From NCBI RefSeq assembly GCF_022539405.1, contig NZ_CP054394.1, positions 312,501 through 376,500 on the forward strand: a stretch of DNA of 64,000 bases, in the 5' to 3' direction. The first letter of the stretch is position 1; each line of letters starts with the position of its first letter. This DNA is from Natranaerofaba carboxydovora (GTDB lineage Bacteria; Bacillota; Natranaerobiia; Natranaerobiales; Natranaerofabaceae). Both the position numbers and the translations under genes were made by a program. Positions 1 through 64,000 of this stretch are shown in pieces. A model generated the notes under the pieces. It did no database searches and was not told the origin of the DNA. It saw only the letters and a list, made by a program, of their open reading frames with translations.

Positions 1-866
1 GACCTGACCCGGAAACTGTCTGCAGGTTAATGGATGACTACAAGGTTACCCTAGGAGCAGGTGTACCTACTATTTGGATGGGAACATATCCTGTTTGGGA
101 ACAAGGAAAGTATGAATACTCGCATATCAGGGGACTTGTCTGCGGTGGCTCTGCTGCACCAAGACATTTGATTAAAGGATATAGTCAGGTGTTAGGAATA
201 CCAATTATTCATGCTTATGGTATGACAGAAACCTCACCTCTTGTTCTAGCTTCTAAACCAAAAAGTTATATGCAGGACTTAGACGAAGAAGAGAAAATAA
301 ATATTGCTACTAAACAGGGATTGTTAGTACCAGGTCTTGAAATGAAAGCTATAGACGATGAAGGCAATGAAATTAAATGGGACGGTACGGAAATGGGAGA
401 ACTATTATTAAAAGGTCCCTGGATTGCTGGAGAATACTATAAAGAACCAGAAAAGACTGAAGAAACCATAAAGGATGGCTGGCTTCATACCGGAGATATA
501 GTTACAATCGATCAGGAAGGATATGTGAAGATTGTAGACAGAGCAAAAGATTTGATAAAAAGCGGGGGAGAGTGGATATCATCAGTTGATCTTGAGAACA
601 TAATAATGACTCATCCAAATGTTAAAGAAGCTGCTGTGATATCAGTTCCACATGAAAAATGGATTGAAAGGCCAATGGCTTTTGTGGTTTTAGATGATGA
701 AGGTAAAGATAAAATCACAGAAAAAGATATACTAGAACATATCGAACCGAAGGTGTCTAGAATTTGGGTACCAGATAAAGTAGAGTTCATAGATGAAATT
801 CCAAAAACAAGCGTAGGTAAATTTAGTAAAAGAGTATTGAGAGAAAAGTATGTGGAGGAAGAATAA
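1..866 (+). CDS. Acyl-CoA synthetase (AMP-forming), C-terminal part
   Basis: The open frame continues through the left edge of the window (first full codon at base 3), so only the last 287 residues are present. The family activates carboxylic or fatty acids to acyl-CoA through an acyl-adenylate. Seen here: the GMTETSP motif, TGD followed by an aromatic/acidic stretch, the hinge RAKDLIKSGGEWIS, and a C-terminal KTSVGKF containing the catalytic Lys. This hinge sequence is typical of medium- and long-chain fatty acid:CoA ligases, but the substrate is inferred. It stands alone and is followed by a strong terminator. The family is confident, the substrate is not. Confidence 0.9.
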   Translation, partial: PDPETVCRLMDDYKVTLGAGVPTIWMGTYPVWEQGKYEYSHIRGLVCGGSAAPRHLIKGYSQVLGIPIIHAYGMTETSPLVLASKPKSYMQDLDEEEKINIATKQGLLVPGLEMKAIDDEGNEIKWDGTEMGELLLKGPWIAGEYYKEPEKTEETIKDGWLHTGDIVTIDQEGYVKIVDRAKDLIKSGGEWISSVDLENIIMTHPNVKEAAVISVPHEKWIERPMAFVVLDDEGKDKITEKDILEHIEPKVSRIWVPDKVEFIDEIPKTSVGKFSKRVLREKYVEEE

Positions 867-945
867 AATATAAACTGAAGAAATAATAAACAGATTAAAT
901 AGATAAATAAAATTAAATAGACAAAGTTATACAAAGTTAAAAATT

Positions 946-990
946 AGCTGTCGGATTTTTAATTCTTTTATATATCCGACAGCTTTTTTT
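946..990 (+). terminator. Rho-independent terminator of the acyl-CoA synthetase
   Basis: An 11-bp perfect stem (AGCTGTCGGAT and its complement) closes a 23-nt A/T loop and is followed by seven T residues. It lies 80 bp past the stop codon. Confidence 0.85.
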
Positions 991-1020
991 ACTTTTTTAG
1001 TGCGTGAGTGAATTTGGTCT

Positions 1021-2217
1021 TTAGCTTTGATATGATAACCAAATATTTTTTAAATTTTGTTTTCCCATAGTGGATATAATGTAATCTGCATATTCTTTTC
1101 CGGTTGCCCCGGTATGTCTGCCAGTTAATTGTAATTTTTTTTCGTATTGACCGCAGATATCTAGTGCCATGTCCAAAGTCTCTGCTTTTTCTTGATGTCC
1201 TATGTGGGATAGCATCATTGCACTAGCCCTTAGAAGACTGCTTGGATCTGCATATTCGCCCCTTCCGTTTTCTACCATTCTAAGGCCTGAACCATGGATG
1301 GCTTCAAACATGGCATGATTTTTGCCAATGTTGGCACTTCCTGCAGTGCCAACACCTCCCTGGAGTTCTGCTGCTTGATCAGTTAATATGTCCCCGTACA
1401 GATTGGGGAGGACAATTACATCGAATTCTGCCTGTCTGGCAGGATCTATAAGCTTGGCAGCCATTATATCAACATACCAATCGTCGAACTCGATATCCGG
1501 GTATTCACCGGCAATTTTTTTTGCTGTATTCAAAAACTTACCATCTGTGCATTTTATAATATTAGCTTTGGTTACTGCAGTTACTTTTCTCCTCTTATTA
1601 ATTCTCGCAAACTCAAAGGCTGACCGTATTATTCTATCTGCACCTTCCTGGGTAATTGATTTGAAATCTAATGCAAGTTCCTCAGTTACATTAATTCCAT
1701 CATCTCCAAGAATATATGAGTCTTCTGTGTTTTCTCTGAAAAATACCCAATCAATATTTTTTTCTGGTACTTTGACAGGACGCATATTAGCGAAGAGATC
1801 TAGTTCCCGACGAATAGTAACGTTAGCACTTCCTATGTTGGGCCATTTGTCGCCTTCGCGGGGAGTTGTGGTTGGACCTTTCAAAATCACATGACACATC
1901 TTTAATTGCGAAAGGATATCATCAGGAACTGCTTTATTTTGTTTTGCCCTGTTTTCAATTGTCAGTCCGTTAATTTCAACAAACTCAATCTGTCCTGAAT
2001 AAATCTCATCTCTTAGCAGGCTATTTAGTACCCTCTTTGTGTTATCGCTTATATAAGGTCCTATCCCGTCTCCGCCTACGATACCTATTTTTATTTTATC
2101 CAAATTCTTATAATCGGTGAAATCACTATTTTCTTTCATTTTTTCAACCCGTTTTAATTCTTTTATGAGTAGATTTTCAAAATGTTCTTTTGCCCTTTGT
2201 ATAGCTTCTTCATTCAT
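1021..2217 (-). CDS. icd: Isocitrate dehydrogenase (isocitrate/isopropylmalate dehydrogenase family)
   Basis: This is a 398-aa beta-decarboxylating dehydrogenase that would convert isocitrate to 2-oxoglutarate. Visible family marks are the substrate-binding IGSANVTIRRELDLFANMRP segment, the FFRENTEDSY loop, the Asp-rich metal site NLYGDILTD, and the cofactor-side IHGSG and TGRHTGATGKEYAD segments. It is the last gene of a leftward operon after citrate synthase and aconitase, and this context favours isocitrate over isopropylmalate. The ATG has an upstream AAAGGTG. A half copy of a palindromic repeat occupies the gap to acnB. The coenzyme (NAD or NADP) cannot be told by eye. Confidence 0.88.
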   Translation of the reverse strand: MNEEAIQRAKEHFENLLIKELKRVEKMKENSDFTDYKNLDKIKIGIVGGDGIGPYISDNTKRVLNSLLRDEIYSGQIEFVEINGLTIENRAKQNKAVPDDILSQLKMCHVILKGPTTTPREGDKWPNIGSANVTIRRELDLFANMRPVKVPEKNIDWVFFRENTEDSYILGDDGINVTEELALDFKSITQEGADRIIRSAFEFARINKRRKVTAVTKANIIKCTDGKFLNTAKKIAGEYPDIEFDDWYVDIMAAKLIDPARQAEFDVIVLPNLYGDILTDQAAELQGGVGTAGSANIGKNHAMFEAIHGSGLRMVENGRGEYADPSSLLRASAMMLSHIGHQEKAETLDMALDICGQYEKKLQLTGRHTGATGKEYADYIISTMGKQNLKNIWLSYQS

Positions 2218-2251
2218 TAATAATCACCACACCTTTTTGTGTTTAATGTTA

Positions 2252-2391
2252 AAGAACTCATCCTGAGACAGGTTAGCTAATGACTTCGGCGTCATTAGGC
2301 CTTATTTCGACTGCTTCCTCATTCAAGATGAAGATGTATTGCCAATTAAGATCAAAACTTTATTCATAGGACTTTTTGGCACCAGAATCAA
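2252..2391. repeat. Half copy of the 225-bp MITE (copy C)
   Basis: About 140 bp match the right half of the full elements at 30768 and 45170. Shared pieces are AAGAACTCATCCTGAG, TTAGCTAATGAC, CCTTATTTC, AGATGTATTG, and the terminal ACTTTTTGGCACC...AATCAA, with one extra G in the end motif. The outer end abuts the acnB stop codon, so the copy fills the acnB-icd intergenic space and would be transcribed in the operon mRNA. Confidence 0.75.
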
Positions 2392-4944
2392 TTATATATA
2401 ATCGAAATATTCTTCTTTAGAAGGTATCTCTCCAAGCAGTGCTGTTATAGCTGCAACATTAGCACTTCCCAAGTAGGTTTTGGAATCGGGTGGACCTATT
2501 CTTGATCTGTAATTTCTAGTTGTAGTAGTAAAGGCAGTAGACCCTGAGCCAATTCTGCGTTTGTTTCCCATACAGAGGCCGCAGCCGGGCATGATTACAA
2601 TTGCCCCTGCTTTTGTAAGATCTGCAAGACTACCATCTTCTGCTAGAGTGTTATAAATGTCTAGAGCTGCAGGAGATATAACAAAATGCACTCTTTGAGA
2701 GATATGTTTGTTTTTTAGTATCTTGGCTGCTGTTCTAATCCCTTCAATATCACCGCCCACACAGCTTCCTATAAAAACTTCGTCTATTTTGGTTCCTGCA
2801 ACTTCACTTAAGCGGCTTATGTTGTCTGGGTGGTGAGGCCTGGATACTAGTGGCTCTTTTATTTCATCTAAAGGGATTTCGATAGTGGCTTCATATTCTG
2901 CATTCTGGTCAGCAGAAGGAATTAAAGGATTTTTAAGGAATTTTTCTATAGCTTCTATATTATTTTTAACTGAGATAGAGCTTTCGCTATCGGGGCGTTT
3001 TTTTAGATAATCCAGATTATTTTTTATGGTTTCTAGCGTTACTTCGTCTGGAGGTATTGTGGCTGCAGAAGCGTTTCTTTCTGCTGCGGCATTTGTAAGG
3101 ATATAACGTTCATCACTATTTAGAAAACTGACCCCTTCCATTTCAATTATCCTGCCGTTATAAATATCCGGATTTCCAGTTTCTTTGGCGTATAGCACTA
3201 GTGTTGATACAAGGTCTCGTGCGGTAATACCTTCTTGTGGGCGTCCCTGGAAAATAACCCTGACGGATTTGTCCATGGTTAAATCTATTTTGCCGTGTTT
3301 CATAGCGCCTGCTACAATATCGGATGATGCTGGATAAGAAAGGCCGTGGGGAGTCCTGGTATGGGAGTCTCCGCCTACAATTACATCTGTTGGAAGTACA
3401 AAGCGGTTACCTATAGTATGGATTATACCTTCGCCAGGTGCTAAGGAGACGCCGCCGCGATTTTTGAAAAAGTCTGTCAGAAACTTATGTCTATCTCTTT
3501 CTTCGCTAGATGGGCACTCCCCGGTGTGACATAATGATTGAACAACAAATTCTGTTCCAAAATCCTCCCCTGCCATTTTTTGATATTCTTCAATTGTCAT
3601 TGGTCCTGTCGTATCTTGAGAGAAAACTCCTCTTACTTTGATAGGAGCAGTATCGCCTGGGTGTATATAATCCTTGCCGTCTAATCTATTCATGGTCGTA
3701 ATTTTTTGGGCTAGTGTCTGCGGTGGTTTTGATTCTTTAGTATTAGCAGAGGTCAATTTACTGGTTTTAAAGATGTTTTTTTGTGGGACAACATTGATAT
3801 TTTCGTTATCGCACCAGCCTTTAGCCCATTTTTGAAGATTTAATCCTGCTTCAAAATATATCATTCCACCGGCACTTATTTTATTGAGTTTGTATTGAAT
3901 GGGAAGTTCGACTGAAAGCTTTTCTTTTTCGTTTATTGATAGCGTTTTTTCTTCTATGTTTAATTTTAGACAGTCGCCTTCTTTAATTTTGTCTGTATTA
4001 CATTTGACGGGCAAAATCCCAGAGGCCACTAGAGAATTTTCAAATATTGGAGCGAAGCTTTTTGCTATGACGATGCCGCCGGATTTGTTTTCTGGTTCTT
4101 CTTTTATGGGAGTTCCTATTAACTGCAAGATGGAATAAGTAGCTGACTTTCGTGATGAGCCTTCGCCAAGGGCCTTGCCTGCAACAAGGATTGTGTTCTC
4201 CTTTGATTCTTTTTCTTTGTTTATTTTATTTACTCTCTTCCAGAGATCAGCTTCATCTTCCCTTCCCTCCATTATATAAAGAGCGTGAAGGGGGTGGTCT
4301 GTCCTTGTATGTGCCCTGTTAGACGGGCTTAGGTTGTCGGTAGTAATATTGTCGCCGATTTTTACTGCTTTTCCGTGGTAAATATCATTTATATTCCAGT
4401 ATTCTGCGAACTCTCCCTTGGCCCAACTTTTTATGATTTCATGAGCTAGGCCACTCACGTTCAGGTTAGGGTTCTTTGTGATTTTAGTTAATTTATCAAA
4501 ATCCTTTTTATTAACTAATACGGTGTATTTCAAAATATTTTTTATCTCTTCCGGGAAAATTTCTTTTTCTAAAAGATTTATAAGTTCAGCTGTGGCAGGG
4601 CCGCCTTTCATGTTACCAAGGATTTGCAGTGCATTCTTTTTATTAATGTAATCAGTTTTAATTTCTCCTGTGATAATTTTAGAAAGTCCTTTGGCCTTAG
4701 TATATGTTTCAGGGAAAGTTCCCCGGCGTACTTCTTCTTTCAATAGTCTAATTAGTAATTTGTCTATTCTTTCAGTTTCAAAGATGGTAAATTCTTTTTT
4801 GTCTAGATTCGGTTCTGTTAGGGCGTTAATTATGATATTTACTTCATTCTCATTTAGCGGCCGTGGTGGTAGTTTGAATGCTTCGAAGCGTGAGAGAGCC
4901 TTTTTTCTATAGTTTTCTAGAAAATTTTTTAACTCGTTGTTCAT
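2392..4944 (-). CDS. acnB: Aconitate hydratase B
   Basis: At 850 aa this has the AcnB arrangement: an N-terminal helical HEAT-like domain (about residues 1-160), then the swivelling domain (KIGDNITTDNLSPSNRAHTR, with GEGSSRKSA near residue 260), then the catalytic [4Fe-4S] domain. The cluster cysteines are visible in GSCVGG (about residue 726) and GCGLCMG (about residue 785). It isomerises citrate to isocitrate. It is the middle gene of the citrate operon, 65 bp after the citrate synthase gene, with an AGGAAG ribosome-binding site. Length and domain order match the AcnB class rather than AcnA. Confidence 0.95.
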   Translation of the reverse strand: MNNELKNFLENYRKKALSRFEAFKLPPRPLNENEVNIIINALTEPNLDKKEFTIFETERIDKLLIRLLKEEVRRGTFPETYTKAKGLSKIITGEIKTDYINKKNALQILGNMKGGPATAELINLLEKEIFPEEIKNILKYTVLVNKKDFDKLTKITKNPNLNVSGLAHEIIKSWAKGEFAEYWNINDIYHGKAVKIGDNITTDNLSPSNRAHTRTDHPLHALYIMEGREDEADLWKRVNKINKEKESKENTILVAGKALGEGSSRKSATYSILQLIGTPIKEEPENKSGGIVIAKSFAPIFENSLVASGILPVKCNTDKIKEGDCLKLNIEEKTLSINEKEKLSVELPIQYKLNKISAGGMIYFEAGLNLQKWAKGWCDNENINVVPQKNIFKTSKLTSANTKESKPPQTLAQKITTMNRLDGKDYIHPGDTAPIKVRGVFSQDTTGPMTIEEYQKMAGEDFGTEFVVQSLCHTGECPSSEERDRHKFLTDFFKNRGGVSLAPGEGIIHTIGNRFVLPTDVIVGGDSHTRTPHGLSYPASSDIVAGAMKHGKIDLTMDKSVRVIFQGRPQEGITARDLVSTLVLYAKETGNPDIYNGRIIEMEGVSFLNSDERYILTNAAAERNASAATIPPDEVTLETIKNNLDYLKKRPDSESSISVKNNIEAIEKFLKNPLIPSADQNAEYEATIEIPLDEIKEPLVSRPHHPDNISRLSEVAGTKIDEVFIGSCVGGDIEGIRTAAKILKNKHISQRVHFVISPAALDIYNTLAEDGSLADLTKAGAIVIMPGCGLCMGNKRRIGSGSTAFTTTTRNYRSRIGPPDSKTYLGSANVAAITALLGEIPSKEEYFDYI

Positions 4945-5009
4945 TTCTGTATCACTTCCTTTTGTTTGACTATAAACATGATTTGGCTAAATAATTATCG
5001 ACTAATGTA

Positions 5010-6293
5010 TCAACTGACTAGTGAATGGTCTTTTGGTGATAAAGAGAGTATATCTGCTACTTGAGCTGGATATTTGGCAATGAATTTTAGCTCTTCTTCT
5101 GTTAAAGGCTGCTGATTATGGGCATTGGCATATTGTACAAGTTTTAATACTTCTCGCTCATTATCGATTTGTACACCCATGGATTCGTACAGGTGCTTAA
5201 GCCCTTTGATACCGCCGAATTCACCGGTTGATATATTGCTTTTTACAGGTTTTATTTGATTGCTTTCGTTTATTCCCAGGTCTTCAGGGGAGTAAAGCTC
5301 ATAATTTCTGCGATCTTTTAACATTCCGTCAGCGTGAATACCTGATTCATGAGAGTACATGTTACTTCCAATACCAATCTTGTTCATTGGGATTGGTATT
5401 CCAAAGGCGTTGGCCGTGTAGTTACATAACTTCCATGCTTTTGTGAGATCAATGTTTGGGTCGAGGATATCTTGTTCTTCAAGGCCGCAGGCATGTTTTA
5501 TAGCTAGTATTACAGCTACTAGATCTGCATTGCCTGCTCGTTCTCCGATGCCATTAACTGTAGTATTGATATAAGCGTCAACTCCTGCATCGATTGCTCC
5601 CATCGCACCTTCTACTGAATTGGCAACTGCATACCCGGTATCATTATGACAGTGAAGTTCTATAGGAAGCTGGACTTCCCCGGCAAGTCTCTTAACGCTT
5701 TCATAAATAGACGGTGTTCGTTCGTAACCAAGGGTGTCACAGTATCTTATTCTGTCTGCACCGTGTTTTTTAGCTTCCCTTGCAAAATGCAAGAGGAAAT
5801 CCTCGTCAAAATTGCTGTTGTTACCTTTGACTTTGGTACGTGATGCATCCTCTGCGTTAACTCCAATAGTTTTAATCCCGTACTCTTTAGCAAGACTAAC
5901 TGCTTCTGTCATCATTTTGATTATGTCGTTACCTTCTGTTTGAGCGCCAAATTTGCTTTTTACCATTATTTGTGAAGTAGGGATAGAAAGATTTATATGT
6001 TCTATGTTTGTAAGTTCTAAGGCTTTTTTGACATCTTCGGGGACTGCTCTTACCCACCCTTCTAGAATCATGTTGTTCATAACACCTTTTTTGGCTAAGT
6101 CCAGGTTTGCTTCAACGTAATTTTGCTCGTGTTTTAAGGTCGGGAAACCAAATTCACTCTGATAAATCCCCATTTCACCAAGGTAATGATTGACCATAGT
6201 CCTTTGAAACTTTGATAATACTACGTTTGCTGTTTGTACCCCGTCACGGTTTGTTACGTCAAGTATATAGATTCTGTTCTTTTTCTCTTTCAT
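5010..6293 (-). CDS. Probable (Re)-citrate synthase, homocitrate/isopropylmalate synthase-like
   Basis: This 427-aa protein has a DRE-TIM metallolyase fold rather than the ordinary (Si)-citrate synthase fold. It shows the N-terminal DVTNRDGVQTANV, HINLSIPTSQ, RIRYCDTLGYERTP, the metal-binding HCHNDTGYAVAN and NTTVNGIGERAGNADL. Proteins of this kind have been shown to be Re-citrate synthases in clostridia and Dehalococcoides. The assignment rests on the operon: aconitase and isocitrate dehydrogenase follow directly, giving acetyl-CoA plus oxaloacetate to 2-oxoglutarate for glutamate synthesis. No lysine or leucine genes are near. Homocitrate synthase is the alternative. Confidence 0.78.
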   Translation of the reverse strand: MKEKKNRIYILDVTNRDGVQTANVVLSKFQRTMVNHYLGEMGIYQSEFGFPTLKHEQNYVEANLDLAKKGVMNNMILEGWVRAVPEDVKKALELTNIEHINLSIPTSQIMVKSKFGAQTEGNDIIKMMTEAVSLAKEYGIKTIGVNAEDASRTKVKGNNSNFDEDFLLHFAREAKKHGADRIRYCDTLGYERTPSIYESVKRLAGEVQLPIELHCHNDTGYAVANSVEGAMGAIDAGVDAYINTTVNGIGERAGNADLVAVILAIKHACGLEEQDILDPNIDLTKAWKLCNYTANAFGIPIPMNKIGIGSNMYSHESGIHADGMLKDRRNYELYSPEDLGINESNQIKPVKSNISTGEFGGIKGLKHLYESMGVQIDNEREVLKLVQYANAHNQQPLTEEELKFIAKYPAQVADILSLSPKDHSLVS

Positions 6294-6336
6294 AAAAATT
6301 CACTCTCCCTTCTAGCCCTTTTAAAATTTGTTAATA

Positions 6337-6365
6337 ATCCTAGCACGCAAATTGGATAGTGTCAA
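6337..6365 (-). promoter_or_regulatory. Sigma-A promoter of the citrate operon
   Basis: Read leftward, TTGACA and TAGGAT are separated by exactly 17 bp, about 45 bp ahead of the citrate synthase start. Confidence 0.8.
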
Positions 6366-6387
6366 TACATTGGGGCTAATCCAATTT
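6349..6387. promoter_or_regulatory. Candidate operator: perfect 9-bp inverted repeat around the -35 box
   Basis: AAATTGGAT (6349-6357) and ATCCAATTT (6379-6387) are perfect complements separated by 21 bp and bracket the -35 hexamer of the citrate operon promoter. The position suggests a repressor or activator site that reads citrate or nitrogen status; the binding protein is unknown. Confidence 0.5.
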
Positions 6388-6667
6388 GACGACAAAAACA
6401 AAAATTCACCCTCGAATTCTACATAAAAAGCGTTATAACGGGAAATTATTATAAAGCAAAAAATATAAATTTTTAATTAAAAAAATTGGTCAAATGCCAT
6501 CTGGTGAACAGCAAAACAACTAAATTTTGCTAGCGCAATATTTGCTTGAGTAAAAATTGAAATTAAATTTTTCATTAGATCTATACGAAAAAAGGAATGA
6601 TTATTGTATTTGTCGAATGTAACTTCAGGAAAGTATTTAGATGATTCTGAAACAGGGAGGGGTTAGT

Positions 6668-6841
6668 ATGGCAGCGAAAGTTGACAAAGAAAAATGTACT
6701 GGATGTGGACTATGTGTAGAAGCCTGTCCGATGGATATCATTGTTTTACAAGATGATGTTGCAGTTGTTGAAGAAGAAGAGTGCACTGATTGTGGTGAGT
6801 GTGTTGAAGAATGTCCAGAGGAAGCTATTGAACTAGAATAA
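6668..6841 (+). CDS. 2[4Fe-4S] ferredoxin
   Basis: A 57-aa acidic ferredoxin with two complete cluster motifs, CTGCGLCVEACP and CTDCGECVEECP, giving eight cysteines. It is a soluble low-potential electron carrier of the clostridial type. The ATG at 6668 is chosen because GGGAGGGG lies 5-12 bases upstream; an earlier in-frame ATG at 6641 has no such site. It is monocistronic with its own terminator. Possible partners in the window are the bifurcating hydrogenase and other redox enzymes. Confidence 0.93.
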   Translation: MAAKVDKEKCTGCGLCVEACPMDIIVLQDDVAVVEEEECTDCGECVEECPEEAIELE

Positions 6842-6858
6842 TAGTTAGACAGAACTTT

Positions 6859-6898
6859 AGGCCGTCTTTATTAGTGAAAATAAAGACGGCCTTATTTA
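6859..6898 (+). terminator. Terminator of the ferredoxin gene
   Basis: A perfect 12-bp stem (AGGCCGTCTTTA and its complement) with a 10-nt loop, followed by a T-rich tract, 18 bp after the stop codon. Confidence 0.85.
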
Positions 6899-6901
6899 TA
6901 T

Positions 6902-7171
6902 TTCTTAGATTTTCAGGCAAAGGAAGTTATAGGGACTCCTCACTTTATTACCAGAATTGAAGAAGGGTTAGAGATTATGGAACATTTAAGGGGTTATACA
7001 TCAGGAATGGCTATTCCAACGTATATAATTAATGCACCCGGTGGAAGGGGCAAAACTCCTATGCTGCCTGAGTATTTAATCTCACAAGGTAAAGATAAAG
7101 TAACGATAAGAACCTGGGAAAAGAAAGCATTTGATTATCCAAACCATGGTCCAATGGAAACAGAGGACTAG
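6902..7171 (+). pseudogene. 3' remnant of a lysine 2,3-aminomutase (KamA-like) gene
   Basis: The frame reads as about 89 residues matching the extreme C terminus of the radical-SAM KamA family: a GTPHF step, then IEEGLEIMEHLRGYTSG, the APGGRGKTPMLPEY segment and a short acidic tail. The radical-SAM CxxxCxxC core and PLP Lys are absent. The readable frame starts directly at the ferredoxin terminator, so the 5' three quarters of the gene has been lost. An internal ATG at 6977 could start 64 residues but no functional enzyme. A weak hairpin at 7201 follows. Confidence 0.78.
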
Positions 7172-7200
7172 ATAAGCGAAAGGTAAAATGAAGTATTAAT

Positions 7201-7236
7201 TAGGGACTTATTAAAGTGCAGTCCCTATTTTTAATT
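7201..7236 (+). terminator. Probable terminator after the KamA remnant
   Basis: An 8-bp stem TAGGGACT/AGTCCCTA with an 11-nt loop, followed by TTTTAATTTT. Confidence 0.6.
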
Positions 7237-7259
7237 TTGATGTATAATGTGTGGAGAAT

Positions 7260-7820
7260 TTACTGCTCTGGATATGGTGGCCATGGAGGATCGTATTCAG
7301 GACATTCGTCTAATACTTTTTCTTTACATTCTGGGGGCTGAGGGGCAAAACCATAGGCTGGTATTAGTAATTGAACGTGGGCGAAGAGCTTAATTAAAAA
7401 TAATTTTCCCACGCATAAAATAATTGTATCTTCATCTATTATGAAGGCATCTAGACATTCTAAGAAAACTTCACACTGCGGTTTCAGACCTGATTCATAT
7501 GCCCTTGATAGAGTGACAGTTTTTTCGAAAGTTTCAAGTACAGAGAATTTTTCATCATCAATTACAAAAATTACTTCATATTTTATCCATACTCTTATTT
7601 TCTTCTCGCCTATTATTTCACATTCCTTATCAATAAGATTTACCTTTTTGCAAGTGACTTCGTCTACATCTATTATTTTGTCGAAATCTTCATCTATTGG
7701 GAGGTCAATTTCAATTTTATTAACATCAATTTGTTTACATTCTTCATAAACTTTATCAATTTTAACACGTTCTATTAAAGTTGGAGGGGGAATTGGAGTG
7801 GTATTTTGTTCATTTGACAT
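7260..7820 (-). CDS. Beta-rich hypothetical protein, possibly spore coat (SPOCS-like)
   Basis: This 186-aa soluble protein has no signal peptide or membrane segment. It is built from alternating beta-like segments (ECEIIGEKKIRVWIKYEVIFV, then FEKTVTLSRAYESG) and ends in a Pro/Cys-rich tail (LIPAYGFAPQPPEC and a PPWPPYPEQ terminus). The pattern recalls SPOCS/DUF3794-type spore proteins, but I do not recognise it firmly. It diverges from the first YheC/YheD-like gene, and the whole neighbourhood looks sporulation-related. GGAGG precedes its ATG. Confidence 0.5.
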   Translation of the reverse strand: MSNEQNTTPIPPPTLIERVKIDKVYEECKQIDVNKIEIDLPIDEDFDKIIDVDEVTCKKVNLIDKECEIIGEKKIRVWIKYEVIFVIDDEKFSVLETFEKTVTLSRAYESGLKPQCEVFLECLDAFIIDEDTIILCVGKLFLIKLFAHVQLLIPAYGFAPQPPECKEKVLDECPEYDPPWPPYPEQ

Positions 7821-7994
7821 TTTCTTTTACCTCCTGACGCTTTCTAGTCTCTTTACTTATAGTTTATGTAGTAGATTGTAAACATGGGAATTAATTTTGT
7901 AATTGTTTAATCACTAATAGTTAAACTCAGGGGTTAGAAAAACATAATATGATTAAAAGTACATTCATTTGTACCCCTGGAGGTGGCAATAAAT

Positions 7995-9098
7995 ATGCAA
8001 AAAGACTTTTCGCCACTAGTTGGAGTATGTATCAATAGCAGTAAAGTTAAAAAGTTAAATCAATCTTTAGAAAGAGGTTCTATAAATTATCTACTAGAGG
8101 CAAATAAAAAATTGAATACAAATCTTTATTTTTTTTCGCTAGTTGACATTAATTTTGAAGAGGATAAAGTTCGTGGTTATATCTATGATGAAACATGCAA
8201 AAAATGGGAAGAAAGGTTTTCCCCTTTGCCTGAAGTGCTATACAAAAAGGGAGGAGTAAAGAAAAAAGAAATAGGAGAGTTTAATTCCCTTATAAACTCG
8301 ATAAATAAGAATAATATTAAGTTAATTAATCCTATGAGAGGATTTAACAAATGGGAGCTTCATAAACATTTCCAAAAAAACAAGAAAATTAGCCCCCATT
8401 TAGAAAAAACAGTGTTATTTCTAAATCCAGAAGATTTACAAGAAATGATTTATGAGGAAGACTCGATCTATCTAAAGGCTGTACGGGGTAGATGTGGTAA
8501 AAATTTAATGAAAATTAAAAAGTTAGATAAGGGTTTTTTGAGTACATTTTTTAGGAAACAACCTAAAAAAATACCGGCAAAAAGTTTTGAAGAACTTTTA
8601 GATGATATTGATAGATTTTTTGGAGGTAGTCCTATTATAGTTCAAAGAACTATTGATTTGTTAAATATTGATAATAAGTTAGTGGATTTAAGGGCAGAAG
8701 TTCATAGAAACTATAATAATGAACTTGAGATTGTTGGCATCCCTGTTAGGATTGGAGAGGCAGAATCCCCAATTACACAGCACTCTAAAAGTTATACCTT
8801 TGATAATTTTTTTCGTAATACTATAGGTTTGTCTGATACACAAATAAATGAATTATATATGGTGGTTGAGAATTTGTTATACGAAGTATATAAGAGTGTA
8901 GAAGACTATTACGGAAATTGTGGTGAAATAGGTATTGATATTGGGGTGGACAAAAATTTACAAGTAAAATTAATTGAATGTAATTCTCAACCTACCAAAA
9001 TATCTCTAAAAGATGCTTACGGGGAAGAGGCTGTTAAAAAGGGGTATGAAAAAATTTTAGAGTATGCTTGCTTTTTAGCGTCTCCGAAAACGATCTAG
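7995..9098 (+). CDS. YheC/YheD-family ATP-grasp protein
   Basis: A 367-aa member of the YheC/YheD endospore coat-associated ATP-grasp family. Marks are an N-terminal VGVCINSSKV, YFFSLVDINFEEDKVRGYIYDE, the PEVLYKKGG segment, a mid ILV-type FGGSPIIVQRTIDLL, DLRAEVHRN, and the C-terminal metal-binding CGEIGIDIGVDKNLQVKLIECNSQP. Bacillus relatives are linked to the spore coat; ATP-grasp folds usually ligate a carboxylate to an amine, but the substrate is unknown. ATG 7995 is preferred over GTG 7983, which overlaps the GGAGG. Its 3' end overlaps the convergent SET gene by 24 bp. Confidence 0.85.
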   Translation: MQKDFSPLVGVCINSSKVKKLNQSLERGSINYLLEANKKLNTNLYFFSLVDINFEEDKVRGYIYDETCKKWEERFSPLPEVLYKKGGVKKKEIGEFNSLINSINKNNIKLINPMRGFNKWELHKHFQKNKKISPHLEKTVLFLNPEDLQEMIYEEDSIYLKAVRGRCGKNLMKIKKLDKGFLSTFFRKQPKKIPAKSFEELLDDIDRFFGGSPIIVQRTIDLLNIDNKLVDLRAEVHRNYNNELEIVGIPVRIGEAESPITQHSKSYTFDNFFRNTIGLSDTQINELYMVVENLLYEVYKSVEDYYGNCGEIGIDIGVDKNLQVKLIECNSQPTKISLKDAYGEEAVKKGYEKILEYACFLASPKTI

Positions 9099-9566
9099 TT
9101 TAGAGGCATTATCAATTTTTTCTTTTATTAGATAGACAATATGATCATTCAAATAATGTGAAGCTAGGATATTAACAGGTGTCCACCATGCTCCCCCTAT
9201 ATAACTTATACACTCGGGTTTATTGCAATTGCAAACAAAGGGGCTTGACATATCCCATTCAGTAGAAGGGTAGAAGAAGTTTAATTCTTCCCTTGAATCA
9301 ATGTTCTTAAGAGCATAAACTGCCCCTTTTTTAGTATCTATAATAAGGTTTGGATCACAACTATGGTTTAAAAGACTAAAAAAAGAGTCGGCTAATATAT
9401 GTTGGTTAATTCCAACTTGTACCGTCTGGTAGGTTTGTTCTCTTATGGTGCAAGTAGGATCAAATGTTAACAGTATTGTACCGGGCAAAATTTTTTTGGT
9501 TGCTCTAAGACAGCTCCCTAGTGCACCTAATGACTTCTCATACAAGGTATTTCCTCTCCCTTTCAA
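9075..9566 (-). CDS. SET-domain protein lysine methyltransferase-like
   Basis: A 163-aa SET-domain protein with all core signatures: an N-terminal GALGSCLRATKKILPG, the pseudoknot NHSCDPN (residues 67-73), EELNFFY (93-99), and a post-SET cysteine cluster CNCNKPEC (112-119). SET proteins transfer methyl from S-adenosylmethionine to lysine. Its TTG start overlaps the TGA of the upstream YheC-like gene (TTGA), which indicates translational coupling, so the two products probably act together. Its target is unknown; spore-coat protein is an inference from context. SET proteins are uncommon in Firmicutes outside a few groups. Confidence 0.85.
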   Translation of the reverse strand: MKGRGNTLYEKSLGALGSCLRATKKILPGTILLTFDPTCTIREQTYQTVQVGINQHILADSFFSLLNHSCDPNLIIDTKKGAVYALKNIDSREELNFFYPSTEWDMSSPFVCNCNKPECISYIGGAWWTPVNILASHYLNDHIVYLIKEKIDNASKLDRFRRR

Positions 9567-10933
9567 TTATCATTTGTCTCCCATAAAAACTTTCCATATT
9601 TTAATGGATTTGAAAAAGACCTATAAACAGACTCATCATCAGAAGCAAGATATAATGTGTCCTTGCCTGGTTTGGCATTACACTCAATAAACCATATATT
9701 CAAATCCTTATCTAAAGCAAAATCTATCCCAATCTCTCCAAAGGGTCCATATATATCCTCGATATACTTAAAGGTTGTTAAGAGAAAAGTTTCGATATTT
9801 TCTATGGTTTTATCAACCCTTGTCTTAGAATAACTAAAGTGATCTATTAAAAAGGAGTCTAAAGGATAAACTGACCCTCCCGCTCTAGTGCTAGTGACCG
9901 GACTATTTGTTTCCCCTATACGAGCAAAAATCGGGCCTAATTCTAATTCGTTTTTGCCGTTTCTTTGAACTTCTGCACGCATATCCACATTACAGTAGTC
10001 ATTTACTTGTAATACATTTATTGCAGTCTGAATTATTATTCTACTGCCTTCAAACATTTTGTTAATTTCGTTTTGTAAATCATCTACAGAACTAAAATTT
10101 TTGGTAAGTATTTCTTCCTTAAAATAGCTTAATTCATAATTATTGCTAGAAAGTTTCGTTACCCTTGCGACACCAGTACTATTGTTGCTAGTGCAATTTT
10201 TAATAAAAATACAATTATGTGATTGAAGCATGGTTTGTAAGTCCTGGTGGTTATTATATAAGGTGGTCTTTGGGAGATAAGATGACATTTTGGTATACTG
10301 GGATAAATTTTTAAAAACATCCCATTTATCAAAGAAGTAGCTAGAATTTATTTTTTGTAAGTTTGAATTTTCTTCAAGTTCTTTTCTAATATCTTGGGAT
10401 AGTTTCTTTTGTGATTTAAGTGTTCCCCCGCCCCGATCATACAAAATGTCTGGGTAAGGAAAAATTTTCTCTTCAAATCTATTAGTTTCCTCATTATAGT
10501 AAGTGCCCCTAATTTTTTTGCCGGAAAAATCCATATCCTTAATCGAGAAAAAGTATAGGACAGCATTTGATTCTTTATTGGCCTTTGCCATCTCTAGTAT
10601 TCTAAAGTGGGGGTGTTGTTTTTTTGCTTTTCTTACACGTCCATTACTGACAAAAACACCGATTACTGGACCTATACTAAGCTTGTTATTTTTAACCATT
10701 AAATTGGTTTGTATTCTGTTTGAAAGTCCCATTTGTTTTGCAATTTTATTTGGAATCCCTATAACATTTTCGGTATTGTTTTCATAACATGTAACTTTTG
10801 TTTTTTGGGTACTAACTTTTAATACTTTAGGATTATTGTTATCTAGAAGTTTTTTAATCTTTTTTGGAGCGGTTATACTTATCGAAGAATTATTGAAAGT
10901 ATTAATAATGACAGGAATAGATGTTTTTTTCAT
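9563..10933 (-). CDS. YheC-like ATP-grasp protein with N-terminal extension
   Basis: A 456-aa YheC/YheD-family protein. Residues 1 to about 90 form an extra beta-rich domain (VIGIPNKIAKQMGLSNR) seen in YheC-type members; the ATP-grasp part then follows with PVIGVFVSNGRVR, FPYPDILYDRGGG, SRIIIQTAINVLQ, DMRAEVQRNGKNELEL and FGEIGIDFALDKDLNIWFIECNAKPG. The ATG at 10933 is chosen because AAGGAG lies nine bases upstream; the earlier GTG overlaps that site. It is coupled to the downstream SET gene and has the same direction as the third paralogue at 11014. Confidence 0.85.
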   Translation of the reverse strand: MKKTSIPVIINTFNNSSISITAPKKIKKLLDNNNPKVLKVSTQKTKVTCYENNTENVIGIPNKIAKQMGLSNRIQTNLMVKNNKLSIGPVIGVFVSNGRVRKAKKQHPHFRILEMAKANKESNAVLYFFSIKDMDFSGKKIRGTYYNEETNRFEEKIFPYPDILYDRGGGTLKSQKKLSQDIRKELEENSNLQKINSSYFFDKWDVFKNLSQYTKMSSYLPKTTLYNNHQDLQTMLQSHNCIFIKNCTSNNSTGVARVTKLSSNNYELSYFKEEILTKNFSSVDDLQNEINKMFEGSRIIIQTAINVLQVNDYCNVDMRAEVQRNGKNELELGPIFARIGETNSPVTSTRAGGSVYPLDSFLIDHFSYSKTRVDKTIENIETFLLTTFKYIEDIYGPFGEIGIDFALDKDLNIWFIECNAKPGKDTLYLASDDESVYRSFSNPLKYGKFLWETNDN

Positions 10934-11013
10934 AAGTCTAATCTCCTTCACGGAATATATTTTGATAGTAATAATTTATTCTGAAGTAAACTCATTGTGT
11001 GTTTTTTGGGGAT

Positions 11014-12144
11014 TTAATAGTGATATAAAAAACGGGCATAATCAAATATAGCCTGAAATTGAGGGTGCACTCCCTGGCAATCGTCAAGACCTTCCACTAA
11101 GTCTTTGTCAGGCTTTGTATTTACTTCTAAAAACCACAGCTTCCCATTAATATCTACTGCTATATCTAAGCCTAACTCCCCGAATGAACAAAACTCTTTT
11201 TCAATATGGTATGCTATTTTTACTGCAGTGTTTGATACATCTTTTGGTGTTGGAATGTTAACATTAGATTGACTTAACAACTCAGGATAAATATTCGAGT
11301 AAAAATTGCATTCACTTCCGACAGAATAATTAGTAATTGTCTGGTTTTCTTTAGCCGCGATCCTAGCATAACTGTTAATAGCTTGCCATTTTCCTTGACT
11401 ATCCTTTATAAGCAAAATTCGGATATCAAAAGGGCGGTTTTTATAATTAAGTAGTCTTATTCCCTGCTGGACAAGGAAACTTCCCCCAGAATTATTATCC
11501 ATGAATTCTTCTACAATTTTTTTCAATTCTTGTATATTACCTATCTCATTCTCTAGTAATCCATTAGAAAATGTAGCAACTTTGTATGAACTACTTGAAC
11601 CGGTCTTTTCAATGGACATTACTTCTTTGCCTCTTTTGCCATAAAAGGATTTAATAAAAATAAATTTATAACTTCTTAGCATGATTAAGACATCGTTAAA
11701 GTTTTGATAGCGAATTGTAACAGGTAGATATTTTGCTACAAAGTCATGTGATAGTAGATACTTATATGTGTTCCATTTGCCGATATAATCTCTGCTATTT
11801 ATAGTCTTAATCTTTAACTTATCTCTGAACTTTGTACGAATTTTTGACACTGCTTCTTTTTCACTTTCTGAAAATCCTGAACCACGATCATAAATAACAT
11901 CTGGAAAAGAAAACCAACGATAACACCATTCATTTGAGTCTAAATCAAAAGTTAGTCCTTTTATTTTCTTGTGTTCCCAGTCAATACTGTCTATCGAGAA
12001 CAGATAACAAACAAAGTTGTTAGCGTGACCTGCTAAGATATGATCTAGATCAGTTGTGGAATTATCAACAGAAAGACGTGCTGGTTTTACAAAGATGCCT
12101 AAAACCGGATTTTCATTTTTAGAATCTTTATTTTTGACCTTCAA
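11014..12144 (-). CDS. YheC/YheD-family ATP-grasp protein (third paralogue)
   Basis: A 376-aa family member lacking the N-terminal extension of its neighbour. Seen: PVLGIFVKPARLS, FPDVIYDRGSG, GSFLVQQGIRLLN, FDIRILLIKDSQGKW, and the C-terminal FGELGLDIAVDINGKLWFLEVNTKPD. It starts at TTG with GGAG nine bases upstream. It lies 80 bp ahead of the YheC-like gene and is probably co-transcribed with it. A remnant of the MITE family sits in its leader. The substrate is unknown. Confidence 0.83.
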   Translation of the reverse strand: MKVKNKDSKNENPVLGIFVKPARLSVDNSTTDLDHILAGHANNFVCYLFSIDSIDWEHKKIKGLTFDLDSNEWCYRWFSFPDVIYDRGSGFSESEKEAVSKIRTKFRDKLKIKTINSRDYIGKWNTYKYLLSHDFVAKYLPVTIRYQNFNDVLIMLRSYKFIFIKSFYGKRGKEVMSIEKTGSSSSYKVATFSNGLLENEIGNIQELKKIVEEFMDNNSGGSFLVQQGIRLLNYKNRPFDIRILLIKDSQGKWQAINSYARIAAKENQTITNYSVGSECNFYSNIYPELLSQSNVNIPTPKDVSNTAVKIAYHIEKEFCSFGELGLDIAVDINGKLWFLEVNTKPDKDLVEGLDDCQGVHPQFQAIFDYARFLYHY

Positions 12145-12169
12145 TTTGTAATCACTCCAACCACCTACT

Positions 12170-12211
12170 AATTAAAAATGCTATACTTATGTGAATATAC
12201 TTTTTGCACAA
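12170..12211. repeat. MITE fragment (copy G, one end)
   Basis: About 42 bp match the inverted left end of the full element at 30768: AATTAAAAATGCTATACTTA followed by TGTGAATATACTTTTTGCAC. It lies in the leader of the third ATP-grasp gene. Confidence 0.65.
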
Positions 12212-12308
12212 AAATTGCTGTTAAATGAAAAAATTTTGTGATGTAATATAATATTTATTAATGTCAGTTTAGTTGAAGGTTTGATAACAGCTAAAGGTAA
12301 AACAAATA

Positions 12309-12333
12309 AAAAAGCCCTGCCTTTGTGGCAGGG
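12309..12333 (-). terminator. Terminator of trxB
   Basis: Read leftward, CCCTGCC and GGCAGGG form a 7-bp GC-rich stem followed by CTTTTTTATTT, about 65 bp past the trxB stop. Confidence 0.8.
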
Positions 12334-12397
12334 TAAAAACTAACGGCAAAATATGATAATATATTTATGGTTATATCTAAATATAGCTAAATGATAT

Positions 12398-13321
12398 TTA
12401 AATAGTTAGCTTTTTTTCCAAGTCAAAGGCAGCTGTTGCACCGTCTGACATGGCCGTTACTACCTGGCGAAGGGTTTTTTGCCTTACATCTCCTACAGCA
12501 TAAACTCCGTTCACGTTTGTTCTCATCTCCTCATCAGTAAGGATATAGCCGTTATCATCTAAATTCACTTTTCCTTCCAAAAATTCTGTATTTGGATTAA
12601 CTCCCACGTAAATAAATACACCGTTACACGAAAGTTCTTGTTGTTCCTGGGTTTTTACATTTTCTAAAAGAACATTTTCTACTAGTGCATTCCCTTTAAT
12701 TTCTTTGATTACTGTATCAAGTTTGACTTCGATTTGTTCGTTGCTAAAGACTTTTTCTTGAAGGTATTTTACCCCTCTAAGCTGGTCTCTTCTATGTACA
12801 AGGGTCACTTTTTTGGCAAAACGGGTTAAGAAAAGTGCCTCTTCTAAAGCAGAATCTCCGCCTCCGACTACTACAACTTCTTTATCTTTAAAAAAGGCAC
12901 CGTCGCAAGTTGCGCAGTAAGAAACTCCTCTTCCTGTAAATACCTGCTCACCTGGAACTTTAAGCTCTCTTGGGCTTGCTCCGGTTGCGACCACAATACC
13001 TTTTGCAGTGTAATTTTCTCCACTTTCTAGCATGACTTCTTTGAGGTTTCCGGATAAGTTAAGGTCTTTTACTGTTCCCATTTTTAGATGAGCACCGAAT
13101 TTTTTTGCTTGTTCGTCTAATTTTTTGGCCAAGTCTGGGCCAGTAGTTCCTTCGGGAAAGCCCGGGTAATTATCTACATGTTGAGTGTTGATAAGCTGAC
13201 CGCCAGGTGCCATCTTCTCAATTAGAAGAACATTCATCCGTGCCCTGGCACCATAAAGGGCTGCTACAAGTCCTCCGGGACCTCCGCCGATTATTATCAT
13301 ATCATAATTTTGATTTTCCAC
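12398..13321 (-). CDS. trxB: Thioredoxin reductase
   Basis: A 307-aa FAD/NADPH disulfide reductase with GGGPGGLVAALYGARA (FAD), the redox-active CATCDG, GGGDSALEEA (NADPH), and the C-terminal GVYAVGDVR. The usual length supports the GTG start at 13321, preceded by AAGGGGG; the longer reading upstream has no ribosome-binding site. It sits just behind an ArsR regulator, 64 bp apart with a repeat end between them, and near a selenocysteine glutaredoxin-like gene, so the area may serve thiol homeostasis. Confidence 0.95.
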   Translation of the reverse strand: MENQNYDMIIIGGGPGGLVAALYGARARMNVLLIEKMAPGGQLINTQHVDNYPGFPEGTTGPDLAKKLDEQAKKFGAHLKMGTVKDLNLSGNLKEVMLESGENYTAKGIVVATGASPRELKVPGEQVFTGRGVSYCATCDGAFFKDKEVVVVGGGDSALEEALFLTRFAKKVTLVHRRDQLRGVKYLQEKVFSNEQIEVKLDTVIKEIKGNALVENVLLENVKTQEQQELSCNGVFIYVGVNPNTEFLEGKVNLDDNGYILTDEEMRTNVNGVYAVGDVRQKTLRQVVTAMSDGATAAFDLEKKLTI

Positions 13322-13362
13322 TAAAAAAACCCCCTTATAAATAGTCATATTTATATTTAATA

Positions 13363-13384
13363 TGATTCTGGTGCAAAAAGTCAT
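13363..13384. repeat. Single MITE end (copy E)
   Basis: TGATTCTGGTGCAAAAAGTC is an almost exact copy of the terminal inverted repeat of the full elements. It is placed between the arsR stop and the trxB leader; no partner end is nearby. Confidence 0.6.
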
Positions 13385-13385
13385 C

Positions 13386-13742
13386 TTATTTATCAGTTTC
13401 ACCTTTGTTGCTTCTATCTTCCTCTAATATTTCTTTTGAACTATTTACTAAATCAGATAAGCGTTCTAACATAACCTCTCTCATGATATCACATGCCTCA
13501 AGCACCCTTGGATTACACAACTCAAAATATACATTTAGGCCTTCTTTTCTTGTGCAAACAAGGCCTTTATCTCTTAATATTGACAAATGTTGAGAAGTAT
13601 TAGCTCTACTTGTTCCTAGTTCATTTGCTATCTCATCAACATGTTTTTCGCCTTCTTTTAAAAGATATATAATTTCTATTCTTTTAGCATTTGATAACAC
13701 TTTACACATATCAGCATGAAGTTCGTAAAGCTTTTTTTTCAT
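13386..13742 (-). CDS. ArsR/SmtB-family repressor
   Basis: A 118-aa winged-helix regulator: HADMCKVLSNAKRIEIIYLL, the recognition region ELGTSRANTSQHLSILRDKG, then a beta wing and C-terminal helix. Cysteines at LVCTRK and in ELCNPRVLEACD could form a thiol or metal sensor; the family includes metal, arsenic and sulfide/redox sensors. It precedes trxB in the same direction, so it probably controls thioredoxin reductase and itself. The inducer is inferred only. Confidence 0.87.
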   Translation of the reverse strand: MKKKLYELHADMCKVLSNAKRIEIIYLLKEGEKHVDEIANELGTSRANTSQHLSILRDKGLVCTRKEGLNVYFELCNPRVLEACDIMREVMLERLSDLVNSSKEILEEDRSNKGETDK

Positions 13743-13888
13743 TTTTTTCCCCCTTATGTGTTAAAATTAACCAAGTACAAGTATTATATTAGTAGTTAAT
13801 AAATTTGTTAATTAATTTAACAGAATTATATGAGACATTAAAAATGTTGTCAAATTAGTTTTAAGTTGATTGAACTAAAGCCAGATTA

Positions 13889-13917
13889 TTGACATTTCAA
13901 TTTTACTTTAATATAAT
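13889..13917 (+). promoter_or_regulatory. Consensus sigma-A promoter for the amidohydrolase
   Basis: TTGACA (13889-13894) and TATAAT (13912-13917) are both perfect and separated by 17 bp, about 72 bp ahead of the start codon. Confidence 0.85.
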
Positions 13918-13988
13918 CCACATCAAACCATACTAATTAAGTAATTAATGAAGTAGTTGACTTTAGTTATTGAGGAGGAAACTTTTTA

Positions 13989-14918
13989 ATGCAAGAAAAA
14001 ATAATTATGCCCGACTTTCCGGTAATAGATTTTCATATGCACCTTCCAATAAAAGGTAGCCCTCCAAAGAAAGCAGCGGTTAATGATCCTGCCATTATAA
14101 AGCATAGGGAAAAGCTTCAAAGTAAGTTTTTTGAAAAATGGGGTTTTTCGAAACCAAATGGCAAAATGTATTCTCCAGAAGAAGCTGCAAAGCTTTGGAA
14201 CAAAGAAAAAGAGTATTACGGCTTAGAAAAGCTAAATGCTGTAACTGCCGGGTTTGATAATGATGTACTTGCTGAAATAATCAGTTCTTACCCAAATACT
14301 TTTGAAGGTTTTGTCCATCATGATATACAAGAACCTGGCTCTTTAGATGAATTAAAACGAGGAATTGAAACTCTTGGTCTAAAAGGCTTAAAAATTCTAG
14401 CTCCTTTTATGGATGAGCCCTTTGATTCACCTGAATTTGAGCCTATATGGCAGTATATGAACGAAAAAGAGCTTCCTGTTTTGATTCACTTTGGCATAGC
14501 GGGTGGAGCAGGAGGACTTGTTAGCTATAAATTAATAAGCCCTCTGTCAATTTTTGAAGTAGCACGTTCTTATACAAGTATCCCTTTTATTATTCCTCAT
14601 TTTGGGGCAGGCTATTTTCAGGATGTTCTTCATCTTGCATGGTCATTACCTAACATATATGTTGATTCCTCTGGATCTAACCAATGGTTAGATTGGATGG
14701 CTTATGATTTGGAACTTAAAGATATTTTTAATAAGTCCTTGAAAACATTGGGTCCGGAGAGAATGATTTTTGGCACCGACTCTAGCTGGTTTCCGAGAGG
14801 GTTTAGTTATCCCTATCTAAAAGTACAGCTAGAGATACTAGAAGACTTAGGAGTTAGCAAAAAAGATCAGGAGTTATTCTTTTCAAAAAATGCTAGAAGA
14901 CTTCTCGGGAATGATTGA
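13989..14918 (+). CDS. Amidohydrolase-2 family metal-dependent hydrolase
   Basis: A 309-aa TIM-barrel protein of the amidohydrolase 2 family. Metal ligands are apparent in FHMHLP near the N terminus, LIHFG in the middle, IPHFG, and the C-terminal FGTDSSWFPRG with the catalytic Asp. Members hydrolyse or decarboxylate cyclic and aromatic substrates; none can be chosen here. AGGAGG precedes the ATG and an ideal sigma-A promoter lies upstream. It is expressed alone or with the selenoprotein gene 106 bp downstream. Confidence 0.85.
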   Translation: MQEKIIMPDFPVIDFHMHLPIKGSPPKKAAVNDPAIIKHREKLQSKFFEKWGFSKPNGKMYSPEEAAKLWNKEKEYYGLEKLNAVTAGFDNDVLAEIISSYPNTFEGFVHHDIQEPGSLDELKRGIETLGLKGLKILAPFMDEPFDSPEFEPIWQYMNEKELPVLIHFGIAGGAGGLVSYKLISPLSIFEVARSYTSIPFIIPHFGAGYFQDVLHLAWSLPNIYVDSSGSNQWLDWMAYDLELKDIFNKSLKTLGPERMIFGTDSSWFPRGFSYPYLKVQLEILEDLGVSKKDQELFFSKNARRLLGND

Positions 14919-14945
14919 TTTAAATTGATAAAAAAAGTGAGCAAT

Positions 14946-14980
14946 TTATTCTGGTGCAAAAAGCCATTTGTAGCCAGAAT
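14946..14980. repeat. MITE end forming a small hairpin (copy F)
   Basis: TTCTGGTGCAAAAAGCCAT resembles the MITE terminal repeat. ATTCTGG and CCAGAAT on either side form a 7-bp stem with a 19-nt loop. It lies between the amidohydrolase and the selenoprotein gene. Confidence 0.45.
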
Positions 14981-15024
14981 AAAAATTAAATAAAAACAAC
15001 AATAATTTACAAGGGGGAAATTTT

Positions 15025-15258
15025 ATGTCTGAAGAAGTTCGTGTTTTTACAAGTCCCGGTTGAGGATTTTGTGACCCAGTGAAGGAGTTACTTTCACAGG
15101 AAAATGTTAGTTTTGAAGAGGTTGACGTTTCTCAAAATCCGGATGCAGTTCAAGAGCTAGTTGAGTTAACTGGTGAAATGAAGGTTCCTGTAGTTAGAAA
15201 AGGAGATAACTTTGTAATAGGTGCAGATAAGGAGAAAATTAAAGAGTTGGTTACTTAA
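15025..15258 (+). CDS. Selenocysteine-containing glutaredoxin-like protein (in-frame UGA)
   Basis: The 77-residue frame starts at ATG 15025 behind AGGGGGAA and contains one in-frame TGA at codon 13 (15061-15063). Around it the protein reads VFTSPG-Sec-GFCDPVKELL, so Sec replaces the first Cys of the glutaredoxin CxxC motif and the resolving Cys16 is kept. The rest is an ordinary glutaredoxin fold: SFEEVDVSQNP, the cis-Pro KVPVV (TVP-like), and a terminal helix. A stem-loop follows the UGA at the right distance for a bacterial SECIS, and a terminator follows the TAA. Sec glutaredoxins are known in some clostridia. It requires SelB/tRNA-Sec elsewhere. Confidence 0.88.
15064..15097 (+). promoter_or_regulatory. 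Candidate bacterial SECIS element
   Basis: GTGAAG (15079-15084) pairs with CTTTCAC (15091-15097), with one bulge, around the loop GAGTTA. The stem begins 16 nt after the UGA, inside the coding sequence, and the loop begins with G as SelB-bound bacterial SECIS loops usually do. Confidence 0.6.
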
Positions 15259-15296
15259 AAGCAAATAGTTTATCTCAAAAAGTATATTTATATTAA

Positions 15297-15327
15297 AATA
15301 GGGGTTATGACTACCCCTATTTTTTAG
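15297..15327 (+). terminator. Terminator of the selenoprotein gene
   Basis: AATAGGGG and CCCCTATT form an 8-bp stem around a 9-nt loop, followed by TTTTTAG. Confidence 0.8.
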
Positions 15328-15455
15328 TGTGCTCATCGAAGGGTGTTAAAGGAAGGTATTAATCTATTTCTAAAGAAAGATAATGAAAGATATAGAAATT
15401 AATAAGGATAAGTTAAACTCTAGGATAAATTTTATTTTGCAGGTAGGTGAAAGTA

Positions 15456-16862
15456 ATGTCTTTTCGCCCGGGTGCTATGTTTATAGTATTATCTAGTTTG
15501 ATATTGGTTGTAGTTACTTTGTTAGCTTTTAAATCAGGTGTTGGGATAGGCTATAGACCTGTAGAAGATATTACCCCTTCTAGCTTTCGCGCCCCTGCTT
15601 TAGATAATACTGTTAAAGACAGCAAAACTGGTGAAGCTTACGCTGCTGGGGAGATTTTGGTAGTCTCTAAAAATAATTCAGGATCATCACAAGAACTTTT
15701 TGAACAAGACATTGAAAAAATAGTTAGCGAGGAATTAAATGGTCAGGTTGTAGGTTCTATCATAGAAAGTGGGATATTTCAGGTGGAGTTTTCGGGTGAG
15801 AACGAAAATTTATTTGAAAGATCCATAAAAAAATTAGAAAAATATGAAGAAATAGATGCTGTTTTGCCTAACTATAAGCAAACTCTAAATAATTATGAAG
15901 ATAAATGGACTCAACATCAGGAAAGGTTTTGGGGACAAAAATTAATCAATCTTCATAAAGCCTGGGAGGTTACAAAAGGCAGTGATGATATTGGCGTAGG
16001 AGTTATAGATTATGCTTATTCTACTGCTCATCCGGATTTAGAAGGTGCTAAATTTGTAGCACCAGGGGGAAGCTTACATAATAATGATGATTGGAGCGAT
16101 CTACCAGGAAGATATACTGATCACGGCACAGGTGTGGCAAGTGTTGTTCAGGGAGTTATGCGGGAAGCGGATTTGACATGTTATGGGACATATTTTTTGA
16201 GTGATCGGGTAGAAGCTATTTTGGATGCTATCAGAAGGGATATCAGAGTAGTGAATATAAGTATGGGGCCTATTTGGGGCCGGGCTGGTAATACTGATAA
16301 CTATAGTGAGCAAGTTAAGAAGAGAAAAGAGCTATTTTGGAGGCCAATACTACAAAAAGCATACAAAAATGACCTATTAATAGTACATGCTGCTGGTAAT
16401 AATCATCAGATAGACTCTACTAAAATTCCTCCTGCGTCTTTGTCTGCAGAATTTGATAATTTGATATCAGTTAGTGCTATTAATAAAAACCTTGATAGAA
16501 TTTTTGTTTCTGGAAATAGTATTGACGTATCTGCCCCGGGGTCTAATATTTGGGCTGGGAGGACTTACTACGGCGTCTGGGATGGTTTTAGTGAACCGTA
16601 TGATTTTTCGAGTGGGACTTCATATTCAGCTCCTTTTGTCACAGGGGTGGCGGGTCTTATGCTTTCAGTAAATCCTGACCTTAAACCTAAAGAGATTAAG
16701 GAGATTATAGTAGACACTTCTTTTATACCTGAAGACTTAGATTATGAAAAAGAATTAGAATCAGAATTAGAATCAAAATCCGAATGGGATTATAACTGGG
16801 GGAGCGGTATAATTGATGCAGGAGCCGCTGTAAAAGCTGTAAAGGATCAAATAAATAATTGA
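15456..16862 (+). CDS. Subtilisin-like serine protease (S8), exported or membrane-anchored
   Basis: A 468-aa protease with an N-terminal hydrophobic signal/anchor (about residues 8-26), a propeptide-like region (AGEILVVSKNN onward, residues 65-140) and an S8 catalytic domain. The triad is Asp185 (GVIDYAY), His223 (DHGTGVA) and Ser389 (GTSYSAPFVTGVAGL), with Asn315 (AAGNN) for the oxyanion hole. It ends in an acidic linker (ELESELESKSE) and WGSGIIDAGAAV. The ATG at 15456 is preferred over GTG 15447 because AGGTG lies six bases before it. It is monocistronic. Confidence 0.92.
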   Translation: MSFRPGAMFIVLSSLILVVVTLLAFKSGVGIGYRPVEDITPSSFRAPALDNTVKDSKTGEAYAAGEILVVSKNNSGSSQELFEQDIEKIVSEELNGQVVGSIIESGIFQVEFSGENENLFERSIKKLEKYEEIDAVLPNYKQTLNNYEDKWTQHQERFWGQKLINLHKAWEVTKGSDDIGVGVIDYAYSTAHPDLEGAKFVAPGGSLHNNDDWSDLPGRYTDHGTGVASVVQGVMREADLTCYGTYFLSDRVEAILDAIRRDIRVVNISMGPIWGRAGNTDNYSEQVKKRKELFWRPILQKAYKNDLLIVHAAGNNHQIDSTKIPPASLSAEFDNLISVSAINKNLDRIFVSGNSIDVSAPGSNIWAGRTYYGVWDGFSEPYDFSSGTSYSAPFVTGVAGLMLSVNPDLKPKEIKEIIVDTSFIPEDLDYEKELESELESKSEWDYNWGSGIIDAGAAVKAVKDQINN

Positions 16863-17007
16863 CTTTACTGAAAAAATTCGATTTATATAAGTTTTGGCTT
16901 TTTGGTGTGACTTTCATCACTGTAATGATGCCTTCAAAGAAGTAAAATATAATTAGAAAAGATTTAGAAGGATTTAAGAAAGATTTTATTATAAGGGGTT
17001 GATAGTG

Positions 17008-18039
17008 ATGAAAGTTGAGAATTTTGGTAAGTGCAAAACAAATGCTATGGGGATACTGCCTCATCAGGATACGGATAGAGCTTTAGAATTTAGTTTGTCA
17101 CTTGACATACCATTTTGGCCACAGCTTCCTAAGAAAAATATCTATGAAGATATGTATATACAGTTTTCAGAGAATTTTCCCGGAATTAATATTGATGAAA
17201 ACAACTTTAAAATTACTTTGAACAAAGAAAAATTTTATGAAGAGCTGCCAGAGTACCTAGAGAAGGCTGAAGATGAAGATTTTTATGGATTGTCTGATGA
17301 TTACACACTTACATTTAATAAATTCTTGGAAAAAGATTTAGATAAATATCCGGCAATAAAAGGCCAGATTATAGGTCCGATAAGCTTTGGATTAAAGATT
17401 ATGGATGAAGAGAAAAAGCCGATTATCTTCCATGATGAAATAAGATATTTGCTATTTGAATTTTTCAGAGAAAAGATTAATTATCAGTACAAACAACTCT
17501 ACAAAAAGCATGATAATGTAATGATTCATATTGATGAGCCTGGTCTTGAGTTTGTATTTAATTCTTTCTCAGGATATGCTTCAGAATCTGCTAGAGAGGA
17601 TCTTAGCCAGCTTCTTGCAGGGATAGAAGGTCCTAAGGTTATTCACCTTTGTGGTAACCCTGATTGGGATTTTCTTTTGAAGCAGGATCTAGATCTGTTG
17701 TCCTTTGATGCATATTCAAAAGGAGAAAGAATAATCAACTATCCTTCATTAGCAGAATTTATTAATGGTGGCGGAATAGTAGCCTGGGGAATAGTACCTA
17801 CCCATTATGAAATTCTAGAAAAAGAGAGTATAGAAAGCCTAGCAGATAGATTAGAAAACTTATGGAGTACTTTAGAGAAGCAAGGTGTAGAAAGAGAAAC
17901 AATTATAAATAATTCACAGCTGACTCCTGCAACATGCTCTATTATGGGAGCCAAAAATGTCGAAACAGTTGAGAAAGCTTATGAGTATTTAACTAAACTA
18001 AAAGATCATATTCTATCAAAGAATAATGTAGAAGCATAG
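17008..18039 (+). CDS. MetE/UroD-superfamily methyltransferase-like protein
   Basis: A 343-aa TIM-barrel protein. It shows IGPISFGLKI, IHIDEPGLEFVF (as in MetE-like barrels), HLCGNPDW with the His-x-Cys zinc motif, GGGIVAWGIVPT, and TPATCSIMG carrying the third zinc ligand. These fit the core methionine synthase or UroD/MetE-like superfamily, which transfer methyl groups between thiols, folate or corrinoids. It lacks the N-terminal half of full MetE. The methyl donor and acceptor are unknown. ATG 17008 is chosen with AAGGGG nine bases upstream. A terminator follows. Confidence 0.75.
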   Translation: MKVENFGKCKTNAMGILPHQDTDRALEFSLSLDIPFWPQLPKKNIYEDMYIQFSENFPGINIDENNFKITLNKEKFYEELPEYLEKAEDEDFYGLSDDYTLTFNKFLEKDLDKYPAIKGQIIGPISFGLKIMDEEKKPIIFHDEIRYLLFEFFREKINYQYKQLYKKHDNVMIHIDEPGLEFVFNSFSGYASESAREDLSQLLAGIEGPKVIHLCGNPDWDFLLKQDLDLLSFDAYSKGERIINYPSLAEFINGGGIVAWGIVPTHYEILEKESIESLADRLENLWSTLEKQGVERETIINNSQLTPATCSIMGAKNVETVEKAYEYLTKLKDHILSKNNVEA

Positions 18040-18058
18040 GGATTTAAGATTTTTAAGT

Positions 18059-18100
18059 AAAAAAAGCCATGGATGATAATGTTTCATTCATGGCTTTTGT
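18059..18100 (+). terminator. Terminator of the MetE-like gene
   Basis: AAAAGCCATG and CATGGCTTTT form the outer stem of a hairpin 20 bp after the stop, ending in a T-rich tract. Confidence 0.75.
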
Positions 18101-18152
18101 CAGTAATTTTATGGTATGATAGTTCATTTTTTAGAGATAGGAGAGATTATAA

Positions 18153-18662
18153 TTGGATGACAAATATATAAAAAGCCTTAAACTTTCCCCTTTATTTAAA
18201 AGTAAAGATGAAGAGGGAATTAACAAAATCTTTTCCCAGATAAATTATAAAATCAATACTTTTAAAATTGGAGAAAAAATTTTTTCGCAGGGAGATACAG
18301 CTAATTATATGGGGGTAGTTATGAGGGGAAAAGTTAAAGTGAAAAAGCGTATATCACCTGAAACAGTAATACAGCTAGCTATTTTTGAAGAGGGAGAAAC
18401 TTTTGGAGAGGCTGTAATGTTTAAAGAAAATAAATACCCTGCTACAGTAACTGCTGCAAAAGATTGTAATTCTAATGATGATGGTAGTGATGATAGTGTT
18501 AATAGTGATAATGATAGTGTGACAGTGATGCTTTTACCCAAAGAAGACCTAGAAAAACTTATGGAGATTGATGAGCAGTTTGCCGCGAATTTCCTAAAAA
18601 TATTAAATGGAAGATTAAAACTTTTTAATGAAAAGATAAATTCAGATCACATAACAAATTAG
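18153..18662 (+). CDS. CRP/FNR-like cyclic-nucleotide-binding protein without HTH
   Basis: The 169-aa frame starts at TTG behind AGGAGAG. It holds the effector beta-barrel (FKIGEKIFSQGDTANYMGVVMRGKVKV, EEGETFGEAVMF, NKYPATVTA) and the start of the dimer helix (NFLKILNGRLKLFNEKI), then stops. CRP/FNR regulators are about 220-230 aa with a C-terminal DNA-binding HTH, which is missing here. An odd Ser/Asp/Asn-rich insert encoded by imperfect GATAGT-type repeats (18474-18523) splits the barrel. It could be a sensor-only protein, but the damaged neighbourhood suggests a truncated regulator. Confidence 0.75.
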   Translation: MDDKYIKSLKLSPLFKSKDEEGINKIFSQINYKINTFKIGEKIFSQGDTANYMGVVMRGKVKVKKRISPETVIQLAIFEEGETFGEAVMFKENKYPATVTAAKDCNSNDDGSDDSVNSDNDSVTVMLLPKEDLEKLMEIDEQFAANFLKILNGRLKLFNEKINSDHITN

Positions 18663-18678
18663 AAAGGAGCGGGCTTAT

Positions 18679-19057
18679 TTGGACTATTATGAAATTAATG
18701 CTTGCGGTGGAGCTAGGGGTTGTCCTATGGCTATTCTAGACGATAAGAAGCTTGTAGAAGATTTGGAGGAGATATTAAATAGCAGTGAATTAAGGAATAT
18801 ATATAAAGAAAAAATCAAAGGTAATATAAAGATTCATTAAAAGCTAAAAATAGCCATCAGGCTATAGGATTGAAGTAGGGGGGAAGCTTGGGAGACATCC
18901 TCGCTTTGCAAAAAAGCTAGTTAATTTTGTTAGTCAACGAGAGGCTGTGGCAACCATTGAAAAATTAATTGATTTATATACTAAAAATATGGGAGAAGAA
19001 TTTGAAAGGTTTAGTGAATATGTTGAGAGAGTTGGGGTGAAGGGCGTCCTTAGTTGA
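18679..19057 (+). pseudogene. Internally deleted nitrite/sulfite reductase-like gene
   Basis: The first piece (TTG 18679 to TAA 18840, 53 aa) reads YEINACGGARGCPMAI and ends in GNIKIH. After a frame change, a second piece (about 18854-19057) reads YRIEVGGKLGRHPRFA and GEEFERFSEYVERVG. Together these are the two ends of a small siroheme/4Fe-4S sulfite-reductase-like protein of about 220 aa. The middle, which would carry the siroheme-ligating and ferredoxin-type cysteines, is gone. A good ribosome-binding site (AAAGGAG) remains. It follows the truncated CRP-like gene. Confidence 0.72.
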
Positions 19058-19070
19058 ATAAAGTTTAATT

Positions 19071-19117
19071 AAAAAAATGAGGAGTAAGTAACCTGATACT
19101 CTCCCCTCATTTTTTTA
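19071..19117. terminator. Bidirectional terminator between convergent remnants
   Basis: AAAAAATGAGG and CCTCATTTTTT enclose a 20-nt loop that contains a further AGTA/TACT pairing. It has A-tracts before and T-tracts after on both strands. Confidence 0.7.
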
Positions 19118-19122
19118 TTGTA

Positions 19123-19475
19123 TTATGAATTAACGGCCTCTTTTTCCTGTTCTTGATAACTACCATGTACTTTGCCATAACTAATGGCATTTTTAGGGCA
19201 AACTTTTTGGCAATCATAACAAACAAGACATTCTTTATTATCTATCACCCTTTGTTTTGTATCGTTATACTTAGAAATGGCCTGGTTAGGACATACTTTT
19301 TCACATAAACTACAACCATTGCAGCTGCTGCGATCAATTTTCATGCCAAATGGTGAAATACGAGAGGTTATATTTAAAATGGCCCCATGAGGACAAATCC
19401 TATGCCAAAAATCTTCAGTGAAGAAAAATGATATGCCTACTCCTATGATAACAAGATATAAAATTACAGTACTAG
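19123..19475 (-). pseudogene. NapH/CcoG-like polyferredoxin, 5' end lost to IS element
   Basis: About 115 native residues remain: one transmembrane helix (ILYLVIIGVGISFFF), the CPHGAI motif, then two ferredoxin clusters CNGCSLCEKVCP and CLVCYDCQKVCP. NapH-type proteins have several more N-terminal membrane helices and feed electrons to periplasmic reductases. Here the reading frame runs into the left end of the IS200/IS605 element, so the N terminus is missing and the apparent ATG at 19563 lies in IS sequence. A sulfite-reductase remnant lies on the other side. Confidence 0.75.
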
Positions 19476-19571
19476 GGCGAAAAGCCCACGGTTTTAAATC
19501 GTGGGATGAAAGCCCATTTTTTTTATAAATTATCGTTGCAGCACAAAGAAAAAACATATACACTAGAGTTT

Positions 19572-19766
19572 ATGAAACAAGAATATAGAAGAACTAAAAC
19601 AACCGCATCATTAATCAACTATCATTTTGTTTTCTGCCCAAGATATCGAAGAAAGATATTTTCAAATCAAAAGGTAGAAGAGCGATTTAAAGAAATTGTC
19701 CATGAAGTAAGTATCGAACAGGAAATAGAAGTAAAGTATGTCGAAGAACAAAAAACAAGAGGGTGA
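19572..19766 (+). pseudogene. tnpA: TnpA (Y1 transposase) N-terminal fragment
   Basis: 64 residues begin with the typical TnpA N terminus (NYHFVFCPRYRRKIF, RFKEIVHEVS) but switch at about residue 55 to sequence just ahead of tnpB. The HUH histidines and catalytic tyrosine of the roughly 135-aa Y1 transposase are absent, so it is inactive. The loss looks like an internal deletion inside the element. Confidence 0.85.
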
Positions 19767-19770
19767 ACTC

Positions 19771-20820
19771 ATGGAAAAAACAGCGAAGATCAAACTACTA
19801 CCAACAAAAAAGCAAGAAAAAAACCTAATTGATATATCAAAAGAATACATAAAAACCGTCAATACCCTGGTATCTAAAATGGTACAAGCTAAAAAAGCAT
19901 TAAATCTATCATCAAAAGATGTCCAAGTCCCGATGCCAAGTGCCGTCAAAAATCAAGCGATCCGTGATGCAAAAAGTGTTTATCGTAGATCCAAAAAATT
20001 AAAAAGAGTCCCTATTCTAAAAAAGCCCGTCTGTATATGGAACAATCAAAACTACAAAATCAAAGACAACATCATTGAATTCCCAGTATGTATCAATGCT
20101 AAATCAAAACGTATAGCCATAAAAGCCGTATTAACCGAATATCAAAAAGAGCTACTTAAAAACAAACTGGGCACACTGCGCATCACAAAGAAATCAAACA
20201 AGTGGATTGCCCAAATATGTGTAACAGTACCAGACCCTAAACCTAAAGAAACAGATATAATAATGGGTGTAGACTTAGGCCTAAAATCTCCAGCAGTCGC
20301 AGTAACAAGTACCGGCAAAACAAAATTCACCGGTAACGGCAGACAAAACAAATATATCCGCAGAAAATTCAAAACAAAACGACGTAAATTAGGAAAAGCA
20401 AAAAAATTAAATGCCATCAAAAACCTCAACGACAAAGAACAGCGCTGGATGAAAGACCAGGACCATAAAATCAGCCGTAAAGTGGTTGACTTTGCAATAG
20501 ATAATAAAGTTTCCACCATTAGATTAGAAAAACTATCTAATATCAGAACCACGGCAAGAACAAGCCGTAAAAACGAAAAGAACCTTCATGCATGGTCATT
20601 CTATCGTCTAGCATCATACATTGAGTACAAAGCCAAGTTAGCAGGCATAGCAGTAGAATTTGTAAACCCTAAATACACCAGTCAAACATGTCCTGTATGT
20701 AAAATACTAAACCAAGCAAAAGATAGAAAATATCAATGCACCTGCGGTTTTAGTTCGCACCGAGACCGGGTAGCAGGGATGAATATCATCCATGCACCTG
20801 TGATAGATGGAGCAGCTTAA
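19771..20820 (+). CDS. tnpB: TnpB RNA-guided endonuclease of IS605 family
   Basis: A 349-aa TnpB with all catalytic elements: an N-terminal MEKTAKIKLLPTKKQ, RuvC-I GVDLGLKSPAVAV (Asp), RuvC-II IRLEKLSNI (Glu), a zinc ribbon CPVC...CTCG near residue 305, and RuvC-III SSHRDRVAGMNI (Asp). TnpB proteins are guided by an RNA from the element's right end and cut DNA beside the element's target motif. ATG 19771 is chosen behind GAGGGTG; it overlaps nothing after the broken tnpA. No disabling change is visible. Confidence 0.92.
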   Translation: MEKTAKIKLLPTKKQEKNLIDISKEYIKTVNTLVSKMVQAKKALNLSSKDVQVPMPSAVKNQAIRDAKSVYRRSKKLKRVPILKKPVCIWNNQNYKIKDNIIEFPVCINAKSKRIAIKAVLTEYQKELLKNKLGTLRITKKSNKWIAQICVTVPDPKPKETDIIMGVDLGLKSPAVAVTSTGKTKFTGNGRQNKYIRRKFKTKRRKLGKAKKLNAIKNLNDKEQRWMKDQDHKISRKVVDFAIDNKVSTIRLEKLSNIRTTARTSRKNEKNLHAWSFYRLASYIEYKAKLAGIAVEFVNPKYTSQTCPVCKILNQAKDRKYQCTCGFSSHRDRVAGMNIIHAPVIDGAA

Positions 20821-20968
20821 GCTGCAGTCTATCAGCCCATACTGCTATATGCACTGGTATGGGAAGGGTACTGGCATACCCTTAGCTTGGGAGCTGTCCA
20901 AAGCGGAAATGGATTGAGGACGGTAAGCTACCCAAGAATCCCACGCATTTATGCGTGTTGGAGTGTCA
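20821..20968 (+). ncRNA. Putative omega RNA (right-end RNA) of TnpB
   Basis: The 148 bp from the tnpB stop to the right end contain several potential stems (for example CCCATAC...GTATGGG and the terminal CACGCATTTATGCGTG). In characterised IS605 elements this region is transcribed as the TnpB guide scaffold and the guide is read from the flank just past the right end. This is inferred from position and structure only. Confidence 0.5.
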
Positions 20969-21185
20969 ATTTTGACTTGTGTTCTGCAATTATGCCCGTA
21001 GCTATAGCCATTAGATATTTGTACTTCAAAGGGATAACGTCCTCAGTGTATACAACTCTATAATAATCACCAATAACATTTTTGAAATCTTCACCTAACT
21101 CTTCTGCAATTTTGAATGCAGGGGGAGTAAACCCCAATTTTTCTTGTGCCTCCTGTTCGGCAATATGTTTCTCTCTTTCACTCAT
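20968..21185 (-). pseudogene. Carboxymuconolactone decarboxylase/AhpD-like protein, 3' end lost to IS
   Basis: The frame starts at ATG 21185 behind GAGGAGGGG and reads KLGFTPPAFKIAEELGEDFKN and PLKYKYLMAIATGIIAEHKSK, an N-terminal half of a CMD-family protein. About 70 native residues remain; it then enters the IS right end and stops at 20949. The C-terminal half of the domain is absent. Its promoter region holds a perfect 20-bp TetR-type palindrome and is shared with the permease operon, so the gene was once part of that regulon. Confidence 0.75.
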
Positions 21186-21206
21186 AATATAACCCCTCCT
21201 CAAAAT

Positions 21207-21226
21207 TATAGTGAGTACTCACTATA
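21207..21226. promoter_or_regulatory. Operator 1: perfect 20-bp palindrome
   Basis: TATAGTGAGTACTCACTATA is fully self-complementary. It lies 22 bp ahead of the truncated CMD gene, where it would block that promoter. It shares the AGTGAG/CTCACT half-sites with two further dyads near the permease operon. Confidence 0.7.
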
Positions 21227-21265
21227 AAAATATTATACTTTATAGTATTTGTCAATAAAATAATA

Positions 21266-21313
21266 TTGACAATAAAATTATTATAAGATAGTATTTTGAG
21301 TGAGACCTCACTC
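21266..21313 (+). promoter_or_regulatory. Permease operon promoter with operator 2
   Basis: TTGACA (21266-21271) and TAGTAT (21289-21294) are 17 bp apart. The dyad GAGTGAG-AC-CTCACTC (21298-21313) covers the expected transcription start, an ideal repressor position. Confidence 0.75.
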
Positions 21314-21392
21314 GAAGTCTTTGGAAAATATTTTTTATAAGAAAAAGCTTGCTTCTTCTTCGTCAGCTTCTTCTGTTTCTTTTTTGTTTATG

Positions 21393-21406
21393 AGTGAGGT
21401 CTCACT
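21393..21406. promoter_or_regulatory. Operator 3: AGTGAG-GT-CTCACT dyad
   Basis: A third dyad with the same half-sites lies in the leader, 55 bp ahead of the permease start and 95 bp after operator 2. Its two central bases are the reverse complement of those in operator 2. Confidence 0.6.
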
Positions 21407-21461
21407 AACCGAAAAAATTGTTAAGCAAAAAACCTTAATTTACATCAGGGAGGTAAGTATA

Positions 21462-21938
21462 ATGGAACTGATCGTAATATATTCAATTTTTGGGATAGCA
21501 TTTACTTATTCAATCGTTAAAGACAAAGAAAAAACTAAACAGGCGCTTATGGGTACAAAAAATATATCTATGAAGCTGTTACCATCTATATTGATTATTA
21601 TAGGTTTGGTGGGACTGTTACTTGGATTTGTACCTCCAGAAACTATTAAAAGTCTTTTAGGAGAAGAAGCGGGTTTTGCGGGTACAGCTACTGCAGGATT
21701 ATTAGGATCTTTATTCTTCATCCCTAATATTGTGGCTGTTCCCCTGGTTGGTTCATTACTACGCTCGGGTGCTTCAATAATGACTGCTGCAGCATTTTTG
21801 ACAACTTTGACAATGGTGGGTACTATGACAGCGCCAGTTGAAGTTAAGGAATTAGGGAAAAAATATACTTTGTTTCGTAATCTTCTTAGCTTTATATTTG
21901 CCCTTGTTATAGCTATTATAATGGGTTTAATATTATAA
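21462..21938 (+). CDS. Half-size permease, subunit A (YraQ/ArsP-like)
   Basis: This 158-aa membrane protein has four to five predicted helices, with GFVPPETIKSLLGEEAGF and the small-residue stretch SLFFIPNIVAVPLVGSLLRSG. It resembles one half of the predicted permease family that includes YraQ and the organoarsenical exporter ArsP. The ATG at 21462 has GGAGG nine bases upstream; upstream in-frame starts in the operator region are rejected. A second half follows 27 bp downstream, so the pair probably assembles a heterodimeric exporter. The substrate is unknown. Confidence 0.72.
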   Translation: MELIVIYSIFGIAFTYSIVKDKEKTKQALMGTKNISMKLLPSILIIIGLVGLLLGFVPPETIKSLLGEEAGFAGTATAGLLGSLFFIPNIVAVPLVGSLLRSGASIMTAAAFLTTLTMVGTMTAPVEVKELGKKYTLFRNLLSFIFALVIAIIMGLIL

Positions 21939-21965
21939 AAATTTTAAGATGGGTGGTATCGCAAA

Positions 21966-22520
21966 ATGAACATTTTAAAACGTAAAGATATTCAAATATT
22001 AATACTTATGGTGATAGTTTTTGTTACAATTCAATTTTTATTTCCAGAGACTTCAAATAGAGTCTATATGACTACTTTGGATTATTTTATAGAGATGATA
22101 GTGATATTGCCTCCTGTTTTTATCTTGATGGGTTTATTTCAGGCTTGGGTATCTAAAGATTTTATTCAAAAACATCTAGGAAAAGAATCAGGGCTTAAAG
22201 GTATGCTTATTTCCTTTTTATTTGGGACACTACCAACGGGTCCGTTGTATGTAGCTTTTCCTATAGCTTCAGGACTTCTTAAAAAAGGAGCAAGAATAAC
22301 TAATATTACGGTATTCTTGGGGGCCTGGGCTGCTACAAAACTTCCACAGGTGATGGTAGAGATAAAGTTTCTGGGCATTAGCTTTACTCTTTTGTTACAG
22401 GCTTTAACTATAATTTCAGTATTTTGTATTGGGTTTTTGATGGAGAAGATAATGAAAAACAATCAAATTGAAGAAGAAATTGATGATACAATAAGCCATG
22501 AAACTGGTAAACAGACCTAA
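21966..22520 (+). CDS. Half-size permease, subunit B (YraQ/ArsP-like)
   Basis: A 184-aa membrane protein with about five helices. VSKDFIQKHLGKESGLKGM followed by GTLPTGPLYVAFPIASGLLKKGARI mirrors the motif order of its upstream partner, as expected for the other half of one permease. The charged tail is cytoplasmic. It is co-transcribed with subunit A and with the TetR gene that follows, so expression is presumably induced by the transported compound. The substrate is not known. Confidence 0.72.
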   Translation: MNILKRKDIQILILMVIVFVTIQFLFPETSNRVYMTTLDYFIEMIVILPPVFILMGLFQAWVSKDFIQKHLGKESGLKGMLISFLFGTLPTGPLYVAFPIASGLLKKGARITNITVFLGAWAATKLPQVMVEIKFLGISFTLLLQALTIISVFCIGFLMEKIMKNNQIEEEIDDTISHETGKQT

Positions 22521-22564
22521 CTGATGCTATATAACTAAAACTAGATTATGAGGAGGAACAAAAA

Positions 22565-23137
22565 TTGAGTGACAAAAAGGAAATTATAAGACTGGCAGCA
22601 ATTGAAACTTTTGCAAACAAAGGGTTTTACTTTTCTACTACAGATTTAATCGCCGAAAAAGCGGGAGTAGCTGTAGGAACTATTTATAATTATTTTAAAA
22701 ATAAGCAGGATATTCTTGAATATATTTGTCAGGTGGAATTTGAGAAAAGAAAGGCTTTCTTTGATGAACTTCAAAAGCAGGACTTAGACCCCGTTGAAAA
22801 GATCAGAAAAATAATCCAAAAACATTTTGACGAGGTTAGAGAAAATCCCTTATTGGTAAAAATTATACTAAGAGAGAGGCAGAATACTGATAGTTATTCT
22901 ACAAAAAATAGTGGTTTGAAGATTATTATTACTGAAGTCCTAAAAGAAGGTATGGAGGAAGAAAAACTACGAGAAGCAAATCCTAGCATATTAGCAACAA
23001 TAATTTTTGGTGCAATTGAAGCTGTTATGGGTGAGTATCTAGAGAGCTATGAAGAAAATAACCCTAAACCTGAAATTTTTGATGAAGCCCTGATGAATAT
23101 AATTAAGCTTTTGGAAAAAGGCGTTATTATAAGTTAG
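22565..23137 (+). CDS. TetR/AcrR-family regulator of the permease operon
   Basis: This 190-aa regulator has a TetR HTH at its N terminus (AAIETFANKGFYFSTTDLIAEKAGVAVGTIYNYF, residues about 11-45) and an all-helical ligand domain. It starts at TTG behind GAGGAGG and is the third gene of the permease operon. The three AGTGAG/CTCACT dyads at 21207-21406 are its likely binding sites, giving negative autoregulation. The link between protein and sites is inferred from proximity. Confidence 0.88.
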   Translation: MSDKKEIIRLAAIETFANKGFYFSTTDLIAEKAGVAVGTIYNYFKNKQDILEYICQVEFEKRKAFFDELQKQDLDPVEKIRKIIQKHFDEVRENPLLVKIILRERQNTDSYSTKNSGLKIIITEVLKEGMEEEKLREANPSILATIIFGAIEAVMGEYLESYEENNPKPEIFDEALMNIIKLLEKGVIIS

Positions 23138-23185
23138 GTGTAAAACTATTTTAAATAAATAAAATTTAACAAAGGGGAGAAAACT

Positions 23186-23509
23186 ATGAGTTTAGTAGAG
23201 CTTAGTAAGCTAGAATCATTTATTAATAAGAGAGGGATAGAAACAAAGAAAGTTGTACAGAGGGATGAGGTAAGTGTTTTAAATTTGGAGATTAAGCCAA
23301 AGGAAAACATAGAAAGGCATAGTGTAGATGTTCATGTGACATTTGTTGTTCTAAGAGGTTCTGGCAAAATAATCATTGGAGAAGAAGAACATGAAGTAGA
23401 ACCTCATAACATTGTCCTTTGTGAGCCTGATGTCCCGATGGAACTGTTTGGTGGGGAAGAAGGTCTTTCTGTTCTCAATATTAAAACGCCAAATCCTAAT
23501 CCAAAATAA
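23186..23509 (+). CDS. Small cupin-domain protein
   Basis: A 107-aa single-domain cupin. It has IERHSVDVHVTFVVLRGSGKIIIGEEEHEV in cupin motif 1 (His, His, and a Glu-like position) and HNIVLCEPDVPMEL in motif 2. Such proteins bind a metal and either act as small enzymes or sensors. AAGGGGAG precedes the ATG. It lies 48 bp after the TetR gene and could be the last gene of that operon. Function unknown. Confidence 0.75.
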   Translation: MSLVELSKLESFINKRGIETKKVVQRDEVSVLNLEIKPKENIERHSVDVHVTFVVLRGSGKIIIGEEEHEVEPHNIVLCEPDVPMELFGGEEGLSVLNIKTPNPNPK

Positions 23510-23581
23510 ATTAATTAAGTAGGATTAGGGTTATATCAAAAATAAAGAGAAATTTTGTATCAATCAATTTTGTATTAATTA

Positions 23582-23610
23582 TTGACATTTCTGAAGGAGC
23601 TTTTTATAGT
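23582..23610 (+). promoter_or_regulatory. Sigma-A promoter of ferredoxin-methyltransferase pair
   Basis: TTGACA (23582-23587) and TATAGT (23605-23610) with 17-bp spacing, 37 bp ahead of the ferredoxin start. Confidence 0.8.
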
Positions 23611-23613
23611 TAA

Positions 23614-23820
<207 letters not shown>

Positions 23821-23862
23821 GGATTTAATTAAAACAATATTGGTTTAAAGGAAGTTTGAAAG

Positions 23863-24468
23863 ATGGATTTTTTTAAATTTTTTGCTCCATTTTATGATGG
23901 GTTTATGAAGTTGATAGGCAATGAGAAAAATTTAGAGTTTTTGGTAGAACACATCAGTACAAATTTGCCAGTCCAGAACTCTAAAACTATCCTCGATGTA
24001 GGTGGAGGTACAGGCACCCTTGCCTCTAAACTATATGCCAAAAGCTATAATGTGACAATTGTTGACACATCAAAAGATATGCTTAGTAAAGCAAAAGAAA
24101 AAGAAATACCAGAAAAAAACTTGGTAGTTGGCGATGCAGCTGACCTTCCCTTTGATAGTGAACAGTTTGATGTTGTGCTTTGTTCAGATGCTCTACATCA
24201 TTTTCCTTCTAGGGAAAAAAGCCTTTGGGAGATGGTAAGGGTATTAAAACCTGAGGGTGAACTCTTGATACTTGATTTTGATCCAAAAAAATTAGTAACA
24301 AAAGTAATTAAGATTACAGAAAAATTATTTGGAGAGCCTACTGAATTTTATTCTCCTCATGAATTAGAGAATTTACTATACTCTAAAGGCCTCGTGGGAA
24401 ATTGCCAGCATATTAACCGCTGGCAGTTTTTGTATCAAGGTCGAAAAAGAACATCTTTTAAGTTTTAA
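23863..24468 (+). CDS. Class I SAM-dependent methyltransferase
   Basis: A 201-aa Rossmann methyltransferase of the UbiE/type-11 group: ILDVGGGTGTLA (SAM-binding motif I), VDTSKDML (acidic ribose-binding), GDAADLPF, DVVLCSDALHHF (motif IV) and RVLKPEGELLILDF. The N-terminal FFKFFAPFYDGFM is typical of small-molecule methyltransferases. The substrate is unknown. Its last four bases overlap the convergent TetR gene. Confidence 0.88.
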   Translation: MDFFKFFAPFYDGFMKLIGNEKNLEFLVEHISTNLPVQNSKTILDVGGGTGTLASKLYAKSYNVTIVDTSKDMLSKAKEKEIPEKNLVVGDAADLPFDSEQFDVVLCSDALHHFPSREKSLWEMVRVLKPEGELLILDFDPKKLVTKVIKITEKLFGEPTEFYSPHELENLLYSKGLVGNCQHINRWQFLYQGRKRTSFKF

Positions 24469-25058
24469 CTTTTGACTCCTGACAAAAAAATTTCCACCAC
24501 TTCTTCTATTACCTCTATTTCATCAAAGCTTTTGTAATTATCTGCCTTTAAAACATCCTGCCAGGCAATAAAAGATACTATCATTCCAATAAAAGCCCTG
24601 GATGTAATTTGTGGAGTAAAGTTTTTAAACTCACCTTTAGCAACTTTATCTTCGATATAGCTTTCTAAAGGTGAAAATATTTTTAATGCAACATCCTCTA
24701 TAAACTTTTCTTTTAATTCTGGAAAGAATTGTGCTTCATATATAATTACTTTTATTAAAGGGAAATTATCTTTAATTAACTGCTTATGATTTTTGAGGAA
24801 TTCTCTTAATATAACTTTTGTTTCATTATCAGCTGCCTGCTGTAACAAGGAGGAAATCTCTTCAGCGTTTATTTCATCAACCAGTTCAAGTAATAAGTTT
24901 TTTTTAGTCTTGAAATGCTTAAATACAGTGCCCTCTGCTACTTCTGCATTATTTGCAATTTCTAAAGTTGAAGTATTATAAAACCCTTTTTCTGCAAACA
25001 AAGAAATTGCTGCCTGTATAATTTTCCCTCTTGTTTGATTACTTTTTGTTCTAGACAA
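24465..25058 (-). CDS. TetR/AcrR-family regulator
   Basis: 197 aa; the N-terminal HTH reads AAISLFAEKGFYNTSTLEIANNAEVAEGTVFKHFKTKKNLL, followed by a helical ligand-binding domain. It starts at TTG behind AGGAGG. It converges on the methyltransferase gene and its own promoter faces the HD-GYP remnant, so no intact divergent target is visible here. The regulated genes may have been lost or lie elsewhere. Confidence 0.87.
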   Translation of the reverse strand: MSRTKSNQTRGKIIQAAISLFAEKGFYNTSTLEIANNAEVAEGTVFKHFKTKKNLLLELVDEINAEEISSLLQQAADNETKVILREFLKNHKQLIKDNFPLIKVIIYEAQFFPELKEKFIEDVALKIFSPLESYIEDKVAKGEFKNFTPQITSRAFIGMIVSFIAWQDVLKADNYKSFDEIEVIEEVVEIFLSGVKS

Positions 25059-25251
25059 TTTGGTTTACCTCCTGAGTTTTTCCCTTAAGTTACTGCTTAA
25101 TTATAGCATATTTGAAACTTTAGCTAAAATAAAACCAACTTCCACGTAACATTTGTTACTGCTTTTGGCTTTTTTTATTGGTAAAATATACATAACTTAA
25201 AAAATAATTGATTCTTTTGGCAAAGAATTTATTTAGTTAATTATATTTATA

Positions 25252-25476
25252 AGGGATGAAGTAGGTATCACAGATGGACTTGGAAGGAAAAATCCCCTTG
25301 GTGCCAAAATAGTTGCTGTTGCTGATACTTATGATGCAATGACAACTGACAGACCTTATCGTAAAGCCTTAAGTAAAGAAATAGCGATGGAAGAAATAGA
25401 AAAAAATTCAGGAACTCAGTTTGACCCTGAAATAGTAAAAGCATGGCTTAGGATTGATTCTCGGGGAAGAGCTTAA
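25252..25476 (+). pseudogene. 3' remnant of an HD-GYP phosphodiesterase gene
   Basis: The frame reads DGLGRKNPLGAKIVAVADTY, then DAMTTDRPYRKAL and SGTQFDPEIV, the C-terminal third of an HD-GYP domain (c-di-GMP hydrolysis). The HD dyad and the GYP signature itself are missing and no start or ribosome-binding site fits, so only a fragment remains. It directly precedes two PAS-GGDEF genes, consistent with erosion of a c-di-GMP cluster. Confidence 0.8.
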
Positions 25477-25490
25477 AGGTTGGTGATATA

Positions 25491-26084
25491 ATGTTGGAGG
25501 AAAATCTTTCTGTAGAATCTTTTAAAAAAATAATGGATGAGATTAACGTAGGAATTTCCATGGTGGATTCTGATGGCAAGGTGATATATGCTAATCCTGA
25601 AAGCAAACAATTACTAGGAATCACATCAAGGGAGGATGGAGAATACTGCAGTATAATTAGTTGTCACCCATACTTGAATGAAATCTTAAATCAAAAGATA
25701 GATATTGAAGCTCAAAAAGTTGGCGTTATGATGATAGACGTAAATAAATTTAAACAAATAAACGATAATCTAGGTCATCAAACAGGGGACTACTTTTTGA
25801 AAGAGACTGCTAAGATTTTAAAGTATTCAATACTAGGAAAAGACATAGCAGTACGATATGGCGGAGATGAATTTCTTTTAATTTTGCCAGATTGTAGTGA
25901 AAACGAAGTCAAATTTGTCAAAAAAAGAATCGAATCAAATGTAGACAAATGGAACAGCTCTAAAAATACTTACAAATACAAATTGGAATTAGCTGTGGGT
26001 ATTTCGTCCGGGGCAAAGGATGAGTTGATAAGGTTAATAGATGAAGCAGATAAATCTATGTATGAAAATAAAAGAAGAATGTAA
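25491..26084 (+). CDS. Short PAS-GGDEF protein (diguanylate cyclase-like)
   Basis: 197 aa. A shortened PAS segment (residues about 8-58, GISMVDSDGKVIYANPESKQLLG) runs almost directly into a GGDEF domain (GVMMIDVNKFKQINDNLGH, then RYGGDEFLLILPDC). The GGDEF signature is intact, so c-di-GMP synthesis is possible. Aligned by eye to the next gene, about 100 residues linking the SCHP motif to the GGDEF domain are missing, including the rest of the PAS output region. It starts 14 bp after the HD-GYP remnant. Confidence 0.85.
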   Translation: MLEENLSVESFKKIMDEINVGISMVDSDGKVIYANPESKQLLGITSREDGEYCSIISCHPYLNEILNQKIDIEAQKVGVMMIDVNKFKQINDNLGHQTGDYFLKETAKILKYSILGKDIAVRYGGDEFLLILPDCSENEVKFVKKRIESNVDKWNSSKNTYKYKLELAVGISSGAKDELIRLIDEADKSMYENKRRM

Positions 26085-26105
26085 CAGAGGATGTTATTTT
26101 TAGAT

Positions 26106-26140
26106 GTCAGCTATTAAAAATCTTTTAGCTGACTTTTTTT
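26106..26140 (+). terminator. Terminator after the first PAS-GGDEF gene
   Basis: GTCAGCT and AGCTGAC form a 7-bp stem around a 14-nt loop, followed by TTTTTTTA. Confidence 0.8.
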
Positions 26141-26194
26141 ATGATTTTTTGTTAAAATGTAATTAGGGTGAATGAAAAAAGCGGGGTGAAACTT

Positions 26195-27103
26195 ATGGAT
26201 GGATTTAATTCTTCTGGAGAGCTCTTTAAAAAGATTTTGGAAGAGGTTAATTTTGGGGTGACTTTAGTGGACGGTCAGGGGAAAATACTATTTTCTAATG
26301 TTGAAGCTAGAGAGCTTTTGGGTATAAATAATAATGAAAAAGATCAGGAGTACTTGGAAATTATTAGCTGTCATCCTGGAGAGCTGCAGGATAAAGTCAA
26401 AGAAAAGTTAAATGGCAACAGCAGTAGTCACTCAAAAAAAGCGCTGCCAAAAAACTCATGGCACCGGACAATCTACAATAATGGATACTGGGTTGATAAT
26501 TATTTGTCTGTTATGCAGTACGGGGAGTTTAAGGGTGTTGTAATTGTCAGCAAAGACTCTACGGAGGAAGTAGAGCTAAGGCAGGCTTTGGAAAAAGCTA
26601 AATCTGAAGTATGTTATATGTATGATGATGCCAGCTTAGGGGCAGTCACCGACAGGTTAACAGGTATTTACAACATAGATTATTTACAAAAGATAGAGAC
26701 CGGTGAGATTGAAATTGATGCTGATCATGTTGGAGTTATGATGATTGACATTAACAAACTGCAGGAGATAAATGAAGTTTTAGGTACCGATGAAGGCAAT
26801 AAATTTTTAGCTGAAACAGCTAGAGTTCTGAAAGAATCGATTTTGGGTAAAGATATACCCATGAGATACGGTGATGATGAATTTTTGGTTCTACTCCCTG
26901 ATTGTAAAGATACCGGGGTAAAAAGGATACGAGAAAGGATAGAAGAGAATATAGAAAAATGGAACAAAAAAACTAACAAAACTAACTTTAACCTTGAGCT
27001 TGCCTTTGGCTGTACTTCAGGAAAACTTGACAGATTACAAGGTGTTATTGATAGAGCCTACGAACTTATGGAAAACGATAAAAGAAAGAAAAAACAGACT
27101 TAG
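26195..27103 (+). CDS. PAS-GGDEF protein with degenerate GDDEF motif
   Basis: 302 aa, a clear paralogue of the preceding gene. It has a full PAS domain (GVTLVDGQGKILFSNVEARELLG onward), a linker helix, and a GGDEF domain (GVMMIDINKLQEINEVLG). Its active-site loop reads RYGDDEF, with Asp in place of the second Gly, which usually weakens or abolishes cyclase activity, so it may act as a c-di-GMP or GTP sensor. ATG 26195 follows GCGGGGTG; a GTG at 26168 is possible. A terminator follows. Confidence 0.85.
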   Translation: MDGFNSSGELFKKILEEVNFGVTLVDGQGKILFSNVEARELLGINNNEKDQEYLEIISCHPGELQDKVKEKLNGNSSSHSKKALPKNSWHRTIYNNGYWVDNYLSVMQYGEFKGVVIVSKDSTEEVELRQALEKAKSEVCYMYDDASLGAVTDRLTGIYNIDYLQKIETGEIEIDADHVGVMMIDINKLQEINEVLGTDEGNKFLAETARVLKESILGKDIPMRYGDDEFLVLLPDCKDTGVKRIRERIEENIEKWNKKTNKTNFNLELAFGCTSGKLDRLQGVIDRAYELMENDKRKKKQT

Positions 27104-27149
27104 TAGAGATAAAACTGAGACTTCCGAATATTCTAAATGTAAATTTTAT

Positions 27150-27182
27150 AGAGGACAGCAAAATGTTTTAATGCTGTCCTCT
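27150..27182. terminator. Hairpin between convergent genes
   Basis: AGAGGACAGCA and TGCTGTCCTCT form a perfect 11-bp stem with an 11-nt loop. A/T-rich flanks on both sides suggest bidirectional termination. Confidence 0.7.
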
Positions 27183-27208
27183 TAATATTTGTCTTTGTTT
27201 AATACAGT

Positions 27209-27709
27209 TTAATTTTGAGAAGTTTTATTTAAAGCGTTTTGTAGTAAAGGATATATTATAAGTGCAATAATACCACCTGCAACTGCTGTTAAAAGCTGAG
27301 GCAGTTGAAGCATCTGGGCTGCCTGGGGCGGAATATCAATTATAAATTGAACTGCAAGAGCTAGGATTAAGAATTTAATAAGAGCTGCAACTCCAATGGC
27401 TAAAACTTTGTTAAACTTGTAAATATACTGGAATAAAATAACATAAAGCCAGTTTCCAACTACGATAAAAGGTATTGCAGGCCCTAACACAGGTGGCAAG
27501 ATACCCCTCATAAAGGCGATTATAGGGGTTAGAGCACCAATTGTAACTGAACCTTTAAGCCCGACTGTTAGCGTGGCTAGTATAAGCATGGCATTAACTG
27601 CAGGGCCTGTTACATACTGAGGTAGTCCGGCTATTTGAAAAGCAAGGGTAATCCCTAGTAAAACAGCAGTTTTTGTTAATGTTGGTAATGGGATAGCTTT
27701 GGTAGTAAT
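27209..27709 (-). CDS. ECF-transporter S-component-like membrane protein (AUU start)
   Basis: 166 aa, five to six hydrophobic helices. The sequence TKTAVLLGITLAFQIAGL, then QYVTGPAVNAMLILATLTVG and RGILPPVLGPAIPFI has the look of the small membrane proteins resembling ECF S components found near clostridial hydrogenase genes. The first Met (27589) would delete helix 1. A strong AAAGGAGGA lies seven bases before an in-frame ATT at 27707-27709, and no ATG, GTG or TTG fits that site, so AUU is the likely start. It follows the sigma-54 activator by 45 bp and is probably co-expressed with it. Confidence 0.72.
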   Translation of the reverse strand: MTTKAIPLPTLTKTAVLLGITLAFQIAGLPQYVTGPAVNAMLILATLTVGLKGSVTIGALTPIIAFMRGILPPVLGPAIPFIVVGNWLYVILFQYIYKFNKVLAIGVAALIKFLILALAVQFIIDIPPQAAQMLQLPQLLTAVAGGIIALIIYPLLQNALNKTSQN

Positions 27710-27754
27710 TTTTAACTCCTCCTTTCGATTATTAACATTAATTATCGATTTTGG

Positions 27755-30004
27755 TTAATCAAGCTTATGTTTTCTTAGCTTTTCGTACAAACTGGTCCTG
27801 TGAATCCCAAGAATTTTGGCAGCTTTTGTGCGATTGTTTCGAGTATTGTTAAGAGCGTTTAGGATTGCATCTTTTTCTGCTTTCGCGATGACTTCTTCTA
27901 GTGTTTTGTTTGTTGAAGGTGAGGATTTGTTAGCTGTGCTGTCAAAGTCAATGTCACTATCAAGGTTTACTTCATCAATTATATTTTGAGGTAGATGTTT
28001 TATTTTGATGGTATCTTCTTCAACCAGGTTGTATAGTCTTTCTGTTATATTTTCTAATTCTCTAATGTTTCCGGGCCATGAATACTGCTTAAATACTTTG
28101 ATGACCCCATCGTCAAACTTCTTTGGCGAAAAGCCCTGCTCCTGGCAGAGTTTTTGGGAGATGTGTTCTAATAATACTGGTATATCTCTGGTTCTTTCTC
28201 TAAGAGGTGGTATTGTTGTGGTGAGGACATTTAGTCTGTAATATAGATCTTCTCTGAAGTTACCTTTTTCTATTTCTTTGGTCAAATCTTTGTTAGTTGC
28301 AGCTATAATATGAGTGTTAATTTTTTTTGGTTTATTGCTGCCAACTCTCTGGACTATTTTTTCCTGTAATACATGCAGGATTTTTGCCTGCATGCTTAAT
28401 GACATATCACCTATCTCATCCAAAAAGATTATTCCGCCATCTGCTTCTTCAAATTTTCCTTTTCTCCCATTTTTGTCTGCCCCGGTAAAAGCTCCTCCAA
28501 CATAGCCAAAAAGCTCGGATTCTAATAAACTTTCTGGTATAGCGCTGCAGTTTACTTTTATAAATGGTTTGTCATTTCTGCTGCTGCATATATGAATTGT
28601 TTCGGCTATAAGACCTTTTCCGGTACCGCTCTCACCTAAAAGCAGTACTGTAGATGTGCATTTTGCCGCTTTGTAAATAAAGCTTTTAACCTCCTGCATT
28701 TTTTCTGATTCACTGATTACAGAATCTTTGTACTCTTGAAAATTTTTGATGCGCTGGTATTCTTCTTTATATTTTGCTGCTTCTGTGCTGGCTTTTTCTA
28801 GTAGATAGGGAAGGCACATTTCAATTTCTGCTACACCCCTATAAACTGCCTTTGCTTTTTCCTTGCAAGAATTGTACCCACATGCGCCACAATTTAGCTG
28901 ATCCTCTTTGTTTATTTTCCCGGTTGCCTTCAAAATCTCGCTGATTTGGTGATCATCAGGCAGTATTTCACTTCTGTCAACTGGTGAGAATTCTCTTGTC
29001 AAAACAATGTTAGTGTATCTTTTGTCTTCTTTTTTGGACTTTAATTTTTGTTTTGCAAAATCTGCTACTAGTTTTTTTCTATAAAAAAGACTTTTATCAT
29101 TATTTATTTCTGGGCCGTCTATACAGCCCTTACAATAAAGGATGTCAATTAAAGAGTTTGATATCTGCTTTGTTTTAATTGCATCTAATATTTCAAATAC
29201 ATCCTCTTCGCCTTCCGCTGTTATAATTTTATGATTTAGGATATCATTTTCTAAATTTGCTGCTTTTAGTAGTCCCCCCGGCAGCGGGAATACCGCTCCT
29301 TCACTGGCATATGGTTTGTCTAATTCCTTTTTTGGTGTTTTGTCAATTGAAATTTTATTTTCTGATAACATTTCTTTTAGTTCAGTAAAAGTTAACACGT
29401 AATCGACGTCCCCTTCTACATGGGGATGGGTTATTTCGCTTTTTTTGGCTATGCATGGACCGATAAAAATAATACTGTAGTGATTTCCATACATTTTTTG
29501 CAGTACCCTTGAAGCAGCTATCATTGGCGAAACTACAGGCATCAAATACTGTGTTAGTTTTGGATAGTGCTTTTCAACCAGGTTGATGATGACCGGGCAG
29601 GGAGAAGTTAGTACAGGTTTTTTTTGTTGGTCCCTGACAAACTGTTTGTTATATTCTTCTGCCACTAACTCTGCTCCATAGGCGACTTCACAAACTTTGT
29701 CAAAGCCTAGCTCTTTTAGTACCCCAATAGTCCTATAAGGGTCTTTCTCGAAGGCTGCTACGAAAGACGGGGCAAGTAGAGCTATTGTTTTTTGTTTTTT
29801 TAATAGGTTTAATACATTATCTTTATCGTTTTGGACTTCTTTGGCGTTTTGGGAGCAGACTTTTCTACACTGTCCACAATTAATGCAGTATTTTTCTATT
29901 ATTTGGGCTTGCCCATCCTCAACTTTTATTGCCTTGACAGGGCAATTTCTAATACAGGCGTAACAATGCTTGCAGTTGTTATAAATTGTACTTATTATTG
30001 CCAA
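27755..30004 (-). CDS. Sigma-54-dependent activator fused to [FeFe]-hydrogenase-like H-domain
   Basis: 749 aa. The order is: two ferredoxin clusters (CKHCYACIRNCP, CINCGQCRKVC); an [FeFe]-hydrogenase-like domain with its three Cys regions TSPCPV, GPCIAKKSE and YCKGCIDGP; a [4Fe-4S] motif CGACGYNSC...C; a sigma-54 AAA+ domain (GESGTGKG Walker A, GGAFTGA loop, FLDEIGDM); and a Fis-type HTH (NRTKAAKILGIHRTSLYEKL). TTG 30004 has AGGAG eight bases upstream. It diverges from the hnd-like hydrogenase operon, whose promoter is sigma-54 type, so it very probably senses H2 or redox state and activates that operon. The sensing role is inferred. Confidence 0.9.
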   Translation of the reverse strand: MAIISTIYNNCKHCYACIRNCPVKAIKVEDGQAQIIEKYCINCGQCRKVCSQNAKEVQNDKDNVLNLLKKQKTIALLAPSFVAAFEKDPYRTIGVLKELGFDKVCEVAYGAELVAEEYNKQFVRDQQKKPVLTSPCPVIINLVEKHYPKLTQYLMPVVSPMIAASRVLQKMYGNHYSIIFIGPCIAKKSEITHPHVEGDVDYVLTFTELKEMLSENKISIDKTPKKELDKPYASEGAVFPLPGGLLKAANLENDILNHKIITAEGEEDVFEILDAIKTKQISNSLIDILYCKGCIDGPEINNDKSLFYRKKLVADFAKQKLKSKKEDKRYTNIVLTREFSPVDRSEILPDDHQISEILKATGKINKEDQLNCGACGYNSCKEKAKAVYRGVAEIEMCLPYLLEKASTEAAKYKEEYQRIKNFQEYKDSVISESEKMQEVKSFIYKAAKCTSTVLLLGESGTGKGLIAETIHICSSRNDKPFIKVNCSAIPESLLESELFGYVGGAFTGADKNGRKGKFEEADGGIIFLDEIGDMSLSMQAKILHVLQEKIVQRVGSNKPKKINTHIIAATNKDLTKEIEKGNFREDLYYRLNVLTTTIPPLRERTRDIPVLLEHISQKLCQEQGFSPKKFDDGVIKVFKQYSWPGNIRELENITERLYNLVEEDTIKIKHLPQNIIDEVNLDSDIDFDSTANKSSPSTNKTLEEVIAKAEKDAILNALNNTRNNRTKAAKILGIHRTSLYEKLRKHKLD

Positions 30005-30109
30005 AAATCTCACTCCTGTGAATTTTTGTATTAAAAACAAAACTTAGTTTATTATGAATTTAAAGCAAAATAATACTTGGCTTCCATTATAAAACAATTT
30101 TATTATTTA

Positions 30110-30205
30110 TGCCAGGCTAACTAAACAAATATGTAGTGTAGGCACAACACAGTGTAGCGTTTTTTCTACAACAAACAGGATATAAAACAGCAAAACAGGG
30201 CTTTT
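30110..30205. promoter_or_regulatory. Candidate upstream activator sites
   Basis: Between the activator and the -24/-12 promoter, repeated GTGTAG words occur (TGTAGTGTAGGCACAACACA, then AGTGTAGCG and CTACAAC), with GTGT/ACAC and GTAG/CTAC pairings. They lie roughly 60-90 bp upstream of the -24 element, a usual distance for enhancer-type activator sites. The exact site is not resolved. Confidence 0.4.
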
Positions 30206-30220
30206 AACAATATTCTGAGT

Positions 30221-30236
30221 TGGTATAATTTTTGCA
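30221..30236 (+). promoter_or_regulatory. Sigma-54 (-24/-12) promoter of the hydrogenase operon
   Basis: TGGTATAATTTTTGCA matches TGGCACG-N4-TTGCA in spacing, with invariant GG and GC ten bases apart. It lies 56 bp ahead of the first hydrogenase gene, and the neighbouring regulator is a sigma-54 activator. Confidence 0.85.
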
Positions 30237-30291
30237 ATTTAATTAATAAGTGAAAAGATTACAACAATTCTAACAAGGGGGCTTGCTATAT

Positions 30292-30765
30292 ATGGATAGC
30301 AAAACAATGTCAACAACAAACCATAAACTTGAATTGATATTAGAGAAATATAAGGGAAGAGAAGAGTCTTTGATAACTGTACTTCAAAAAGCACAGGACC
30401 TATACGGGTATCTGCCGCACGAAGTTATAGTTCGGGTAGCAGAGGCACTTGATCTGTCGCTAAGCAGGGTGTATGGTGTGGTGACTTTTTATTCTCAGTT
30501 TTATCTTAAGCCCAGGGGTAGAAACATTATTAGGATTTGTCAGGGGACGGCATGTCATGTCCGAGGTATAAAAAAGATTATAGGTAAGGTAAAGGAAGAG
30601 ATTGGGATTGATGAGGGTGAGACCACAGAAGACTTGAGATTTACCCTTGAATCAGTTGCCTGTATAGGAGCTTGTGGTCTTGCTCCTGCGATAATGGTTA
30701 ATGACGAAACTCATGGCAGGCTTACTCCTGATAGGGTGCCACTTATTCTTTCCATGTATGAATAA
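30292..30765 (+). CDS. hndA: Hydrogenase subunit A, NuoE-like [2Fe-2S] protein
   Basis: 157 aa with a thioredoxin-like [2Fe-2S] fold of the NuoE family. It has QDLYGYLPHEV and VYGVVTFYSQF, and the cluster cysteines in CQGTAC and VACIGACGLAPA. It would carry electrons between NAD(P)H and the hydrogenase within the multimeric enzyme. ATG 30292 is preferred, with AAGGGG 11 bases upstream. It is the first gene of the operon; a 225-bp MITE separates it from the second gene. Confidence 0.92.
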   Translation: MDSKTMSTTNHKLELILEKYKGREESLITVLQKAQDLYGYLPHEVIVRVAEALDLSLSRVYGVVTFYSQFYLKPRGRNIIRICQGTACHVRGIKKIIGKVKEEIGIDEGETTEDLRFTLESVACIGACGLAPAIMVNDETHGRLTPDRVPLILSMYE

Positions 30766-30767
30766 CA

Positions 30768-30992
30768 TTGACTCTGGTGCAAAAAGTCTATTCACATAAG
30801 TAAAGTGTTTTTAATTGATACATCTAAGATTCGTTAGCAGTCGAAATAAGACTACCTAATCCAAGAACTCATCCTGAGTTCAATTAGCTAATGACATCCT
30901 GCCATTAGGCCTTATTTCTCCAGCTTCCTCATCAAGATGTATTGCAATTAAAAACAAAACTTTGCTCATATGACTTTTTGCACCTTAGTCAA
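30768..30992. repeat. Full-length MITE (copy A) inside the hydrogenase operon
   Basis: A 225-bp element. Its ends are TTGACT-CT-GGTGCAAAAAGTC and the inverted TTGACT-AA-GGTGCAAAAAGTC. The interior is a long imperfect palindrome: TTGATACATCT pairs roughly with AGATGTATTG, and GAAATAAG with CTTATTTC. It is about 85% identical by eye to the copy at 45170. No gene fits in it. It begins 2 bp after the hndA stop and ends 23 bp before the hndB start. Confidence 0.88.
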
Positions 30993-31014
30993 AAAAATTA
31001 TAGGGGGGTTTACT

Positions 31015-31413
31015 TTGAAAAAGATTCAGGTTCTAGATGATCTAAAAACATATAGAGAGAAGGCAAAAGATACAGTGTCGAAGGATTACAGCGAAGGCAT
31101 TAAAGTGATTATCGGCATGGGTACTTGTGGCAAAGCTGCGGGGGCAGCAGAAGTTAGAGCTGAGGTATTGAATGAACTGCAAAAAAGAAAAGTTGAAGAT
31201 ATAAGTGTCAATCAGACAGGGTGTATAGGTATGTGTGATTATGAAGTGCTTCTTGATGTGATGCGCCCAGGGGAAGGTAGAGTGACATACGGTAGGGTGA
31301 CGCCAAGAGATATCTCTAGGATAGTAGGCGAACACGTTATAAATGGTCGTATAGTAGAAGACAAAGTTCTTTGTAAGATATCAGAAGAAGAATTAAAAAA
31401 TGTTCTTATATGA
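31015..31413 (+). CDS. hndB: Hydrogenase subunit B, thioredoxin-like [2Fe-2S] ferredoxin
   Basis: 132 aa. It has the [2Fe-2S] cysteines in GMGTCGKAAGA and GCIGMCDYE, and a C-terminal RVTPRDISRIVGEHVINGR shared with NuoF N-terminal domains. It corresponds to HndB of four-subunit NADP-reducing hydrogenases. TTG 31015 follows GGGGGG; a longer reading upstream would take its codons from the MITE and is rejected. It is the second subunit, 75 bp before hndC. Confidence 0.9.
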   Translation: MKKIQVLDDLKTYREKAKDTVSKDYSEGIKVIIGMGTCGKAAGAAEVRAEVLNELQKRKVEDISVNQTGCIGMCDYEVLLDVMRPGEGRVTYGRVTPRDISRIVGEHVINGRIVEDKVLCKISEEELKNVLI

Positions 31414-31488
31414 GAAGCAATAGTCGCTATAAAAGTTGTTAGAAATTATTAGAAGTGTTAGAAGCTTAAGGATAAGGGGGAGATGTAG

Positions 31489-33282
31489 ATGAACTATTAC
31501 AGTAGGCACCTTTTGGTATGTGGAGGGGAAAGATGTACATCAGCTAGTGAGGATAGTGTAAAAGCTACTTTTATGAAAGAGCTAAAGAAAAATAATTTGG
31601 ATAAAGAAATAAAGATAATGGAAACAGAGTGTCATGGGCTATGTGACAGCGGGCCTATAGTAGTCGTATATCCTGAAGGTATTTTGTATAGTAAAGTTAA
31701 AAGTGAAGATGTAAAAGAAGTAGTTAAAGAACATTTGATTAATGGGAGAAAGGTATCCAGATTAATTTATAGAGAGCCCTATTCACTAGACAAGGTACCT
31801 GAATACCAGGAGTTGGATTTTTATAACAAACAGGTTAGAAATGTTCTTGGTAACTGTGGGATTATTAACCCGGATAGCCTGGAAGAATACGTTGCTTCAG
31901 GGGGATATAAGGCTTTGGAAAAAGTCCTTGCAGATATGAATCCAGAAGAAGTAATAAAAGAAATAAAAGACTCTAGCTTAAGGGGCCGGGGCGGTGGAGG
32001 TTTTCCCACGGGTCTTAAATGGAGCTTTTGTGCAGAGGCAACTGGAGATAAAAAATATATTATCTGTAATGCTGATGAGGGAGACCCTGGAGCTTTTATG
32101 GATAGAAGTCTCTTAGAGGGAGACCCACATAAAGTGATAGAAGGTATGATTATAGCTGGGTATGCTATTGGAGCAAGTGAAGGCTATATCTATATAAGAG
32201 CAGAATATCCCCTGGCAATAGAAAGGCTTGAGCAGGCAATAGCCCAGGCAGAAGAACTTGGATTATTGGGAGATAATATTGCTTCGAGCGGATTTAGCTT
32301 CAAATTACAAATTAAAGAAGGTGCAGGGGCTTTTGTATGTGGTGAGGAGACAGCACTTATAGCTTCTATTGAAGGACAGAGAGGAGTGCCAAGGTTTAGG
32401 CCTCCTTTTCCAGCGACGAAAGGGCTATTTGGGAAGCCGACAACGATTAATAATGTAGAGACTTTTGCCAACGTCCCTGTGATTATAAATCAGGGAGCAG
32501 ACAAATACGCAGGCACGGGTACAGAAAAAAGCAAAGGTACTAAAGTTTTTGCCCTGACAGGTAAGCTAAACAATACCGGTTTAGTTGAAGTTCCTATGGG
32601 TATTACAGTGAGAGAGATAGTTTATGAAGTTGGTGGTGGAATTCTTGATGACAAGAAGTTTAAAGCCGCCCAGATTGGAGGGCCTTCAGGAGGGTGTTTG
32701 CCGGAGAGGTTGATTGATCTGCCTGTGGATTATGATTCGCTAACCTCAGAAGGGGCTATAATGGGTTCAGGTGGTCTTGTAGTGATGGATGAAACTTCCT
32801 GTATGGTTGATGTGGCTAAATACTTTCTTACCTTTACCTGTAATGAATCCTGTGGTAAATGTACTCCCTGTAGAGAAGGTAATATGCGCCTTCTAGAACT
32901 TTTGGAAAAAGTCTGTGAAGGAAAAGGAGAAGAAGAAGACATAAAGAGGCTGGAGTCTCTTGGCGAAAAGATAAAAGCAAGTGCTCTATGTGGTCTTGGT
33001 CAGACTGCACCAAATCCAGTATTAAGTACGATCAAACATTTTAGGGATGAATATGAAACCCATGTTGTTGACAAAAAATGCCCCGCTGGAGTTTGTGAGG
33101 AGTTATTCTATTACTTGATTGACAGTGAGGCGTGTGTCGGATGTAGAGCATGTGTTAAGGTTTGTCCTTCTGAAGCTATTGTCGGAGAAAAAAGACAGCC
33201 TCACTATATTGACATGGAAAAATGTGTCAAATGCGGTGCTTGCATAGACGAATGTCCGTTTAATGCAATTATTATAGAATAA
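31489..33282 (+). CDS. hndC: Hydrogenase subunit C, NuoF-like flavoprotein
   Basis: 597 aa. The N-terminal [2Fe-2S] domain (CGGERCTSA, ECHGLCDSG) is followed by the NuoF core: NADH/FMN-binding LRGRGGGGFPTGLKW and NADEGDPGAFMDR, then GAGAFVCGEETAL, and the [4Fe-4S] ESCGKCTPCREG. The C terminus adds two ferredoxin clusters, CVGCRACVKVCP and CVKCGACIDECP. This is the flavin site where NAD(P)H electrons are exchanged or bifurcated with ferredoxin in HndABCD/HydABC-type enzymes. Confidence 0.95.
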   Translation: MNYYSRHLLVCGGERCTSASEDSVKATFMKELKKNNLDKEIKIMETECHGLCDSGPIVVVYPEGILYSKVKSEDVKEVVKEHLINGRKVSRLIYREPYSLDKVPEYQELDFYNKQVRNVLGNCGIINPDSLEEYVASGGYKALEKVLADMNPEEVIKEIKDSSLRGRGGGGFPTGLKWSFCAEATGDKKYIICNADEGDPGAFMDRSLLEGDPHKVIEGMIIAGYAIGASEGYIYIRAEYPLAIERLEQAIAQAEELGLLGDNIASSGFSFKLQIKEGAGAFVCGEETALIASIEGQRGVPRFRPPFPATKGLFGKPTTINNVETFANVPVIINQGADKYAGTGTEKSKGTKVFALTGKLNNTGLVEVPMGITVREIVYEVGGGILDDKKFKAAQIGGPSGGCLPERLIDLPVDYDSLTSEGAIMGSGGLVVMDETSCMVDVAKYFLTFTCNESCGKCTPCREGNMRLLELLEKVCEGKGEEEDIKRLESLGEKIKASALCGLGQTAPNPVLSTIKHFRDEYETHVVDKKCPAGVCEELFYYLIDSEACVGCRACVKVCPSEAIVGEKRQPHYIDMEKCVKCGACIDECPFNAIIIE

Positions 33283-33303
33283 CTTAGGAGGAGAGTGATT
33301 CGA

Positions 33304-35028
33304 ATGGAACAGGTTACTTTAAAAATAGATGGGGAAGAAGTAAAGGTTGATAGAGGTGCTACTGTTTTAGAAGCTGCAGAGAAAATAGGGATAAAAATAC
33401 CCACACTGTGTTATCATCCGGCGTTAGAACCTGAGGCAGGATGTAGGATATGCGTCGTTCAGCTAGGAGATAGCAGCAAACTAACTGCTGCATGTGCAAC
33501 CCAGGTTGAAGATAATATGGAGATCAAAACAAAATCAAAGCTGGCAAAGGATACAAGAAAGACAAATTTGGAGTTAATTTTGGCTAACCACCCTCTAAAA
33601 TGTACCAGCTGCTGGCGCAATCTTAACTGTGAGCTTCAAGAACTTGCCCATCAAATGGGTGTGGAAGAAAGTATCTATGCAGGAAGAAAGCGTGAGCTGC
33701 CTGTAGATGATAGTAGTGCCGGTATAACAAGAGAGCCGGAGAAGTGCATTCACTGTGGACGATGTATTAACGTATGCAGTGAAATACAAAGCGTGGATGC
33801 CCTTGGATTTTTGAAACGGGGTTTTGAAACAGAAGTCGGCACACCCCCGGGGATAAACCTGGCTGACAGTGTTTGTGTGCAGTGCGGCCAGTGTGCAGCT
33901 TACTGTCCTGTGGGAGCAATATATGAAAGCACTTCAATAAATGATGTTTGGGAAGCTATATACGACCCCCAAAAACATGTAATAGTTCAGACAGCACCTG
34001 CAGTTCAAGTGAGTTTGGGAGAGGAGTTAGGAGCTTCTCCTGGAATTTCTGTGACGGGGAAAATGATATCTTCTCTAAGAAAGCTTGGTTTTGACCGGGT
34101 GTTTAGTACAGAATTTACTGCCGATGTGGTCATTATGGAAGAAGGACATGAACTTTTAGATCGCATTAACAAAAAAGGACCTCTTCCGTTAATAACATCC
34201 TGCAGCCCTGGATGGATAAAATTTATAGAGCACTTTTATCCCGATCTATTGGATTATGTCTCGACTTCTAAATCACCTCAGCAGGCTTTTGGGGCTTTGG
34301 CCAAATCTTATTACCCGGGGAAAAAAGGTATTGACCCAGAGAGTGTATTTGTGGTTTCTGTAATGCCCTGTACAGCTAAGAAGTTTGAGGCAAAAAGGCC
34401 TGAGATGGAAAATAAGGGTCTACGGGACGTGGATGCTGTACTTACAACTAGAGAGTTATCTCGTATGATTAAAGAGGCAGGAATAGACTTTTGGGGATTA
34501 GAAGAAGGAGTATATGATAACCCCCTTGGTATACAAACGGGAGCGGCAACTATCTTTGGGGCAACAGGTGGAGTGTGTGAAGCAGCCCTTCGTACTGTGT
34601 ATGAGCTGGTTAATGAAGAAGAACTGCCTTCGATGGAATTTGAGCCGGTGAGGGGATTAAATGGGATAAAAGAAGCTAATACAAAACTTGGTGATATGGA
34701 AGTGAAAGTAGCTGTTATAAACGGCTTAAAAAATGCACGTACTGTCTTAGATGAGTTAAGAAATGGTAGGTGTGAATATGATTTTATTGAGATTATGGCT
34801 TGCCCTGGAGGGTGTATTGGAGGTGGAGGGCAGCCTATACCATCTAACAAAGATGTATTGGAATCAAGAATTAAAGCCATCTATCAAGTTGATGAGAAAC
34901 AAACTATTAGAAAGTCCCATGAAAATCCAGCTGTTAAAGAACTTTATCGCGACTTTCTAGAAAAACCACTAGGGCACAAATCCCATGAATTACTTCATAC
35001 TAAATATTTTGAAAGAAATAAGCTTTAG
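33304..35028 (+). CDS. hndD: [FeFe] hydrogenase catalytic subunit
   Basis: 574 aa, soluble. In order: an N-terminal [2Fe-2S] domain (CYHPALEPEAGCRICVV), a His-ligated cluster (HPLKCTSC), two [4Fe-4S] clusters (CIHCGRCINVC, CVQCGQCAAYCP), and the H-cluster domain with TSCSPGW, MPCTAKKFE and MACPGGCIGGGGQP. All H-cluster ligands are present, so it should reduce protons or oxidise H2. ATG 33304 has AGGAGGAG ten bases upstream. It is the last gene of the operon and ends at a strong terminator. Maturases HydEFG are not in this window. Confidence 0.96.
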   Translation: MEQVTLKIDGEEVKVDRGATVLEAAEKIGIKIPTLCYHPALEPEAGCRICVVQLGDSSKLTAACATQVEDNMEIKTKSKLAKDTRKTNLELILANHPLKCTSCWRNLNCELQELAHQMGVEESIYAGRKRELPVDDSSAGITREPEKCIHCGRCINVCSEIQSVDALGFLKRGFETEVGTPPGINLADSVCVQCGQCAAYCPVGAIYESTSINDVWEAIYDPQKHVIVQTAPAVQVSLGEELGASPGISVTGKMISSLRKLGFDRVFSTEFTADVVIMEEGHELLDRINKKGPLPLITSCSPGWIKFIEHFYPDLLDYVSTSKSPQQAFGALAKSYYPGKKGIDPESVFVVSVMPCTAKKFEAKRPEMENKGLRDVDAVLTTRELSRMIKEAGIDFWGLEEGVYDNPLGIQTGAATIFGATGGVCEAALRTVYELVNEEELPSMEFEPVRGLNGIKEANTKLGDMEVKVAVINGLKNARTVLDELRNGRCEYDFIEIMACPGGCIGGGGQPIPSNKDVLESRIKAIYQVDEKQTIRKSHENPAVKELYRDFLEKPLGHKSHELLHTKYFERNKL

Positions 35029-35043
35029 GTTTTAATTAAAATG

Positions 35044-35087
35044 GCCTCCTGATAATAAAAGTTGGGAGGCTTTTTTTGATATTGTAA
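35044..35087 (+). terminator. Terminator of the hydrogenase operon
   Basis: GCCTCC and GGAGGC close a hairpin with a long loop, followed by TTTTTTTGA, 15 bp after the hndD stop. Confidence 0.8.
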
Positions 35088-35243
35088 AATTTTATTTTAC
35101 TATGCAAATTTCTAATAAATTGTTATACTTTAACTATCATTAATATTCTGTTTTTCTGCTTATTGTATTTTTATTATTTTAACTTTTTGTACTATATATT
35201 TTAGAATGGGTAGTGCTGGGTTAATCAAAGAGGTGATTTGATA

Positions 35244-36992
35244 GTGCCTGAAGTTAGAAAGTATACTGGTAAAGATTTTGACAAATTAATGGAGCAAGCT
35301 GCCAGGGACTTTAAAACTAAAAAAGAGAACCTTGAATATGAAATAGTTCAGGAAAAAGAAAAAACAGGGCTCTTTACATACTCCCCCTGGATAGTAAAAG
35401 TTAGAAGAGACAGAGACAAGGATGCAAGATATAAAGATGGAGATTTCAAAATAGAAGAAACTGATGATGGCCGTGTATTGTTGACAGTTACTCCTGCAGG
35501 AACGAGAGGCGAGAACGTTACATTTAAAGATATAGAGAGGGCATTAAAAGCAAAAGAGTACGAAGTAGAAAAAAAGTATAAGATCAATAATGTTATTGAA
35601 CTAAAAAATAGTGATCCAACAGATATAACTGAAACACTTAAAAAAGTGAAAGAAGATGGAAGTTATGAAGTTGAAATTAGCGAGGATAACATGGAGGTAT
35701 TATTAAAAGTTGAGAAGCCAAAGGGAGAAGGAGAATATATAAATCCTTCTGATGTAATAGAATACATAAAAAATCAAGGGATGCCTGTAGACAGAATAGA
35801 TGTTGGTTTGGTAGAAAAGTTAGCAGATAGAGGAAGTGAAGGTGATTTTATAAAAATAGCTGAAGGTATAAAACCTCAAAAGGGTAAAGATGGGGAAATA
35901 GAGTATTATTATTCGGCAAAAGAAAAAAAGCCAGTTGAAAACGAAGATGGTAGTGTAGATCATTATAATATTAAAAACGTAAACAATGTAAGGTCAGGCC
36001 AGGTATTGGCTAAGAGAATTCCCCCTGGCGAGGGGATAAGTGGAGAAGATTTGTTTGGCAATACTATAGAAGCTGAAGATGGTGAAGATGTACAGCTGTT
36101 AGCAGGGACAAATGCGACTATTGAAGAAAATCAGTTAATAGCAGAAAAAAGTGGTCAGGTTGTAATGGACGAAGAAGGATATGTTAATGTATATGAGGTT
36201 TATGTATTAGAGAAAAACCTTGATCTGACCACTGGCAATCTAGATGTGGTAGGCGGAGTTGTAATTAAAGGTGATGTAAGGGAAGGTATGAAGGTTAAAG
36301 CAGAAGGTGATGTTGAGATACATGGAACTGCTTCTTCTTGTATAATTGAAGCTGGTGGAGATGTTTTTATTAAACAGGGAATTGTAGGTGAGAGTAAAAG
36401 CTCAATTAACTGTAATAACAACCTGATATGTAAATTTATCGAAAACGCAGAGGTTTTTGTAGACGGGGATTTACATGTTACAGATGCTATTATGCATAGT
36501 CATGTTGAAGCTGAAAATATATACTGCTATGAAGGTAAGAAGGGCTTGGTTGTAGGTGGGTTTTTAAAAGCCGGATACGAAATAAAAGTAAAAAATCTTG
36601 GTGGTGAAATGGGGGCTAACATTGAAGTAGAAATTGGGGTTTCTCCCAAGTTAAAAAGAAGGCATGATTATATACAAAAGAACATCAATAATATTAAAGA
36701 ATACCTGAAAGATCTTGAGAGTAAAGATGGTTTTTCTAATGACGAAGAAATAATGCAAAAAAGAAAAGATTTAGAAGATCTTTTAAAAGCTTATCAAAAG
36801 GACCTTGGAATAGTAGAAGAAGAAATTGATAGAGAAAAGATGATAGACTGCAAAATCGAAGTGCTTGAAAAAGCTGCAGAAGGGGTCTATCTAAAAATTA
36901 ATAAACAGGTACATAAATTAAAAGAGGAGAAAGAGAAAGTGATTATAAAGGAGTCAAAAGAAAAAGATAGTGTAATTTTTGAGGCTATATAA
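35244..36992 (+). CDS. FapA-family (DUF342) protein
   Basis: 582 aa. An N-terminal Jag/KH-like portion (residues about 1-90, KYTGKDFDKLMEQAARDFKT) leads to the FapA region with RIPPGEGISGEDLFGNTI and a beta-helical core with repeated glycine-rich turns (TGNLDVVGGVVIKGDVREG). It ends in a coiled coil (about residues 470-570). FapA-family proteins are cytosolic, common in clostridia and Bacillus, and often lie near motility or c-di-GMP genes; the biochemical role is unsettled. GTG 35244 fits the AAGAGGTG spacing best. Confidence 0.85.
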   Translation: MPEVRKYTGKDFDKLMEQAARDFKTKKENLEYEIVQEKEKTGLFTYSPWIVKVRRDRDKDARYKDGDFKIEETDDGRVLLTVTPAGTRGENVTFKDIERALKAKEYEVEKKYKINNVIELKNSDPTDITETLKKVKEDGSYEVEISEDNMEVLLKVEKPKGEGEYINPSDVIEYIKNQGMPVDRIDVGLVEKLADRGSEGDFIKIAEGIKPQKGKDGEIEYYYSAKEKKPVENEDGSVDHYNIKNVNNVRSGQVLAKRIPPGEGISGEDLFGNTIEAEDGEDVQLLAGTNATIEENQLIAEKSGQVVMDEEGYVNVYEVYVLEKNLDLTTGNLDVVGGVVIKGDVREGMKVKAEGDVEIHGTASSCIIEAGGDVFIKQGIVGESKSSINCNNNLICKFIENAEVFVDGDLHVTDAIMHSHVEAENIYCYEGKKGLVVGGFLKAGYEIKVKNLGGEMGANIEVEIGVSPKLKRRHDYIQKNINNIKEYLKDLESKDGFSNDEEIMQKRKDLEDLLKAYQKDLGIVEEEIDREKMIDCKIEVLEKAAEGVYLKINKQVHKLKEEKEKVIIKESKEKDSVIFEAI

Positions 36993-37045
36993 GCTTAATT
37001 TCAGAGGAATTGACTAAGGAATTAAAATTAAAGAAGCACAATTAA

Positions 37046-37735
37046 TTAGATATTGTACTTCTTTAATTCTTTAAGATTGTCAAAATCAATGAACATATTT
37101 ACCAATCCATAGATAACATAAAGGCTTAAAACAGCTAGGGTTAAATAGGGAAATGCTATAAAGATAATCATTGCCACGATAGGGATTAATAAATGATATA
37201 CTTTGCCTGGTCGATAATTTTTTAACGAAGGATAGGGTATGTCGGTAATCGTTAGGTACCCTAAAACTATGATTACTATAAACTCCAAAAAGAATGGAAA
37301 TACCCCTAAATAACTGATTAGTGCCACGATTATTCCGGCAACATTGATTGGTAGTCCAGGAAATTCTTCCTTTGCAGAGCCGTATAAAAACATTGCATTG
37401 TATTTAGCTATATGATAAGTGCCAAATAGCAAAAAGATTATCGATGGAATGTAGTAGGGAATGCTTAGTTCCCCTGGACTCACTAGATAAAAATAAGTAG
37501 GTACTATTCCAAAGGAAAAGTAATCACTTAAAGAATCAAGCTCTTTTCCAACTACGCTTGTTACGTTTAGTTTGCGGGCTATCCTTCCATCAATACCATC
37601 AAAAAATAAAGCTAGTATTATTATGGATAGAGCTAATCTTGTGTTGTCTGTGTAAAGCAATGTTAGTGCAATAAAGCCAAGAGAAAGATTAATAAATGTA
37701 AAGATAGAAGGTAGCCATTTTGCGGTGTTTATCAT
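37046..37735 (-). CDS. pssA: CDP-diacylglycerol-serine O-phosphatidyltransferase
   Basis: 229-aa integral membrane enzyme of the CDP-alcohol phosphotransferase family. It shows the complete catalytic motif DGIDGRIARKLN...GKELDSLSD (D-G-x2-A-R...G-x3-D-x3-D) and about seven helices. SIIILALFFDGIDGRIAR followed by SYFSFGIVPTYF fits the PssA group of Gram-positive bacteria. It would make phosphatidylserine for phosphatidylethanolamine synthesis. No decarboxylase gene is adjacent. ATG 37735 lies nine bases after GGAGG. Confidence 0.88.
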   Translation of the reverse strand: MINTAKWLPSIFTFINLSLGFIALTLLYTDNTRLALSIIILALFFDGIDGRIARKLNVTSVVGKELDSLSDYFSFGIVPTYFYLVSPGELSIPYYIPSIIFLLFGTYHIAKYNAMFLYGSAKEEFPGLPINVAGIIVALISYLGVFPFFLEFIVIIVLGYLTITDIPYPSLKNYRPGKVYHLLIPIVAMIIFIAFPYLTLAVLSLYVIYGLVNMFIDFDNLKELKKYNI

Positions 37736-37881
37736 TGTCAAATTCCTCCATATTATTGCGATGTATTTATTAATATGCTCTAAAAACTTGCTGTTTATTA
37801 TATTTCTTTATTATATTAAAATTACCTTTAAAAGATTATAATTAAAATAAAATAAATTAGCAATAGATAGGAGGAATGAAC

Positions 37882-38310
37882 ATGGGAGAGGAAACAGTAT
37901 CTAATGAAATAAAAGATTATATATTGAGACTTAATCAAGCTACACCTTACCACAGGCTTTTGGATATGAACATAACTAAAATTAAAAAAGGTTACTGTGA
38001 GGCAAAACTAGTAGTTGAAGAAAAACATGCGAATCCAATGAGGATTGCTCATGGAGGGGTGGCTTTTTCTATATTAGACACAGTATCTGGAAGTGCGGCT
38101 AGAACAATTGGGTACGAAGTCTCTACAGTTGAGATGAATATCAGTTACTTTAATCCTTCTTACATAGGAAATGAATTAACAGCATTAGGTAAAGTGTTAA
38201 AAGCAGGGAAGAAAATAATTGTTGTTGAGGGGAAACTATATCACGAAGGAAAATTGTTATCCGTCTCAAGACAAAATTTAATGAACTTGGGCCCACTGAA
38301 TTTAGAATAA
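37882..38310 (+). CDS. PaaI-type hotdog thioesterase
   Basis: 142 aa, a single hotdog domain. It has NPMRIAHGGVAFSILDTVSG (the HGG motif with the catalytic Asp a few residues later), then STVEMNISYFNPSYIG. Such enzymes hydrolyse acyl-CoA thioesters, often phenylacetyl-type. It stands alone, so the substrate cannot be assigned. ATG 37882 lies eight bases after GGAGG; the ATG two codons earlier is too close. Confidence 0.88.
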   Translation: MGEETVSNEIKDYILRLNQATPYHRLLDMNITKIKKGYCEAKLVVEEKHANPMRIAHGGVAFSILDTVSGSAARTIGYEVSTVEMNISYFNPSYIGNELTALGKVLKAGKKIIVVEGKLYHEGKLLSVSRQNLMNLGPLNLE

Positions 38311-38488
38311 TTTGATGTTTTTTGTATTGTTTTATATAGTTTTGTCGACAAGAAGGTATAATCTTACAAAAATAGAATTAAATTATACAAATAAAATTTT
38401 CTGACTAATAAAACTTCTCGCTGGAGCGCTATGTATTCAGTTAATAAAGTCAAGCGGCAAAACAACAAAAAATGGGAGGTGGGGAAAA

Positions 38489-38719
38489 ATTTGTGAAAAA
38501 GATAAACAAAAAGAAAAGAAGTTATTAGAAGCTCTAGAAATAGTAGATGAATTCGTTAAAGAAGAAAAGGATAGGTTGGAGGAAGGGCGTTCTATGTCAA
38601 GTGCCAATAAGAATAGGTTAAACACTGCAAGGAAAATCATTAATGAAACAGTTATTAATTGTGAAACAGCTACTGACACAAAAAAAGGTCAATCGAAGCC
38701 CCTAAACATTAAACATTAA
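38489..38719 (+). CDS. Small acidic/basic helical protein, start unclear (possible frameshift)
   Basis: One frame here reads EKDKQKEKKLLEALEIVDEF, then VKEEKDRLEEG and NKNRLNTARKIINETV, a plausible helical protein of about 75 aa. Its ribosome-binding site GGGAGGTGGGG is excellent, yet the start that fits it (GTG 38493) is in another frame and stops after 11 codons. One extra A in the A-run at 38496-38500 would join them. Otherwise an ATT at 38489 must be the start. No family is recognised. The reverse-strand reading here is rejected. Confidence 0.4.
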   Translation: MCEKDKQKEKKLLEALEIVDEFVKEEKDRLEEGRSMSSANKNRLNTARKIINETVINCETATDTKKGQSKPLNIKH

Positions 38720-38792
38720 ATACACCTTTATTATTATTTTTCTTTTATTTTAACTTTTTATCTAAAAAAACTAAAAATGCTGTTTTAAATAT

Positions 38793-38954
38793 TTAGTTTA
38801 TATTAGAGATTTCGTTGTATTTATTAAGAACTACATCTAATTCTTTGCTTTTTTGTATAACTTCAGGATTTTGGAAACTCCCTTTGTTCTGCACTAAGTC
38901 TTTTATCTCATCACGAATTCTCTCTATATCTTCAAGAGTTTTTTGAAGTTCCAT
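38793..38954 (-). CDS. Spo0E-like sporulation regulatory peptide
   Basis: 53 aa, reading ELQKTLEDIERIRDEIKDLV, then NPEVIQKSKELDVVLNKYN. This is the Spo0E-family pattern: two helices with an SxELD-type signature (here SKELD). Bacillus members dephosphorylate Spo0A-P and hold back sporulation. ATG 38954 is preceded by GGTGGTG. It is a monocistronic gene in a 0.9-kb gene-poor stretch, and it supports a spore-forming host. Confidence 0.75.
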   Translation of the reverse strand: MELQKTLEDIERIRDEIKDLVQNKGSFQNPEVIQKSKELDVVLNKYNEISNIN

Positions 38955-39131
38955 TTTAATCACCACCAAAATTAATAGAGTTATTTTTTAATAAAAAATA
39001 AAATATATTTTGAACTATTAGATAATATTAGATTATTAGCAAAAATAGAGATGCCTTTATAACATTCAACAAAAAATAACAAAACCCTTCAATATTTAGT
39101 AATTTTATATAAAAAATTTAAAAATTTCCTA

Positions 39132-39158
39132 AAACTCCGTAAAAGGAGTTTTTTCTTT
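39132..39158. terminator. Terminator-like hairpin ahead of the permease promoter
   Basis: AAACTCC and GGAGTTT form a 7-bp stem with a 6-nt loop, followed by TTTCTTTG. No gene reads directly into it on the plus strand; it may end a short transcript from 38.5 kb. Confidence 0.5.
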
Positions 39159-39173
39159 GTTAGTGAACAATTA

Positions 39174-39202
39174 TTGTAACACTTTGTTTTTCTTGCTATA
39201 AT
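39174..39202 (+). promoter_or_regulatory. Sigma-A promoter of the second split permease
   Basis: TTGTAA (39174-39179) and a perfect TATAAT (39197-39202) with 17-bp spacing, about 47 bp ahead of the permease start. Confidence 0.7.
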
Positions 39203-39248
39203 TAACTAACTAATTATAGCATTATTATATTAAGCTAAGGAGGCAATT

Positions 39249-39776
39249 ATGAAAGGACCTCTATATATTGTTTTGTTAGCTACCTTATTTGTTAGTCTAA
39301 TAGCTTATCTAACAGGCGGTATTTCATTGTTAATAGAAGGTATGGGAGCGACTTTACATACTTTAATACAAGCTATTCCTCTTATTTTAGCTGCATTTGT
39401 AGTTGTAGGACAACTTCAGCAGTTAGTTTCTACAGAAGTTATTAATAAGATGCTGCAAAGATTTAGCGGTCTTAAAGGTATAATTGTAGCCTCTGTTGCT
39501 GGAGGTATATTTCCTGGCCCTCCTTATGTTTACTATCCATTCTTAGCTAGCTTCAAGGAGAAAAAAATTCCCTTTTATCTCTTTTTTACCTTTATAGTAG
39601 GAAAGCAAACGTATGATTTTGCCAGGCTTCCTATGGAAGTAAGTTTAATAAATCCAGGGATAGCACTATTGAGAAATATAATAACTGCCCCTGTACCAAT
39701 AATTATGGGTATATTGTCTCGCTATATTTACTTAGATATAAATACAGATGTTTTTTTTGAAGAGAGGGATGATTAA
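39249..39776 (+). CDS. Half-size permease, subunit A (second locus)
   Basis: 175 aa, about five membrane helices. VSTEVINKMLQRFSGLKGII followed by SVAGGIFPGPPYVYYPFLASF is the same arrangement as in the permease halves at 21462-22520 (an amphipathic segment ending GLKG, then a Gly/Pro-rich re-entrant-like stretch). It resembles half of a YraQ/ArsP-like permease. AAGGAGG precedes the ATG. Its stop overlaps the start of the next gene, so both halves are translated together. The substrate is unknown. Confidence 0.7.
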   Translation: MKGPLYIVLLATLFVSLIAYLTGGISLLIEGMGATLHTLIQAIPLILAAFVVVGQLQQLVSTEVINKMLQRFSGLKGIIVASVAGGIFPGPPYVYYPFLASFKEKKIPFYLFFTFIVGKQTYDFARLPMEVSLINPGIALLRNIITAPVPIIMGILSRYIYLDINTDVFFEERDD

Positions 39777-40264
39777 TGCTTTTGCCTACTCTTTTTTTTG
39801 TAATAGTAGCTATTGTATTAATTGTTTTAAATTCAAAAAAAGGCAGACATAGAACAGGTTTAAAAAGCGGAGCAAAACAGTTGGCGGCTGTTTTGCCTGT
39901 AATATTAATAGCTTTTATGCTAGCAGGTATGATTGAAGTTATCATTCCTGAGGAATTTGTTAAGCAGTGGCTTGCTCGAGAGGCTGGTTTTAGAGGGGTG
40001 ATCTTAGGTACTATAGGTGGCAGCTTGTTAGCAATGGGTCCTTATGCTTCATTTCCCATAATAGCCTCTATTTTTGCGGCCGGGGCAGGACTTGGAACGG
40101 TAGTATCGTTAATTTTTGCCTGGTGCTTACTTGGGCTTAGTAGACTTCCGTATGAGTTGGGTTTCTTTGGTCCTCGTTTTGCAATCGCCAGGTTATCTCT
40201 TAGTGTTCCTTTTTGTTTGCTTGCTGGTGTGATAGCACATGTAATAGAATTAATTTTATATTGA
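39776..40264 (+). CDS. Half-size permease, subunit B (second locus)
   Basis: 162 aa with about five helices. IPEEFVKQWLAREAGFRGVI and GTIGGSLLAMGPYASFPIIAS mirror the A subunit. The one-base overlap (TAATG) with the upstream gene indicates translational coupling. As at 21.5-22.5 kb, two half-permeases form a unit; here no TetR gene accompanies them and a small two-helix protein follows instead. Confidence 0.7.
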   Translation: MLLPTLFFVIVAIVLIVLNSKKGRHRTGLKSGAKQLAAVLPVILIAFMLAGMIEVIIPEEFVKQWLAREAGFRGVILGTIGGSLLAMGPYASFPIIASIFAAGAGLGTVVSLIFAWCLLGLSRLPYELGFFGPRFAIARLSLSVPFCLLAGVIAHVIELILY

Positions 40265-40286
40265 TTTGAAAGGACAAGTGAGTTAT

Positions 40287-40577
40287 ATGTCAGAAAATAA
40301 AGATGAAGATGTAGAAAAAGATATAAATGTTAATTCGGTTATTTCTTTAACTTTAGGTGTTTTATCGATAATTATTTTCCCTTTTATTGGCTGGATATTG
40401 GGTTTGGCTGGTTTGATTTATAGTAGAAGAAGTTTTAAAGAAATTGGTGAAACTGGTGAACATGGTAAAAACCTTGCCACTGCTGGAAGGATCTGTAGTA
40501 TAGTTGGGGTTTTAGTAAGTTTTTTGTTTTTGATTGTTATTATTGGTGGGTATGTAATGTACAGAAGTGGTATTTGA
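40287..40577 (+). CDS. DUF4190-like small membrane protein
   Basis: 96 aa with an acidic N-terminal tail (SENKDEDVEKD) and two hydrophobic helices (VISLTLGVLSIIIFPFIGWI and SIVGVLVSFLFLIVIIGGYV) joined by a short polar loop containing GEHGKNLATAG. This is the usual DUF4190 layout. It lies 22 bp after the split permease and is probably co-transcribed. Function unknown. Its 3' end almost touches the convergent cheC-like gene. Confidence 0.7.
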   Translation: MSENKDEDVEKDINVNSVISLTLGVLSIIIFPFIGWILGLAGLIYSRRSFKEIGETGEHGKNLATAGRICSIVGVLVSFLFLIVIIGGYVMYRSGI

Positions 40578-40578
40578 T

Positions 40579-41199
40579 TTATTCTATACCCAGTGAATTT
40601 AATATTTTATCGAAGGAACCCATGCTGGGAATCAAGAAAAAACGCCCACCTATATTGTTATTTTCGTTACTGAAAATAGTTTCTATTAAAAGCACACGAT
40701 CACTAACGTCTTTTACTTGAGAGGTTATAGTTTCTAAAAGTGAATTGTCTTTATCGACGGAGATATTAGGTGTTGAAGGTTGAAAATCCAACTTGGTTAA
40801 CATCGATAGAGCTCCGAGATACGAGCTTGCTGTGATATTACCAGTTTCCTTCAGTGCAGATATCTCCATTTCTTCTAACTCCTTATTTAATATATCTTTA
40901 GGCACTTCCTTCTTCATTAATTCATTTACAAGCTTTATACCATCTACGTAGTCAAGGATTAATGCTATGGTGCCTGGAGCATCGCCTTCAATTTTCAGAT
41001 ACACTCCAATAACTTTATCCTGGGAGTTTTTTAAAAAATCTGCAATTTCATCAAAGTTAATAACACCTACTTCTGGTACACTCATATTTATCCTACTTGA
41101 AAGAAAATGAGAAAGGGCAGTTGCTGCATTGCCCGCGCCAATATTTCCTGCCTCTTTTAAGACGTCTAATTTTTGTTCATTTATCTTAGGTTCAGTCAT
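40579..41199 (-). CDS. cheC: CheC-family chemotaxis phosphatase
   Basis: 206 aa with two copies of the CheC/CheX active-site helix (LDVLKEAGNIGAGNA near residue 10 and ISALKETGNITAS near residue 113), each carrying the conserved Glu and Asn. Such proteins dephosphorylate CheY-P. No cheD gene is adjacent. ATG 41199 is placed by the GGAGGTGG site. A YjfB-like motility gene lies upstream in the same direction, which supports a chemotaxis or motility role. Confidence 0.88.
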   Translation of the reverse strand: MTEPKINEQKLDVLKEAGNIGAGNAATALSHFLSSRINMSVPEVGVINFDEIADFLKNSQDKVIGVYLKIEGDAPGTIALILDYVDGIKLVNELMKKEVPKDILNKELEEMEISALKETGNITASSYLGALSMLTKLDFQPSTPNISVDKDNSLLETITSQVKDVSDRVLLIETIFSNENNNIGGRFFLIPSMGSFDKILNSLGIE

Positions 41200-41320
41200 A
41201 ATATCCACCTCCAAAGACCTTATTCGAGAATTATAATTATTAACAATATATATTACATAAATAATATTCGTCAGTTGTTTATCTTTTCCTGCATATTTTT
41301 ATATTTTCCAAATAATAATT

Positions 41321-41353
41321 TAGGACAGATCGCTTGTAGAACGACCTGTCCTA
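41321..41353 (-). terminator. Terminator of the yjfB-like gene
   Basis: TAGGACAG and CTGTCCTA form an 8-bp stem, with an inner GATC/CGAC-type extension. The leftward strand continues into an A/T-rich run. Confidence 0.65.
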
Positions 41354-41362
41354 ATGAAAGGA

Positions 41363-41569
41363 TTATGCCAGCATGTCTAGATTACTTCCTTTGTGTGGCT
41401 CCATTGATTGCATCTCTTGTTGTGCTCCTTCTCCTACTTCTTCAATCATGTCAACCATGTTTTCTCCCGAGGTCTCTTCAGCTTCCATTGCCAAATTTTT
41501 GACTTGTGTATCTACTTGTTGTGCTAGGTTCTGCTGGGCCATTTGCTGAGATAGTGCTGCTACATCCAC
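41363..41569 (-). CDS. YjfB-family putative motility protein
   Basis: 68 aa. The N terminus MDVAALSQQMAQQNLAQQV and the amphipathic middle VKNLAMEAEETSGENMVDMI match the small YjfB 'putative motility protein' family, which starts with MD-AALS and is otherwise unstudied. The GGAGG site precedes the ATG. It sits beside cheC. The C-terminal tail is acidic and Met-rich. Confidence 0.75.
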   Translation of the reverse strand: MDVAALSQQMAQQNLAQQVDTQVKNLAMEAEETSGENMVDMIEEVGEGAQQEMQSMEPHKGSNLDMLA

Positions 41570-41789
41570 TAGCTAGCACCTCCTTTCGCCAAAATAAATA
41601 CTGGCACTTACAATGCTAACAATTATTAAAATTTTATCCAATATTTAAGCATAAATGTTTACAAAATTTTTATTTATTAAACATTATAATTTAAGATTAA
41701 ATATAAAATTTAATATTTTACAAAAATCAATTATAAATCTATAATGTAAAAAGCTAAATAATTATTTTACAAAAAAGAGGGATTTGAAA

Positions 41790-42650
41790 ATGTCGAAAGA
41801 TAGAGTTATCAATAGAATTGATGGTAATGGAAGTGACAAGATACCAACGGGGGAGCTACTTATAGACGAAGAAGTTATAAAATCATATTTAAAATATGAT
41901 AAAGTGACTTTTGATGAAAAAAAGGAATTTGTAAATGAGCTTGATCTGGATATAATTACGATAAACCCAGATATAAAAGAGGATTCAATAGACTGGAAGG
42001 ATCTAGAGAAGTGGGCCGGAAATGATATTTTTAAATTTGTATTGTTAGATGGCTTGTTTGGCTGGGGTGTTGATGAAATGGGGTTTGAGGCTTTTATGAT
42101 TGCCCTGATGAAGCAGTCAAAAGAATTTGAGGATCTAAAAGGTAAAGTTAGAGAATCATTTGGTAAAGTGGCAGAAAATATAGAGGGTAGAGGGGCAGAT
42201 GGGATTATAATAGCAGACGATATAGCTTATAATAAAGGAGTTATTGTAAGACCATCATTACTTAGAGAATACTACTTTCCCTGGTTGGCTGAAATTGTTG
42301 AGATATTCAAGGAACTTGGGTTTTATGTGTTTTTTCATTCTGATGGATATTTAAAAGATGTTATTGATGATTTGATAGGGACAGGGATTGATGGAATGCA
42401 GTGTATTGAAAGGGCTGCTGGTATGGATGTTGATTCATTGATTGAAAATTATGGGGAAAAGCTTTGTTTTTGGGGTAATGTTGATATTAGTGAGCTTATG
42501 AAACCTTTGAATGAAGAAAAATTAACAGATTTAATAAGAAGCTATGTTCCCCAAAAAGCTAATGCAAGATATATTTTTGGTACTAGTAGTGGCCTTGTAA
42601 TGGGAGTGGATTCAGATAATTTGAAGATTTACAAGAAGATAAAAGAGTAA
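41790..42650 (+). CDS. Uroporphyrinogen decarboxylase-like methyltransferase
   Basis: 286-aa TIM barrel of the UroD/MtaA superfamily: DGIIIADDIAYNKGVIVRPS, YVFFHSDGYLKDVI (the HSDG segment that takes the place of the HSCG zinc motif), GMQCIERAAGMD and FWGNVDIS. Many non-heme members are corrinoid-dependent methyltransferases. Tetrapyrrole synthesis is unlikely because the N-terminal Arg/Asp region of true HemE is missing. No corrinoid protein is adjacent. The ATG at 41790 follows AGAGGG. Confidence 0.75.
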   Translation: MSKDRVINRIDGNGSDKIPTGELLIDEEVIKSYLKYDKVTFDEKKEFVNELDLDIITINPDIKEDSIDWKDLEKWAGNDIFKFVLLDGLFGWGVDEMGFEAFMIALMKQSKEFEDLKGKVRESFGKVAENIEGRGADGIIIADDIAYNKGVIVRPSLLREYYFPWLAEIVEIFKELGFYVFFHSDGYLKDVIDDLIGTGIDGMQCIERAAGMDVDSLIENYGEKLCFWGNVDISELMKPLNEEKLTDLIRSYVPQKANARYIFGTSSGLVMGVDSDNLKIYKKIKE

Positions 42651-42656
42651 AGTTTT

Positions 42657-42690
42657 AACCCGTCTAAATAATATAGGCGGGTTATTTTTA
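42657..42690 (+). terminator. Terminator of the UroD-like gene
   Basis: AACCCG and CGGGTT form the stem around an A/T-rich loop, followed by ATTTTTA, 6 bp after the stop. Confidence 0.75.
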
Positions 42691-42827
42691 TAACAACAAT
42701 TTAACTTTTTTAAGATTTGTTTGTTGGTTTTTGTAGGTTTTACTATGAAAAAGTAGGTTGGGTGATATATTATCATCGGAGATAAAGACGGTTTTATAAC
42801 TAACAATTATTGGAGGTGTTTTTTAAA

Positions 42828-42932
42828 ATGGAAACGACTGAAATGGTACCGCTTTCAAGTTGGCTATTTATTATCATACCTGCAACGATTGCTTACATTG
42901 GTGCTATTTACTGGTATTTTAATACTACCTAG
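42828..42932 (+). CDS. 34-aa single-helix protein, probable symporter accessory subunit
   Basis: The frame begins at ATG 42828 after TGGAGGTG and reads METTEMVPLSSWLFIIIPAT ending in IYWYFNTT, a short polar head with one membrane helix. It ends 39 bp before the sodium:solute symporter start, which has its own GGAGG. Small single-helix proteins are often encoded just upstream of SSS-family transporters and act as accessory subunits. The small size explains why it is easily missed. Confidence 0.72.
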   Translation: METTEMVPLSSWLFIIIPATIAYIGAIYWYFNTT

Positions 42933-42971
42933 GCTATTTGAGTGATCAACTAACAAAGGAGGGGAAAACTT

Positions 42972-44561
42972 ATGTTTGAAGAAGTACAAACGGTAATTGC
43001 CGGATTTGCATTAATATATCTTGTAGTATTAATGGTTCTAGGGGTAGTGGCTGCGAAACGGATGAAAAACCTTGAGGATTATTTATTAGCTGGTCGTAAT
43101 ATAGGACCCTGGGTTTTAGCATTTACTTTTAGTGCAACTGGAATGAGTGGTTGGCTTGCCATGGGATTTGCAGGTTATGTCTATGAATCAGGCTTTGAAC
43201 CTACCTGGACAATGGTTCCAAGTGCAACCCTGGGTATTTTATTAAGTTTTGTCCTTGTAAGTAAGCTGATTAGAACTTATTCACATAAAACAGATTCTAT
43301 TACAATACCTGATGTACTAGAAAACAGATATTATGATAAAGATAAAGGACGAATCTTAAGAGTCGTGTCTATGCTTGTTATACTTGCTGCTGCCCTTGCG
43401 TATGTTAATGGACAGTTAGTTGCGACAGGTTCTACTTTTGAAACCCTTATGGGTTGGGACTATTTAATTAGCGTTGTAGTTGCAGCAATAGTATTTAAAG
43501 TATATACCATTCTCGGAGGTCTTTTGGCTATTGCTTGGACTGACTTTATCCAGGGAATACTAATGGTAACAGGAGCTGCCCTTGCAGGTATTTTTGCAGT
43601 TTCATTTGCCGGTGGATTTGGCGAATTTTCTATGGAGCTTGCCAAAATACCTGAATCAGATCCAGACTTTTTAATAACTCCGTTTTATAGTAGTTCAATT
43701 ATTATTCTTGGAATCACTTTGTTTCTTGGAGATGGCATTATGTGCTGGGTCGGTCAGCCGACTTTGATGGTTCGCTATATGTCATCTAGAAGCAGAAAAA
43801 CTCTGAATTTGACGGGGGTACTGGCTGTATTTATTCAGTCTATATTATTTTTTGGTACCTTTTTGGCAGCGTTATATATGCGTACCCAATACCCAACTCC
43901 AGACCAGCTTCCTCTAGCTGGAAACACAGAAACAGTCCTTATTCAATTCTTTACTGTAGCGACTCATCCTATCTTTGCAGGTCTTTTTATAGGTGGACTT
44001 TTGGCGGCTATTATGTCTACTGCAGACTCAATGCTTCTTATGGGTACTTCTACAATAGTTAATGATGTCTATGCAAAAATGATTAATCCACAAGCTTCTG
44101 GCAAACAACTATTATTTTATGGAAGGATAATTACTGTTGTAATGGGATTGATTGCTTTATTTATGGCTCTTGATGGAGGGTCGGTACTTTGGATCTCCTG
44201 GTTTGGTTGGGGTACTCTTGGACTTTTCTTTGCCCCTGTAGTACTAGGTTTATGGTGGAAACGTGCAACTAGAGAAGGAGCAATTAGTGGTCTTATAACA
44301 GGCCTTGTAGTAATGATTATCTGGACAATATTTAATCTTGGGGATTATGTTTTTCCTGGATTTGCAGGAATAACTTCGGCTTTGATAGTAACTATAGCAG
44401 TGAGTTTATTTACTGAAGAACCTCCTAAGGATGTTCAAGATTTGGTTGATGAAACTCATCAAGAAAATAGAACAGAAGAAGTTATTGAAGAAAAAGAAGA
44501 AGGCGTTAACCTGTCAGAAATTTTGCCAAGGGAAAAACTACTTGATTTAACCAGTGTCTAA
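42972..44561 (+). CDS. Sodium:solute symporter (SSS family, PutP-like)
   Basis: 529 aa with about thirteen helices. The N-terminal LEDYLLAGRNIGPWVLAFTF and SATGMSGWLAMGFAG (the SATxxSxW region of helix 2), VYTILGGLLAIAWTDFIQG, and GGLLAAIMSTADSMLL near residue 345 (the Na+-site motif) are typical of PutP. Known substrates in this group are proline, pantothenate or monocarboxylates; the exact one is not decidable. A long acidic C-terminal tail is cytoplasmic. A 34-aa accessory gene precedes it. Confidence 0.9.
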   Translation: MFEEVQTVIAGFALIYLVVLMVLGVVAAKRMKNLEDYLLAGRNIGPWVLAFTFSATGMSGWLAMGFAGYVYESGFEPTWTMVPSATLGILLSFVLVSKLIRTYSHKTDSITIPDVLENRYYDKDKGRILRVVSMLVILAAALAYVNGQLVATGSTFETLMGWDYLISVVVAAIVFKVYTILGGLLAIAWTDFIQGILMVTGAALAGIFAVSFAGGFGEFSMELAKIPESDPDFLITPFYSSSIIILGITLFLGDGIMCWVGQPTLMVRYMSSRSRKTLNLTGVLAVFIQSILFFGTFLAALYMRTQYPTPDQLPLAGNTETVLIQFFTVATHPIFAGLFIGGLLAAIMSTADSMLLMGTSTIVNDVYAKMINPQASGKQLLFYGRIITVVMGLIALFMALDGGSVLWISWFGWGTLGLFFAPVVLGLWWKRATREGAISGLITGLVVMIIWTIFNLGDYVFPGFAGITSALIVTIAVSLFTEEPPKDVQDLVDETHQENRTEEVIEEKEEGVNLSEILPREKLLDLTSV

Positions 44562-44627
44562 AAAAGGAAATATCAATAAAAAGAATTAGCTCCACCTAAG
44601 TGAAGAGTGAAGGGGAGGTAACTTGCT

Positions 44628-45164
44628 TTGAATAAATATGTTAAAGAAAACATGCTTGATATTGTAGATAGTCAAGTTGATAAAGAAATGGCAGAAGAAA
44701 TAGTAAAGGCCTGGGCTAAAAATAAAAAAATAAATGTTGATATTATTAGTTCGAACAGAATATTGTATCCATTTTATTTTGGAGAATGCTTTATTACAAT
44801 AAGGCGAATACCTCCCCTTTCTCCAAGAGAGATTTTGCACCGTTGGTTTTTTGATTCAATAACTGGTCAACCATTTATGGTGCCAGAAAAGCCTGGGTCT
44901 AAGGAAGAAAAATGTCCTGATAATATGGAGATTCTATCTCCTGTTATAAAGGAAGAAGCTATCAAAAAGGATATGATTGACCATTCCCAAAGATATGTGA
45001 TAAGGTTCTATAAATACTTTTTTACTCCAGATATTGTAGTAGAAGAGATAAATCTTATGTATGTAATGGTATGGATATTTAGGTTTAAGGATAACAAAAA
45101 CGACTATGATAGGTTTATTGGGGTTAACTCTTGGAGCGGAAATCCAATGGAATTAGAGAATTAA
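44628..45164 (+). CDS. Hypothetical protein
   Basis: 178 aa, soluble, no signal peptide. I recognise no domain. Features are an N-terminal helix (DSQVDKEMAEEIVKAWAKN), a beta-like middle (YFGECFITIRRIPPL), FFDSITGQPFMVPEKPG, two HSQRYVIRFYKYFF-type aromatic stretches, and a C-terminal VNSWSGNPMEL. TTG 44628 follows GGGGAGG. It lies 66 bp after the symporter and may be co-transcribed. A full MITE follows directly. Confidence 0.6.
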   Translation: MNKYVKENMLDIVDSQVDKEMAEEIVKAWAKNKKINVDIISSNRILYPFYFGECFITIRRIPPLSPREILHRWFFDSITGQPFMVPEKPGSKEEKCPDNMEILSPVIKEEAIKKDMIDHSQRYVIRFYKYFFTPDIVVEEINLMYVMVWIFRFKDNKNDYDRFIGVNSWSGNPMELEN

Positions 45165-45169
45165 AATCC

Positions 45170-45394
45170 TGGATTTTGGTACAAAAAGTCTATTCACAAA
45201 AGTATAGCGTTTTTAATTGATACATCTAAGATTCGCTAGCATTCGAAATAAGGATTCCTAATTTAAGAACTCGTCCTGAGTTCAATTAGCTAATGACATC
45301 CTGCCATTAGTCCTTATTTCTCCTGCTTTCTCATCAAGATGTATTACAATTAAAAACAAAAATTTGTTCATATGACTTTTTGCACTAGAATCAA
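45170..45394. repeat. Full-length MITE (copy B)
   Basis: 225 bp, the same length as copy A. The ends read TGGATT-TT-GGTACAAAAAGTC and, inverted, TTGATT-CTA-GTGCAAAAAGTC. It aligns along its whole length with copy A, with matching internal blocks TTTTTAATTGATACATCTAA, GAACTC(A/G)TCCTGAGTTCAAT and TAGCTAATGACATCCTGCCA. It begins 5 bp after the hypothetical gene. Confidence 0.88.
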
Positions 45395-45462
45395 ATCTGG
45401 ATTTGTTTTTTCTTTAGAAGATCAAAAATTTGATATGGTATGAGGGATTAATTGCTTCTGCA

Positions 45463-45508
45463 TTAATTATTAATCCGGAGCGTAATTAGGCTCCGGATTA
45501 ATAATTAA
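45463..45508. repeat. 19-bp perfect inverted repeat ahead of the nitrilase-family gene
   Basis: Arms at 45463-45481 and 45490-45508 are perfect complements with an 8-nt loop (GTAATTAG); each contains CCGGAG. It is not followed by a T tract, so it is not a normal terminator. It ends 25 bp before the next start codon and could be an operator or an mRNA leader structure. Confidence 0.6.
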
Positions 45509-45533
45509 AGTAGAAATGAAGGGGGAATATAAA

Positions 45534-46325
45534 TTGCAAAGAACAATGAAAATTGCGGCATGTCAAATGGAATCTAAGCCGCTTGATTTGAGAAAAAACA
45601 TAGAAATTGCTAAAGAGTATATAAACATTGCAAAACAAAAAGAAGTATCTGTGGTGTGCTTTCCTGAACTATGTTTGTCTGGATATCATTTAGTTCATAA
45701 GGAAATTTATCCCGTTTCCTTGAAGATTAATTCTGACGAAATAAATGAGTTTAGAAATATTGCAAAAGAGAATAATCAGGTGATTATACTTCCTTTTGCT
45801 GAACGGACAAAAATACCAGGGCAAATGTTTAATACAGCTGTTATTATAGATGATAGCGGAGAAATTGCAGGGGTGCATCGTAAGTTTTATTTATGGGATG
45901 ATGAAAAACACTGCTTTAGAAGAGGAGATAAATTTATGTCATATTCAACTTCTAAAGCTAAAATAGGAATTAATATATGCTATGATGCGGAATTTAGTGA
46001 GCCTCCAAGGATCAATGCCTTACAGGGTGCACAGATTTTGTTTGTACCTTCGGTCTGGAGTTTTACTGCAGAGCCAAGGTGGGATATTCAGCTTCCAGCC
46101 AGAGCTCTTGACAACTCCTTTTATGTAGTTGGTGTTAATACCATTGGTGAGAATGCATGTGGTAAGAGTATATTTTTGTCTCCCGAGGGTGAAATATTAA
46201 AGCAAGCACCTGTAAAAGAAGAAGAGATTTTAATTTGTGAAGTTAATCTGGCTGAAGTAGATAAAGTGAGAGGGAAAATTCCCTACATTAAAGATTATGA
46301 AGAAGGTTTGTTTGACCAAATTTAA
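45534..46325 (+). CDS. Carbon-nitrogen hydrolase (nitrilase family)
   Basis: 263 aa with the nitrilase-superfamily triad: Glu in VVCFPELCLSGY, Lys in GVHRKFYLW, and Cys in INICYDAEF. Members hydrolyse amides or nitriles or release ammonia from small amides such as omega-amino-dicarboxylates. TTG 45534 fits the AAGGGGG site at nine bases; the ATG at 45516 overlaps that site. The GlnK/GlnL-like two-component pair downstream suggests nitrogen-linked control. Substrate unknown. Confidence 0.85.
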   Translation: MQRTMKIAACQMESKPLDLRKNIEIAKEYINIAKQKEVSVVCFPELCLSGYHLVHKEIYPVSLKINSDEINEFRNIAKENNQVIILPFAERTKIPGQMFNTAVIIDDSGEIAGVHRKFYLWDDEKHCFRRGDKFMSYSTSKAKIGINICYDAEFSEPPRINALQGAQILFVPSVWSFTAEPRWDIQLPARALDNSFYVVGVNTIGENACGKSIFLSPEGEILKQAPVKEEEILICEVNLAEVDKVRGKIPYIKDYEEGLFDQI

Positions 46326-46363
46326 ACTATTAAATTATTATTCAGCAAAGTTGGTGCATGATA

Positions 46364-47689
46364 ATGTATAAAAGTATCAACTCAAATGTGGCTCTACACG
46401 TCTTGGTTATATCAATAATAATTGGGTTATCAGGATTAATAGAGATAACTCCAGTTGGGACAAGTATTAGATTCGCTCCGGCCAGTATTTTATTGATGCT
46501 GGTGGTTTTAATATTTAATAAAGTTCCCTTACTTTTAACTGGGATTTTTACTTCTATTTTTATATTAACTTTTCGTTTAACCAGGAACTTATTTTTTTTG
46601 GAACCGGGACTGAATTATTTTGGTTATTTTATTGAAGAATTCCCGGGGGCATTTTATTATTTTTTATTATGCTTTTTTATTTGGATTTTTAACATAAGGC
46701 AGTACCAAAAAGTTCCTTATTTAATGGGAGGTTTATTGGTATTATCTGATGTTTTTGCTAATGTGGTAGAGTTACTAATTAGATATGGGCTAGATGTAAA
46801 TGTTTTATCCTTCAGAGCTCTAGGTATTTTGCTAGGGGTCTCTCTTGTCAGAGTTGCATGGGTAATTGGGATAGCTGGACTAGTTTGGGTTAGTCAACAA
46901 AGGACTAAACATGAACAAGAACGTATTCGCTTAGATGAATTAACATTGTTAACCTCTGGTTTATATACAGAGGCCTTTTTGTTAAAAAAAGATGTAAAAA
47001 ACATAGAAAATGTAATGGCAAGAGGTTATAAAATTTATCGTGATTTAAAAAAAGACTCACCGTATGCAGAGATGATCTTGGATGTTACTAGACAGGTGCA
47101 TGATGTTAAAAAAGATATAAAAAGGACTTTGTCTGGACTTGAAAAAGTAATAAAAGATGAAAATCATTATTCTGTTTTGACTGCAAATGAACTTATTGAC
47201 ATGGTTATCAGAAGTAATATTTATTATGCTCAAAATTTAGAAAAAAAAGTACGTTTTATAAATCAATGTAAAGTTGATATGATTATTTATAAAGTATACC
47301 CGATGGTTTCTATTCTCAATAATCTTGTTGGCAACTCATTAGAGGCTATTGAGAAAGAAGGAGTAATAGAAATAGGTGCTAAACTAGGAAAAGACAGTGA
47401 GAATGATAATAATGGAGAAGATTTTGTATGGTTTTGGGTTTGTGATTCTGGTAAGGGTATATTGGATAATCATGAGAATTTGATCTTTGATCCGGGTTAT
47501 ACTACCAAATATACAAATGAAGGTAATGCAGCAGGAGGAATTGGACTAACTCAGGTGGAAATATTAACAAAAGAGTTAGAAGGAAATATAAAAGTAGAAT
47601 CAAAAGCCAGCTATGAAGATGGAACCGGGCTCGGTGGCGCCTGTTTTATAGTGTTAATTCCAGCCCAAAACCTTATGAAGGAGGGGTAA
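46364..47689 (+). CDS. Membrane sensor histidine kinase (GlnK/YcbA-like)
   Basis: 441 aa. Five or six membrane helices (residues about 8-180) act as the input region. They lead to a dimerisation segment with LDVTRQVHDVKKDIKR (probable phospho-His in QVHDVKKD, as in DcuS/CitA-type kinases) and an ATPase domain with NNLVGNSLEAIE, VCDSGKGI and GGIGLTQVEIL. The next gene is its response regulator, 4-7 bp later. The input domain lacks a known extracellular sensor. Confidence 0.85.
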   Translation: MYKSINSNVALHVLVISIIIGLSGLIEITPVGTSIRFAPASILLMLVVLIFNKVPLLLTGIFTSIFILTFRLTRNLFFLEPGLNYFGYFIEEFPGAFYYFLLCFFIWIFNIRQYQKVPYLMGGLLVLSDVFANVVELLIRYGLDVNVLSFRALGILLGVSLVRVAWVIGIAGLVWVSQQRTKHEQERIRLDELTLLTSGLYTEAFLLKKDVKNIENVMARGYKIYRDLKKDSPYAEMILDVTRQVHDVKKDIKRTLSGLEKVIKDENHYSVLTANELIDMVIRSNIYYAQNLEKKVRFINQCKVDMIIYKVYPMVSILNNLVGNSLEAIEKEGVIEIGAKLGKDSENDNNGEDFVWFWVCDSGKGILDNHENLIFDPGYTTKYTNEGNAAGGIGLTQVEILTKELEGNIKVESKASYEDGTGLGGACFIVLIPAQNLMKEG

Positions 47690-47696
47690 CTTTTTG

Positions 47697-48623
47697 ATGT
47701 GTGTTACCTTTTTTGTAGTAGATGATGATCGGGCTTGTCGTAGTATGCTTTCAGAAATTATTAAAGGAGAAGAACTTGGCAGGGTAATAGGTTTTGGGGA
47801 AGAAGGAACTGAGCAGGATTCTATAATTATTGAACATAATCCTGATATAGTTTTATTAGATCTATTATTACCCGGACAAGATGGAATCGAAATCGCCAGG
47901 AAATTAAAAGAAAAAAATTTTTCAGGAGAAATAATAATGATAAGCCAGGTAGAAACTAAAAATATGGTGGCTGAAGCCTATGAAGCAGGGATCGTATTTT
48001 ATATAACTAAACCAATTAATAGAATTGAAGTTGTATCAGTTATAAGACAGGTAATTAATAACCTTAATATGGCAAGGTCTATAAATAAAATAAAAGAAAC
48101 TTTGACTGTAATAAATGAAAATAAAGATATTGAGATAGTGGAAAATGAAGGTGAAAAATATGAAAACAGTAATAAAAACTTAGATTCTAATATCCGAGAT
48201 AGTTCTTTGCAAATTCTTTCGGAACTTGGAGTGATGGGCGAATCAGGAGTGAATGATGTATGTGAGCTAGTTTTGTATTTGGCAGGAGTTAAATCTAAAT
48301 CAGGTGAAACGAAAGATATAGCACGCCTTCAAGACCTTTATATGGAAGCTGCCAAAAATATATCTGGTACTAATCCAACAGAAAGTGACCTAAAGGCAAA
48401 AGAACAGCGCTTAAGGCGTGTAATCAGAAAAGCTATGGATAATCTTGCATCTATGGGCCTAGAAAACTTTCATGATCTTAGATTCGAGCATTATTCTGGG
48501 AAGTTTTTTGATTATCCAGAAATACGGAAAAGGATGAATGAGATAAAAAATGGAGCTTACAAAAGTGAAGCAAGGATTAATATTAAGAAGTTTTTGAATG
48601 CGATGGTGTTAGAAGTAATGTGA
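47697..48623 (+). CDS. Response regulator with YcbB output domain (GlnL-like)
   Basis: 308 aa. The receiver domain (FFVVDDD, phospho-acceptor DIVLLDLLLPG, ITKP with the conserved Lys) is followed after a variable linker by a YcbB-type DNA-binding region (KEQRLRRVIRKAMDNLASMG, FFDYPEIRKRMNEI). Bacillus YcbB/GlnL controls glutamine use. Translation is coupled to the kinase gene (GGAGGGG at 47680). TTG 47694 is an alternative start. Targets may include the nitrilase-family gene. Confidence 0.87.
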   Translation: MCVTFFVVDDDRACRSMLSEIIKGEELGRVIGFGEEGTEQDSIIIEHNPDIVLLDLLLPGQDGIEIARKLKEKNFSGEIIMISQVETKNMVAEAYEAGIVFYITKPINRIEVVSVIRQVINNLNMARSINKIKETLTVINENKDIEIVENEGEKYENSNKNLDSNIRDSSLQILSELGVMGESGVNDVCELVLYLAGVKSKSGETKDIARLQDLYMEAAKNISGTNPTESDLKAKEQRLRRVIRKAMDNLASMGLENFHDLRFEHYSGKFFDYPEIRKRMNEIKNGAYKSEARINIKKFLNAMVLEVM

Positions 48624-48651
48624 CCGTCCCAGCAAAAAGGAGGGCTAGAGT

Positions 48652-49302
48652 TTGGATCTAAAAACTATAATTTCTAAGATGATTTCTATGTTTTTTGGAT
48701 ACTTTATATTTGCAATGGGCATTGTATTTATACTATATTCTGATTTGGGGCTTGGCCCCTGGGATGTTTTCCATAAAGGAGTTAGTTTAAATACTTTTCT
48801 CAGTTTTGGTCAGGTGATTCAAATAACCGGGCTTTTTTTATTGATATTATCGTATCTTTTAGGTGAAAAACCCGGTATTGGAAGTTTAGGGAATATGATT
48901 TTTGTTGGGCTTTTTGTCGATGTATTAGAAATGACAGGACTTTATAGATCTCCGGAAAATATATTTTTACAATTTTTAATGCTTGTTTTAGGAATGTTCT
49001 TAATTGGTTGGGCTACTTATTTTTACCTTAGAGTTGAGCTTGGTGCTGGCCCAAGGGATGGTCTGATGGTAGGTCTTGTCAAACTTTTGAACAAGCCTGT
49101 TTGGCTTATAAGAGGTGCAATTGAGCTAACGGCCTTAACTGTAGGTTTTATTTTAGGTGGACCTGTAGGTGTGGGTACTTTAATTGTGGCTCTCAGTATA
49201 GGTTATTTTGTTCAACTGGCTTTTTATATAGGAGGTTACGACGCCAAAAAAGCGAAACACTCTAATCTTAAAGATCAGTTAGGCATGATTATGCAAAGAT
49301 AA
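48652..49302 (+). CDS. YczE/YyaS/YitT-family membrane protein
   Basis: 216 aa with five helices. SDLGLGPWDVFHKGVS in the first half and VELGAGPRDGLMVGLV in the second are the internal duplication typical of this DUF161/YczE family. TTG 48652 follows AAGGAGGG. It is probably the fourth gene of the transcript that starts at the nitrilase-family gene. No specific function is known. Confidence 0.85.
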   Translation: MDLKTIISKMISMFFGYFIFAMGIVFILYSDLGLGPWDVFHKGVSLNTFLSFGQVIQITGLFLLILSYLLGEKPGIGSLGNMIFVGLFVDVLEMTGLYRSPENIFLQFLMLVLGMFLIGWATYFYLRVELGAGPRDGLMVGLVKLLNKPVWLIRGAIELTALTVGFILGGPVGVGTLIVALSIGYFVQLAFYIGGYDAKKAKHSNLKDQLGMIMQR

Positions 49303-49434
49303 TAATAATTGAAAGTCTTCGCTCCAGACAAATGTTTCATCCATTTCTTCCTCATATTCTCCCGGGTTAGCTCCCTCAAATCTATATGAAAGCTTTAACT
49401 CCTGGAAGTAATTGAATTTGTATATTGTTTTCAA
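49279..49434 (-). CDS. Possible 51-aa protein or gene remnant
   Basis: A leftward frame reads KTIYKFNYFQELKLSYRFEG, then ANPGEYEEEMDETFVWSEDF. Its composition and acidic/aromatic pattern look protein-like, but TTG 49434 has no ribosome-binding site and the 3' end overlaps the convergent YczE gene by 24 bp. It may be the tail of a lost gene. No family is recognised. Confidence 0.25.
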   Translation of the reverse strand: MKTIYKFNYFQELKLSYRFEGANPGEYEEEMDETFVWSEDFQLLLSLHNHA

Positions 49435-49453
49435 TTAATAGTTTAATATACGA

Positions 49454-49507
49454 AGAAAGGGCTAAACCCCAAAAAAATTTTTTTTTCTTTTGGGATAGCC
49501 CCTTTCC
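49454..49507. terminator. Long hairpin between convergent genes
   Basis: GAAAGGGCTAAACCCCAAAA pairs with TTTTGGGATAGCCCCTTTC through several short mismatches around an A/T loop. It is placed between the YczE-like and the secreted-protein gene and probably terminates both. Confidence 0.65.
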
Positions 49508-49557
49508 TTTGACACAGCGTAATGGTTATAATATTGTTTTATTGTAATTACTCATTC

Positions 49558-50931
49558 CTACTCATATGCAATTACAATTTCGTTAGTAGATGCCAGCCAG
49601 TCTATATTACTGTCTAAGTTTTCAGCAACAAAACGTAGGGGTATATATGTTCTTTCGTTTTTAATTAATGGAGCTATATCCATAGTTTGTGAAGCGTTGT
49701 TAACTGTTATTCCCAGTTCTCCAATCCACATTTCTACTGTATTGTCATTTGCGCTAAGAGTTATTTTTTGGGTATTTCCGTCCCATCCCATTGAGCCTCC
49801 CATTTCTTCAACTATTGCTCTTATTGGAACCATGGTTCTCCCTGCCATTATCTCTGGTGTTGTTTCTCTACCTGGATCTATCTCTTTTTTTAAACCACCG
49901 GCACTCATAAAGGGATTATCAATTTGTAATACAATAAAACTTTTTAACACTCCAGGTTTGTATATCTCATCCCCGGTAGTTGTAGTAAAGGTAGCTATTA
50001 CATCTCCAAGTTCTTCTTCAATACCCTGAAGAGGGTTAGCTTCTCTTAATACAGGTTTCACAGTATAATAATATGTGGTATTTGGTTGTACATTTACATC
50101 AGCAAAAGTTGTACTTGTTAGATGAAAGTCTGTAACAGATATACCTAATTCATTTTGAGACGTAGATCTAAAGATTCTATAGCCTATTGAATTTACAGGA
50201 CTCCAGGATAGCCTGGTTCCAGACGAAAATGACTGAGCTTGCTCGAGGTCTATATCACCTTCAGGAGTTGTTGATGTTATAGGTTCTACCTCGGTGTCAG
50301 GAGCTCCCTCTCTCCATTCATAAACATAATGCCATAAAGGTGAGTAAGCAGCTTGTAACATTAAAGTGATTCTCATTTTTTCACCTGGTTCTCCCTGGGG
50401 GAAACCATGGCTCTGTATTACTTCTTCTCTGTTTGAATCTATTTGATAAAAATCATTTCTTCCATCAGGAGTCATCATTCTCATACTAGAGTCTGCTACA
50501 CCATAAGGATCATCTGTTGCCCTAGGGGTAATCTTAGCTATTATTCTAGGACTGCCCTGGTCTTTAAATTCTACATCCACATATCCATTTAGATAAGCAG
50601 GCTCACCAGCAGCTATAAAGTCTGCCGGGCTTATCCACTTATACTTTACTAGTCTTTGGAATATTGTATTTCCACTCCCGGTATAGTATCTGTGACAAAA
50701 AAGATGAAGATCACCTTCCTCATCATTTTGGATTTCAGTGTATGTCCTAACCTCCTCATTAGTTCCCATAATTCGTGACAAGCCAGACATTGATTCAGGT
50801 TTTTCTAGCCTGCTTTCTGTCAAGTACCAGCCAGTTTCATTAGAAGCTTCTGCAGAGTTGATATCAAAACTTATCACAGTACTTAAAATAAATAAAAAGA
50901 TCAAAAAATTTACCAATATTTTATTTTTCAC
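49558..50931 (-). CDS. Secreted protein with FnIII-like and copper-amine-oxidase-N-like domains
   Basis: 457 aa. It has a signal peptide (residues 1 to about 30, ending INSAEA), an N-terminal beta-rich region, a fibronectin-III-like module (about residues 245-315, RLSWSPVNSIGYRIFRS...TTYYYTVKP), and a C-terminal CuAO_N1/stalk domain (RTMVPIRAIVEEMGGSMGWD and RTYIPLRFVAENLDSNIDW). Such domains are common in surface proteins of anaerobic Firmicutes. Role unknown; cell-envelope or extracellular binding is likely. Confidence 0.8.
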   Translation of the reverse strand: MKNKILVNFLIFLFILSTVISFDINSAEASNETGWYLTESRLEKPESMSGLSRIMGTNEEVRTYTEIQNDEEGDLHLFCHRYYTGSGNTIFQRLVKYKWISPADFIAAGEPAYLNGYVDVEFKDQGSPRIIAKITPRATDDPYGVADSSMRMMTPDGRNDFYQIDSNREEVIQSHGFPQGEPGEKMRITLMLQAAYSPLWHYVYEWREGAPDTEVEPITSTTPEGDIDLEQAQSFSSGTRLSWSPVNSIGYRIFRSTSQNELGISVTDFHLTSTTFADVNVQPNTTYYYTVKPVLREANPLQGIEEELGDVIATFTTTTGDEIYKPGVLKSFIVLQIDNPFMSAGGLKKEIDPGRETTPEIMAGRTMVPIRAIVEEMGGSMGWDGNTQKITLSANDNTVEMWIGELGITVNNASQTMDIAPLIKNERTYIPLRFVAENLDSNIDWLASTNEIVIAYE

Positions 50932-51159
50932 CTAAGCCACTCCTCTTTTTTTAATAGTTTTTGTTTGTTTCTATGTTTCATCGTTTATCACTTCTAAAAC
51001 AAAAGAGAATGTCACCTCCATCAAATTTTTATTTTTTTGCTTTATTACCTGTTCAAATAATATTTGTTTAATTAAATATAATTCAAGAAGTAGAAGTATA
51101 CATCACCTTTAAGTATGATATTGAACAAAAAACAGTAATATAATCAAATAAATTCTTAA

Positions 51160-51195
51160 ATCACCAATATCACCTTTAAAGGTGATATTGGTGAT
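51160..51195. repeat. 36-bp perfect palindrome
   Basis: The 18-bp arms meet without a spacer at CTTT|AAAG, and each arm contains ATCACC twice. A degenerate half (ATCACCTTTAAGTATGATAT) sits 60 bp upstream. No T-run follows. It lies between the secreted-protein gene and the tmRNA terminator. Confidence 0.7.
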
Positions 51196-51232
51196 ATGCT
51201 CAACTCAATTCATTAATCAACAAATATATAGC

Positions 51233-51262
51233 CATAAAAAAATAAGCCAATAAAGGCTTATT
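51233..51262 (-). terminator. Terminator of ssrA
   Basis: Read leftward, AATAAGCC and GGCTTATT form an 8-bp stem followed by TTTTTTATGG, about 50 bp after the tmRNA 3' end. Confidence 0.8.
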
Positions 51263-51310
51263 TATGTAAAGGACATTTTATTCTATGTTTGTGCTTATTG
51301 TGTTTAATTT

Positions 51311-51662
51311 TGGTGGAGGCGGGGGGAATTGAACCCCCGTCCGAAGGTGGTCCGGAAAGAGCTTCTACGAGCGTAGCCCTTATTTTGCGGTTCGCCTTAA
51401 GGAGCTCCTAAGGACCGGGATCTCCATAAGGCTAGCCTCCGTGAGGTTTCCCATATATAGAGGAGGCCCCTATATATGGTAGCCTGCTAGTTTGTCGTCC
51501 TTACATCCCCGCAGGCTTAGGACATAAGGACGGCCGCTGTCTACGCAGCAGCTAAAGCTGGTTGTTCGTCAGCATTTAAATTTAGGTCCATGTTTTTACC
51601 AGGCCATGGTCCTGGGCCCGCAACTCTTTCCTTTTCACCCTCGTCGACGCCATATCGCCCCC
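51311..51662 (-). ncRNA. ssrA: tmRNA (transfer-messenger RNA)
   Basis: The 352-nt RNA starts GGGGGCGATATGGCG and ends in a T-arm-like GGACGGGGGTTCAATTCCCC, then CGCCTCCACCA. The first seven bases pair with the last seven before ACCA (one G-U). The tag frame reads GKNMDLNLNADEQPALAAA followed by TAG, with the usual LAA-type degron end (51540-51610). It rescues ribosomes stalled on broken mRNA together with SmpB, encoded directly upstream. Confidence 0.95.
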
Positions 51663-51694
51663 AAGGATGTTATACCTTTTCTTCGCGTTATTAA

Positions 51695-51723
51695 GTTATA
51701 ACAAATATAATATACATTGTCAA
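51695..51723 (-). promoter_or_regulatory. Promoter of ssrA
   Basis: Read leftward, TTGACA (51718-51723) and TATAAC (51695-51700) are 17 bp apart, about 33 bp ahead of the tmRNA 5' end. The -35 box overlaps the end of smpB. Confidence 0.8.
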
Positions 51724-52190
51724 CGTATATTTTTTTCTTTAAGGGCTTTCTCAGCCTCTCTTTCCATCGTTTTCCTTTTGATAGCTTCGCGCTTATCATG
51801 TTTTTGTTTACCTTTTGCTAAAGCTAGTTCTAACTTTATTAGACCTCTGGTTACATACACACTTAAAGGCACTAAAGTATATCCCCTTGTTTGGGTATAG
51901 CCTATTAACTTTTTGATTTCTTTTTTGTGAAGCAATAGCTTGCGAGTCCTTGTAGGCTCATGATTATATCTATTACCTTCTTCATAAGGACTTATATGAA
52001 CATTGTGAAGGTATACTTCGCCATTTTGTATTCTGGCAAAACCATCTTTTAGATTAATTCGTCCATTTTTTGCTGATTTTACTTCCGTGCCTGTAAGTTC
52101 AATACCTGCTTCATATACTTCTTCTATGAAAAAGTCATGTCTTGCTTTTTTGTTTCGTGCAAGAACCTTGGTTGTTTTTGCTTCACTCAT
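51720..52190 (-). CDS. smpB: SsrA-binding protein
   Basis: 156 aa, a full-length Smp[21 protein letters not shown] near the N terminus, [49 protein letters not shown], and the basic C-terminal tail [18 protein letters not shown]. It binds tmRNA and brings it to stalled ribosomes. It lies directly upstream of ssrA and in the same direction. AGGAGG precedes the ATG. Confidence 0.97.
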
Positions 52191-52302
52191 TTATAGTATT
52201 CCTCCTGAACATTTTGTTACTACTGTTATCATTTGCTAATGTAATTATATTTTCTGCTATAATTATATTACGACTTAATATATGAAGTCAAAATATTCAT
52301 TA

Positions 52303-52365
52303 AGCTTTATTTCGACTGCTAGCGAGTTTTAGATGATGTGGATAGACTTTTTGCACACAGAATCA
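52303..52365. repeat. MITE fragment (copy D)
   Basis: This matches the reverse complement of the left half of copy A: CTTTATTTCGACTGCTAGCG, then TTTTAGATG, then (after a loss of about 40 bp) ATAGACTTTTTGCAC and AGAATCAG. It lies between smpB and the secreted-protein gene at 52383. Confidence 0.65.
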
Positions 52366-52382
52366 GCTAATAATCTTTAGTA

Positions 52383-53276
52383 TCATTGATCTTTAAAAAC
52401 TTGGATCTCATCAATAGGACCATTTTTACCTGCTTCACTTTGAAACTCAATTCTATAGTTATCTAAATAATAATTGAAATAATAATGGTAAAGACCCTCT
52501 GCTTTGTGGTCAACAAGATGCACCCTACTTGGCCAGTTTAATTCTTCCATAGCTTCTCCAATTCTCATACCTGTTGTCACGTCAGCAAATTGTTCAATAG
52601 AAGAAAGCAATATGACTTTGCCATTTTCTTCAGGTGAGGTTAGGTGAAAGACCAAAGAATCTGACTGAATTAATCCTCCGTAATTATCAAGCACTATGTT
52701 TTCATAATAAACCAAATATGCTCCAAGGAAAAATCCACTGCTATCATATTGCCCAAACTCATCTTCAATCTCATGCTTTTTTAATTCAAATAAATCAATG
52801 AATTTATCATTAGTTATCTTGTCTTTAAGTTCTGGCATTTCTTTATAATTATTTTCAATAATAATTTTTCTGTTAGCTTCGTCCCATTCTACTTCAGCCC
52901 CAAAAGCTTCCCCTGAAAATCTAAGTGGTATATAAGTTCTACCATCATATATCTCTGCAGCTACATCTAATTCTTCGTAGATCCATCCATCAACTTCTAC
53001 CTCTTTTTCTCCAATTGCTATACCTACCCTATAACCGTTTCTATCTCCATAAGCTACTCTATTCTCTTCGTCCCATCCCATCTCTGCACCTAGAGCTTCA
53101 AATATAGGTCTTGCAGGAACCAGAGTCCTTCCGTCTTTGATTCTTGCCGGATAATTGATTTCGAGTTCTTCATCATTAATTAATATTGTTACATCTTCTG
53201 CTACTTCGGCACCAAAAACACTTCCTCCACCTAGCAAAAAAAGTGTAGAAAATAATATAACAAGTATGAATTTCAT
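52383..53276 (-). CDS. Secreted protein with copper-amine-oxidase-N-like domain
   Basis: 297 aa with a signal peptide (residues 1 to about 22, ending VFGAEV). A CuAO_N1/stalk domain of two half repeats follows (RTLVPARPIFEALGAEMGWD and RTYIPLRFSGEAFGAEVEWD), and then a C-terminal region of about 150 aa that I do not recognise (DGRTY...SLVFHLTSPEENGKVILL). It belongs to the same surface family type as the protein at 49558. Role unknown. Confidence 0.8.
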   Translation of the reverse strand: MKFILVILFSTLFLLGGGSVFGAEVAEDVTILINDEELEINYPARIKDGRTLVPARPIFEALGAEMGWDEENRVAYGDRNGYRVGIAIGEKEVEVDGWIYEELDVAAEIYDGRTYIPLRFSGEAFGAEVEWDEANRKIIIENNYKEMPELKDKITNDKFIDLFELKKHEIEDEFGQYDSSGFFLGAYLVYYENIVLDNYGGLIQSDSLVFHLTSPEENGKVILLSSIEQFADVTTGMRIGEAMEELNWPSRVHLVDHKAEGLYHYYFNYYLDNYRIEFQSEAGKNGPIDEIQVFKDQ

Positions 53277-53503
53277 ATAGCATCCCCCTAACTGTCTATT
53301 TTAGTAAACTATTTTTAGATACTATGCTAAAACATACTGGGTTATCACAAATAGTTGTCACTATGATTAATTTTGTGTAGGGGAAAATTAATTTAACTGC
53401 AAAAATAATATAAACCAGCTTTTTATATTTGAAAGTTTTTCTATATGAGATTTTTCTGTATTTGTATGAAAACTTTTTTGTATTGACTTATTTGTATTGA
53501 CTA

Positions 53504-53552
53504 TTGACAAGAAAAGACAAATAAATATATAATAAACATACCGACGGTCGGT
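53504..53552 (+). promoter_or_regulatory. Promoter and autoregulatory operator of the TetR gene at 53576
   Basis: TTGACA (53504-53509) and TATAAT (53528-53533) are 18 bp apart. The dyad ACCGAC-G-GTCGGT (53540-53552) covers the expected transcription start. The same half-sites recur ahead of the MFS gene at 56971. Confidence 0.8.
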
Positions 53553-53575
53553 TTGACAAAAAAGGAGGTAAATTA

Positions 53576-54256
53576 ATGACAGGTTCAAAAGGTGATGACA
53601 GAAAACAGGAATTTTTGGAAACTGCCCTCGAACTTTTTTATGAAAAGGGTTATGAAAAAACAACCATTAAAGACATTATTGGCAGGATGGGAGTTTCTAA
53701 AGGGGCTTTTTATCATTATTTTGAGTCTAAAGAAGATGTAATTATCACAATAGCAAAAGATTATGCAGATAAAGCAATAAACTTAATTGAAAAGATTGCT
53801 AAAAGAAAAGATATAGATGCCATCGAAAAACTGAACTTGGTGATAGAATCTGTTAATCAATATAAAAGTACTAAAGAAGATGAAAGGTCAAAAATAAAGA
53901 ATGTTTTCTTAGATGAAGAAAACCTAAAATTACAAAGGAAAATTACAAATGAATTAAAAAAGGATTCTGTCAGGTTATTTAAAGAGATAATAGACGAAGG
54001 TGTAGAAGATGGGATATTTGAGACCACTAATTCCAGTGAGTTAGCTGAGTATCTTCTTCACACAATTAATCATATGAATTCATCAATAGATGAATTGCTA
54101 TTAGATGCTCAAGAAAAAAATATAAATACAACTGAACTTTCAAAAAAACTAGAAGATAAATTATCTTTTTATGAGGAAATGCTTAGCAAAATTCTAAGGA
54201 TAAAGAAAGGAAGTATTGAATTAAAAGAACCCTACATGAAAAGGTTTTTGAATTAA
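53576..54256 (+). CDS. TetR/AcrR-family repressor of the resistance cassette
   Basis: 226 aa. The N-terminal HTH is LETALELFYEKGYEKTTIKD, then GVSKGAFYHYFESKEDV; the rest is an alpha-helical ligand domain. GGAGG precedes the ATG. It heads an operon with the rifampin-phosphotransferase-like gene and probably represses itself and the downstream MFS gene through the ACCGAC/GTCGGT operators at 53540 and 56971. The inducer is unknown. Confidence 0.9.
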   Translation: MTGSKGDDRKQEFLETALELFYEKGYEKTTIKDIIGRMGVSKGAFYHYFESKEDVIITIAKDYADKAINLIEKIAKRKDIDAIEKLNLVIESVNQYKSTKEDERSKIKNVFLDEENLKLQRKITNELKKDSVRLFKEIIDEGVEDGIFETTNSSELAEYLLHTINHMNSSIDELLLDAQEKNINTTELSKKLEDKLSFYEEMLSKILRIKKGSIELKEPYMKRFLN

Positions 54257-54284
54257 ATTATTTTTTACAGTGGAGGAGAGAATA

Positions 54285-56948
54285 GTGAAAAGTAATGAAC
54301 AAAAATACGTAAAGTCCTTGGAAGATGTAACAAAGAAAGACTTTCTTTACGCAGGAGGAAAAGGCACAAACCTTGGTGAGATGATTACTGCTGGGCTTCC
54401 TATCCCGGAAGGATTTGTAGTATTAACAAATGCTTATAGAAGATTTGTCGAAGGAAACAATTTAGCTGAGAAAATTAAAGGACTATTAAGTGATATAGAA
54501 GATTTGGATAACCAAGAGGAAGATAGCTTTTCTCAAATAGAAAGGATTTCACAAAAGATAAAAAGACTATTTGAAGCTGGAAAAATACCTGATGATATTA
54601 TTGAAGATATAAATTATATGTATGAAGTATTAGGAGAAGCTTCTGTAGCAGTTAGATCATCAGCCACGGCAGAAGATTTGCCGGGGACTTCCTTTGCAGG
54701 CCAGTATAATACCTATCTGAATATTAGAGGTAGAGAACAACTCCATAAGTCTGTCAAAGATTGTTGGGCTTCTCTTTGGAATGCTAGGGCTCTTTCATAT
54801 AGAGTAAAGCAAAACATAAAAAATGAAGGACTTGCTCACGGTGTTGTAGTGCAAAAGCTAATCGATGCAGAAAAATCAGGTATTTTGTTCACCGCAAACC
54901 CCGTAAATGGCAGACGAGATCAAATGTTATTAAATTCATCCTGGGGGCTTGGCGAAGCCATTGTAGGAGGAGAGGTAACTCCAGATCAGTGGGTTATGGA
55001 CAAAAAGAACAAAAAAATCCTAGAAGAAAAAATTGCTAAAAAAGAGATAATGACTATAAGAAATGATAAAGGGATAGAGTTTGTTGAGGTGACGAGAAAA
55101 GACCAGGAATCTCGCACACTTGATTCAAATGAAGTTATGGAACTATTAGAACTTGGAGACAAAGTGGAAAAATACTTTTCTTCGCCTCAAGATATTGAAT
55201 GGGCATATAGAGATGGGAAGTTTTATCTTGTCCAGTCAAGGCCAATTACTTCGCTCTATCCGCTGCCCCAACCTGAGGATTATGACAAGGGACTTCGGAT
55301 ATATATGAATTTCAACTTGTACTCCCAGGCTATGCCAGAACCCTTTACCCCTGTTGGAGAGGCTATGTTTAAGGAGATGTTTGTAGGTGTTTCTAAACTA
55401 GTAAACAAAGACTACAAAAGAAAACCCGTAAATTGGGTCAAGAGTGCAGGAGGAAGGGTATTTCTAGATGTAACTGAGCCTTTTAAGTACGAAAGGATAC
55501 AAGAAAGGTTAAAGAACAACCCTGCAGATAAAGATCCTGTAACCATACGAACTTTAATCGAATTGATAGATAAAAATAAAGATGAGCTTCTTAAAAACAA
55601 GAAATCAGCCATGAAAATCTTGACTGGAATTATTACAAAAATGAACCCCTGGGTAATAAAGTTTTGCATAACTTCACTATACAAAGTGATGTATGGAGTT
55701 ATTTCTCCCCAAAAAGCAGTATCAAAATCATATCAATATGGTGAAAACTTTGTTTCTAGCATAGAAAATAAAAAGAAAGAATTAAAAACAATTGAAGAAA
55801 AAATAAACTATATTGCTAATGAATCCCCAAAAGAATTGTTTATCGGCTTATTTGAGGTTGTCTTTTATGTTTCGGCTTCATCAACTTATCTAGACAGGGC
55901 AGAGAAAATAATGAAAAAACACCTAGAAGATACTTCAGAGCTAGACAAAGTGGAAAAATCTGTGCCTAATAGTGTTACTACCGAGATGGGGATGGAACTT
56001 TTGGGAATAGTCAAAAAATTAGCAGAGAAGAAAGAAGAACCTACTCTTGACCATCCTGAGGTCAAAAACTTTCTTAATAAATATGGTCATCGCTCTTCTC
56101 TTGAAGTTGACCTTGGTATTCCAAGATGGTATGAAGAACCTCAGTATGTCTTAAACTTAATAGAATCGTATATCGAAAACAAAAATTACGATGAAGGATT
56201 AGACAAATTCCAACAGGGCAAAAAGGAGGCAGAAGAGGCCATAGTTAATATTACTAATAAAATAAAAGAAAAAGGTGCAAATAGGGATGCCAAAAAAGTG
56301 GAAAAACTGCTTAGAAATTTCCGCGAAATGTTTGGTATCAGAGAGCTGCCAAAGTTTTACCTGACTAAATCCTTTGGAATCCTAAGAGAGATGTTGATGG
56401 ATATAGGGGAGGAGTTAAAAAGAGAGGGTAGATTAGAGGATAAGAAGGATATATTTTATCTTCGCTTCGATGAGATAACATCAGATAGAGATCTTAGGGA
56501 GATAGTCGATAAAAATAAAGAAAAATATCAAAGGGATCTGCAGATGAATGCTCCCTTAATAATGACAAGTACTGGAGAAAGCATATACTCAGGCCTTAGT
56601 ACAGAAAAAGGAGAAGAAGGAACAAATTATTATATCGGTTTAGCGGTTTCACCTGGAATATATGAAGGACGGGTTAAAGTATTAAATCGCCCTGAAGAGG
56701 GAAAGAAGCTCAAAAAAGGTGAAATCCTTGTAACTAAAGGCACAAATCCTGCCTGGACACCATTATTTCTTAAGATAGGTGGTTTAGTAATGGAGACAGG
56801 TGGACCTATATCCCACGGTTCTGTTGTGGCAAGGGAATACGGGGTTCCGGCAGTAGCAGGAGTGCGTGAGGCTACTACCAAACTTCAAGATGGGCAATTA
56901 GTAAGGATTAACGGAGAGACAGGAAGTGTAGAGGTGATAGAAGAATAA
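54285..56948 (+). CDS. Rifampin phosphotransferase-like PEP-synthase-family protein
   Basis: 887 aa in three parts: an N-terminal PEP-synthase ATP-grasp domain (KGTNLGEMITAGLPIPEGFV, SVAVRSSATAEDLPGTSFAGQ, EWAYRDGKFYLVQSRPI); a long variable central region (about residues 330-770); and a C-terminal swivelling phosphohistidine domain (GGPISHGSVVAREYGVPAV). The PEP/pyruvate TIM barrel of true PEP synthase is missing, which is the layout of rifampin phosphotransferase. GTG 54285 follows GGAGG. The TetR-MFS context supports a drug-inactivating role; the antibiotic is inferred. Confidence 0.82.
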   Translation: MKSNEQKYVKSLEDVTKKDFLYAGGKGTNLGEMITAGLPIPEGFVVLTNAYRRFVEGNNLAEKIKGLLSDIEDLDNQEEDSFSQIERISQKIKRLFEAGKIPDDIIEDINYMYEVLGEASVAVRSSATAEDLPGTSFAGQYNTYLNIRGREQLHKSVKDCWASLWNARALSYRVKQNIKNEGLAHGVVVQKLIDAEKSGILFTANPVNGRRDQMLLNSSWGLGEAIVGGEVTPDQWVMDKKNKKILEEKIAKKEIMTIRNDKGIEFVEVTRKDQESRTLDSNEVMELLELGDKVEKYFSSPQDIEWAYRDGKFYLVQSRPITSLYPLPQPEDYDKGLRIYMNFNLYSQAMPEPFTPVGEAMFKEMFVGVSKLVNKDYKRKPVNWVKSAGGRVFLDVTEPFKYERIQERLKNNPADKDPVTIRTLIELIDKNKDELLKNKKSAMKILTGIITKMNPWVIKFCITSLYKVMYGVISPQKAVSKSYQYGENFVSSIENKKKELKTIEEKINYIANESPKELFIGLFEVVFYVSASSTYLDRAEKIMKKHLEDTSELDKVEKSVPNSVTTEMGMELLGIVKKLAEKKEEPTLDHPEVKNFLNKYGHRSSLEVDLGIPRWYEEPQYVLNLIESYIENKNYDEGLDKFQQGKKEAEEAIVNITNKIKEKGANRDAKKVEKLLRNFREMFGIRELPKFYLTKSFGILREMLMDIGEELKREGRLEDKKDIFYLRFDEITSDRDLREIVDKNKEKYQRDLQMNAPLIMTSTGESIYSGLSTEKGEEGTNYYIGLAVSPGIYEGRVKVLNRPEEGKKLKKGEILVTKGTNPAWTPLFLKIGGLVMETGGPISHGSVVAREYGVPAVAGVREATTKLQDGQLVRINGETGSVEVIEE

Positions 56949-56970
56949 TATATATTTTTTGGCCGTAACC

Positions 56971-56987
56971 ATACCGACCGTCGGTAT
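56971..56987. promoter_or_regulatory. Operator ahead of the MFS gene
   Basis: ATACCGAC-C-GTCGGTAT is a 17-bp dyad. It matches the half-sites at 53540 and overlaps a TATAAT (56985-56990), so binding of TetR would block a promoter placed between the phosphotransferase and the MFS gene. Confidence 0.75.
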
Positions 56988-57005
56988 AATAAGGGGGTGA
57001 TTAAT

Positions 57006-58163
57006 ATGAAACAGAAAAATATGATAATCTTATTTATTAGTTTGGTAGTAGTAATGATGGGCTATGGTATCGCAATGCCGGTACTTCCATTTTATATAGA
57101 AAGCATGGGTGGGAGAGGAATTCATTTTGGGTTATTAATAGCTAGCTATGGTGTAATGCAGCTGCTCTTTGCACCTGTCTGGGGAAATTTGTCTGACAAA
57201 TATGGAAGAAAACCAATGTTACTTGTTGGAATGATGGGTCTTGGTTTGGCTATGGCATTATTTGCACTGGCAACTGAGCTGTGGATGCTATATGCGGCAC
57301 AAGTTATGTCTGGAGGCTTATCTGCCGCTATGCTTCCTGCAGCTCAGGCTTATGCTGGGGATAGTACTACCAAAGAAGATAGAGGAGGAGCTATGGGTAG
57401 GATAGGAGGAGCTATTGGCCTAGGTGTAATATTAGGCCCCGGGGTAGGTGGGCTTTTGGCTGCTAGGTCTTTAGCTACTCCGTTTTTTATGGCATCATGT
57501 TTTAGTGTGCTGACTTTTTTAATCATATTGATCGGACTTCCAGAATCTCTTTCGAAAGAAAACCGGTCCGAAACTACAGAAATCAAGTTTATGCAGGTAA
57601 GAGGTTTGTGCAATGCATTATTTACGCCTATAGGTTTTGGCTTGATAGTGGCATTTATCGCTATACTGGGTCAAACTATATTTTCAAGCGTATATGGCTT
57701 GTATGCTTTGGCAAGATTTGACTATGGCCCGGAGCAGGTAGGGACAATATTGATGGGAATGAGCGTTATGTATGCTATCTCTCAGGGACTAGTAGTAGGT
57801 CCTTTGACCAAAAGGTTTGGAGAAGAGAAAATAATAGCTTTAGCCTTGATTGGGACTTCTTTAGGCTTTGGGTTGATTTTGGCGTCTGTTACTTTTGTTA
57901 CTATATTTCTAGCCATGATCTGTTTTATATTATTTAATTCTCTATTAAAACCTTCAGCTATAGCTTTTGTATCTAAGAACACGGTAGATAATCAGGGAAA
58001 AGCCATGGGAATCACCGAATCATACATGGCCATTGGTCGAATACTAGGGCCGTTGTGGGGTGGGATGCTCTTTGATATTAATATTTTCTTTCCTTTTTTA
58101 AGTGGGATGGTGGTATTTTTTGTTCTATCAATACTGACATTGAAAAAACTAAAAACACTTTAA
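57006..58163 (+). CDS. Major facilitator superfamily efflux transporter
   Basis: 385 aa with twelve helices. The MFS signature GNLSDKYGRKPMLLVGM follows helix 2, and GLGVILGPGVGGLLAA is the motif C of drug:H+ antiporters. ATG 57006 lies nine bases after AGGGGG; GTG 56997 overlaps that site. It follows the rifampin-phosphotransferase-like gene and has its own TetR operator. It is likely a drug exporter. It converges on the oxidoreductase at 58168. Confidence 0.9.
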   Translation: MKQKNMIILFISLVVVMMGYGIAMPVLPFYIESMGGRGIHFGLLIASYGVMQLLFAPVWGNLSDKYGRKPMLLVGMMGLGLAMALFALATELWMLYAAQVMSGGLSAAMLPAAQAYAGDSTTKEDRGGAMGRIGGAIGLGVILGPGVGGLLAARSLATPFFMASCFSVLTFLIILIGLPESLSKENRSETTEIKFMQVRGLCNALFTPIGFGLIVAFIAILGQTIFSSVYGLYALARFDYGPEQVGTILMGMSVMYAISQGLVVGPLTKRFGEEKIIALALIGTSLGFGLILASVTFVTIFLAMICFILFNSLLKPSAIAFVSKNTVDNQGKAMGITESYMAIGRILGPLWGGMLFDINIFFPFLSGMVVFFVLSILTLKKLKTL

Positions 58164-58167
58164 ACAA

Positions 58168-59661
58168 TCAACTAACAAAAGCTTTTTTCTTTTTCTTTGT
58201 AATTCTCATGATGGTGTCTTTGCCAGTAATAACAGCATTTGGCAAACCTCCTGGTGGTTGTAGCCACTGGCCGCTTAGAAATATATTATTAAGTCCTTTT
58301 ATCTTACCTGAATGGTTCATCATTTTCCCATTAATTGTGGAGTGAAATGCCATGAATGAGCCCATATAAGCATTACAGTATCGTTCAAATGTTTTTGGAG
58401 TAGCTACATCTAAGACCTTTAATTTCCCCTGCATATGGGGAAACTTTTTTTCTATTCTTGTTTTAACTTCTTGCCCTATACGAGCCTTTTCTTGTTGATA
58501 TTCTTCTGATTCCCTAGAAAGTGATTTCCATTTTATTAGATCGTTGTAGTACTGATTGATGCTAACAGTGATTACTGTACGATCTTTGGGGGCAAAATTT
58601 GGTTCATAACCATAATGGGTCATCAGTAATTGCTCTATTGGGGTTTGATTGATCTCAAAAGGATCTATGTCAAATCTAATGCTCCTTGGTATATCATCCA
58701 TAGCTATAGTTCCTTGATATCCAAGGGCAATACGTATTTCTGAAGCTAGAGGGTACACGTCTGGATTGTTGAATCTTTTTTCAAAGTCTTTGTCTGGGTA
58801 TTTTCCTTTTAGAAGTTTGTCATAAAGTACTTTGGCATCGCATGCCGCTATAAAGTAATCTGCTTCGAAGATTTTACCATTTTGACATGTAATTTGGTTT
58901 ATAATGTTGTTTTTTATCTCTAGTTTTGTAACCTCACAGTTTTTTTCAACCTTTCCACCTAGTGAAAGATATCTATCTGCCATACGCCCTGCAAATTCTC
59001 TAGAACCACCATGAGGGATGGAGGCCTGACCTTTTGTAAAGGTCGAAAGGGCGAAAAAGAGCATAGAAGCACTAAAGCCTTCAGGTACAAAAGTAGCCAA
59101 AATTCCCCTTAGCGCAGGATGCTTAAATCTTTTAGCATACTCTTGCAAACTGATCTTGCCGTATTTTTGTATTATCATTCCCGCATCTTTCATTGACATC
59201 ATTTGCTTGATTCTTTCTACAATATTCATTAAGTCCGCTGGCTTGCCGATAGGGATTTCGAAAGATTGCAGTTTCTCTATGTCTTGACACATTTCTATAA
59301 TAGTTTTACTGTCTTTAGGGGATATTTCTATCCAACTAGACTTAAGCCTTTCTAAATCTCTATAAAAATGTACTCTAACACCTTCATGCTCATAAGCAAG
59401 AAAACTTTCTGGGTTGTGTATATCGACGCTGTCTAAAGCTCCGACAGTTTTCCAAAGGTCATTGATAGGAGTATTTTCTTTAGTACCGACTAGCCAGTGT
59501 ATACAGCCGTCTATATGATAGCCTTCTCTATCCCATCCGGTGCATTCTCCGCCCAAAGTATGATGTTTTTCTAAGATAATGCTTTCAAAGCCGTTTTTTT
59601 GTGCAAAAATCCCTGCACTAAGTCCGGCAATTCCGCCGCCTATAATAACAATTTTTTTCAT
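58168..59661 (-). CDS. CrtI-like FAD-dependent oxidoreductase (phytoene desaturase family)
   Basis: 497 aa. The N terminus has IVIIGGGIAGLSAGIFAQKNG (FAD-binding) and LEKHHTLGGECTGW, and the C terminus NNIFLSGQWLQPPGGLPNAV. This is the phytoene desaturase/retinol saturase-type family, whose members oxidise or saturate polyenes and lipids. A carotenoid pathway is not near, so the substrate is open. It starts directly after the TetR gene's stop (TAAATG), so the two form an operon. A basic tail (RITKKKKK) ends it. Confidence 0.85.
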   Translation of the reverse strand: MKKIVIIGGGIAGLSAGIFAQKNGFESIILEKHHTLGGECTGWDREGYHIDGCIHWLVGTKENTPINDLWKTVGALDSVDIHNPESFLAYEHEGVRVHFYRDLERLKSSWIEISPKDSKTIIEMCQDIEKLQSFEIPIGKPADLMNIVERIKQMMSMKDAGMIIQKYGKISLQEYAKRFKHPALRGILATFVPEGFSASMLFFALSTFTKGQASIPHGGSREFAGRMADRYLSLGGKVEKNCEVTKLEIKNNIINQITCQNGKIFEADYFIAACDAKVLYDKLLKGKYPDKDFEKRFNNPDVYPLASEIRIALGYQGTIAMDDIPRSIRFDIDPFEINQTPIEQLLMTHYGYEPNFAPKDRTVITVSINQYYNDLIKWKSLSRESEEYQQEKARIGQEVKTRIEKKFPHMQGKLKVLDVATPKTFERYCNAYMGSFMAFHSTINGKMMNHSGKIKGLNNIFLSGQWLQPPGGLPNAVITGKDTIMRITKKKKKAFVS

Positions 59662-60234
59662 TTAACTATCCCCTTTTTTAATTTTTTGTACCTGAAGAAG
59701 TTCTTCTCCAGTTTCCATAAGAAGTTTTTCTACGGCTTTATCATCTAGATAAGATGGTATATGGCCGTTTGCAACCATAACTGATAACCCAAGCTGAAAA
59801 ACTCGCATTTTAAATAACAGTTTTCTTCGCTCCTCAAAAGTCAAACTGCTCATTTCCTTATCTTCAGACATTGCTTGGAGCATTGCTTCTTCAAATTCTT
59901 CGTATGACTTCATATATTGATTAGGTTCTATTACCAGCTCACGAAAGAGGATGGGATACTCTCTTGCAAATTCTAAGCTGGCTTTTCCTATATTCTCAAA
60001 CATATTTTCACCATTTTGTGTTGCTAATAGTTCATTTGAGAGGGCAAAAACTCGCTTAACTACCTCAGATATTAAATCATCAATTGTCTCAAAGTTGACA
60101 TAGATAGGAGCAACAGAACATCCAAGGTGTTTGGCGACATTTCTAGCTGTAACTTTTGAAAAGCCGTTTTCTTTGGCGATTTCGAAGGCAGTTTCTATTA
60201 TTCTTTCTTTGTTAACTTTTGTTTTGGGGGGCAT
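59662..60234 (-). CDS. TetR/AcrR-family regulator of the CrtI-like gene
   Basis: 190 aa. The HTH reads IETAFEIAKENGFSKVTARNV, then LGCSVAPIYVNFETIDDL. ATG 60234 lies eight bases after AAGGAG; the longer upstream reading has no ribosome-binding site. It is the first gene of the operon with the CrtI-like oxidoreductase. ATAAC/GTTAT dyads just upstream are its probable operators. Confidence 0.88.
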   Translation of the reverse strand: MPPKTKVNKERIIETAFEIAKENGFSKVTARNVAKHLGCSVAPIYVNFETIDDLISEVVKRVFALSNELLATQNGENMFENIGKASLEFAREYPILFRELVIEPNQYMKSYEEFEEAMLQAMSEDKEMSSLTFEERRKLLFKMRVFQLGLSVMVANGHIPSYLDDKAVEKLLMETGEELLQVQKIKKGDS

Positions 60235-60250
60235 GTTTCCAACTCCTTGA

Positions 60251-60278
60251 ATAACATTTGTTATATAACTATTGTTAT
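60251..60278. promoter_or_regulatory. Tandem dyads ahead of the TetR-CrtI operon
   Basis: ATAACA-TT-TGTTAT (60251-60264) is a perfect palindrome; ATAAC-TATT-GTTAT (60265-60278) lies directly beside it. A further GATAAC is found at 60291. They lie 17-44 bp ahead of the regulator start and are candidate autorepression sites. Confidence 0.6.
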
Positions 60279-60352
60279 TTATATAATAAAGATAACATAA
60301 AGTCAAGTAAAAAAAAGTTTATAGAAAAGTTTAAAGAATTTCATAGAAATAA

Positions 60353-60380
60353 AAAAATAGAGCATTGAGTAGCTCTATTT
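60353..60380 (-). terminator. Terminator of the cysteine synthase gene
   Basis: Read leftward, AATAGAGC and GCTCTATT form an 8-bp stem with an 8-nt loop, followed by TTTTTATTT, directly after the stop codon. Confidence 0.85.
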
Positions 60381-61286
60381 TTAAGGAGCGCAATCTGCGC
60401 ATATTGAGCGAAACAGCGTAGTACTTAGATAGCGATCTCCTCTGTCTGGAAGAATAGTGACAATGGTCCCATCATTCATCTTATCAGCCAACTTTAGAGC
60501 ACCAGCAACAGCTGCTCCACTAGACATCCCTGCAAAGATTCCTTCTTTTACTGCTAGAAGTCTGGCAGTTTCATAGGCTTCTTCATCTATTACGGTTATT
60601 TTTTCATCATGGACATCAGGATGATAAACTTTTGGGACTATAGCTTCTTGCATATTTTTTAATCCTTGAATGGAGTGACCTTTAATAGGTTCTACTCCAG
60701 CTATTTTGATACTTGGATTTTTTTCTTTTAGAAATTTGCCCGTACCCATTAATGTCCCTGTTGTTCCCATGCCAGCTACAAAAGCATCAATTTCGCCACC
60801 AGTTTCTTCAAATATTTCAGGTCCAGTGGTTTCATAATGAGCTAGAGTATTATTTTCATTGCCAAACTGATCAGGCATGAAGTACTTATCAGGATCATCT
60901 TTTATTATTTCATAAGCTTTTCTAATGGCGCCATCTGTGCTCTCTTTAGCAGGGGAAAGAATTACTTCTGCTCCATAGGCTTCTAGAATTCGGCTTCTTT
61001 CCTCACTAACACACCCCGGCATAACTAACTTTACTGTGTATCCTTTGGCAGCTCCAATCATAGCAAGGGCTATTCCTGTATTGCCTGAAGTGGGTTCCAA
61101 AATCATCCTGCCTTTTTTAAGTTCACCTGATTCTTCAGCTTTTTTTATCATATAATAAGCTGGACGGTCTTTTACTGAGCCTCCAGGGTTATTCCCTTCT
61201 AACTTACAGAATATCCGTACTTTGGAATCGTTTAGATTAACTAATTCAATCAGTGGTGTGTTTCCAATGGTTGATAAAACTCCCAT
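60381..61286 (-). CDS. Cysteine synthase (O-acetylserine sulfhydrylase)
   Basis: 301 aa, PLP fold type II. The PLP lysine lies in NPGGSVKDRPA, the phosphate loop in GMGTTGTLMGTGKFL, and the substrate loop in TSGNTGIALA; FAGMSSGAAVAGAL and ILPDRGDRYLSTTLF complete the CysK/CysM pattern. It makes cysteine from O-acetylserine and sulfide. ATG 61286 follows GGGGGG. It ends in CADCAP, an unusual Cys-rich tail. CysK and CysM types cannot be separated safely by eye. It is transcribed alone. Confidence 0.93.
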   Translation of the reverse strand: MGVLSTIGNTPLIELVNLNDSKVRIFCKLEGNNPGGSVKDRPAYYMIKKAEESGELKKGRMILEPTSGNTGIALAMIGAAKGYTVKLVMPGCVSEERSRILEAYGAEVILSPAKESTDGAIRKAYEIIKDDPDKYFMPDQFGNENNTLAHYETTGPEIFEETGGEIDAFVAGMGTTGTLMGTGKFLKEKNPSIKIAGVEPIKGHSIQGLKNMQEAIVPKVYHPDVHDEKITVIDEEAYETARLLAVKEGIFAGMSSGAAVAGALKLADKMNDGTIVTILPDRGDRYLSTTLFRSICADCAP

Positions 61287-61517
61287 ATATAATCCCCCCA
61301 ATGAGTTCTTTATTTAAAGTTACTATGCTATTATGTGCGATAATTTTTTATTCGCTGCACTATATGTTTTTTCCTGCAAAGATAATTGTTTTAATAATAC
61401 GAGAGACTTACTTGGACAATTTATTCCATAGTACCATAAAAATTTAGGTTCTATTTAGGAATATTCTGGTATAATAGAACTAGCTGAGCTTTTATACCTT
61501 TATAAGAGGTGGAGAAA

Positions 61518-62165
61518 ATGAGGATAATTATAGTCGATGATCACCCCCTGTATTTAGAAGCATTAGAACATCTACTCCAAAACGATTTTGAAATAGTTAG
61601 CAAGGTAAATGATGGGCTAAAGGCTGTTGTGGCTGCACGCGAAAAAGCCCCAGATATTATATTGATGGATATTAATATTCCTGGATTAGATGGTATTGAG
61701 GCAACAAAAAAGATTAAGGCAGAAATGCCTGAGATAAAAATAGTAATACTGACAAGCTTCAAAGAAAAGGAAATGCTATTTCGATCTATTAAGGCCGGGG
61801 CGGCAGGTTACTTATTAAAAAATTTAGACGGCAAAGAAATAATTTCAAACCTTAAAACATTAAGTAAAGGGATAAATCCTTTTTCCCCGGGCATGGTAGA
61901 GTTTATATTGCAGGAATTTCAAGAGAATTATGATGAAGGCACTAATGTTATTAATAAGGAGTTGTTGAGCAAACTGAACGATAAACAGATAAAAGTAATT
62001 GAACATTTAGCACGGGGTCTTAATTATCGTGAGATTGGAGAAAACCTTTATATTAGTGAAAGAACAGTTAAGTATCACATGGAAAATATAAAAAATAGGC
62101 TAAACCTAAAAACTCAGGAACAGGTGATTGCTTGGGCCTGGGAACAGGGTATTTCTAAAGTTTAA
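61518..62165 (+). CDS. NarL/LuxR-family response regulator
   Basis: 215 aa: a receiver domain (IIIVDDHPLYLEAL, IILMDINIPGLDG with the phospho-acceptor Asp, ILTSFKE, and the conserved Lys in YLLKNLDGKE) and a C-terminal LuxR HTH (LNYREIGENLYISERTVKYHMENIKNRLN). ATG 61518 follows AGAGGTGG. No histidine kinase is adjacent in view; it may be beyond the right edge with the binding-protein gene. It converges on the lipoprotein gene at 62180. Confidence 0.92.
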   Translation: MRIIIVDDHPLYLEALEHLLQNDFEIVSKVNDGLKAVVAAREKAPDIILMDINIPGLDGIEATKKIKAEMPEIKIVILTSFKEKEMLFRSIKAGAAGYLLKNLDGKEIISNLKTLSKGINPFSPGMVEFILQEFQENYDEGTNVINKELLSKLNDKQIKVIEHLARGLNYREIGENLYISERTVKYHMENIKNRLNLKTQEQVIAWAWEQGISKV

Positions 62166-62179
62166 GAGCTAGCAACAGC

Positions 62180-63274
62180 TTACTCAAAATATACTTCATC
62201 AGCAATCAACATCATCTCAAAAGGAATTTGGTATCCTATTTCATCTGCTGTTTTCATATTTATAGCAATTCTAATTTCTGAAGGAGTTCTTACTGGAATG
62301 TCAGCTATGTTAGCACCTTTAAGTACTTCGATAGCCATGTCACCTGACTGTAAACCTAGGAGATAGTAATCATAGCCAGTGGCATACATAGCTCCGCCCC
62401 TGGCAAATTCGGTAGAAGCTCCTATTACAGGTATATTATATTTATTCATAGTGTTAATTAAAGGTTTGATAGCGGCCAAAACAGTATTATCTGTGGGAAC
62501 CCAAACTATATCAACTTTATTTGCAAGTGTTTCTGCCATCGACTCCACTTCACTTGGACCTGTTACTTGTTTTTCTATAATATTTATCCCTAATTCTTTA
62601 GAGATTTCATAGGAAAGTTCTATCTGAACTACAGAGTTTATCTCAGCATCATTATAAATCACCCCAATATTTTCTGCATTTGGCATTGCAGCTATGGCCA
62701 TGTCTAATAGAGCTTCAACAGGGGTTAAGTCACTAACGCCTGTAACATTAGTATTTGGTTTTTCCCAGCTTTCTACCAATCCAGCTGTTTGAGGTTCAGT
62801 GACTGCCGCAAAAACTACCGGAACTTCTTTTTGTTTTGAAGCAGCTTCAGCAGCTGGGGTAGCAATAGCTACAATCAAATCAACACCATCTTTAACAAAC
62901 TGATCTACAATTAACTGACATTTTTGTTGTTCCCCGTGAGCGTTTTGATAATCAATTCTAATATTATAGTTATCTTTTAAATCTGCTTTTTTAATCGCAT
63001 CAATAATGCCTGACTTTACAGAATCAAGTGCTTGGTGTTCAATGTATTGAAGCAATCCAATATTAATATTTTTATCTGGCAGTACTTTTCCTTCCTTGTT
63101 TGCCAAATTTGTTTCCCGTTTATTTTTGATGGTGACTTTTTCTACTTTATCATCGCTCTTGCCGTTATTTTTAGATATAGAATCATCGCTATAACTGCAG
63201 CTATTAATTATTAAAATTATTGCAAAGCAAACAGATATTAAAATATATAACTTTTGTCTATAAAGCTTTGGCAA
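62180..63274 (-). CDS. ABC-type substrate-binding lipoprotein (TrpX/YtxR-like)
   Basis: 364 aa with a lipoprotein signal (IILIINSCSYS, lipobox Cys near residue 26), then a Ser/Lys-rich linker and a two-lobed periplasmic-binding domain of the ABC_sub_bind family (NINIGLLQYIEHQALDSVKS, DLIVAIATPAAEAA, VPVVFAAVTEPQTAGLV, DIVWVPTDNTVLAAI). Such proteins bind amino acids or aromatic ligands. No permease or ATPase gene is adjacent. TTG 63274 is seven bases after AGGAGGA. Confidence 0.87.
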   Translation of the reverse strand: MPKLYRQKLYILISVCFAIILIINSCSYSDDSISKNNGKSDDKVEKVTIKNKRETNLANKEGKVLPDKNINIGLLQYIEHQALDSVKSGIIDAIKKADLKDNYNIRIDYQNAHGEQQKCQLIVDQFVKDGVDLIVAIATPAAEAASKQKEVPVVFAAVTEPQTAGLVESWEKPNTNVTGVSDLTPVEALLDMAIAAMPNAENIGVIYNDAEINSVVQIELSYEISKELGINIIEKQVTGPSEVESMAETLANKVDIVWVPTDNTVLAAIKPLINTMNKYNIPVIGASTEFARGGAMYATGYDYYLLGLQSGDMAIEVLKGANIADIPVRTPSEIRIAINMKTADEIGYQIPFEMMLIADEVYFE

Positions 63275-63404
63275 TGTAATTTCCTCCTACAAAATACCTT
63301 ACTATGTAAAATGATTTAATAGTTTCTATATTGAGCATTTAACTTCCTTTAATTATTGTTAACATTTTTTGAAAACTAGCACAATTGTACTTTTTTGCAA
63401 AAAT

Positions 63405-63422
63405 ACTGTACTAAAGTACAGT
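63405..63422. promoter_or_regulatory. Candidate operator between divergent binding-protein genes
   Basis: ACTGTACT-AA-AGTACAGT is an 8-bp perfect dyad in the 219-bp divergent intergenic region. GTACTTTTTTGCAAAAATAC just before it adds a second looser dyad. The NarL-type regulator at 61518 is a possible reader. Confidence 0.5.
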
Positions 63423-63493
63423 GTAAAAGTTACAGTTATAACGTTAAAATCAAAATATAGTTGAAAAATTTTAAAAAGGAAAAAGGTGAGATT

Positions 63494-64000
63494 ATGGAAG
63501 AAAAGCTTGCAAAAAAACTAGCTATTTTTCTTGTGTTTTTGTTGCTTTTGTTTACTAATTCGTTTTTATTTGCTGATAATTCTTATCCTAATAATGACGG
63601 CGAAAAATGGCGAATAGGTTATGCTGAAGGAGAACCATTTGTGAATTTTGCTGGGACTTTTCATGGATTAGTTCAAGGGTTTGAAGAACATGGTTATATT
63701 AATGGTGTTGAACAAATGCCATATTCATCTGGTCAAGAAGATAGTAAGGTGATGTGGGAATGGTTGGTTTCCCATAATACCGGAAATCTTGAATTTGTAG
63801 AAGATGCTTATTATTCTTTTGGTGTGGAATCGGGCTCAGAAGAAGAGCTGTTAAATCGTCTAGAAAGCGAAGGCGATCTAGATCTTGTGATTACTATGGG
63901 AACTTATGCTGGACAAATTTTAGCAACTGATACTCATAGTGTACCTGTTATGGTATTTTCTACAACGAATGCAGTTGAAGCTAATATTATTGATTCTGCT
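63494..64000 (+). CDS. Periplasmic-binding-like protein, N-terminal part (runs off the window)
   Basis: The first 169 codons are present. A signal peptide (residues 1 to about 28, ending SFLFADN) is followed by a binding-protein-like domain: RIGYAEGEPFVNFAGTFHGL, GFEEHGYING, and DLVITMGTYAGQILATD with VPVMVFSTTNAVEA, which resembles the ABC_sub_bind fold of the neighbouring lipoprotein. It may be a free binding protein or the sensor part of a histidine kinase; the C terminus is needed. AAAAGGTGAG precedes the ATG. Confidence 0.75.
   Translation, partial: MEEKLAKKLAIFLVFLLLLFTNSFLFADNSYPNNDGEKWRIGYAEGEPFVNFAGTFHGLVQGFEEHGYINGVEQMPYSSGQEDSKVMWEWLVSHNTGNLEFVEDAYYSFGVESGSEEELLNRLESEGDLDLVITMGTYAGQILATDTHSVPVMVFSTTNAVEANIIDSA

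Follow-up and report, generated by a model that had tools for sequence, protein, structure and literature searches.

The ATP-grasp enzymes of the YheC/YheD family (PF14398) are common in spore-formers, where they come in multiple copies, and the product of these ligases is, to our knowledge, uncharacterised. In Bacillus subtilis, yheC and yheD are sigma-E genes (PMC517825). SET domains act in methyl transfer, and among the activities known for them in bacteria there is one towards an amino acid in free form: BurB of Burkholderia thailandensis (PDB 9l4t/9l4v) is a SET-domain S-methyltransferase of free methionine, which it contacts through main-chain atoms (PMC12542666). Modules of these two types, a SET-like domain and a TTL/ATP-grasp-like domain, are found in one protein, human TTLL12, in which critical residues are missing in both domains and which was reported to be inactive in vitro (PMC3520985). 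This was the sole relevant case met in the PMC full-text literature on SET with ATP-grasp or YheC, where an earlier mention of the pairing may nevertheless exist.

It is against this background that we may consider a locus from Natranaerofaba carboxydovora where a SET gene is embedded among YheC/YheD genes. The window, i.e. the whole stretch of DNA that was analysed, is 64,000 nucleotides long and belongs to a genome of 3.26 Mb in one contig, which codes for five PF14398 domains and one SET domain only. The interval 7260-12144 comprises five genes. P186 (7260-7820, minus strand) codes for a protein of 186 residues with a Pro/Cys-rich C-terminus, for which the structure model is all-beta and a Pfam search returned no match. 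It is transcribed divergently from Y371 (7983-9098, plus strand; probable start ATG 7995), a YheC/YheD-type ATP-grasp of 371 residues (PF14398, E 1.5e-62). The minus strand then carries the SET-domain methyltransferase gene (9075-9545, 156 aa, TTG start; PF00856, E 1.2e-8), the 3′ end of which overlaps convergent Y371 by 24 bp, followed by Y462, directly upstream of it (9563-10951, probable start ATG 10933; PF14398, E 2.4e-67), and by Y376 (11014-12144; E 9.9e-67), both again of the YheC/YheD type. The three ligases are full-length, scoring 211-227 bits against a Pfam cut-off of 26.8, and all keep the metal-binding ExN motif of ATP-grasp enzymes (ECN, ECN and EVN at residues 332, 423 and 340 of Y371, Y462 and Y376, respectively). 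Pfam and the open reading frame calls thus agree with the preliminary description of the island as three YheC/YheD genes around an intact SET gene, with a divergent beta protein. Upstream of the interval, a 64-residue open reading frame (6977-7171, plus strand) is a C-terminal remnant of glutamate 2,3-aminomutase (TIGR04368, E 3e-26). It shares 77% identity with a complete copy elsewhere in the genome (L183:7636-8877) and is hence a decayed duplicate; being closer to this stand-alone copy than to the aminomutases linked to YheC/YheD genes elsewhere (48-52%), it was ruled out as an ancestral partner of the cluster.

The manner in which SET is connected to the gene preceding it has to be revised. 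Its TTG start had been thought to overlap the stop codon of the ligase gene, in a TTGA sequence, and this is doubtful. Ahead of SET the minus strand reads TTGAAAGGGAGAGGAAATACCTTGTATGAG, where a Shine-Dalgarno sequence, GGGAGAGG (9553-9560), lies 7 nt upstream of TTG 9545, and the N-terminus read from this codon (LYEKSLGALG...) is in register with those of three homologues (MYSIS..., MYSVS..., MHTIA...). Translation of SET thus very probably begins at TTG 9545 and not at TTG 9566, the codon that overlaps the stop, and the overlap is therefore not likely to be a coupling device. A 17-nt gap, holding SET's own Shine-Dalgarno sequence, separates the Y462 stop from the SET start, and with this gap the arrangement still looks like an operon.

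How far does this association extend? Among 398 genomes of the phylum scanned for SET domains, 15 had one, and in three of these, all from one genus (g116) of another family, SET lay directly beside YheC/YheD genes. The g116 proteins are 53-56% identical to the SET of the window, or 47% for one copy with a divergent N-terminus. When the survey was widened to 84,980 species genomes, 80 loci with SET homologues were recovered, the closest four of which are metagenome-assembled genomes of Bacillota, three being the g116 genomes and the fourth M17C-03 (L035). YheC/YheD neighbours are present at all four, hence in two lineages besides that of the window, and at none of the 76 more distant loci. The co-occurrence of SET with YheC/YheD supposed in the preliminary description is thus found in all four other genomes recovered for the SET clade. 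In a maximum-likelihood tree, the YheC/YheD-linked SET proteins (window, L033, L034, L035) form one clade (support 100/99), and every member of it, as well as L036, adjoins YheC/YheD genes. All the YheC/YheD genes detected in G137, G355 and M17C-03, six of them in the latter, are located at the SET locus, and in the class to which G137 belongs SET is found in 3 of 13 genomes, exactly those with YheC/YheD clusters. The ligase adjacent to SET in G137, G333 and L035 is orthologous to Y376 of the window (SH-aLRT 99); this ligase clade is also present in G001, without SET, and Y462 orthologues are found in a YheC/YheD array of the same genome. In two species (L025, 13855-15368; L026, 4704-6217, minus strand), a Y462-type gene is interrupted by an identical -1 shift at a slippery-like A-rich run (CAAAAAATC; GAAAAATTTA), which may reflect programmed frameshifting, slippage during transcription or a lesion common to both.

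A sceptical reader could see in SET a mere passenger, horizontally acquired into a variable YheC/YheD array and sharing no function with it: its distribution is patchy (the genus of the window, g116 and M17C-03 only), and gene content varies among the arrays. We hold this to be very unlikely. Three lineages have preserved the linkage, always with a Y376-type ligase as neighbour, while the local gene orders around it differ; SET is under purifying selection (dN/dS about 0.16 between two species); and, as discussed below, coupling with ATP-grasp enzymes recurs elsewhere in the SET family. A rough estimate from coordinates puts the chance for a random gene to be located at a YheC/YheD locus at about 0.5% per genome, so that chance could hardly have produced the association in three lineages. 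The exception would be a block passed on or transferred as a whole, and this would imply coupling as well. Since SET is the sole SET gene of its genome and the pairing recurs in all other genomes recovered for the clade, the pairing is not due to chance.

What would such an association be for? The P186 family points towards the spore. The P186 model (pLDDT 86.6) has no clear match in the PDB, the best (Z 4.5, rmsd 5.4, 74 residues aligned), with alpha-crystallin domains, not being interpretable. The family, which has no Pfam or NCBIfam model, is conserved in spore-forming Bacillota, where it was found in 26 of 101 relatives. P186 was also considered as a CotE (PF10628) or SPOCS protein and rejected as such, hhalign giving CotE a probability of 2.4% and none of 24 homologues having a credible Pfam match. 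Family members adjoin YheC/YheD genes in three genomes, and in the genome of the window a paralog adjoins spoIVA (TIGR02836, 781 bits), a few genes away from a double YheC/YheD protein; paralogs are directly beside spoIVA at L028 14310-14966 and L145 8093-8674. The double protein (L028 8347-11142, minus strand) is made of two fused YheC/YheD modules in 931 residues, and a similar tandem exists in G002 (L169). When promoters were scored for the sigma-K consensus (CACA/CACC, 15-17 nt, then CATANNNTA) with a threshold of at least 12 of 13 positions, the P186 promoter of the window (7860-7888, minus strand; CCCA at 7888-7885, 16 nt, CATAAACTA at 7868-7860) matched 12 of them. In terms of motifs, sigma-K-like promoters precede 14 of 30 P186-family genes as compared with 4 of 132 neighbour genes (p=5e-9), and such sites are weakly enriched before YheC/YheD genes (p=0.03). 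No sigma-E site before P186, YheC/YheD or SET genes rose above background; the spoIVA controls scored poorly too, which makes the sigma-E scan an insensitive one.

The YheC/YheD genes bring their own connection. Of 20 arrays in other genomes, 7 have cotE (PF10628) as a neighbour and 11 have a COOH-NH2 ligase (PF14395). SpoIVA was found in the genome of the window and in the three g116 genomes, and a search of M17C-03 gave no match, perhaps owing to incompleteness of that genome. PF14398 is also present in some non-spore-formers among the control genomes, so that this family does not by itself imply spores. Upstream of the SET operon, neither a sigma-E nor a sigma-K site stands out. The sporulation link of the preliminary description, which proposed to look for such sites, is thus supported for P186, with its sigma-K-like promoters and spoIVA neighbour, and for the YheC/YheD genes, with their cotE neighbours and their sigma-E control in B. 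subtilis; for the SET gene itself it is conjectural.

The substrate of SET is the most delicate point. The enzyme, a small relative of animal histone methyltransferases, has its motifs intact: NHSC, FFYPSTEW and the CxCx4C post-SET cysteines. N60-H61-S62-C63 and Y92, the catalytic tyrosine, are invariant among 30 homologues, as are the post-SET cysteines. Comparison of profiles with solved proteins gives BurB as the best match (79 bits, with most of the protein aligned), histone methyltransferases coming next with 40 bits; the structure model (pLDDT 93.3) likewise matches BurB first (Z 14.8, rmsd 3.0, 124 residues aligned), then ASH1L (Z 12.2). SET had been presented as methylating lysines, and with a closest solved relative acting on free methionine this becomes one option among others. 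It has its merits: SET shares with histone methyltransferases the asparagine of NHSC, absent from BurB where it is a leucine, and the zinc cysteines of the post-SET region, its model strongly matches the domains of ASH1L, SETD2 and MLL (Z 10-12), and the lysine-rich P186 is encoded in the same island. SET would then be a protein-lysine methyltransferase acting on coat proteins, possibly P186, on which the ligases would act independently. Yet the closest relative by sequence and by fold is not a protein methyltransferase, and the place of P186 as substrate is weakened by its distribution. The P186-Y371 pair is kept in two genomes of the same taxonomic order, G001 and G002 (L114/L115, L143/L144), both without SET, which is therefore dispensable for the pair of YheC/YheD and P186; moreover, P186 was not seen near SET at L024-L026 or L035, and accompanies it in the window only. 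Of the two serious options, the lysine mechanism, with or without P186, is the less favoured; we find it rather doubtful.

Kinship with BurB invites another view, in which the product of SET would be a diffusible metabolite, for instance S-methylmethionine, and the cluster would produce a small peptide instead of modifying the coat. Small peptides are frequent products of ATP-grasp enzymes, and, as will be seen, members of this SET family in other phyla have Ddl-like ligases as neighbours, with no evident spore link. Against this stands the detail of the active site. By alignment, H93 and Y124 are kept among the BurB contacts, whereas H72 is replaced by Q, R133 by S and H138 by N, and the residues through which BurB contacts the adenine, ribose and amino acid ends of SAM are mostly not conserved. 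Nor were genes of a DMSP/bur pathway recognised among the open reading frames of positions 5000-15000 (neither PKS nor SMM decarboxylase), the island has no transporter among its genes, and P186 as well as the second YheC/YheD locus point to spores. We consider a diffusible product improbable, distinctly more so than lysine methylation. Because of the altered contacts and of the NHSC asparagine, the SET of the window is not classed as a BurB, and this leaves room for a protein lysine as substrate.

Sibling YheC/YheD clusters also carry enzymes that modify amino acids. Those of M17C-03 (L035) and G095 hold glutamate 2,3-aminomutase genes with a mutual identity of 74%; in an array of G044 a KamA-type aminomutase is the neighbour of a Ddl-like ligase, and one of G001 has a DDAH/arginine-deiminase-like gene, split into two open reading frames (these aminomutases and DDAH-like genes lie at L035 5292-6533, L182 9854-11119, L152 1588-2805 and L150 5974-6741). 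Their presence makes a chemistry of amino acids or tags the more likely reading. Distant members of the SET family have kept comparable company: six of the 76 distant homologues adjoin Ddl-like ATP-grasp enzymes, most of which carry a second SET domain. In Caldilineaceae, Gemmatimonadaceae and Chlorobiaceae, a stand-alone SET sits beside proteins where a Ddl-like ATP-grasp (PF07478) is fused to SET (L037 4177-5694, Chloroflexota; L060 7645-9078, Gemmatimonadota; L108 10448-11917, Chlorobiota). SET and ATP-grasp were therefore coupled repeatedly, and this recurrence, as read from gene neighbourhoods, suggests a functional bond between the SET family of the window and amide-forming ligases. In Microcoleus sp. 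FACHB-1515 (L102 9881-13485), a SET of the same family adjoins an adenylation-PCP-reductase (NRPS-like) gene.

We can therefore understand the island, with a probability of roughly one half, as a spore-surface modification cassette in which SET is an accessory methyltransferase of the YheC/YheD pathway. The conserved linkage, the intact catalytic motifs of SET, its purifying selection and the enrichment of P186 promoters are observed; for amide ligation in the coat, for when SET is expressed and for what it methylates, we infer a scheme along these lines. The YheC/YheD enzymes would form ATP-driven amide bonds in the mother cell, by which amino acids or short peptides would be attached to proteins of the coat or to metabolites bound to it, and P186 would act with them as a protein of the coat or exosporium made late, under control of the sigma-K type. 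SET, a SAM-dependent enzyme inherited together with the Y376-type ligase, would methylate most likely the amino acid or peptide tag handled by the ligases, before or after ligation, and failing this a lysine of a coat protein. We know of no ligation or methylation product for any member of the system. The pairing of SET with YheC/YheD is probably a working part of the chemical finishing of the spore surface in some bacteria. A still broader proposal is put forward tentatively, as possible and no more: systems made of an amide ligase and a SET enzyme, encoded by neighbouring or fused ATP-grasp and SET genes, would build methylated amino-acid or peptide tags in several phyla, and would have been recruited to the spore coat in some Bacillota, acting there on ligated amino acids, not on protein lysines. 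That the ligases have a dedicated methyltransferase, and that sibling clusters hold aminomutase and arginine-hydrolase-like genes, suggests that the building blocks are unusual amino acids, a reading that yields testable predictions of mass shifts in spores. If the cassette is what we propose, a fold of the histone methyltransferase type takes part in finishing the spore surface, a new bacterial setting for SET enzymes.

It is worth placing the island once more among the systems that resemble it. With the YheC/YheD genes of sporulating Bacillota it shares its ligases, three full-length proteins in which the ExN motif is present, and the association of these with spore genes (the P186 family and spoIVA, and cotE elsewhere), and it differs from them by its SET methyltransferase, absent from all 20 other clusters examined. 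With the Ddl-like ATP-grasp–SET fusions of Chlorobium, Caldilineaceae and Gemmatimonadaceae it has in common a stand-alone SET of the same family with ligase chemistry nearby, while those loci use another ATP-grasp family, PF07478, without YheC/YheD and in no evident spore setting. TTLL12 unites in a single protein the module types that the island keeps as separate genes, its SET belonging to a SETD3/4/6-like subfamily unrelated to that of the window (PMC3520985). BurB, finally, is like the SET of the window, to which it is about 27% identical, a stand-alone minimal SET with post-SET cysteines, the catalytic tyrosine and a YxSTE motif; the genomic setting sets them apart, the DMSP/malleicyprol pathway for BurB, amide-forming ligases for the enzyme of the island.

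Follow-up and report, generated by a model that had tools for sequence, protein, structure and literature searches.

Glutaredoxins that contain selenocysteine (Sec) form an established family of selenoproteins (PMC1794560, PMC13188914, PMC7642778). Among the described members, cGrx1 of Clostridium (Alkaliphilus) oremlandii OhILAs (PDB 7c10/7c12) is natively a Sec protein with a U-P-x-C motif (PMC7642778). In Clostridium pasteurianum, the YruB/Cp9 redoxin carries electrons from thioredoxin reductase (TrxR) to a peroxiredoxin within the Cp34-Cp9-Cp20 system (PMC3720550). The window analysed here, i.e., 64,000 nt of the Natranaerofaba carboxydovora genome (contig NZ_CP054394.1, positions 312,501 to 376,500), contains a short glutaredoxin-like reading frame with one in-frame TGA. 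Judging from sequence, the probability that this frame is a functional selenoprotein gene, in which UGA codon 13 is read as Sec, is about 0.93; because the family is already established, the gene would add one member to a known kind. Genes of this kind, in which the catalytic residue is written as UGA, are easily overlooked or shortened by standard gene callers.

The reading frame and its surroundings

The frame (Table 1) starts with ATG, and its sole internal stop, the TGA at codon 13, is followed by 64 sense codons and TAA; with TGA translated as Sec, the product is MSEEVRVFTSPG-U-GFCDPVKELLSQENVSFEEVDVSQNPDAVQELVELTGEMKVPVVRKGDNFVIGADKEKIKELVT. The first-pass annotation had described 78 codons with a lone TGA at the first Cys of a CxxC site (UGFC), a ribosome-binding site and a normal stop, and all of this agrees with the translation and with the homologue column discussed below. 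The terminator that it had also proposed stands in part: a hairpin does run into T's, but the consensus terminator scan left it unflagged, and its role as the terminator of the redoxin ORF is plausible. The claimed glutaredoxin-like identity is far beyond chance, since the Pfam Glutaredoxin model PF00462 matches the protein from end to end (E=4.2e-18, 65.7 bits, cut-off 22.9), and the fold matches as well.

Table 1. Features in and around the glutaredoxin-like gene (window coordinates)
Feature	Position	Strand	Basis or detail
TrxB, NADPH thioredoxin reductase, Cys form (CATC), candidate electron donor	12398..13402	-	TIGR01292 403.8 bits; PF07992
ArsR-family regulator upstream of trxB	13386..13742	-	PF01022 E=4.6e-15
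Ribosome-binding site AGGGGG, 7 nt 5' of ATG	15012..15017	+	sequence
Putative Sec glutaredoxin-like CDS (YruB/Cp9/cGrx1 type)	15025..15258	+	77 aa, Sec = residue 13, stop TAA
UGA codon, putative Sec at first position of UxxC site	15061..15063	+	homologue alignment
Predicted SECIS hairpin GUGAAGG-AGUUA-CUUUCAC	15079..15097	+	energy, recoding and covariation tests; published bacterial model
Probable intrinsic terminator, A+T/G+C hairpin into T run	15295..15325	+	RNA fold -14.9 kcal/mol

The immediate neighbours of the redoxin ORF encode an amidohydrolase and a subtilase. The start of trxB lies 1.6 kb away on the opposite strand, so that the two genes are divergent and belong to separate operons, and no operon joining the window redoxin to trxB or to a peroxiredoxin was found. 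Among the homologue loci examined, no genes beside the window ORF were common to them, and the neighbourhood thus gives no functional clue. Elsewhere in the window (19506-20820, with 19123-19563 and 20949-21203), a transposon of apparent IS605 type, comprising a TnpA-like fragment and a TnpB-like ORF, has as its neighbours a ferredoxin-like ORF and a short AhpD-type-like ORF that ends without its CxxC; the insertion may have truncated these flanking ORFs. The gene of a bacterial SET-domain protein (9075-9566, minus strand; PF00856, E=1.2e-8) has around it three similarly built ATP-grasp-like ORFs (7983-9098, 9563-10951 and 11014-12144).

Evidence for selenocysteine decoding in the host and its relatives

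Alignment of the 134 non-identical homologues from all loci fetched revealed a single column of exchange. Exactly one in-frame TGA, always in the column of the window UGA and with no other stop in the aligned part, is present in 94 homologues, and the other 40 have TGC or TGT there, without exception. Homologues that never align Cys or Sec with the TGA were one of the two findings that the first-pass annotation had named as refuting its reading, and the alignment shows the opposite. A homologue is present in 25 of the 61 genomes of the relatives set (the host and 60 relatives), and in 13, the host among them, a TGA form occurs. Full-length SelA was found in all 13, whereas only Cys forms are present in four genomes without SelA and in one with a weak partial SelA match (association of TGA form with SelA, Fisher p=0.015). 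The remark in the first-pass annotation that Sec glutaredoxins exist in some clostridia was right as to their existence; however, it understated their spread, which covers many Bacillota families and two Chloroflexota.

The closest homologue of the window protein (L012, in genome G001 of the same order) is 54% identical and groups with it with support 99/86; the active-site motifs of this L011/L012 branch are UGFC and UKVC. The tree, built from 126 short sequences, leaves many forks without resolution, and any count of how often Sec was gained or lost is therefore tentative. Nonetheless, one apparent in-place switch can be proposed from gene order: a second Sec homologue of G001 (L036) and its syntenic counterpart with Cys in G002 of the same order (L013) both have an aldehyde ferredoxin oxidoreductase-like gene on one side and, on the other, a gene resembling spore photoproduct lyase and then GAPDH, these neighbours having been named by sequence inspection. 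The two would be orthologues that exchanged Sec and Cys between related genomes.

The stem-loop that the first-pass annotation had placed 16 nt after the UGA lies exactly there, with a 7-bp stem, a G at loop position 2 and a loop 22 nt past the UGA. The published model of the bacterial SECIS has a G in loop position 1-2, a loop of 3-9 nt, a stem of 4-16 bp and a distance of 16-37 nt from the UGA (PMC13188914), and the window hairpin agrees with it on every point. No Rfam SECIS family matches at this site. Dinucleotide shuffling of 71 nt around the hairpin gave an unremarkable fold (z=-0.46); this uninformative control was replaced by synonymous recoding with the protein kept fixed, a fairer test, in which 117 of 5000 recodings of the window gene were as stable as the native hairpin. 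Across the homologues, the median hairpin energy is -8.3 kcal/mol after Sec codons and -2.1 after Cys codons (p=5e-12), and the median z against synonymous recoding is -2.6 and -0.1, respectively. Stem cells are paired in 86% of cases among 80 distinct Sec sequences and in 44% among 40 Cys sequences; none of 1000 shuffles reached the observed stem pairing, but this control leaves sequence relatedness in place, so that the Sec-versus-Cys comparison and the recoding test weigh more.

At the second stem pair (positions 19 and 35, with the UGA codon counted as 0), the Sec sequences have U-A, a compensatory C-G in its place (13 sequences) or, frequently, an unpaired U-C (28 of the 80). SelB may recognise this recurrent unpaired U, which would then resemble the bulged U in the fdhF SECIS of E. 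coli. In several deviant Sec genes (e.g., L130, L159, L174 and L178), a hairpin is nevertheless formed by a different sequence, in some cases in a shifted register. Conversely, the hairpin motif persists after the Cys codon in a few Cys genes (L064, L075 and L118), which is what recent Sec-to-Cys changes would leave.

The host genome (3.26 Mb) contains selA, selB, selC and selD, the machinery whose absence the first-pass annotation had named as evidence against its reading. The matches are strong for SelA (E=1.9e-153), for SelB (E 1.2e-112), whose gene adjoins that of SelD, and for SelD (E 2.7e-120), whose own gene carries a TGA in frame at an established Sec position (KAG-U-AAK); the tRNA-Sec scores 70 bits and has the anticodon TCA (UCA). 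A PrxU-type peroxiredoxin gene of the host likewise has UGA in frame where Sec is known to occur, so that the window ORF is a third such gene beside it and selD.

It could be supposed that the UGA is a nonsense mutation in a decayed glutaredoxin gene, as the standard code places a stop inside the frame and the neighbouring genes are not conserved. This is very unlikely because of the homologue pattern described above, with its single TGA in one column of 94 genes; the frame is otherwise intact from the ribosome-binding site through the start to the stop, a conserved SECIS lies downstream, and the host has a complete Sec machinery. No greater probability attaches to a UGA read as Cys or Trp through a suppressor tRNA or an altered code. 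The homologues with Cys at this position would suit such a reading, but the host has tRNA-Sec (UCA) together with SelA, SelB and SelD, and conservation of the hairpin is confined to genes with the TGA codon. Moreover, TGA ends 7 of the 29 window ORFs of at least 250 aa and is thus an ordinary stop of long genes, which argues that the genetic code has not been changed genome-wide.

Candidate electron donor and target

If UGA codon 13 is indeed decoded as Sec, SelB and tRNA-Sec (UCA) would do so under the direction of the SECIS hairpin, and the product, by homology, would be a small dithiol-type redoxin in which the attack on a disulfide or selenenyl group of the substrate falls to Sec13 and the resolution to Cys16. 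TrxB, as the only TIGR01292 match above the cut-off in the host genome, would reduce the Sec redoxin, which would in turn deliver electrons to (seleno)disulfides of proteins or of peroxidatic sites. Since the host encodes a single clear TrxB and lacks both MsrA and any GshF match above the cut-off, this route from TrxB through the redoxin to disulfides is the preferred, predicted wiring, and TrxB, which the first-pass annotation had suggested as a partner, is a somewhat probable donor. A link between the redoxin and a flavin reductase is also suggested by analogy with Cp34-Cp9-Cp20 and by the closest homologue gene, which begins 22 nt behind a TrxR-like gene. A TAG interrupts the frame of that TrxR-like gene (L056:10060-10930, minus strand, in G001) at NILD*KVES, and the GGGDSA motif for NADPH is not evident in it; the gene may be defective, or else belong to a type that is independent of pyridine nucleotides.

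With regard to the target, a Sec-MsrA partner of the kind known from C. oremlandii was rejected, as MsrA is absent from the host genome. The best candidate would be the host Sec peroxiredoxin PrxU, by analogy with Cp34-Cp9-Cp20 and with the Sec-Grx/Sec-MsrA pair of C. oremlandii, and even so this assignment is rather unlikely. The PrxU gene (C1:2300006-2300404, minus strand; locus L187:1309-1911) has a UGA at the peroxidatic site (FTFVUPTE) and scores 346 bits against an equivalog cut-off of 270; near its C-terminus, the product reads GEVTPSG, and the resolving Cys motif usual there is not seen. Over 35 genomes, the joint presence of Sec-Grx and a TGA-bearing peroxiredoxin leaned in this direction (9/28 vs 0/7), but not significantly (p=0.15). 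Among the three genomes of the order that were compared, the L011/L012 branch turned up in the two with a UGA-bearing peroxiredoxin, the host (G000) and G001, but not in G002, which lacks one. A peroxide relay with selenium in both carrier and peroxidase (TrxB to Sec redoxin to PrxU), in which the L011/L012 branch would be a PrxU-specific carrier, is doubtful; if true, it would constitute a second "tandem selenocysteine" pathway besides Sec-Grx/Sec-MsrA.

Two other functions have been weighed for the same selenoprotein. It might be of glutathione type, i.e., reduced by a low-molecular-weight thiol (GSH, imported or made, or another) instead of TrxB, as its glutaredoxin fold and name, the PF00462 match and the description of cGrx1 as GSH-reduced (PMC7642778) would allow. 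Yet the protein is nearest to YruB/Cp9-type redoxins, which receive electrons from TrxR (PMC3720550), and a single TrxB lies close by; because a search of the host genome for GshF found no match above the cut-off, the glutathione route is less likely, and we regard it as a minority prospect. It is more improbable still that the protein is a ligand or carrier for metal or for selenium or arsenic species and not a disulfide reductase. Its match to the Uxx-star model just below the cut-off, the metal-binding role suggested for that group (PMC13188914) and the ArsR-type regulator on the nearby trxB would fit such a function, but the resolving Cys is kept (UxxC), the protein groups with the dithiol cGrx1/YruB proteins, and no metal or arsenic genes stand beside the ORF.

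Comparison with described redoxins

For the window protein, the alignment, AlphaFold and Foldseek indicate a thioredoxin fold with a cis-Pro loop, P55 is invariant in the homologues, and the confident AlphaFold model (pLDDT 86.8) resembles solved glutaredoxins and NrdH/Cp9-like redoxins. The family name is approximate, because the protein falls short of two curated cut-offs, that of TIGR02196 (YruB), its best NCBIfam model (69.4 bits, cut-off 88.55), and that of NF041212 (Uxx-star; 63.3 bits, cut-off 66); the close Sec relatives L098 (93.3 bits) and L036 (91.2 bits) exceed the TIGR02196 cut-off. NrdH redoxins have the same fold (4hs1, 4fiw and 1h75) and length, but the window protein is far under their cut-off (47.2 against 85.75 bits), and the neighbours examined include no ribonucleotide reductase gene.

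Uxx-star proteins have Sec at the same site, a glutaredoxin-like fold and a similar length, whereas the window protein keeps the second Cys; against Uxx-star families 1-3 (NF041114, NF041211 and NF047338), it scores far under the cut-offs. The exchange of Sec and Cys at one site, together with the SECIS hairpins left over behind Cys codons, makes this redoxin family suitable for testing what selenium buys a redoxin. YruB/Cp9 redoxins are similar in length (75-80 aa) but have Cys where the window protein would have Sec, and the Cp9 gene of C. pasteurianum shares an operon with TrxR and Prx, unlike the window gene. In sequence and fold, the window protein is like cGrx1, its best PDB match by sequence (E=8.9e-12) and among its best fold matches (7c10: TM 0.87/0.92, 1.3 A, 42% identity); the two differ in that cGrx1 has UPxC where the window protein has UGFC, and in that the cGrx1 partner MsrA has no counterpart in this host.

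Follow-up and report, generated by a model that had tools for sequence, protein, structure and literature searches.

A family of hairpin-forming type II MITEs in Natranaerofaba carboxydovora that shares its ends with IS1182-like insertion sequences of other Firmicutes

Two full copies and five remnants of a palindromic repeat lie in the window

The window analyzed here is a 64,000-bp stretch (positions 312501-376500) of the 3.26-Mb, single-contig genome of Natranaerofaba carboxydovora. Between a NuoE-like gene and a downstream gene that we take to be 2Fe-2S ferredoxin-like lies a palindromic repeat that recurs elsewhere in the window. Alignment of 30 copies from across the genome set the boundaries of the repeat unit at GATTC...GAATC and its true length at 221 bp; the original prediction of 225 bp had taken in two flanking bases on each side. 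Each end of the element is the 19-bp sequence GATTCTGGTGCAAAAAGTC, and the two ends are inverted, forming a long imperfect stem. The copies and their parts are as follows.

30770..30990, + strand: full MITE copy 1, 221 bp, 4 bp past the stop of the NuoE-like gene (30283-30765)
30770..30788, + strand: left terminal inverted repeat of copy 1, GACTCTGGTGCAAAAAGTC
30972..30990, - strand: right terminal inverted repeat of copy 1, GACTAAGGTGCAAAAAGTC (as read on the - strand)
45172..45392, + strand: full MITE copy 2, 221 bp, 7 bp past the stop of ORF 44628-45164
2252..2391, + strand: truncated copy with one terminal end and one arm left, its outer end abutting the stop of an aconitase-like gene (2392-4944, -)
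12170..12216, - strand: one-ended remnant, 47 bp, left arm
13364..13382, + strand: solo terminal repeat identical to the consensus, lying between ORF 13386-13742 (-) and a thioredoxin reductase gene (-)
14947..14965, + strand: solo terminal repeat, 2 mismatches
52303..52365, - strand: left-arm remnant, one-ended and internally deleted

The two full copies have the equal length and matching inverted ends that had been described for them, and they are 91% identical across 209 bp. Neither holds an ORF of at least 80 aa wholly within it. The five fragments noted alongside them are all real but unequal: one is a truncated copy, two are remnants with a single end and two are solo ends. The seven loci once counted as seven copies in 64 kb therefore stand as loci, but as copies they amount to two full elements and five remnants.

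Copies are dispersed through the host genome and flanked by short target duplications

A genome-wide search, as the original prediction had proposed, returned further copies rather than none: at least 40 near-full matches, 140-227 bp long and 85-100% identical, a lower bound because 40 were scored out of 227 first-look candidates. Searching for the end sequence with up to 3 mismatches gave 203 ends (104+99) genome-wide versus 3 (1+2) for a reversed control pattern. The surroundings of most ends were examined as 102 merged stretches totaling 628 kb, and the ends were then paired into elements. At least 75 two-ended elements were recovered, 33 of them 217-223 bp long; most of the remaining two-ended copies are shorter, having lost sequence around the hairpin tip, and one-ended remnants occur besides. 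The 628 kb hold 171 ends at the same mismatch limit, with 134 in two-ended elements and 37 solo. Since the set was collected by end similarity, degenerate copies are under-represented in it.

Target-site duplications had been suggested as a check on mobility, and their frequency proved to be far above that of a shuffled null. Exact 6-bp duplications flank 10 of 74 elements (null mean 1.0, maximum 5) and exact 7-bp duplications flank five (null 0.29, maximum 3), while 30 of the 74 carry a 6-bp duplication with at most one mismatch (null 7.8, maximum 16). No duplication of 8 bp or longer was found among these flanks, and a clear duplication is lacking at 35 of the 74 copies. The flanks are AT-rich, with a consensus of about AANNTT. 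Such 6-7 bp AT-rich duplications show that the copies were inserted by transposition.

Two genomes of the same order, both of another family, gave no matches to the element ends. Conservation of copy positions in distant relatives, anticipated as a sign of RNA genes, was not seen. Neither of the two offered a clean empty site at the same gene junction. Both have a gene directly behind nuoE that we read as ATPase-like; this gene is missing in the host, where MITE copy 1 occupies the gap (30765-31013).

Elements sit between genes and shrink from the hairpin tip

All 74 testable copies are intergenic, as had been predicted for those in the window: none lies inside an ORF, though ORFs cover about 85% of the 628 kb. 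The 59 copies in gaps between co-directional genes lie at a median of 12 bp past the upstream stop and 53 bp short of the following start; the start distances are approximate because ORFs were taken as the longest open frames. Within this group, 38 copies begin no more than 20 bp past the stop, against 15-24 on average in simulations and a maximum of 34 in 5000, and 39 share one orientation relative to transcription. The simplest cause of this placement is purifying selection against damage to genes and ribosome sites, together with an AT-rich target. Four copies (639048, 650815, 1005733 and 2270353) themselves complete the stop codon of the upstream gene, the last T of the target and the GA of the element making an in-frame TGA.

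Most short elements have lost a single interval around the hairpin tip, and their junctions differ from one to another. Among 26 elements chosen as clean single deletions, the kept arms are closer in length than random splitting would leave them, with a mean absolute left-right difference of 12.5 nt versus 26.9-30.9 for random splits, none of 5000 of which was as low. This symmetry fits hairpin-tip deletion during replication or repair.

Compensatory changes keep the hairpin paired

The consensus folds at -92.6 kcal/mol into a single long hairpin whose tip is forked. The expectation that the interior could form such a hairpin was borne out by folding of both full copies (copy 1, MFE -70 kcal/mol, z -9.1; copy 2, -67 kcal/mol, z -9.3). 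In 32 full copies, standard pairs make up 94.3% of pair cells. Compensatory double changes appear in 52 cells, versus 15.6 +/- 3.1 in shuffles and 3-14 cells when the same count is made in structures slid by 1-3 columns; these pair counts are inflated by the shared ancestry of the copies, and subfamilies contribute part of the compensatory excess, as with an ACTG variant present on both ends. Compensatory changes keep the hairpin paired. The element had no Rfam match at gathering score, a tmRNA being the sole Rfam match in the window, and a scan of copy 1 found no terminator or sigma-70 promoter pattern.

Insertion sequences with the same ends occur in other Firmicutes

The exact 19-mer was sought in a collection of genomes from 84,980 species, where it matched three Clostridia MAGs and, with a single hit, a Bacteroidales MAG; among 398 genomes of the phylum surveyed with GATTCTNGTGYAAAAASTC, six had matches, the host included. 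An IS with these ends, for which a search had also been proposed, exists in genomes other than the host. Matching ends (GATTCTNGTGYAAAAASTC) flank insertion sequences of 1935 bp (G155), 1883 bp (G280) and 1997 bp (G277) in three other Firmicutes genomes, each with one ORF of 541-544 aa, and the other two proteins share 92% and 69% identity with the G155 transposase. In G277 the element has ATTCTT on each side, a 6-bp duplication. The IS and the 221-bp MITE have in common only the terminal ~19-23 bp.

The transposase encoded between the GATTCTNGTG ends matched PF13751 (DDE_Tnp_1_6) at 4e-16 and also PF05598 (DUF772); PF13751 was above cut-off in both proteins scanned and PF05598 only in that of G277. 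Its best NCBIfam model is IS1182 (NF033551, 5e-43 to 6e-45), but at 148-154 bits (154.1 and 147.7) against an equivalog cut-off of 270 bits, we call it IS1182-like rather than IS1182. D161, D355 and E480 are invariant in five aligned transposase sequences and are likely the DDE residues. From the shared ends, the IS of these three genomes is likely the partner of the 221-bp MITE; since it was found only outside the host, mobilization is argued from the identity of the ends and the length of the duplications.

As predicted, no transposase with such ends was detected in the window, and the host genome as a whole gave no match to the partner transposase at E<=1e-5. Other candidates were rejected. 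The host does carry two IS1182-type elements (L061, G000:C1:1968580-1971846, and L062, 1973236-1976469), 98.8% identical and less than 5 kb apart, but their ends differ from those of the MITE; each encodes a transposase of 328 aa, probably shortened at its C terminus. Inward-facing end pairs 1-2 kb apart also failed as insertion sequences: the pair at 765168/767092 encloses an ordinary gene, which we take to be argS-like; in a Peptococcaceae MAG (WRII01000013, L068 1108-2254) two exact inverted 19-bp ends have no transposase between them and bracket a gene that we read as MOSC/MogA-like, being either two independent solo ends or the borders of a unit that carries the gene; and the pair on contig C493 of G005 belongs to two complete MITEs.

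In G005 only an N-terminal remnant of the transposase is left, 44% identical and directly next to a MITE; G004 has a transposase fragment at a contig end, and G003 had no match. Two contigs of G387 (C13 and C48; L133, L134) break inside what appears to be the same IS end, GATTCTGGTGTAAAAAGTCTCTTTTC, with no transposase assembled, so this genome probably carries the IS too. Viral contigs gave just two single hits in unrelated context, and plasmids had no match to the 225-bp query. The nearest plasmid-borne relatives of the partner transposase are mostly haloarchaeal and 22-29% identical, and a quick scan of two of the haloarchaeal relatives gave no clear matching ends.

The unrelated Clostridia G003 and G005 (Clostridia bin_86 JAIFNI01 and Clostridiaceae GL140 JANYKF01) harbor ~200-bp MITEs with the same ends. 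Their interior strings seven hairpins one after another and has no sequence relationship to the 221-bp element. They mostly have 6-7 bp duplications (e.g. aagctt/aagctt, ataacat/ataacat), and in 11 elements from both genomes compensatory changes occur at 25 of 86 stem pairs. Sister elements with GATTCTSGTG ends, from JANYKF01 and JAIFNI01, include the following.

L115 20-221 and 1822-2022: sister MITEs
L118 1529-1729 and 3175-3375: sister MITEs
L120 3179-3379: sister MITE

Origin and fate of the elements

We consider it highly probable that these repeats are a type II MITE family that was moved in trans by an IS1182-like transposase, decayed at the hairpin tips and was left between genes. The original identification of a MITE agrees with the copies found genome-wide, their target duplications, intergenic sites and hairpin fold, and also with the occurrence in other genomes of an IS that has matching ends. 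Anatomy, copy number, IS-shared ends, target duplications, the deletion series, placement and covariation were established by computation, and the anatomy of transposition is well supported. Mobilization in trans by the partner transposase is what we infer from these sequences. An IS1182-like DDE transposase would have recognized the GATTCTGGTGCAAAAAGTC ends and inserted the element, making 6-7 bp AT-rich duplications of a target of about AANNTT. Insertions within genes are absent, the survivors being intergenic and often just past stop codons. Tip deletions after insertion shortened copies from 221 to ~95, ~60 and ~37 bp, or one arm was lost. The partner transposase itself appears to have been lost from the host, or has escaped detection there, and as it was not detected the copies are probably relics or dependent on re-entry of the IS.

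Transcripts that read through an element would contain a long hairpin between cistrons, which is probably a substrate of RNase III and likely cut by it. Any RNA role of the elements is presumptive, and we think it unlikely, if worth entertaining, that they have become intercistronic RNA parts, with the post-stop hairpin selected as an RNase III or exonuclease-stabilizing site that tunes operon expression. The strength of the hairpin, its position just past stop codons, the compensatory changes in its stem and the shared orientation of 39 of 59 co-directional copies would suit such a role, as would the cutting of Correia elements by RNase III (reviewed in PMC10969869). However, purging of harmful insertions and an AT-rich target at gene ends explain the placement equally well, and inter-arm templated correction or shared subfamilies could account for the covariation. 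Moreover, many copies are eroded, and neither of the transcription signals scanned for was found at copy 1.

Two readings in which no DDE transposase takes part seem very improbable. Were the repeats a dispersed family of structured RNA genes rather than mobile DNA, their stable, covarying fold would be accounted for, but this is contradicted by the target duplications and by an IS that has these ends, and likewise by the variable truncation of copies, the lack of any Rfam hit on the element in the window and the absence of end matches from the two same-order genomes. Equally slight is the chance that they are REP/REPIN-like palindromes moved by a hairpin-recognizing single-strand (Y1, RAYT) transposase: they are hairpin-rich, intergenic and numerous, but their 6-7 bp duplications, together with a DDE-transposase IS that has the same ends, point to double-strand DDE transposition.

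With trans-mobilized MITEs as the preferred reading, the family adds a large set of elements to a poorly studied order, tied to a transposase group by its ends and duplication length. Beyond identification of the MITE, the analysis contributes the partner assignment and the statistics of decay and placement; the graded tip deletions and post-stop placement provide a natural experiment on palindrome decay and on insertion survival in operons. The sister elements suggest that something keeps hairpin structure in MITEs with these ends. As MITEs with IS1182-like ends in distant Firmicutes keep their stems through compensatory changes despite different interiors, a single forked hairpin in the host and a string of seven elsewhere, we tentatively raise the idea, doubtful at present, that the hairpin plays a part of its own in how the elements move or in some function of the host. 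If so, selection could fall on structure over sequence, exerted either by the transposase or by RNase III as it acts on RNA between cistrons.

Relation to known systems

The 221-bp repeats are short and non-coding, with 19-bp inverted ends, target duplications, many dispersed copies and ends common to an autonomous IS. We describe them as a new family of type II MITEs of an IS1182-like system, a kind of element that is itself well known. Type II MITEs share only their ends with the autonomous IS, and the present family resembles them in this as in its small size, lack of coding sequence, inverted ends, duplications and copy number (PMC10969869); it differs in matching no described family and in that the host gave no match to its partner transposase. 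IS1182-like elements (NF033551; PF13751, PF05598) are the best-matching transposase family, with the likely DDE residues conserved, although the partner transposase scores below the equivalog cut-off. IS1272, which is placed in IS1182, replaces a stem-loop without making a target duplication (PMC5678879), whereas the 221-bp elements carry duplications of 6-7 bp. The seven-hairpin MITEs of JAIFNI01 and JANYKF01 have the same ends, mostly 6-7 bp duplications and compensated hairpins, and differ in their unrelated interior. Correia (Neisseria) and ERIC (enterobacteria) elements, whose ends are probably different, are like the 221-bp MITE in being intergenic palindromic MITE-like repeats.
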